Of a stretch of DNA of 21,683 bases, positions 1 to 21,683 are shown piece by piece. The DNA is from a virus. Position numbers and translations under genes: made by a program. The DNA lies in IMG/VR virus record IMGVR_UViG_3300042890_004289, positions 1 through 21,683 of that record. One strand, 5' to 3'. Under the pieces are notes generated by a model that had not been told where the DNA came from, searched no databases, and was given only the letters and a program-made list of their open reading frames with translations. The stretch's first letter is position 1. Every line of letters starts with the position of its first letter.

Positions 1-2
1 CC

Positions 3-311
3 ACAGTGGGACTCAACACATTTCACGACAGTGAAAGGGCCAACAGTGACTATACTCTCAATCGTGTGATGATGGCAGTGGCCATGGCAGACGGTTCTGA
101 CAAACCAATCAAGATGGATTACAAGAGCTGGGCTGGCAAAGAAAAAACAGCACATCCTTATACTGAGGTAGAACAGAACATGCTCAAGCAGGCCTTCAAG
201 GCAGCTGGTGCTGACTGGACTGACACCAACAAAGGTGACCTCAATAGTGGCGAACATCCAGAGGTCAATGTTGCCAGTCCTGTGATAGGATTCCGAGGAT
301 ATCCCAGATGA
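3..311 (+). CDS. Small phage protein with C-terminal GFRGYPR tag, copy 1 (5' partial)
   Basis: The frame is open to the left edge. The first in-frame start-type codon is GTG at 6, so the true start probably lies upstream. I do not recognise the function. The visible part is about 100 residues, soluble, with no membrane segment. It ends in SPVIGFRGYPR, nearly the same end as the next protein (SPVRGFRGYPR). The two also share the order of other short motifs: a Y..xR..MA.A segment with a following D-G, an aromatic SW-type patch, a KAAG/KMAG helix and an E-P-E-V/M-VN segment before the tag. They are therefore diverged tandem paralogs. The stop overlaps the next start by ATGA, which implies translational coupling. 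Position beside fibre-like and terminase genes suggests a late, perhaps virion-associated role; this is inference. Confidence 0.75.
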   Translation, partial: TVGLNTFHDSERANSDYTLNRVMMAVAMADGSDKPIKMDYKSWAGKEKTAHPYTEVEQNMLKQAFKAAGADWTDTNKGDLNSGEHPEVNVASPVIGFRGYPR

Positions 312-691
312 GAGCACGAGAGTTTGTGACTGAAGAAAAAACCTTGCCGCCAGAGCAGGCAGATCCCATGAATCATGTGTTTGTGTTGCCCGGTGTGAAT
401 TCCAGCGACCCGTATCAAATATATAGATTTGGTGTGGCCATGGCTCGTGCCAGAAGCGATGCTGGCACAGATGGCATCACCAACAATTTACCTGCTTGGT
501 CCGCAGAGGCAGCGTTTGGAGAACATGCAGTTGTGGCCGGATTCAATGATTCCGTTGAGTCCGTAATTGATCAAGCGTTAAAAATGGCAGGACTGCCTGA
601 TAAAAAAGTGCAGGTGAGCACACCAGATAGCCTAGAGCCCGAGATGGTCAATCATCAAAGTCCTGTGCGTGGCTTCCGGGGCTATCCCAGG
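276..691 (+). repeat. Pair of direct repeats encoding SPVxGFRGYPR (276-308 and 659-691)
   Basis: The two 33-base copies each encode eleven residues at the ends of tandem genes. Ten of the eleven residues are identical, while most nucleotide differences fall at third codon positions (for example CGA/CGG, GGA/GGC, AGA/AGG). This suggests selection on the peptide rather than a recent DNA duplication. Confidence 0.7.
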
Positions 692-694
692 TAA
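308..694 (+). CDS. Small phage protein with MRAREF start and C-terminal GFRGYPR tag, copy 2
   Basis: A 128-residue protein of unknown function. It begins MRAREFVTEE, an amino-terminal signature I recall from many proteins of aquatic T4-like phages (recollection, not checked here). It ends SPVRGFRGYPR, matching the tag of the preceding gene. The middle part (VAMARARSDAG, ALKMAGLPDKK, EPEMVNHQ) lines up with the upstream paralog. The start ATG overlaps the upstream TGA, and a GAGGA sequence about 10 bases before it can serve as ribosome binding site. The stop codon TAA at 692 is also the first part of a TAAATA motif, a candidate late promoter for the next gene. No signal peptide or membrane segment is visible. 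Confidence 0.8.
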   Translation: MRAREFVTEEKTLPPEQADPMNHVFVLPGVNSSDPYQIYRFGVAMARARSDAGTDGITNNLPAWSAEAAFGEHAVVAGFNDSVESVIDQALKMAGLPDKKVQVSTPDSLEPEMVNHQSPVRGFRGYPR

Positions 695-697
695 ATA
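692..697 (+). promoter_or_regulatory. Candidate T4-type late promoter (TAAATA)
   Basis: GGTAAATAC overlaps the stop codon of the upstream gene and lies 18 bases before ATG 716. With T4 late-promoter geometry the transcript would begin near 703 and still include the AGGAAA ribosome binding site. The motif is short, and the call rests on its repeated placement before genes in this window. Confidence 0.4.
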
Positions 698-715
698 CAC
701 AACAGGAAACAAACC

Positions 716-1324
716 ATGGCAAATCCACCACCACCCTATGATGACATCACCGGCATAAGCCGTGCAGTGATGAAAGACAATGCTCAAGAGACCATTGCTG
801 ACTATAACGGCGTCGCTCGCCCAAGTGAATTAGTAGTCAACCAACTCACACAAGATATCTATGTGGGCAACACCAACGGAAATTTAAATTTAGTAGCATA
901 CGGAACTGGTGTTACCAGCATCACAACATTCAACCCACAGTTCACTGACGGATCGGGTACATTTGCTGGAGGCACTGCCACAGCATCCTTTGTGCGTATG
1001 GGTCCGCTGATGTTTATACATGTGTATGTTGATTTTGCAGGGGTTACCAACTTTGGCAGCACAGGATATCAGATCACACTGCCCACACCCGCAATAAACA
1101 CATTTAGACTGGCCGGCGGCAGCCTGCATCAAACAGCCGGTGCCGGTTCTCCTGCCCTATACCATATTGCCGGAATCACAGATGTCGTTGACAGCACCAC
1201 AGTGATGAAACTGTATTATTCTGGTAGCACAACTGATCTAGTTTGGAAATTCAACACCCCGGCCACTGGTGCCTGGCAATCAGGAGCACACTTTGATATC
1301 TCGGGTACTTACCAAATAGCATAA
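716..1324 (+). CDS. Beta-rich fibre- or decoration-like virion protein
   Basis: A 202-residue protein with low charge, rich in Gly, Thr, Ser and Ala, typical of phage fibre or surface proteins. Residues about 34-60 contain ARPSELVVNQ followed by DIYVGNTNGNL. This resembles the short RPGELVVD...VYVG segment often found near the amino termini of phage tail fibres and appendage proteins. The C-terminal half reads as a beta-sandwich: alternating hydrophobics, GYQITLPTP, and a final SGTYQIA strand after an aromatic WQSG turn. No catalytic motif is visible. An AGGAAA ribosome binding site lies before ATG 716. The nuclease gene starts one base after its stop. A host-recognition or capsid decoration role is inference. 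Confidence 0.65.
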   Translation: MANPPPPYDDITGISRAVMKDNAQETIADYNGVARPSELVVNQLTQDIYVGNTNGNLNLVAYGTGVTSITTFNPQFTDGSGTFAGGTATASFVRMGPLMFIHVYVDFAGVTNFGSTGYQITLPTPAINTFRLAGGSLHQTAGAGSPALYHIAGITDVVDSTTVMKLYYSGSTTDLVWKFNTPATGAWQSGAHFDISGTYQIA

Positions 1325-1325
1325 C

Positions 1326-1763
1326 ATGAAAAAACTCTTCCTACTCTTGCTGATCGTACCTGTGCTGGCCATTGCACAACCCCGACAAAAGCCAGGTGTG
1401 ACCTATGACGCTGTGATCACCAGAGTCATAGACGGCGACACAGTGGCTTTTCAAGCAGATTTTTTGCCTGCACCACTCAAAAAAGAACTCAGTATCAGAG
1501 TGTACGGTGTGGACACTCCTGAAAAAGGATTTCGTGCGGCCTGCCCCGGTGAAGCACAGCGTGGAGAAGCAGCTTCGGCATTTACAAAACAAGCTGTTGC
1601 TGCCAGCACCAAGCGTCAGGTTGTGCTCATGGACTGGGACAAATATGGTGGACGTGTGCTGGGCGATGTGATTCTAAACGGACAAAGTTTGCGAGTCATG
1701 CTGATACAAAATGGATTTGCACGTGAATACTACGGCGAAGCCAAGCAAAGCTGGTGCAATTAA
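1326..1763 (+). CDS. Exported thermonuclease-like (SNase-fold) nuclease
   Basis: A 145-residue protein with a clear signal peptide: MKK, hydrophobic core LFLLLLIVPVLAI, and a likely AIA-Q cleavage near residue 17-18. There is no lipobox cysteine. The rest is one staphylococcal-nuclease (thermonuclease) domain. DGDT at residues 36-39, R58, VDTPE at 62-66 and YGGR ending at R110 correspond to the nuclease's calcium ligands and its catalytic Arg35, Glu43 and Arg87. C72 and C144 could form a disulfide after export. The family cleaves DNA and RNA and needs calcium. The gene sits between a fibre-like gene and the terminase, with no Shine-Dalgarno before the ATG. Likely sites of action are the periplasm or outside the cell; its benefit to the phage is inference. 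Confidence 0.88.
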   Translation: MKKLFLLLLIVPVLAIAQPRQKPGVTYDAVITRVIDGDTVAFQADFLPAPLKKELSIRVYGVDTPEKGFRAACPGEAQRGEAASAFTKQAVAASTKRQVVLMDWDKYGGRVLGDVILNGQSLRVMLIQNGFAREYYGEAKQSWCN

Positions 1764-1803
1764 TATAATCAATTGTGGTTAGATTCAAGATAACTACTTG
1801 ATC

Positions 1804-3378
1804 ATGTCAAAACCACTTGAGACCGTACTGGTCAAGTCTCCTCATCGAACACAAACATTCACAGATCAACAACTGGATGAGTTTTTGAAGTGTGCTGATC
1901 CTGTCACAGGACCGCACTACTTTATGGATAACTTTTTTCATATACAACATCCCACACAGGGCAAAATGTTGTATCATCCGTATTCGTATCAGGTCAAACT
2001 GATTGATACCTATCATACCAATCGCTACTCCATCTCCATGATGCCTCGACAAACAGGCAAATCAACCAGTGCAGCCGGCTACCTGTTGTGGTACAGCATG
2101 TTTGTGCCGGACTCCACTATCCTGGTAGCAGCACACAAATACACAGGTGCTCAGGAGATCATGCAACGCATACGCTTTGCTTATGAACTGTGTCCAGATC
2201 ATATCCGAGCCGGAGTCACAAGCTACAACAAAGGATCAATAGACTTTGAAAACGGTAGTCGTATTGTGAGTGCCACCACAACAGAAACAACCGGACGTGG
2301 TATGAGTATTACCTTGCTCTACGCCGATGAGTTTGCGTATGTGCGACCCACTATTGCCCGAGAGTTCTGGACTAGTATCTCACCTACCTTGGCCACTGGT
2401 GGTAAAGCAATCATCACCAGCACACCCAACTCAGATGAAGATCAATTTGCGTTCATCTGGAAAGGTGCCAACAAGACCGAAGATGAATATGGTAATCCCA
2501 CGCCCTTGGGCATAAACGGATTCAAGGCCTATCGCAGTTACTGGCAAGAACATCCTGATCGTGACGAGTCCTGGGGTGAAAACATGCGAGCACAATTAGG
2601 CGATGATCGATTCCGCCGTGAGATTGGCTGCGAATTTATTATCAATGACGAGACTCTGATTGCTCCTGCCAAACTGCTGGATCTTGACGGACTTGAACCC
2701 ATGTACAAAACTGGCCAAGTACGCTGGTATGAGCCCATACGCAAGGATCAAGTGTATGTTGTGGCCCTGGATCCTAGTCTAGGCACAGGCGGCGATCCTG
2801 CTGCTATTCAAATCTTTGAAGCTAACACCACACGACAAGTGGGCGAATGGCGACACAACCGAACTCCAATTCCTGAACAGATTCGCATCCTGGTAGATGT
2901 GATCAAACACATAAATGAAACGGTGGGCGATGAAAAAAGCATCTATTACTCAGTGGAAAACAATACTATTGGTGAAGCTGCATTGATTTCAATTGCAGAA
3001 TGGGGCGAAGAAAACATACCGGGCTACTTCCTGAGTGATGTATCGGGTCCTGCTGTGAACGGGCGTAGAACACGCAAGGGATTCAACACCACAAACAAGT
3101 CCAAACTGAGCGCCTGTGCCAAACTTAAAAATCTTGTGGAATCTGGCAGAATGAAAGTGAACAGCAAAAGTTTAATTTCAGAATTCAAAAACTTTGTGGC
3201 ACATGGCACAAGTTATGCCGCCAAGCCCGGCGAAACAGACGATTTGATCATGGCCACAATCCTGGCTGTGCGCATGCTCACAGTGTTGCAGAGCTTTTAT
3301 ACTGAACTGGACTCGCACATGCGAGATCACGGCGAAGAGATCATAGAGCCATTCCCGTTTATTTCTATGGTGCGTTGA
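1804..3378 (+). CDS. Terminase large subunit (T4 gp17-like packaging ATPase/nuclease)
   Basis: A 524-residue protein with the full terminase motif set. The Walker A is PRQTGKST at residues 81-88. The Walker B LLYADE ends at D175/E176. The coupling motif IITSTPN is at about 203-209. The C-terminal RNaseH-like nuclease has D323 in VVALDPSLG, E385 in YSVENN and D480 in ETDDLIMA. These correspond to T4 gp17 D401, E458 and D542. It cuts concatemeric phage DNA and pumps it into the prohead. It is shorter than T4 gp17 (610 residues), mostly through reduced termini. An upstream in-frame TTG at 1798 is possible, but ATG 1804 is preferred; neither has a clear Shine-Dalgarno. The small terminase subunit is not in the window. 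Confidence 0.95.
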   Translation: MSKPLETVLVKSPHRTQTFTDQQLDEFLKCADPVTGPHYFMDNFFHIQHPTQGKMLYHPYSYQVKLIDTYHTNRYSISMMPRQTGKSTSAAGYLLWYSMFVPDSTILVAAHKYTGAQEIMQRIRFAYELCPDHIRAGVTSYNKGSIDFENGSRIVSATTTETTGRGMSITLLYADEFAYVRPTIAREFWTSISPTLATGGKAIITSTPNSDEDQFAFIWKGANKTEDEYGNPTPLGINGFKAYRSYWQEHPDRDESWGENMRAQLGDDRFRREIGCEFIINDETLIAPAKLLDLDGLEPMYKTGQVRWYEPIRKDQVYVVALDPSLGTGGDPAAIQIFEANTTRQVGEWRHNRTPIPEQIRILVDVIKHINETVGDEKSIYYSVENNTIGEAALISIAEWGEENIPGYFLSDVSGPAVNGRRTRKGFNTTNKSKLSACAKLKNLVESGRMKVNSKSLISEFKNFVAHGTSYAAKPGETDDLIMATILAVRMLTVLQSFYTELDSHMRDHGEEIIEPFPFISMVR

Positions 3379-3380
3379 GG

Positions 3381-3386
3381 TAAATA
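3381..3386 (+). promoter_or_regulatory. Candidate T4-type late promoter (TAAATA), near-leaderless
   Basis: GGTAAATAC lies between the terminase stop and ATG 3391, with four bases between the motif and the ATG. T4 late-promoter geometry would place the transcript start at or next to the start codon. A GAGG just upstream could act as Shine-Dalgarno on a read-through mRNA from the terminase gene. Confidence 0.4.
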
Positions 3387-3390
3387 CCGT

Positions 3391-5208
3391 ATGGCACAAA
3401 ATTCAATCTCAAGCGAACTCAACGATCTGTTAATCACACGTGATTTTGACGTCAATGCACTCAGCACCAAAACTGGTAAACCAGCAGTGAACAGTCGCGG
3501 CGTACCCGACACAAACGAAGCAGACATGTTTAGTTTTGACTGGATTGGGCCCACTGGCAAGAACTACGGAACCATGGTGATCCTGCTGGATCAATCAGGC
3601 GGTATGACAGTGTATTTTGGAGATAATCTTGGTCGTACCATGGATCCAGAAGACAAACTGGCCTGGTATGGTGATCCAGACACTGATAACTCAGGCTTCC
3701 TAGAACAATTGAAAAATTTTGCCATCCGCACCAGCAAGGTGCGTGGTGGATTTAGTTTAGAAAACATTAGCCGACTCAAGTATGCTATTGCAGGACAAGC
3801 AGCCCTGACAGAGAGCTTTTACGGCACACGCAAAATTAGCTATTCGGGTCTGGCAACCGAAGCTAGACTCATGATCAAACATTCAAAGGTGCTGGACGAG
3901 AACGATGCTCGTTTCCGCTATGTGGAAAGTTTGTTTATTGAAACAGCCCTGGGCGAACGCTTTAGACTGCCATTCCGCAAGTTGTCTGGTGGACGAGCCA
4001 TGCTGGAACATGTGCGTCAAGGCGGCAACCCTTATGATTTTCGTGGACAGCACATTAGTGAAACAGTGAGTCAAATCACCACACTGGGTCAGTTTCGCAG
4101 AGCACATCAAGGTCGTGTGTTTGAAGGTGCTGCCGCTGACTTGATCACAGAAACCAACGAATACTATCACAATCTCAATCGCAATCTCAAAAACATTGCA
4201 CACCACCGCGGGTACGCACAGTATTTTGAATCCTGGAAGCCAGCTGAAATTTCTGAAACCGACATGGTTGTGGAAGATCTCAAAGGCCTGTTTACAGAAA
4301 CACGCATCGATCCTAGGATAGAATCAGCCTTGCCCATGCTGGCAAAGATACAACGGGAAGCACAAATCATGAAAGAAGCAGACATATTTGAATCCTGGGC
4401 CAACAACCTGGTAGAAGGAACCTGGGCCTTGCCGGACACTCCGGAAAAAATGGATCAGCTCAAGATGTGGCTGAGTGAACCGCATCCAGTTGGTCCAGAT
4501 GCAGCCGATGCAAAAGATGTGTTAGGTGACTATATTGGCGACGACAACTTGTTTGATCAACTGGAAGAACTGGCCGAAGAAGATCCTGACGCAGATGCTG
4601 TTCCCTTGGTCATGGCCTGGATCGATCGCAATCGAGATGGATTTGCTGAGATTGCTGAACTGGCTCAAAATCTAGAAGCAGCCGCTGCTCCTGCACCTGA
4701 ACCGACAGCTCTTGCTGTTGCTCCTGCTGCTCCTGCCGCGCCCGCTGCTCCTGCTGCCGCTGCTCCGGTTGCAGAGGAAGTAATCTCTAGCAACAAATTA
4801 TCTGAAGCAGGCGAAAGTTTTGGCGATGCTTACTTGCAAAAGGCAGCATCTGGCGCTCCAGGCCGTTGGATGATTAGTCAAGATCAGGCCAAGGCAGAGT
4901 TGGCCAGAAGAGCAGCGGGCGGCGCCCAAACTGTTTCTGCACCTGAACCGGCAGTGTCATCTGAACCATTTGTTCCCAAGGATTATCAAACAAAAGAACC
5001 ATTGACAAAAGGACCCAACGGTAAATGGTATAACAAAGCAGGACAAGAACGCGATGGTCTACGCGGCTACCCACTCACTGCACAGGGCACTGCTCAGTTC
5101 CGTAGCCTGGTTCCTCCAGCACCAGCAGCACCGGTTAATGAAGAGGACTACACAGGCATGTATGAATCTGATCTGGCAAGAATAAAATCTCTAGCACAGC
5201 TCAGATAA
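3391..5208 (+). CDS. Large conserved-type phage protein of unknown function with Ala/Pro linker
   Basis: A 605-residue protein. Residues 1-250 form a folded domain containing DMFSFDW, NYGTMVILL, ESFYGTRKISY and GERFRLPFRKL. I recall that pattern from aquatic T4-like phage proteins without an assigned function. Residues about 333-415 hold a second module (EGTWALPDTPEKMDQL, PVGPDAADAKDVLG, GDDNLFDQLEELAEEDPDAD), acidic and helical, also recalled from other large proteins of such phages. Residues about 430-465 are an Ala/Pro-rich flexible linker. The tail includes GPNGKWYNKAGQ and LRGYPL, the latter echoing the RGYP tag of the first two proteins. No enzymatic motif was seen. The location between terminase and the replication genes suggests a late product, possibly virion-internal; this is inference. 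Confidence 0.85.
   Translation: MAQNSISSELNDLLITRDFDVNALSTKTGKPAVNSRGVPDTNEADMFSFDWIGPTGKNYGTMVILLDQSGGMTVYFGDNLGRTMDPEDKLAWYGDPDTDNSGFLEQLKNFAIRTSKVRGGFSLENISRLKYAIAGQAALTESFYGTRKISYSGLATEARLMIKHSKVLDENDARFRYVESLFIETALGERFRLPFRKLSGGRAMLEHVRQGGNPYDFRGQHISETVSQITTLGQFRRAHQGRVFEGAAADLITETNEYYHNLNRNLKNIAHHRGYAQYFESWKPAEISETDMVVEDLKGLFTETRIDPRIESALPMLAKIQREAQIMKEADIFESWANNLVEGTWALPDTPEKMDQLKMWLSEPHPVGPDAADAKDVLGDYIGDDNLFDQLEELAEEDPDADAVPLVMAWIDRNRDGFAEIAELAQNLEAAAAPAPEPTALAVAPAAPAAPAAPAAAAPVAEEVISSNKLSEAGESFGDAYLQKAASGAPGRWMISQDQAKAELARRAAGGAQTVSAPEPAVSSEPFVPKDYQTKEPLTKGPNGKWYNKAGQERDGLRGYPLTAQGTAQFRSLVPPAPAAPVNEEDYTGMYESDLARIKSLAQLR
4675..4773 (+). repeat. Low-complexity GCT/CCT-rich tract encoding Ala-Pro linker
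   Basis: Imperfect runs of GCTGCTCCTGC encode an Ala/Pro interdomain linker inside the 605-residue protein. Similar but shorter Ala/Pro coding occurs near the end of the gp32-like gene (about 6185-6320). It is coding low complexity, not a separate element. Confidence 0.8.
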
Positions 5209-5210
5209 CA

Positions 5211-5216
5211 TAAATA
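5211..5216 (+). promoter_or_regulatory. Possible late promoter motif (CATAAATA)
   Basis: CATAAATA lies just after the stop of the 605-residue protein gene, the closest match in the window to the T4 late consensus TATAAATA. It would transcribe the hairpin at 5224-5249 and the gp32 leader. A functional role is uncertain because the gp32 start is 180 bases away. Confidence 0.3.
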
Positions 5217-5223
5217 AAACAAA

Positions 5224-5249
5224 GAAGGGCGTGTAGTGGCATGCCCTTC
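5224..5249 (+). terminator. Hairpin after the structural block, possible terminator
   Basis: GAAGGGCGTG and CATGCCCTTC form a 10-bp stem with one G-U pair around a TAGTGG loop, 16 bases after the stop at 5208. The 3' flank is CGTAAGC, with no U tract, so intrinsic termination is doubtful. It may act as a partial terminator or an mRNA 3'-end stabiliser between the late and recombination blocks. Confidence 0.5.
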
Positions 5250-5294
5250 CGTAAGCAACTAGATAGGCAAAGTTCGCTACCTTTGGTGGTAGGA

Positions 5295-5318
5295 AACACA
5301 GACAAGCTGTGTTATAAT
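5295..5318 (+). promoter_or_regulatory. Promoter for gp32 with extended -10 fused to a small hairpin
   Basis: TGT-TATAAT (-10 at 5313-5318) is an extended -10 element. AACACAG (5295-5301) and CTGTGTT (5307-5313) form a 7-bp stem around ACAAG, ending at the -10. There is no good -35 at 17 bases (TAGGAA), so it may depend on the extended -10 or on a phage activator. No T4 MotA box was seen. Confidence 0.5.
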
Positions 5319-5332
5319 AACTTGTAGGCAAC

Positions 5333-5366
5333 ATTTAAGTAGATCTTAAATTTTTAAAATCATATT
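5333..5366 (+). promoter_or_regulatory. AU-rich leader with hairpin before gp32, candidate autogenous operator
   Basis: ATTTAAG (5333-5339) and CTTAAAT (5345-5351) form a perfect 7-bp stem with a TAGAT loop, followed by a long A/T run to about 5366. The ribosome binding site AAAGG is at 5377-5381 and the ATG at 5391. T4 gene 32 mRNA has a structured 5' element followed by an A/U-rich single-stranded stretch where gp32 binds and represses its own translation. The arrangement here is analogous, but repression is inferred. Confidence 0.45.
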
Positions 5367-5390
5367 AACGCACAAGAAAGGCAACACAAT

Positions 5391-6374
5391 ATGGCATCAC
5401 TAGCAGAAATCCGCGCACGGCTACAGGCCGCAGACAGCAACAAAGGTGGGCAATCCACCGGAGGCGGCGACAAATCAATTTACCCACACTGGAACATGGA
5501 AGAAGGCAAAGAAGCTGTACTTCGTTTCCTGCCAGACGGTAACACAAAAAACACATTCTTTTGGGCAGAGCGAGCAATGATTCGACTGCCATTCAATGGC
5601 GTCAAAGGTGAGATGGATTCCAAACAAGTCATGGTGCAAGTGCCATGTGTTGAGATGTGGGGCGATGCTTGCCCAATCTTGGCAGAAGTACGCACATGGT
5701 TCAAGGACAAGAGTCTTGAAGACATGGGTCGCAAGTACTGGAAAAAGCGCAGTTACATTTTCCAGGGCTTTGTACGTGAGAATCCCATCGGCGACGACAA
5801 AACACCGGACAATCCTATTCGCAAGTTCATCATTGGACCTCAGTTGTTTACCTTGATCAAAGGTGCCTTGATGGATCCTGAGTTGGAAGAATTGCCAACT
5901 GACATGTTGCGTGGCTTGGATTTCCGCATTGCTAAGACAAGCAAAGGTGGATATGCAGACTACAACACATCAAAATGGGCTCGTAAAGAATCCGCCCTGA
6001 CTGAAGCTGAACAAGCTGCTGTGTCCACACATGGCCTGTATGATCTCAGCACATTCTTGCCCAAGAAGCCCGGAGCAGTTGAGCTCAAGGTAATCAAGGA
6101 AATGTTTGAAGCAAGTGTAGATGGACAGCCTTACGATACAGAGCGTTGGGGTCAATACTTCCGTCCTGCTGGTGTCAACGCACCTGCTGGTGGCGCAGCC
6201 TCTGAAGACGCTCCTGCTCCTGTGGCACGTTCAGCACCTGCACCTGTTGCAGACTTTGACGAAGATGTTGCCGCAGCAGAAAAATCTTTTGCTGTTGAGC
6301 CTGTTGCTGCCCCAAAACCAGCACAAAAAGCCGAAGACATCCTGGCCATGATTCGTTCACGTCAACAAAAGTAA
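5391..6374 (+). CDS. Single-stranded DNA binding protein, gp32-like
   Basis: A 327-residue protein resembling T4 gp32, which coats single-stranded DNA in replication, recombination and repair. Order: a basic amino terminus with LAEIRARLQ (the cooperative-binding LAST-type region); a core OB-fold region with KEAVLRFLPDG, YWKKRSYIFQGFV and NPIRKFIIGPQL; and an acidic Ala/Pro-rich tail with DFDEDVAAAEKSF, ending AEDILAMIRSRQQK. The tail would serve as the protein-interaction arm. The zinc-ribbon part has only two cysteines (C86 and C94, as CVEMWGDACP). The third Cys of T4 is replaced in CPIL and no nearby His is present, so zinc binding as in T4 is doubtful. AAAGG precedes the ATG. A hairpin terminator separates it from uvsX. 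Confidence 0.9.
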   Translation: MASLAEIRARLQAADSNKGGQSTGGGDKSIYPHWNMEEGKEAVLRFLPDGNTKNTFFWAERAMIRLPFNGVKGEMDSKQVMVQVPCVEMWGDACPILAEVRTWFKDKSLEDMGRKYWKKRSYIFQGFVRENPIGDDKTPDNPIRKFIIGPQLFTLIKGALMDPELEELPTDMLRGLDFRIAKTSKGGYADYNTSKWARKESALTEAEQAAVSTHGLYDLSTFLPKKPGAVELKVIKEMFEASVDGQPYDTERWGQYFRPAGVNAPAGGAASEDAPAPVARSAPAPVADFDEDVAAAEKSFAVEPVAAPKPAQKAEDILAMIRSRQQK

Positions 6375-6383
6375 TCTGACGTC

Positions 6384-6407
6384 ACACACAGGGCGATCCC
6401 TGTGTGT
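6384..6407 (+). terminator. Hairpin between gp32 and uvsX
   Basis: ACACACAGGG and CCCTGTGTGT form a perfect 10-bp stem around CGAT, followed by TTCTATAT. The U content after the stem is modest, so termination may be partial. It lies 10 bases after the gp32-like stop and 26 bases before the uvsX start, and would keep gp32 expression higher than the downstream operon. Confidence 0.7.
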
Positions 6408-6433
6408 TTCTATATGTATAAAGGAAAAAACGA

Positions 6434-7495
6434 ATGGCAAAAGCATTTGACGTAAGCAAGTTCCGCAAGGAAATTACAAAAAGCATTGAAGGACTCAGCA
6501 TTGGCTTCAATGACCCTACCGACTGGGTAAGCACAGGTAACTTTGCACTGAACTATCTGATCTCTGGATTCTTTGATCGAGGTATTCCATTAGGCAAGGT
6601 CACAGTGTTTGCTGGTGAATCTGGCGCAGGCAAAAGTTACATCTGCTCGGGCAACATTATCAAGAACGCACAAGAGCAAGGCATCTATGTGGTGTTGGTT
6701 GACAGCGAAAACGCACTGGACGAAGCATGGCTCAAGGCACTGGGTGTGGACACCAGCCAAGACAAACTGCTGAAACTCAGCATGAGCATGATTGATGATG
6801 TGGCCAAAACAATCTCTACATTCATGCAGGACTACAAGGCCTTGGCCGAAGGCGAACGTCCCAAGGTCATGTTTGTGATTGACAGCCTGGGCATGTTGTT
6901 GACACCCACAGACGTTAATCAGTTTGAAGCAGGCGAAATGAAAGGTGACCTGGGTCGTAAACCCAAAGCACTCACAGCCTTGGTTCGTAACTGTGTCAAC
7001 ATGTTTGGCAATTACAATGTGGGCTTGGTCTGTACCAATCACACATACGCAAGTCAAGACATGTTTGATCCAGATGACAAGATCTCGGGTGGACAAGGAT
7101 TTATCTACGCCAGTTCAATTGTGGTTGCCATGAAGAAACTCAAGCTCAAAGAAGATGAAGATGGCAACAAGGTGTCAGAAGTCAACGGTATCCGTGCGTC
7201 ATGCAAGATCATGAAAACACGCTATTCAAAACCGTTTGAAGGTGTGCAGGTCAAGATTCCGTACACCACGGGCATGAGTCCGTACTCGGGCTTGACTGAT
7301 CTAGCTGAGAAAAAAGGTATCCTTAAAAAGGATGGCAATAGACTGGCATTCACTATACAGGACACAGGCGAAATTATCAAGTATTTCCGCAAGGCCTGGG
7401 AAGCCAACGAAGATGGCTGTCTTGACAAGGTCATGGCGGATTTTGCCAAGATCAAAGATGAGGTCGTTGTAGAAGAAGCAGGAGACGAAGCATGA
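6434..7495 (+). CDS. uvsX: UvsX, RecA-like strand-exchange recombinase
   Basis: A 353-residue RecA/UvsX family ATPase that loads on gp32-coated DNA and drives strand invasion and recombination-dependent replication. The Walker A is GESGAGKS at residues 61-68. VLVDSENALDEAWL follows at about 87-100, and the Walker B strand KVMFVID ends at D150. A DNA-binding loop-type segment lies near GQGFIYASSIVV. The acidic C-terminal tail (EVVVEEAGDEA) fits gp32 and UvsY interplay. The ribosome binding site AAGGA lies 8 bases before the ATG. Its stop overlaps the next gene by ATGA. Length is close to T4 UvsX (391 residues) and RecA. Confidence 0.94.
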   Translation: MAKAFDVSKFRKEITKSIEGLSIGFNDPTDWVSTGNFALNYLISGFFDRGIPLGKVTVFAGESGAGKSYICSGNIIKNAQEQGIYVVLVDSENALDEAWLKALGVDTSQDKLLKLSMSMIDDVAKTISTFMQDYKALAEGERPKVMFVIDSLGMLLTPTDVNQFEAGEMKGDLGRKPKALTALVRNCVNMFGNYNVGLVCTNHTYASQDMFDPDDKISGGQGFIYASSIVVAMKKLKLKEDEDGNKVSEVNGIRASCKIMKTRYSKPFEGVQVKIPYTTGMSPYSGLTDLAEKKGILKKDGNRLAFTIQDTGEIIKYFRKAWEANEDGCLDKVMADFAKIKDEVVVEEAGDEA

Positions 7496-7761
7496 GCGAA
7501 ACAGTAGCAAGTGAAATCTGGAGTGAGCTCAAGCGTTACGTGAACACTGTGGATCGTGACGAAGCAGCAGAAGCTGTGGTTGCGATCTTGATTGACAACG
7601 ATTCTGATGTGGATGATATTCGTGCTGCCTTCAAGAACGATGTGGATATCAAACGTGCGCTCACTGCGTATCTTGACAACGACCGAGATTATGTGGATCC
7701 CGAAGACGAAGATCCGGATGAAGATAGTGATACCACAGAAGATGACAACTGGGAAAACTAA
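7492..7761 (+). CDS. Small acidic protein in the uvsX operon
   Basis: An 89-residue protein of unknown function. The first 65 residues look helical (EIWSELKRYVNTVDRDEAAE, then AVVAILIDNDSDVDDIRAAF), and the last 25 are almost all Asp/Glu (DPEDEDPDEDSD). AGGAG lies 8 bases upstream, and the start overlaps the uvsX stop (ATGA), so it is coupled to the recombinase. A DNA-mimic or gp32/UvsX-binding role is possible given the acidic tail, but is only a guess. The next gene starts on the last base of its stop codon (TAATG). Confidence 0.85.
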   Translation: MSETVASEIWSELKRYVNTVDRDEAAEAVVAILIDNDSDVDDIRAAFKNDVDIKRALTAYLDNDRDYVDPEDEDPDEDSDTTEDDNWEN

Positions 7762-9014
7762 TGGGCGACAAATATTTTCCTATCAAGACTGCAACAGCCT
7801 GCCAGTTAAAATGGAACTGGAGTACTCTGTATCTTTACAAAGGAGTAACTGCTAGTTGCCATCGTGCTGGACACGGGCAGTTGACTCCGGAGACATTTGA
7901 TACTTTTCACAATACTGAAAAAAAGCAATCAGAACGCAAGCGGATGTTGGACGGGCTTTGGCCCGAAGATTCCAGTTGTTACTATTGCCGTGACATAGAG
8001 CAAAGTGGTGGTTCTAGCGATCGTATGCGACATCTTGCGATCCCAAATCAATCACCACCGGAGTTGGATTTAGACCCCACAGCAGTAGTAGTTCAGCCAA
8101 CTGTGCTTGAAGTATTTTTCAATAACCAATGCAATCTTTCTTGCTTGTATTGTTCTCCTGATCTAAGCTCAAGAATGAATCAGGAGTATAAAAAACATGG
8201 TAAATTTGAAAAGAACGGAGTTGTTCTAGAATACTTTCCTATTGACTCAGACTATTCGGCTATGTTAACAAAATTCTGGGAATGGATGCAAAAACATTCA
8301 ACAGGACTAGTAAGATTTACTGTAGCAGGAGGAGAAGGTTTTTACCAGCCTGAACTTGAAACTTGTCTGGAATATTTTGAATCTACTGAGCATCCTAATC
8401 TAGAATTTTGTACCATAACTAATCTAATGCTAGATTCAAAAAAACTAGAAAAGTTTGTGCAACGATTTAAAAATTTGGTCACAAGTGGCAAGCTCAAACG
8501 AGTCGATTTAACCTGTAGTATTGATTGTCTTGGCCCTGAACAAGAGTATACAAGATACGGAATGAAAGTGGAACAATGGATTGCAAATTTTGAAAGATTG
8601 CTACAAGAGCCTTGGTTGACCCTGCACATAAATCAAACTATTAGTGTTCTCACAATCAAGACTATGCCTGCACTGATTGAAAAAATAAAAGTCTGGAAAT
8701 CACATCGTGAGATAGGACATTTCTTTAGTGTGGTTGCACCAGGTCCCGGTTATCTTGTACCAAATATTTTAGGAAATGCTGTGTTCAAGCAAGATTTTGA
8801 TTGTATTCTAAATTCTATGCCAACTGACACTGATCAAGATCAATTGGCCATGCAGTGCATGGAAGGCATTGTGCATAACTATTCTCAATCACAACCAAAT
8901 AGTACCGAGCTTTTGAAATTAAAAACATTCCTTGATGAAACTGATCGTAGACGTGGCACAAGTTGGGTCAAGATTTTTCCTTGGCTCGTAAAGGAACTGG
9001 AACATGTGGTATAG
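7761..9014 (+). CDS. Radical SAM enzyme with N-terminal twitch-type cysteine domain
   Basis: A 417-residue protein. The radical SAM motif is C124-x3-C128-x2-C131 (QCNLSCLYCS), followed by VAGGEGFYQPE, a GGE-type SAM-binding motif. Before the barrel lies a module with C14, C33, C73 and C76 in the order C...W..LYL..G...SCHR...C.YC...E..G.S.R. That pattern resembles the auxiliary-cluster (twitch) domains of this superfamily, here N-terminal to the core. Such enzymes use [4Fe-4S] clusters and SAM radicals; the substrate cannot be read from the sequence. The interior is AT-richer than its neighbours, and the gene separates the uvsX block from uvsY. It starts on the stop codon of the acidic protein and overlaps uvsY by 11 bases. 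Confidence 0.85.
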   Translation: MGDKYFPIKTATACQLKWNWSTLYLYKGVTASCHRAGHGQLTPETFDTFHNTEKKQSERKRMLDGLWPEDSSCYYCRDIEQSGGSSDRMRHLAIPNQSPPELDLDPTAVVVQPTVLEVFFNNQCNLSCLYCSPDLSSRMNQEYKKHGKFEKNGVVLEYFPIDSDYSAMLTKFWEWMQKHSTGLVRFTVAGGEGFYQPELETCLEYFESTEHPNLEFCTITNLMLDSKKLEKFVQRFKNLVTSGKLKRVDLTCSIDCLGPEQEYTRYGMKVEQWIANFERLLQEPWLTLHINQTISVLTIKTMPALIEKIKVWKSHREIGHFFSVVAPGPGYLVPNILGNAVFKQDFDCILNSMPTDTDQDQLAMQCMEGIVHNYSQSQPNSTELLKLKTFLDETDRRRGTSWVKIFPWLVKELEHVV

Positions 9015-9456
9015 TCAAGTGGCCGCGGATCTGGGCAAGATCCCAGACTTCATGGCACACTATGATCGTGAGCTCACGGATGCCAAACGAGATTGCAAAA
9101 TTGGCGGCATCGTTGAGAACAACATCAAGCTGCTTCCGGGCATAACTGAGCAGAGATTCTACCAGCTTCAGGAAGTGGAAGCTGTACTAAATCTGCTGAA
9201 TATTCAGTTACGCAAGATTCGTCGCAAGCACTTTCAAAAGTATCTGGAAGGTTACAATCGTGCTCTCAGCAGCAGAGATGCTGAAAAGTATGTGGACGGC
9301 GAAGATGAAGTGATTGACTTTGAAACCATTATCAATGAAGTAGCCCTGCTGCGTAATCGCTGGCTGGGTATCATGAAAGCACTAGAAAGCAAGAACTTCA
9401 TGCTGGGCCACATTGTTAGACTACGAGCAGCCGGCATGGAAGATATTCAAGTGTGA
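9004..9456 (+). CDS. uvsY: UvsY-like recombination mediator
   Basis: A 150-residue, mostly helical protein. The pattern resembles T4 UvsY (137 residues): a basic RKIRRKHFQKYLEG segment, an acidic DGEDEVIDFETI region, then a helix LGIMKALESKNFMLGHIVRL ending with an AAGM turn. UvsY loads UvsX onto gp32-covered single-stranded DNA. Position downstream of gp32 and uvsX strongly supports the call, but overall sequence similarity is too weak for certainty by eye. The AAAGGA ribosome binding site lies within the end of the radical SAM gene, about 10 bases before the ATG. Confidence 0.72.
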   Translation: MWYSQVAADLGKIPDFMAHYDRELTDAKRDCKIGGIVENNIKLLPGITEQRFYQLQEVEAVLNLLNIQLRKIRRKHFQKYLEGYNRALSSRDAEKYVDGEDEVIDFETIINEVALLRNRWLGIMKALESKNFMLGHIVRLRAAGMEDIQV

Positions 9457-9463
9457 CCATTGA

Positions 9464-11278
<1,815 letters not shown>

Positions 11279-11288
11279 GATATGATAT

Positions 11289-11294
11289 TAAATA
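11289..11294 (+). promoter_or_regulatory. Candidate late promoter in a 33-base divergent gap
   Basis: ATTAAATAG lies 17 bases before ATG 11312, in the only gap between the divergent genes. T4 late geometry gives a leader of about 12 bases with no Shine-Dalgarno. The opposite strand has only a weak A/T-rich match (TATTTAAT) for the minus-strand gene. Confidence 0.35.
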
Positions 11295-11311
11295 GTTATT
11301 GAACAAACACC

Positions 11312-11959
11312 ATGTATAAAATAAATTCTCTCTGGCACAGTCCCGAACCCCCTAATGGATTCTTTAGTGAACGCTTGTCTGAACATGTAGATATACACTA
11401 TCAACAACGGTATCGTTACTATATATTCCAAAATATTCCACGCAAACGCACCATGATTGACATTGGTGCCAACATTGGTATCTTTGCCAGACCCAGTGCC
11501 GAACAGTTTGAACGGGTAATATGCTTTGAACCAGTGCTCAAAAATTTTGAAGTGTTGCAAAAAAATCTAGAAAGTTATCTCAATGTTGAATTGCATAACC
11601 TAGGGCTTGGCGATAAAGATCAAACAGTCACATTTGAATTACAAACTCTTAAGTGCGGTCATACCAAACAAGTTGAAGAGTTTGTTGCTAACCCTGAGTT
11701 CGAAAAACACACCGGAGAACTAACCACTCTGGATCGATTCAATTTTGAATCAGTTGACTGGATCAAGATAGATGTTGAAGGCTTTGAAAATGCAGTGTTG
11801 GAAGGAAGTCGCGCCACTATACAACGCAATAGACCCTGGTTGCTGATAGAAGACAACGGACAACAAGAATATCACAAGCAATGGTTGAACGACTTGTGCG
11901 GCCCATACGAAGCAGCAGCAGTCAAAAGCAAGAGCAACACAATATGGATACCACTATGA
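11312..11959 (+). CDS. FkbM-family SAM-dependent methyltransferase
   Basis: A 215-residue protein. The SAM-binding loop is MIDIGANIG at residues 48-56. The acidic residue binding the SAM ribose is in ICFEP, about 25 residues later. VDWIKIDVEGFE and a following LEGS are the characteristic FkbM-family signature. Members methylate hydroxyls on sugars and polyketides. Within the island it probably methylates a sugar of the phage-directed glycan. The start has no Shine-Dalgarno. Its end overlaps the next gene by ATGA. Confidence 0.88.
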   Translation: MYKINSLWHSPEPPNGFFSERLSEHVDIHYQQRYRYYIFQNIPRKRTMIDIGANIGIFARPSAEQFERVICFEPVLKNFEVLQKNLESYLNVELHNLGLGDKDQTVTFELQTLKCGHTKQVEEFVANPEFEKHTGELTTLDRFNFESVDWIKIDVEGFENAVLEGSRATIQRNRPWLLIEDNGQQEYHKQWLNDLCGPYEAAAVKSKSNTIWIPL

Positions 11960-12672
11960 AGCATTTACCCTATGAACGACAAGGTTTTAGTCAGAATGAC
12001 GAGACTGGAATCATTGAGTACATGCTGGCAGGAATAGCTGATCCCAAACAAACTTTTGTGGAGATTGGATTTGGCGACGGAACACAAAATATGACTCTGG
12101 ACCTGCTGCATCAAGGATATTCGGGAGTTGGCATAGATGGGTGGAACTGGAATCCATCTGTGACTGAAAGATGGCCAGATCAGTTGATCAAAATACAGCA
12201 AATGATTTCCCCAGGTGATGTTGCACAATGCATACCCGAACAATATTGGCAACCAGACTTTTTTAGTCTAGACATTGACAGCTTTGATTATGAAGTGGCA
12301 TCAACTCTATTGCACTCAGGATTCAGCCCTGCCACAGTGTGTTGTGAAATCAACAAGCATTTTGGCAACGACTGGGCTAGTTTTCCTTATGTTGAAAACC
12401 CAGTAAAAAAAGTCACATACAATAGAAAATTTCATTATGGCTGTTCATTGTCAAAGTACAAAGACCTGTGGTCACAGTATGGCTATGAGTTTTTTACATT
12501 TGACACAAGAGCAGTGAATGCATTTTGGTTCCATCCAGACCGAGTCAGTATAGACCTAACTGTTCCCAGAAAGCAAACACTTGATGAGATAGATACTGCT
12601 ATCATCAAACAACAAATTGCCGATCATCAGTACTGGAACAACAAACAAAACGAAATTTATCAACCCACATGA
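11956..12672 (+). CDS. Putative SAM-dependent methyltransferase
   Basis: A 238-residue protein. FVEIGFGDGTQN at residues 34-45 is a glycine-rich SAM-binding loop, and GYSGVGIDGWNW after it supplies the ribose-binding Asp. FFSLDIDSFDYEVAST resembles the D-I-D-x-x-D-Y element seen in FkbM-related enzymes of polysaccharide clusters. ATG 11956 was chosen because it overlaps the FkbM stop by ATGA and the domain follows directly. In-frame ATG 11944 and the earlier GTG at 11881 would run far into the preceding gene. The substrate is unknown. It overlaps the next gene by ATGA. Confidence 0.78.
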   Translation: MKHLPYERQGFSQNDETGIIEYMLAGIADPKQTFVEIGFGDGTQNMTLDLLHQGYSGVGIDGWNWNPSVTERWPDQLIKIQQMISPGDVAQCIPEQYWQPDFFSLDIDSFDYEVASTLLHSGFSPATVCCEINKHFGNDWASFPYVENPVKKVTYNRKFHYGCSLSKYKDLWSQYGYEFFTFDTRAVNAFWFHPDRVSIDLTVPRKQTLDEIDTAIIKQQIADHQYWNNKQNEIYQPT

Positions 12673-13496
12673 AATACGCAGTACTAACAACATTCCATGC
12701 TGCTGGCTATGAAAAATATGCCAGCCGCATGATTGATACATTTTTACAAAATTGGCCTCAAGAAGTTGACCTATATGTTTACACAGAAGATTGTGCTATC
12801 ACACAATCAGCACCCAATCTACATGTGAGAGACCTACACGCAGCAAGTCCAGAAATTGTGGCATTCAAACAACGCTGGGGATCGGACCCTAGAGCACGTG
12901 GACAAGTTGCCACAGGGCCTGTGGATCGCAAAGGCAAAGCACCTGGTATTGGATTTCGCTGGGATGCCATACGATTCAGTCACAAAGCATATTCTGTTAG
13001 CCATTGTGCTGCTAACTGTGCAGCTGATGTGTTGTTCTGGATGGATGCTGACATGGTATGCCACACACCTATCACTACTGAATTTATCAATAGTCAAATG
13101 CCTGTAGATACTGGTCTGGCATTTTTGGGTAGAGAAAAGAAATTTACTGAATGCGGCTTGTATGGCATGAATCTTCGGGATCCTGTGACTCGGGCATGGC
13201 TGCAAGAGTTTCAGTTGGCCTATGATTCCGGGCGTCTTATGACCATGGCTGAATGGAATGATTGTTGGGTGTTTGATGAAACTCGTAAAGAAGTGCAGGC
13301 AGCCAACCCTCAATGGCGTCAACTCAACTGGAGTGCAGGATTGATCAAAGGCGAAGGGCATCCACTAATCAACACTGCTTGGGGTGCATACCTAGACCAT
13401 CTCAAAGGCAAACGCAAAGATACTGGGCGTAGCAATGACAAGGATCTTGTGAGACCCCGAACAGAAAGTTACTGGTCTTCGTCCACAGGCTCTTGA
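12669..13496 (+). CDS. GT-A type glycosyltransferase with DAD motif
   Basis: A 275-residue protein. FWMDADMV at residues 123-130 is a DxD metal/nucleotide-sugar motif (D126, D128), preceded by RWDAIRFSHKAYSV. The amino end MKYAVLTTFHAAGYEKYA and the DLYVYTED strand are typical of GT-A transferases. It is clearly related to the convergent gene at 13469-14203: both have a DxFLxxWP segment, a YVYTE/YVE strand, KAY..xH and W-x-DAD. It is third in an ATGA-coupled plus-strand operon with two methyltransferases. Its 3' end overlaps its convergent relative by 28 bases. Confidence 0.75.
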   Translation: MKYAVLTTFHAAGYEKYASRMIDTFLQNWPQEVDLYVYTEDCAITQSAPNLHVRDLHAASPEIVAFKQRWGSDPRARGQVATGPVDRKGKAPGIGFRWDAIRFSHKAYSVSHCAANCAADVLFWMDADMVCHTPITTEFINSQMPVDTGLAFLGREKKFTECGLYGMNLRDPVTRAWLQEFQLAYDSGRLMTMAEWNDCWVFDETRKEVQAANPQWRQLNWSAGLIKGEGHPLINTAWGAYLDHLKGKRKDTGRSNDKDLVRPRTESYWSSSTGS

Positions 13497-14203
13497 CCAT
13501 ATTCTGCTTTTGAGTGCTTGGCCTTGAAGTGTATTAGATACTTGCCCAGCACAGTATGCGGCAACGGAGTTTTGTAGGGCTTGAGAAAGCCTGCACAAAG
13601 GTCTCTGTGCGTTGCATTGGGCACCGCCCGAATAGCCACACCCAGCACATCGTTGTCATAGAATCTACGAAGACCACTGCGATCACGTTCACGATATCGA
13701 CGGCAATATTCATCTCGCAGCGTTGCAAAATCCGGATGGCGGGTATTCACTGCAAACACTCCGGTTTCGGGAACCAACCATGCTCCTTTTTTGCCGCTTT
13801 TGTCGCTGGTGTAATTTACGCCCATGTACAAACTCAGATGTTGTTGATCCAACAATGCTGTCCATAACTCGTCGGGCATGTCGGCAACTGATATCACATC
13901 AGCATCCAGCCACACAATCCAATCTGCCTTGCTGTGATGCATGGCATGCATGATGGTATAGGCTTTTTTGGCAAATTTCTTTTCACTTTGATTGCAGTCT
14001 GGATCTGCTTGAAACACAGTGTAGTCAGGTTCAAGATCATCAAAATCAATAATTTTGATTCGTTCATCAACAGGCAGTACCATGTGCTCCACATACACAG
14101 TAAGGCCGTGTGAGCTTGGCCAGTGTCTCAAAAAACTGTCTACACAATCTTTGCCAATCAGGTCATAGTAACGCTGATTCATGCTGGTAATAATTTCAAT
14201 CAT
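13469..14203 (-). CDS. GT-A type glycosyltransferase with DAD motif, paralog of the convergent gene
   Basis: A 244-residue protein. The DxD motif is VWLDADVI (D100, D102), with KKAYTIMHAM upstream and GVFAVNTRHPDF downstream, a typical acceptor-side segment. The final HFKAKHSK may supply the late metal-binding His. The start at 14203 is preferred over 14293 because it overlaps the upstream gene's stop by ATGA and begins the domain with MIEIITSMNQRYYDL. The longer version would read far into the upstream gene. It is last of a five-gene minus-strand operon and converges with its own relative. Confidence 0.75.
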   Translation of the reverse strand: MIEIITSMNQRYYDLIGKDCVDSFLRHWPSSHGLTVYVEHMVLPVDERIKIIDFDDLEPDYTVFQADPDCNQSEKKFAKKAYTIMHAMHHSKADWIVWLDADVISVADMPDELWTALLDQQHLSLYMGVNYTSDKSGKKGAWLVPETGVFAVNTRHPDFATLRDEYCRRYRERDRSGLRRFYDNDVLGVAIRAVPNATHRDLCAGFLKPYKTPLPHTVLGKYLIHFKAKHSKAEYGQEPVDEDQ

Positions 14204-15165
14204 TTGACCGCCCATTTTTTCATGTGTTCCCAGCATGTGCCGGATCTCAATTCTTCGTGATTCCAGTGAAATTGTGCAATTCTCTGTATCCATGCGTCAC
14301 GATCAGGAGTGTGTGGTTTTTCAATTCTGTGAAATCCTGCACCTGCTATGTCACGAGCCTGACTGCGATCTGGATCAGTAACAAATACAGGTATACCTTC
14401 AATGGCAGCAGCCACAGCAGGACTAGAGTTGTGGTTGATCACTGCCCAGCAATCAACAAAATCTTCAGTCAGTGTGCTACCGCCCTGGCTCAGTTGTATA
14501 TTTGTTAATCTGCGGCCAGTGCAAAGTTTTATCAGACGTTCGCAGTATTTCACAGCTCGTTTGTCTCCGGGGTGTGGACGAATTCTAATAGGACGATCTG
14601 AGTATTTTCTTATTTCTGTAATGGTCTTGATGGCCCAGTCTATCACATCCCATCCTGCCATGCTCCACCCACCGTCACGTTGCAAACACAATAAAACATG
14701 ATTGCCGTTGACTCTCCAGGGTCGCAATTGCACTCCTGTTTGTGCCTGTATTGATTGCCACCGAACAGGATCTGGAGTCTGATCGCAGTATTCGCCGGTG
14801 TTGGGGAACACACCATCATAGCTGTAGCGCAACCAATAGCCAGGGTTATTTGTATCCTTGTACAAAAACAAATTTGAATCAGCAATAACTGTGCGTCCAC
14901 CCGAGCTGCGTTGACCTTCCACAATCTCTTGACGCAGTTGCAGGTGCTGGGCTGTTTTTCCGTGTTCGTGTACCCAGCCCAGGATCACAGCCACATCACT
15001 GGGTTGATATACAGATTCGGTTTCAATTATACCTTCGTCGCCGTATTCGGTCACTCCTTGTGCAAAATATTTCAAGGTGTCCAGTTTGTCCGTGGCCTTT
15101 TTCAATGACTCAGGAGTGTATTGTTCTTTTCTAGGCAGCGTGGCCAAATAGCTTACAACTTTCAT
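14200..15165 (-). CDS. Capsule-type glycosyltransferase-like protein, paralog B
   Basis: A 321-residue protein with the same C-terminal architecture as the proteins at 10436-11278 and 15162-15974. IRIRPHPGDK is at residues 193-202, NHNSSPAVAAAIEGIPVFV at 244-262, then AGAGFHRIEKPHTPDRDAW and a helix ending in EELRSG. NHVLLCLQRDGGW matches HVLVAMQRDDSQQW of paralog A. The His-Pro motif and the NS loop suggest a KpsS/KpsC-like GT-B transferase domain, inferred from motif layout. It is longer at the amino end than paralogs A and C. It overlaps both operon neighbours by ATGA. Confidence 0.6.
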   Translation of the reverse strand: MKVVSYLATLPRKEQYTPESLKKATDKLDTLKYFAQGVTEYGDEGIIETESVYQPSDVAVILGWVHEHGKTAQHLQLRQEIVEGQRSSGGRTVIADSNLFLYKDTNNPGYWLRYSYDGVFPNTGEYCDQTPDPVRWQSIQAQTGVQLRPWRVNGNHVLLCLQRDGGWSMAGWDVIDWAIKTITEIRKYSDRPIRIRPHPGDKRAVKYCERLIKLCTGRRLTNIQLSQGGSTLTEDFVDCWAVINHNSSPAVAAAIEGIPVFVTDPDRSQARDIAGAGFHRIEKPHTPDRDAWIQRIAQFHWNHEELRSGTCWEHMKKWAVK

Positions 15166-15974
15166 GATTCTTGCATCATTCTAAATGCTGTGCCATTGGC
15201 CAGTTCCTTCACATGATATTGGCCATATGCCATACTGTGACACCAGGCGTCAAGTAGGTCTCGATCAGGATAAAATGGATTGTCAATCTTGGCCAAATCT
15301 GTGTTGCCCACCGGTGTGGCCACATGACTAGGTGCTAACACAAATGCTGGCACACCTGCCAGTATACTTTCTACAGCCGCTACGCTGTTGAAAGTGACCA
15401 GGGCATGCACATCTTTTATCAATAGCTGGCTGAGTGGTTGGTACTGAACTCTATCAATTCGTTTGGGCGCCCGTTCTCGTATCTCCACTGGAAGATTTGT
15501 GTATGTTTTTATTGTGGCCACAGTTTCTCTGATCCACTGCTGTTGGTCTATGCCATAATATCTACAGGGCTTTTCATCTGGAGCTGCCACAATAATTCGC
15601 TTGCCATACCGCCGAGGATGGGGTTTGATTCCCAGTTGATTCCAACGATCGTTGGGTCGCTCACGTATGGTGGCGTGTTGCAGATCATTCAGCACAATTC
15701 TGTGATACATCTTGATACCTTGTGAGTTTTTGTTACTGATATTGTTGCCCACATAACCCGAGTCCATGAAATAAAAATTATTGCCATCCTCTAGACATTG
15801 TTTCATTATTTTGTGTTTGAGAATGCCCCGCAACACCAACTGATTGTGATCTGTTGCTATGTCATACTGATAATCAAAATAGTCAGAGTTGGTAGGTTCT
15901 AGCTTGGCACTGCGAGCCAACATGTTGACATACTCATCCTCACCGTTTTTGCTGAGAAAAATCCAGTTGTTCAT
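15162..15974 (-). CDS. Capsule-type glycosyltransferase-like protein, paralog C (degenerate HP motif)
   Basis: A 270-residue protein aligned by eye with paralogs A and B: FNSVAAVESILAGVPAFV at residues 195-212, PVGNTDLAKIDNPFYPDRD after it, and CHSMAYGQYHVKELANG near the end. Where A and B have IRPHP, this protein has EIRERAPKR at about 164-172. The His-Pro is lost from the usual place, although a GIKPHPRRYGKR occurs earlier at 115-125. It may be an altered or inactive transferase. The start at 15974 overlaps the upstream stop by ATGA and was chosen over 15995. Confidence 0.58.
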   Translation of the reverse strand: MNNWIFLSKNGEDEYVNMLARSAKLEPTNSDYFDYQYDIATDHNQLVLRGILKHKIMKQCLEDGNNFYFMDSGYVGNNISNKNSQGIKMYHRIVLNDLQHATIRERPNDRWNQLGIKPHPRRYGKRIIVAAPDEKPCRYYGIDQQQWIRETVATIKTYTNLPVEIRERAPKRIDRVQYQPLSQLLIKDVHALVTFNSVAAVESILAGVPAFVLAPSHVATPVGNTDLAKIDNPFYPDRDLLDAWCHSMAYGQYHVKELANGTAFRMMQES

Positions 15975-16660
15975 TCTATATCTCGCTGCTGGCAATACTC
16001 AGTGAGTATGCGTTCTTGATGCCACTCACTGCCTTGTGGTGTTGTGGCAAACTCATGAAAGCACGGTGTGCCCAGAGTGTAGTGCAACAGTTTGGCATCA
16101 GTACTGGGACCATACTCATCAGGCAACCAATTCCATTCAGGAGGCAAGGCACCTATGCGTTCATCGTCTAGCCAGGAAAAACGATGCAGTTCAGCACCTG
16201 TGGATTTTTCAATAAACTCAGGAGTTAATTTTCTATTGGGGAAACTGTTGCAGTTCCAGAGCATGACACTGCTCCAATTTTTTCGAGGATAGTTTTCATT
16301 TTTTGATCCCAGATATTTTTCACTCATGCGTGTCTGGTAATCGTGTTTGACCACTTGCACATCTTGTGCGGTGTTGCGCAGATTCCATAACTCGGCAATG
16401 TCTCCACGCACAATCATGTCACCATCTATAAAGATAGCATGCCCACTGTAGTTCATCAAGTGCGGTACCAGAAATCGACTGTAGATAAACTGATTGCTGC
16501 CATCTGTGTGTGTTTCTGTGTAGTCTCGGAACAGATTCAAAGCCAATGGAATGATGCTGACTGGTTGACTGGCATGTCTAATAATTGAGTTGGCACACAC
16601 ATGATACGCTATGGCTTCTCTAGGGTCGTAGCCCACAAAAACTGGTATGATGTTTTTCAT
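15971..16660 (-). CDS. GT8-like glycosyltransferase
   Basis: A 229-residue protein. It starts IIPVFVGYDPREAIAYHVC, the GT-A amino strand and nucleotide-binding region seen in GT8-like enzymes. AIFIDGDMIV contains the DxD motif (D79, D81), and NQFIYSRFLVPHLM precedes it as in that family. LLHYTLGTPCFHEF supplies the conserved late His that completes the metal site. It transfers a sugar from a nucleotide donor; donor and acceptor cannot be read. It is second in the minus-strand operon, with ATGA overlaps on both sides. No membrane segment is visible, so it should be cytoplasmic. Confidence 0.82.
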   Translation of the reverse strand: MKNIIPVFVGYDPREAIAYHVCANSIIRHASQPVSIIPLALNLFRDYTETHTDGSNQFIYSRFLVPHLMNYSGHAIFIDGDMIVRGDIAELWNLRNTAQDVQVVKHDYQTRMSEKYLGSKNENYPRKNWSSVMLWNCNSFPNRKLTPEFIEKSTGAELHRFSWLDDERIGALPPEWNWLPDEYGPSTDAKLLHYTLGTPCFHEFATTPQGSEWHQERILTEYCQQRDIE

Positions 16661-17415
16661 TTTCGTTCAATATCTTCTTCAACACAGTTTTCACCGTATT
16701 GGATTTCGATCAGTTTCAAGGGTTGATCAGTCTCATTGCACAGCTGGTGCCACTCATTTAATTTTATCCACGTGGATTGGTGCCGTGCAGGACTTGCCAT
16801 TAACTCGTATTCGGTGCTGTGAGGATTCACAGTGTAAACGGTGGCTTCACCTTCGGCCACAAACCAAAACTCTGCACGAGTTGAGTGCCGTTGCATGCTG
16901 AGTCTTTGCCCCGGCATCACTGTGAGTTCTTTGAGTTTGACATGACTGCCAACTTCGTGAAGAATACGATAGTAGCCCCAGGTTCGATCAGTTTTGGGCT
17001 TTTTCCATTCTTCCAGTATCCAGCTGCTGGAATTCTTTTTGTCGTCGCCGCCAACTCCAAATTTGAAGATCACATCTTGCACCACCATTTCGGGAATGTT
17101 GACTGCTGTACGATCACCACCGTTGGCAAAGATGATTTCATCTTCGGGATACATGGTCTGTACTGCACGAATGGCTTCAATACCTGAACCATCATCGTCA
17201 TTGAACAGGATGCAGCGATCTACCATGCGTAAATTTTCTATCACTGCCACACGCTCAACTGCAGGCATAAACGGTCGCCCTTTTTTACGGCACAACCATG
17301 CGTCAGAATTTACTCCCACTACCAGTCGATCACCCAGTTGCCGGGCTGCTGCTAGATAGGAAATGTGTCCAGAGTGTAAGGGATCAAATCCCCCAGTTAC
17401 AAGTACAATTTTCAT
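16657..17415 (-). CDS. Nucleotidyltransferase-cupin fusion protein
   Basis: A 252-residue two-domain protein. Residues 1-135 are a cytidylyltransferase/RfaE-type nucleotidyltransferase. GGFDPLHSGH (8-17) is the HxGH nucleotide site, VVGVNSDAWL follows, and NSSSWILEEW takes the place of the usual ISSST-type signature. Residues 145-245 are a cupin like the C-terminal domain of ManC/type II phosphomannose isomerase: GYYRILHEVG, MPGQRLSMQRHS, RAEFWFVAEGEATV, ELIEIQYG-like end. Cupin ligands H177, E182 and H223 are kept, but one His of the HxH is Thr179. The start at 17415 is preferred because the domain begins there. It heads the five-gene minus-strand operon. Likely reaction: activating a sugar-phosphate with a nucleotide; the cupin's role is unknown. 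Confidence 0.85.
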   Translation of the reverse strand: MKIVLVTGGFDPLHSGHISYLAAARQLGDRLVVGVNSDAWLCRKKGRPFMPAVERVAVIENLRMVDRCILFNDDDGSGIEAIRAVQTMYPEDEIIFANGGDRTAVNIPEMVVQDVIFKFGVGGDDKKNSSSWILEEWKKPKTDRTWGYYRILHEVGSHVKLKELTVMPGQRLSMQRHSTRAEFWFVAEGEATVYTVNPHSTEYELMASPARHQSTWIKLNEWHQLCNETDQPLKLIEIQYGENCVEEDIERK

Positions 17416-17420
17416 GTAAA

Positions 17421-17426
17421 TATTTA
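17421..17426 (-). promoter_or_regulatory. Candidate late promoter for the minus-strand glycan operon
   Basis: Read on the minus strand the sequence is CACATAAATATTTACATG, with ATG at 17415. Five bases separate the TAAATA motif from the start codon and no Shine-Dalgarno is present. T4 late geometry predicts transcription starting at the ATG itself. It lies in a 40-base gap shared with the divergent plus-strand unit. Confidence 0.45.
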
Positions 17427-17442
17427 TGTGCATACATAATGG

Positions 17443-17448
17443 TAAATA
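17443..17448 (+). promoter_or_regulatory. Candidate late promoter for the plus-strand methyltransferase unit
   Basis: GGTAAATAAAATATC precedes ATG 17456 with seven bases between motif and start. No Shine-Dalgarno is present. It is divergent from the motif at 17421-17426, so one short A/T-rich gap appears to start two late units back to back. Confidence 0.45.
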
Positions 17449-17455
17449 AAATATC

Positions 17456-18037
17456 ATGGAGCATTTTTACCAAAGCGTTGACGGATTTATGAGTCACAAG
17501 AATACTATCATGCTTGATATTGTTCTAGAGCAATTTCCTGCAGGTGGTACCTGGGTAGAATTGGGATCCTGGACTGGCCGTAGTGCTGCATACTGTGTGG
17601 TAGAATTGATCAATCGTGACAAGCTGGGCCCATTTTACTGTGTGGACAGCTGGAAAGGCGAAGAAGCCATTGCCTATGATACTGACACTGTTCAGGACCT
17701 TGAAAACATATTCCGACAAAATGTAAAACCAGTGCTGGAGCACATAACAATGCTGACCATGATGAGTTGGCATGCAGCCGCTGATTTTGAGGATGATTCT
17801 GTGGACTTTTGTTATGTAGATGCAGGCCACAGCTACGAATCAGTGACCAATGATCTTGAAGCCTGGTGGCCAAAAATACGCCCGGGATCTCAGTTTGGCG
17901 GCGATGATTATACCAAAGGCTATCCTGGTGTGCAACAAGCGGTGTGGGATTTCTTTGGACCATTAAACATAAAGGTTCGACGATCTGGTCGTTGCTGGTT
18001 GGTTACAAAACCTTTTGATAACAACAGTTCGATTTAA
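17456..18037 (+). CDS. Class I SAM-dependent methyltransferase (Methyltransf_24-like)
   Basis: A 193-residue protein. WVELGSWTGRSA at residues 33-44 is the SAM-binding loop. FYCVDSWKG gives the acidic ribose-binding region. DFCYVDAGHSYESVTNDLEA and GSQFGGDDYTKGYPGV match the metal-assisted small methyltransferases found in sugar and rhamnosyl O-methylation clusters. It probably methylates a sugar hydroxyl. There is no Shine-Dalgarno. The stop codon TAA is part of the TAAATA motif before the next gene. Confidence 0.8.
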   Translation: MEHFYQSVDGFMSHKNTIMLDIVLEQFPAGGTWVELGSWTGRSAAYCVVELINRDKLGPFYCVDSWKGEEAIAYDTDTVQDLENIFRQNVKPVLEHITMLTMMSWHAAADFEDDSVDFCYVDAGHSYESVTNDLEAWWPKIRPGSQFGGDDYTKGYPGVQQAVWDFFGPLNIKVRRSGRCWLVTKPFDNNSSI

Positions 18038-18040
18038 ATA
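18035..18040 (+). promoter_or_regulatory. Candidate late promoter overlapping a stop codon
   Basis: GATTTAAATAACACATG: TAAATA begins with the TAA stop of the upstream methyltransferase and is four bases from ATG 18045. The spacing matches that before ATG 3391. No Shine-Dalgarno is present. Confidence 0.4.
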
Positions 18041-18044
18041 ACAC

Positions 18045-18686
18045 ATGACCACCTGGCTTGAATACTATCGTGACAACTATTTTGATCTACTGAACCCCAC
18101 TGTTAGTGGTGCCAAGCGTGGACTTGTGGAAGGTCTATATCGCCGAGCTGACGGATTTAACCTGATGTTTGCTTATCTCGAAAGCCTGGCACTGCCCGAA
18201 TACCATATTATTGAAACAGGAACCATGCGTAACCCGGGCAACTGGAAAGATGGACAAAGTGCTAGGTTGTTCTCAGAGTTTGTGGATCAACACGGTGGCA
18301 CTGTTCGCAGCGTGGATATTGATCCTGCAGCAGTGGCAACATCTAACACGGCTATACCAAGCATGAACTTTCGAGCCACATGCATGGACAGTGTGACCTG
18401 GTTGCAAAGTCTGCAAGATTTGGACCAAACAGATTTGTTTTATCTTGACTCCTGGGATGTCAAATGGAACAATGACCATGACAGTGCTGCCCATCATCTT
18501 AGAGAATTCCAAGCCATTGAACCGTATCTAAAAGCCGGAGCAATGATAGCAATTGATGACAACAGTAGATTTGTTGAATCAGGAATCAGAACAGGCAAAG
18601 GACACTACATTGCAGACTATCTTGCGGCAAAAGGTATTTTGCCAGTGTATGACAACTACCAAATAATTTACAGGTGGCCTGAATGA
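18045..18686 (+). CDS. Putative SAM-dependent methyltransferase or related Rossmann protein
   Basis: A 213-residue protein. IIETGTMRNPGNWKDGQSA at residues 55-73 takes the place of the SAM-binding loop. TVRSVDIDPAAVA (87-99) contains the ribose-binding Asp, and DLFYLDSWDVKW and AMIAIDDNSRFVE follow in class I methyltransferase order. Similar proteins occur in bacterial polysaccharide clusters (family-level inference). The glycine loop is atypical (ETGT rather than ExGxG), so activity is less certain than for its neighbour. The stop overlaps the next gene by ATGA. Confidence 0.65.
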   Translation: MTTWLEYYRDNYFDLLNPTVSGAKRGLVEGLYRRADGFNLMFAYLESLALPEYHIIETGTMRNPGNWKDGQSARLFSEFVDQHGGTVRSVDIDPAAVATSNTAIPSMNFRATCMDSVTWLQSLQDLDQTDLFYLDSWDVKWNNDHDSAAHHLREFQAIEPYLKAGAMIAIDDNSRFVESGIRTGKGHYIADYLAAKGILPVYDNYQIIYRWPE

Positions 18687-19471
18687 TAATTGATACTCTG
18701 CTGTTCAACGATGAATTTGACATGCTGGATATACATCTGGCCATCACTGATCATTACGTGGATCGTTGGATAGTGCTTGAAGCCAGCAGAACATTCAGCG
18801 GAATTCCCAAACCATACAATTTGTCAAACAATCTTGATCGGTATCAGACCAGGTACGGTGACAGGCTGCAGGTAGTCACACTAGAGTTGTCAGCAGATCA
18901 AACCAATCTTGTGTGTGAAACCATGATGCGGCAGGCCCTAGCACCTGCACTGGCAGAATGTGACTCAGAAGACATTGTGATACACGGTGATCTTGACGAA
19001 ATAATCAATCCAGAATCCTGGGCAGATATTGTAGCATTGATGGATCAACACGATAAACCAGTCACATGTGGATTTGAAATGTACATGTATCGTGTGGATC
19101 AACGTGCTGAACGCAACTGGAAAGGCAGTGTGGTAGCACGCCGACGAATGTTTGACACGCCACATGAACTCTACAAGGGCAACAGCATCAAACGCAAAGA
19201 TCGAAGCCATTGTGTGGGATTCAAAACACCAGTGGGCTGGCACTGGACCTGGATGGGCAGTGATGATCTCATACGCAACAAAGTGGTCAGCTGCATAGAA
19301 AGCCAGCACAGAGACCCTGAACAAATACTCGCAGCATTCAAACAACTTGATACCATAAGTGCTATCAACCATAAATGCACCACACACGTGATTGATGTAA
19401 AATATCCTGACAGTGTGCAGTCGGTATTGAAAAACTATCCTGCATACTGGCACAATCCGCCCGAAAACTAG
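18683..19471 (+). CDS. Glycosyltransferase family 17-like protein
   Basis: A 262-residue protein. The amino end DTLLFNDEFDMLDIHL and IVLEASRTFSGIPKP carry the N-E-x-D-x-L and E-x-x-x-T/x-F-x-G-x-K patterns of GT17 (the beta-1,4-N-acetylglucosaminyltransferase family). VIHGDLDEIINP at residues 99-110 is the DxDE catalytic and metal motif (D103, D105, E106). GWHWTWMG near 225 resembles the family's C-terminal HxxxxG region. The eukaryotic members act on N-glycans; bacterial and phage members sit in polysaccharide clusters with unknown acceptors. It is ATGA-coupled to the upstream methyltransferase-like gene. Confidence 0.82.
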   Translation: MIIDTLLFNDEFDMLDIHLAITDHYVDRWIVLEASRTFSGIPKPYNLSNNLDRYQTRYGDRLQVVTLELSADQTNLVCETMMRQALAPALAECDSEDIVIHGDLDEIINPESWADIVALMDQHDKPVTCGFEMYMYRVDQRAERNWKGSVVARRRMFDTPHELYKGNSIKRKDRSHCVGFKTPVGWHWTWMGSDDLIRNKVVSCIESQHRDPEQILAAFKQLDTISAINHKCTTHVIDVKYPDSVQSVLKNYPAYWHNPPEN

Positions 19472-19472
19472 C

Positions 19473-20288
19473 ATGGACATTCAGCAAGAAAAAGCCATGC
19501 GCCGAGCAGCCAGAGCTGAACATCGAGCAAAGAAATCTCCGGGCTATGTTGCACCCACGGTGTCAGATCCTAAGGGTCCTGTTGATTGTGCCTGCGTGAT
19601 ACACGGCTCGGGCTACGACTGGATCTATGTGGATCGATTGTACTCCATGCTGAGTAGACACATTTCTCGCGGTATACGACTACATGTGTACACAGAACCT
19701 GGCAGACCTGTGCCATCGCACATGATCCGCCACGATCTGCAGGAATGGCCCGGTGTCAGCGGCCGCAAACAATCCTGGTGGTACAAAATGCAGTTGTTTA
19801 ACCCTGCACATCATCAAGGACAATTGTTGTATTTTGATCTGGACACAGTGGTGGTAAACAGTCTGGACTGGATCATTGATCTGAATCCTGCATATTTTTG
19901 GACCATACGTGATTTTAAATCACTATGGAAGCCCCATGTGCAAAGCATGAACTCCAGTGTGATGTACTGGAACACAGTGACCTGGGCACCAATCTGGACA
20001 GAATTTGAAAAGCAAGGTGTTGAAAAGGTACAAAGCAGTTATCGCGGGGGCGATCAGGATTATTTAAATTCTGTAATAACTGCAAGACACCGTAGATTTT
20101 TTGAAGACGGACGAGCAGTGAGCTGGCGGTGGACTGCACTAAATGGCGGTATGAATTTTCGAAACAGAACCTACCGATCACCGTCACGTGGCACCACTAT
20201 TGCACCAGACAACAGTTTGTTGATATTTCACGGCGATCCTAAACCGCACGAAACACACGATCCTGTGATAAACCAACACTGGTGTTAG
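19473..20288 (+). CDS. GT-A type glycosyltransferase with DLD motif
   Basis: A 271-residue protein. The amino tail is very basic (about 22 residues, RRAARAEHRAKK) and precedes the domain. LLYFDLDTVVV at residues 118-128 holds the DxD motif (D122, D124). SSYRGGDQDYLNSV and LLIFHGDPKPHE supply the acceptor-side GDQ and late His-Gly residues. This layout is common in GT8-like bacterial and phage transferases. It starts one base after the previous stop, without a clear Shine-Dalgarno, and is the last gene of the island. The -35 of the next promoter lies directly after its TAG stop. Confidence 0.78.
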   Translation: MDIQQEKAMRRAARAEHRAKKSPGYVAPTVSDPKGPVDCACVIHGSGYDWIYVDRLYSMLSRHISRGIRLHVYTEPGRPVPSHMIRHDLQEWPGVSGRKQSWWYKMQLFNPAHHQGQLLYFDLDTVVVNSLDWIIDLNPAYFWTIRDFKSLWKPHVQSMNSSVMYWNTVTWAPIWTEFEKQGVEKVQSSYRGGDQDYLNSVITARHRRFFEDGRAVSWRWTALNGGMNFRNRTYRSPSRGTTIAPDNSLLIFHGDPKPHETHDPVINQHWC

Positions 20289-20289
20289 G

Positions 20290-20318
20290 TTGTCCAATAT
20301 TCGCCTTTTTGCTATAAT
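20290..20318 (+). promoter_or_regulatory. Promoter cassette copy 1 (sigma70-like)
   Basis: TTGTCC (20290-20295), a 17-base spacer containing ATTCGCC, then TGC-TATAAT (-10 at 20313-20318), followed by ACACACTT and AAAAGGA before ATG 20346. The element is shared with three downstream copies. Confidence 0.88.
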
Positions 20319-20345
20319 ACACACTTAGCAACAAAAGGAACTCAC

Positions 20346-20612
20346 ATGCTTACAGATGCACAAGAACAGCAAATTGAATCAGTTGAGAGCTATACACACA
20401 ACTACGAAGCAGAAGCCATGCAGAGCTTTGAAGCCACAGGCAACGACAAAATGGAAGAACTGCAAGATCGTTTTGAGGAAGAAAGTGTGCTGTTGTTTGA
20501 CTCAAGCGAAGACTTGGGCGGAATGACAGTGTACTTTAGCGGCCAAACACTTGTGGCATTCTACGACTACGAGCAGTTCAAAGGCGTGGTGTTTGACACT
20601 GCGGAAGCCTAA
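20346..20612 (+). CDS. Small acidic protein, likely early-expressed
   Basis: An 88-residue protein of unknown function, strongly acidic. The first half is helical and Glu/Gln-rich (DAQEQQIESVESY, DKMEELQDRFEEES). The second half has beta character (GGMTVYFSGQTLVAFYDYEQ). It has its own promoter cassette and an AAAAGGA ribosome binding site. Small acidic early proteins of T4-like phages often bind host machinery, but no target can be read here. Confidence 0.85.
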   Translation: MLTDAQEQQIESVESYTHNYEAEAMQSFEATGNDKMEELQDRFEEESVLLFDSSEDLGGMTVYFSGQTLVAFYDYEQFKGVVFDTAEA

Positions 20613-20614
20613 AC

Positions 20615-20660
20615 GAATAATGGGCAACAGATTGCCCATTATTCACCATTGTGCTATAAT
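20615..20660 (+). promoter_or_regulatory. Promoter cassette copy 2 fused to a 13-bp hairpin (PeSL-like)
   Basis: GAATAATGGGCAA (20615-20627) and TTGCCCATTATTC (20632-20644) pair perfectly around CAGA. The 3' arm contains the -35 TTGCCC (20632-20637) and the conserved ATTC of the spacer; the -10 TATAAT is at 20655-20660 with 17-base spacing. The arrangement matches the promoter-early stem-loop cassettes described in T4-type phages. The stem starts two bases after the upstream stop, so it may both end the upstream transcript and start the next. Confidence 0.85.
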
Positions 20661-20686
20661 ACACACATCGCAACAAGGAACTGATC

Positions 20687-21037
20687 ATGCAAGATACAAT
20701 CACCCGTACTGAAGAACTGCACAGCATCTTCTGGGATATGTACAAAGACGCCCATGGTTTCCGTCCTCGTCACGTGGACACTACGGGTTGGACTGAAGCT
20801 GAATTCAATCAGGAGTTTGAGCACCTGTCCCGCATGATCCAGCACAACGAGTGTGATCGCAAGATCTCTGAAGAAAAAGCAGCTCACGAGTTTGAGATGC
20901 GAGTGCAGAGCATCATTGCTTGCGGTGCTGAGAATCGTGACATGGCCATGCGCTGGATACACGAAGCTGAACAGACTCGCGGCGACAACGACTACCTTGC
21001 TTACACTCTGGGCTTGCCTTATCGTTATTTCAAGTAA
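20687..21037 (+). CDS. Small phage protein, ELHSIFWDMYKDAHGFRPR type
   Basis: A 116-residue protein of unknown function. The amino segment (LHSIFWDMYKDAHGFRPRHV, then GWTEAEFNQEFEHL) is a pattern I recall from short proteins in many phages of aquatic and enteric bacteria, again without function. The rest is helical, with a charged middle (RKISEEKAAHEFEMRVQS) and ends LGLPYRYFK. It is expressed from cassette copy 2 with AAGGAA before the ATG. The next gene follows 12 bases later and shares its transcript. Confidence 0.85.
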   Translation: MQDTITRTEELHSIFWDMYKDAHGFRPRHVDTTGWTEAEFNQEFEHLSRMIQHNECDRKISEEKAAHEFEMRVQSIIACGAENRDMAMRWIHEAEQTRGDNDYLAYTLGLPYRYFK

Positions 21038-21049
21038 TAGGAGAAGAAA

Positions 21050-21295
21050 ATGATTGATACCGTCCAAACAGTAGAATTTCAAGGCATCACATACGATGCC
21101 GCACATGGTAGCCCATTTGATCGTGGCTCAGCAGACAGCTACTACGGCCGAGCACAAGATCCCCACAAGTACCCCAATGGCACCGGCAATGCACCTCGTG
21201 TGGAGGGCCCTGACATGACCATTGCAGAGATGCGTGAATACTACCGGGGCTATGAGTACAATCAAGAGTCCGGCGAGCGAAAACAGTACGATTGA
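21050..21295 (+). CDS. Small phage protein with GSPFDRGSADSYYGR motif
   Basis: An 81-residue protein of unknown function. Its centre reads GSPFDRGSADSYYGR, then DPHKYPNGTG and a final helix with MREYYRGYEYNQESG. I recall this small family from phages and some bacterial genomes, with no function known to me. A strong TAGGAG ribosome binding site precedes the ATG, and there is no promoter of its own. Its TGA stop is embedded in the -35 box (TTGACC) of the next promoter. Confidence 0.85.
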   Translation: MIDTVQTVEFQGITYDAAHGSPFDRGSADSYYGRAQDPHKYPNGTGNAPRVEGPDMTIAEMREYYRGYEYNQESGERKQYD

Positions 21296-21320
21296 CCTTT
21301 ATTCACCGAAATGCTATAAT
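21292..21320 (+). promoter_or_regulatory. Promoter cassette copy 3 (sigma70-like)
   Basis: TTGACC (21292-21297), a 17-base spacer TTTATTCACCGAAATGC, TATAAT (21315-21320), then ACACACAT and AAAAAGGA. The -35 contains the TGA stop of the upstream gene. It is 39/40 identical to copy 4. Confidence 0.92.
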
Positions 21321-21348
21321 ACACACATACGCAGCAAAAAGGAACGAG

Positions 21349-21543
21349 ATGATTCATGAATACGGAATGTTTACTGACGCGGGCAACCAAGCAGTAGAAA
21401 GCATTGTGATGCTGAAGTTTCAACGCCAACTCAGTTGGCCCACTGTGCAAGCCATGCTGGCTGCACTGGCACTGGAAGAAGTCTATGCCGAAGCAGTAGA
21501 CACCGCTGTACGCGAAGCAGTTTACACAGCCTGCTTCGATTGA
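21349..21543 (+). CDS. Small early-type protein MIHEYGMFTDAG
   Basis: A 64-residue, largely helical protein: a short amino end MIHEYGMFTDAGNQAVESIV, then QLSWPTVQAMLAALALEEVY and DTAVREAVYTACFD. The start at ATG 21349 is set by the promoter and the AAAAAGGA site just before it. An upstream in-frame TTG at 21292 lies in the -35 box and cannot be the start for that transcript. Function unknown; I recall similar short phage proteins. The TGA stop again lies inside the -35 box of the next cassette. Confidence 0.85.
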   Translation: MIHEYGMFTDAGNQAVESIVMLKFQRQLSWPTVQAMLAALALEEVYAEAVDTAVREAVYTACFD

Positions 21544-21568
21544 CCTTTATTCACCCAAATGCTATAAT
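21540..21568 (+). promoter_or_regulatory. Promoter cassette copy 4 (sigma70-like)
   Basis: TTGACC (21540-21545), a 17-base spacer TTTATTCACCCAAATGC, TATAAT (21563-21568), then ACACACAT and AAAAAGGAG. It is arranged like copy 3, including overlap of the stop codon with the -35. Confidence 0.92.
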
Positions 21569-21594
21569 ACACACATAGCAAAAAGGAGCTGATT

Positions 21595-21683
21595 ATGATG
21601 GTACAAGATCGCAAAACTGGTGAATGGTACAACCCAGAGCTGAGATTCCAAGAAATTCTTGCCCAGCATTGGTTTATTGCTAT
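21595..21683 (+). CDS. Small protein, 3' partial
   Basis: An open frame from ATG 21595 (or the adjacent ATG 21598) to the right edge. It begins MMVQDRKTGEWYNPELRFQE and continues ILAQHWFIA. It is placed right after promoter copy 4 with AAAAAGGAG 8-10 bases upstream, which makes it a real gene despite the 29 visible codons. Function unknown. Confidence 0.8.
   Translation, partial: MMVQDRKTGEWYNPELRFQEILAQHWFIA

Follow-up and report, generated by a model that had tools for sequence, protein, structure and literature searches.

A conserved N-terminal leader on tandem genes and unrelated proteins of large uncultivated T4-type phages: a candidate head-loading signal

The first two genes of a 21,683-base virus record (the window, i.e., the whole stretch of DNA analyzed) encode small proteins that differ through most of their length but end almost identically. 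The initial annotation had proposed that this end could be a docking, packaging, or processing tag present on several late proteins. The question is whether the locus does encode such a tag and, if so, at which end of the proteins it lies. The features concerned are as follows.

3 to 311, + strand: upstream paralog, an ORF of 102 amino acids (aa) open at the 5' edge of the contig, with its N-terminal leader outside the window
276 to 308, + strand: C-terminal tail of the upstream paralog, SPVIGFRGYPR (translation)
308 to 311, + strand: 4-bp ATGA overlap of the first gene's stop and the second gene's start
308 to 694, + strand: downstream paralog, complete, 128 aa, ATG start
308 to 334, + strand: leader MRAREFVTE (pattern MRAxEF[ILV]xE), which resembles a capsid targeting sequence and may be cut by the prohead protease after E9
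629 to 637, + strand: S108-x-E110, near-invariant in the family alignment (S, 97%; E, 100%; n = 117)
659 to 691, + strand: C-terminal tail of the downstream paralog, SPVRGFRGYPR
1798 to 3378, + strand: large terminase subunit, a short distance downstream of the tandem genes, with the same order in contigs G001, G002, G003, and G005

The tandem pair, its neighborhood, and its family

The two tails are identical at 10 of 11 residues, as the initial annotation had stated. Its description of the DNA was also accurate: the 10 shared codons comprise four synonymous differences and six identical codons, and the 11th codon differs at all three bases. The bodies of the pair have indeed diverged (32% identity over residues 38 to 128 of the second protein). 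The likeness of the tails is far beyond chance, since the tail recurs in tandem copies on dozens of related contigs and a family tree places the bodies on two branches that lie far apart and have good support. An N terminus shared by the pair is not visible in the window because the first ORF is truncated at its 5' end; however, a full-length relative of the upstream paralog (L002, positions 5907 to 6281) begins with MRAREFVTET.

In the window and in G001, G002, G003, and G005, a distance of ~1 to 3.5 kb separates the tandem genes from the terminase gene downstream. The terminase is best matched (54.7% identity) by those of PA5oct and further Pseudomonas phages of ~286 kb. Downstream of it are an ORF of 605 aa that weakly matches a virion-protein family and genes for a single-stranded DNA-binding protein and a UvsX-like recombinase. 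The string LRGYPL in the 605-aa protein, previously put forward as a related tag, did not hold up as such. It is internal (RGY at residue 558), and RGYP occurs in 1 of 44 distinct related proteins, so that RGYPL could be ruled out as a third tag for want of conservation among relatives; judged by these sequence comparisons, the string is most likely a coincidence.

Two other gene groups of the window deserve mention. Directly after the tandem genes' neighbor, positions 1326 to 1763 encode a staphylococcal-nuclease-like protein (SNase; E value, 1.1e-10) with a signal-peptide-like start, and an SNase-like gene is also found beside the tandem pair in L001, L002, L005, L006, L007, and L011. Genes for sugar and methyl transfer, located on both strands, are grouped at positions 9467 to 17457; they include those for a GDP-mannose 4,6-dehydratase, an FkbM methyltransferase, a glycosyltransferase of family 8, and a fusion protein of a cytidylyltransferase with a mannose-6-phosphate-isomerase-type cupin.

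Searching IMG/VR with the second protein yielded 42 loci, some contigs having three or four tandem copies. Full-length relatives of both window genes start with MRAxEF[ILV]xE and end with SPVxxFxGYxR. In 43 records, both end patterns were found in 91 ORFs, only the N-terminal one in six, and only the C-terminal one in three. The six N-only ORFs are (i) two that run off the contig end (L030 and L040), (ii) two short antisense ORFs (L033 and L034), (iii) a copy in L021 that stops early, and (iv) a genuine member with a different tail (L042). The C-only ORFs are the truncated gene of the window, a truncated copy in L029, and an ORF in L009 whose leader lies beyond the 60 residues searched. The early stop in L021 (9636 to 9950), which leaves the leader and removes the tail, is either a real loss or a sequence error.

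Over all loci there were 162 distinct full-length members, a set that was partly fetched by the leader pattern and so favors the leader. FxG[YFL] is present near the end in 142 of them; the other 20 keep the leader and have different endings, mostly SPV followed by basic residues. Five further matches had no standard leader: three are cut at the 5' end (one window gene accounts for two of these), and the remaining two have VKIRDLLIE or MRINELLTE in its place. In an alignment of 117 members, M1, R2, A3, E5, F6, E9, E110, and S118 are invariant; within the leader, positions 4 and 8 are unconstrained, and position 7 holds I, V, L, or M.

When a tree was built from the bodies without their ends, the paralogs fell on separate branches with support of 99/99 (44 rows) and 100/99 (49 rows), so that the duplication is an old one; 109 columns were kept, and the fine branching is unsure. 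A recent duplication or gene conversion is unlikely given these branches. The family matches none known in Pfam or PHROGs (no PHROG match for any of the 117 members), the PDB sequence search gave one weak match (E value, 0.013), and Foldseek gave no match at an E value of 0.001 or better.

The leader on other proteins

The proposal of a peptide tag common to several proteins survives in altered form: such a peptide, probably serving packaging and processing, exists at the N terminus (MRAxEF[ILV]xE) and not at the C terminus, and this leader is the stronger signal of the two ends. A DNA scan for MRAxEFIxE gave at least 146 matches in at least 120 loci, versus 10 in all for a scrambled control of the same make-up. 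Among the matches listed with a stop in view, an upstream in-frame stop lies within 30 codons in 128 of 145 cases and within 10 codons in 89. The 140 bodies of at least 50 aa among the matches listed formed 31 clusters, showing that the leader is common to otherwise unrelated proteins; 77 bodies belong to the tandem family, and one cluster of 23 owes its grouping partly to low-complexity sequence. The single matches in L092, L108, and L207 resemble chance. With a relaxed leader pattern, all 20 tag-bearing contigs matched, at 57 places, and the reversed pattern matched at none.

At least 217 distinct N-tagged ORFs were found over the loci, 154 in the family and 63 outside it. The 347-kb contig G001 has further ORFs with the leader and without the tail, and in an unsupervised search of this contig for enriched N-terminal triplets, MR..EF ranked first. 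In several contigs, no genes other than the tandem pair have the leader. Two regions resemble cargo islands, with six leader-bearing starts in ~8 kb (G033, 14030 to 21726) and seven in ~10 kb (G031, 58597 to 68544).

A Pfam scan of 40 tagged non-family proteins gave seven matches above the curated cutoff, namely, GH19 (L147, L152, L100, and L197), GNAT (L190 and L183), and ADPrib_exo_Tox (L176). ParB_N and DUF6886 (L106) fell just short of the cutoff and Kinase-PolyVal well short, and most tagged bodies have no recognized domain. Cultured relatives of the four tagged GH19 enzymes are annotated as endolysins or lysozymes. No such leader was seen in the cultured relatives of two tagged proteins (S-SRM01, S-B68, and ChuuTotoro).

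Could the conservation instead lie in the nucleotides, as a translation-start element copied between genes with no role at the protein level? The use of AGA at codon 2 in 197 of 254 cases, versus 17% of Arg codons in G001 to G003, speaks for such an element. However, in many copies an ATGA overlap with the neighboring gene dictates the A that follows ATG, and wobble usage elsewhere in the leader is roughly that of the genomes (GCA/GCC/GCT/GCG, 117/75/51/11; TTT/TTC, 178/76; ATT/ATA/ATC, 77/60/60). Codons 4 and 8 vary freely, in contrast to the fixed E5, F6, and E9. We regard a purely nucleotide-level role as highly improbable.

The C-terminal tail

The search for the terminal peptide confirmed that the tail is clearly conserved inside the family, but unrelated ORFs lack it. 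Of the 63 N-tagged ORFs outside the family, none ends with FxGYPR, and the two that do among 2,808 untagged background ORFs are both 5'-truncated family members. In four large contigs, the peptide is carried by the tandem genes only. The idea of a general C-terminal docking tag therefore had to be given up, FxGYPR being confined to the duplicated family.

Other accounts of the tail were weighed against its being an element of the family's own. That the C-terminal peptide is itself the packaging or docking tag of several late proteins is highly improbable and, as a general tag, largely refuted. It is true that the tail is kept across old paralogs and that [KR]GY endings are in weak excess among the other tagged ORFs (3 of 63 versus 8 of 2,808 in the background; post hoc p = 0.0015), but FxGYPR is missing from unrelated ORFs, the 20 members lacking FxG[YFL] still have the leader, and the match in the 605-aa protein is not conserved. 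Nor is the tail likely to be a propeptide released as the last 18 residues by a protease cutting after S108-x-E110, a reading that we consider quite improbable. The 97% and 100% conservation of S108 and E110 around a free residue does speak for it, as do the cuts at LTE-619 in T4 Alt, by which Alt is shortened at its C terminus, and SLE-13 in phiKZ gp93 given in the available text of PMC5694885. Nevertheless, S at P3 is unlike the [ILV]xE of the leader, and a discarded piece would have no need to keep FxGYPR. The AlphaFold model (mean pLDDT, 83.8; pTM, 0.57) has its lowest stated confidence in the first block (63, low) and fair confidence at the C-terminal end (84 and 75), so the tail may belong to the fold and may pack on the body. 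A Shine-Dalgarno sequence or the gene overlap as the sole cause of tail conservation was rejected: the last genes of arrays keep the tail (308 to 694 in the window, followed by a 21-base gap, and the third copy in L033), and the DNA changes are synonymous.

In our main reading, the tail SPVxxFxGYxR would be a second element, particular to the family and kept on the mature protein, that most likely packs on the small domain or docks a shared partner.

Destination of the leader and comparison with known systems

The capsid targeting sequence of T4 is the classic case of a phage loading and injecting unrelated antidefense and takeover proteins. T4 IpII and IpIII (AF158101) begin with MKTYQEFIAEA, and our leader has in common with MKTYQEFIAE the residues M-[KR]...EFI-x-E, being one residue shorter; this likeness was recognized post hoc. 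According to the available text of PMC3012670 and PMC12373910, the T4 internal proteins are diverse and have in common only the leader directing packaging. T4 Alt is cut at ITE-6 as well as at the site mentioned above (PMC5694885, same text). The [I/L/V]xE end of our leader is likewise a plausible prohead protease site.

A T4-type head module accompanies the leader. G001, G002, and G003 each have one homolog of each of the PA5oct head genes for the portal, a 73-aa protein, the protease, a scaffold-like protein, and the major capsid protein; the names protease and scaffold rest on the PA5oct annotation, the T4 gene order, and general background on these families. A T4-type prohead protease was found in 11 of the 20 tag-bearing contigs, which are all 11 of those of at least 151 kb, and 10 of these 11 also contain the tandem family. 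It was not found in the other nine, all of at most 129 kb, which may be fragments. In G001, a 66-aa tagged protein (62030) continues with EFIKENASVGATSSGSVAT, close to YLKENASAGSTAAGNIAT of the major capsid protein of the same contig, and this likeness may mark a shared processing site. Tagged proteins of 65 to 66 aa with a NASxGATxxGxxA-like stretch after the leader were seen at G001 62030 to 62230 and in L154 and L164; a similar stretch follows the likely cleavage site in major capsid proteins.

On the sequence evidence as a whole, the tandem family probably consists of internal head proteins loaded by a capsid-targeting-like leader that also loads other cargo. The window would then carry the tandem core genes, for internal head proteins of ~125 aa, of a lineage of large uncultivated T4-type phages. 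The nine-residue leader MRA-x-E-F-[I/V/L]-x-E would dock the protein on the scaffold core as the prohead assembles, the T4-type prohead protease would cut after E9 at [I/L/V]-x-E, and the mature protein would remain in the head with the DNA and be ejected at infection. The same leader would load a varying set of others, including an ADP-ribosyltransferase, acetyltransferases, GH19 lysozymes, and proteins of other kinds. We infer the docking and the cut, the packaging and the ejection, as well as whatever part the tail plays.

Head loading gains from the tagged ADPrib_exo_Tox and GNAT domains, which are among the kinds predicted to be injected in the available text of PMC5512222. Several points count against it: the GH19 enzymes are not an obvious head cargo, the protease was not found in the nine contigs noted above, the leader shares only M-[KR]-EFI-E with T4, some contigs have no tagged gene besides the tandem pair, and PA5oct, Phosso, Atu_ph07, Vibrio phage 2.275.O, and T4 have neither the strict leader nor the family. 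Although the same sequence facts would suit a sorting or docking signal for another place, such as the tail tube, baseplate, membrane, or replication compartment, and the GH19 lysozymes would fit tail-associated or lysis roles, we find a destination other than the prohead core rather unlikely, given the resemblance to the T4 capsid targeting sequence, the fit of the [ILV]xE end to prohead proteases, and the presence of the protease in all large tag-bearing contigs.

Whether MRAxEF[ILV]xE is a universal, lineage-wide loading signal for virion cargo, consisting of a core set beside the terminase plus changing enzymes, with the tail as a second, independent signal of the core set, is in our estimate evenly balanced. 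If it is, the changing arsenal would comprise ADP-ribosyltransferases, acetyltransferases, lysozymes, and many unknowns, often in clustered genes, and the injected proteome could be read directly from metagenomes, giving leads to new antidefense and host-modifying enzymes. The leader would also provide a second packaging tag for putting foreign proteins into phage heads and would be a different leader with the same logic as T4 capsid targeting in a large uncultivated lineage. Outside preprints and the bulk of subscription journals, the literature searched gave no account of either the family or the leader, and a search for the printed leader (MRAREF, MRAKEF, MRANEF, MRASEF, MRATEF, and MRAHEF) returned no phage paper among those listed.

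Among cultured phages, PA5oct (Wroclawvirus) has homologous portal, core protein, protease, scaffold, and capsid genes. It lacks both the MRAxEF leader and the tandem family, but a few of its proteins start with MKIxDIxxE or MKIxEIxxE, and the VKIRDLLIE and MRINELLTE of two members of the window's family are of a similar dialect (M[KR]IxxLLxE). In its record, 93 of 445 coding sequences (counted from the listed features) are marked as detected by mass spectrometry (MS). A loose leader pattern matched six annotated starts, four of them in MS-detected proteins (p = 0.019; two matches not using the annotated start are excluded), a looser one adds two undetected genes, and the narrow pattern M[KR][IL]x[DE][IL][ILV]xE gives two MS-detected proteins of three, the third matching by a nonannotated start. 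The MS association is weak, since it depends on the pattern used, and lends weak support to head loading. In the cultured relative Phosso, an unsupervised N-terminal search made no general leader evident.

The polyvalent and other injected phage proteins of PMC5512222, with Alt-type ADP-ribosyltransferases and GNATs among the kinds compared, resemble, as far as its available text describes them, the tagged proteins in the ADPrib_exo_Tox and GNAT domains and, weakly, in ParB_N and Kinase-PolyVal. In that text, the packaging of polyvalent or injected proteins is deduced from domains and gene context, whereas the proteins found here are marked by a short leader.

Compared with IpI, IpII, and IpIII of T4, the window's family has its own leader (MRAxEF[ILV]xE, one residue shorter), occupies a syntenic place next to the terminase, and ends in a conserved C-terminal tail, which the T4 proteins do not have. 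No similarity of the bodies was found (no PHROG or Pfam match, and no T4 match to the family profile). What the two systems have in common is a short N-terminal leader on otherwise unrelated small proteins, with an EFIxE core and an [I/L]xE end, and a T4-type prohead protease in the same genomes.
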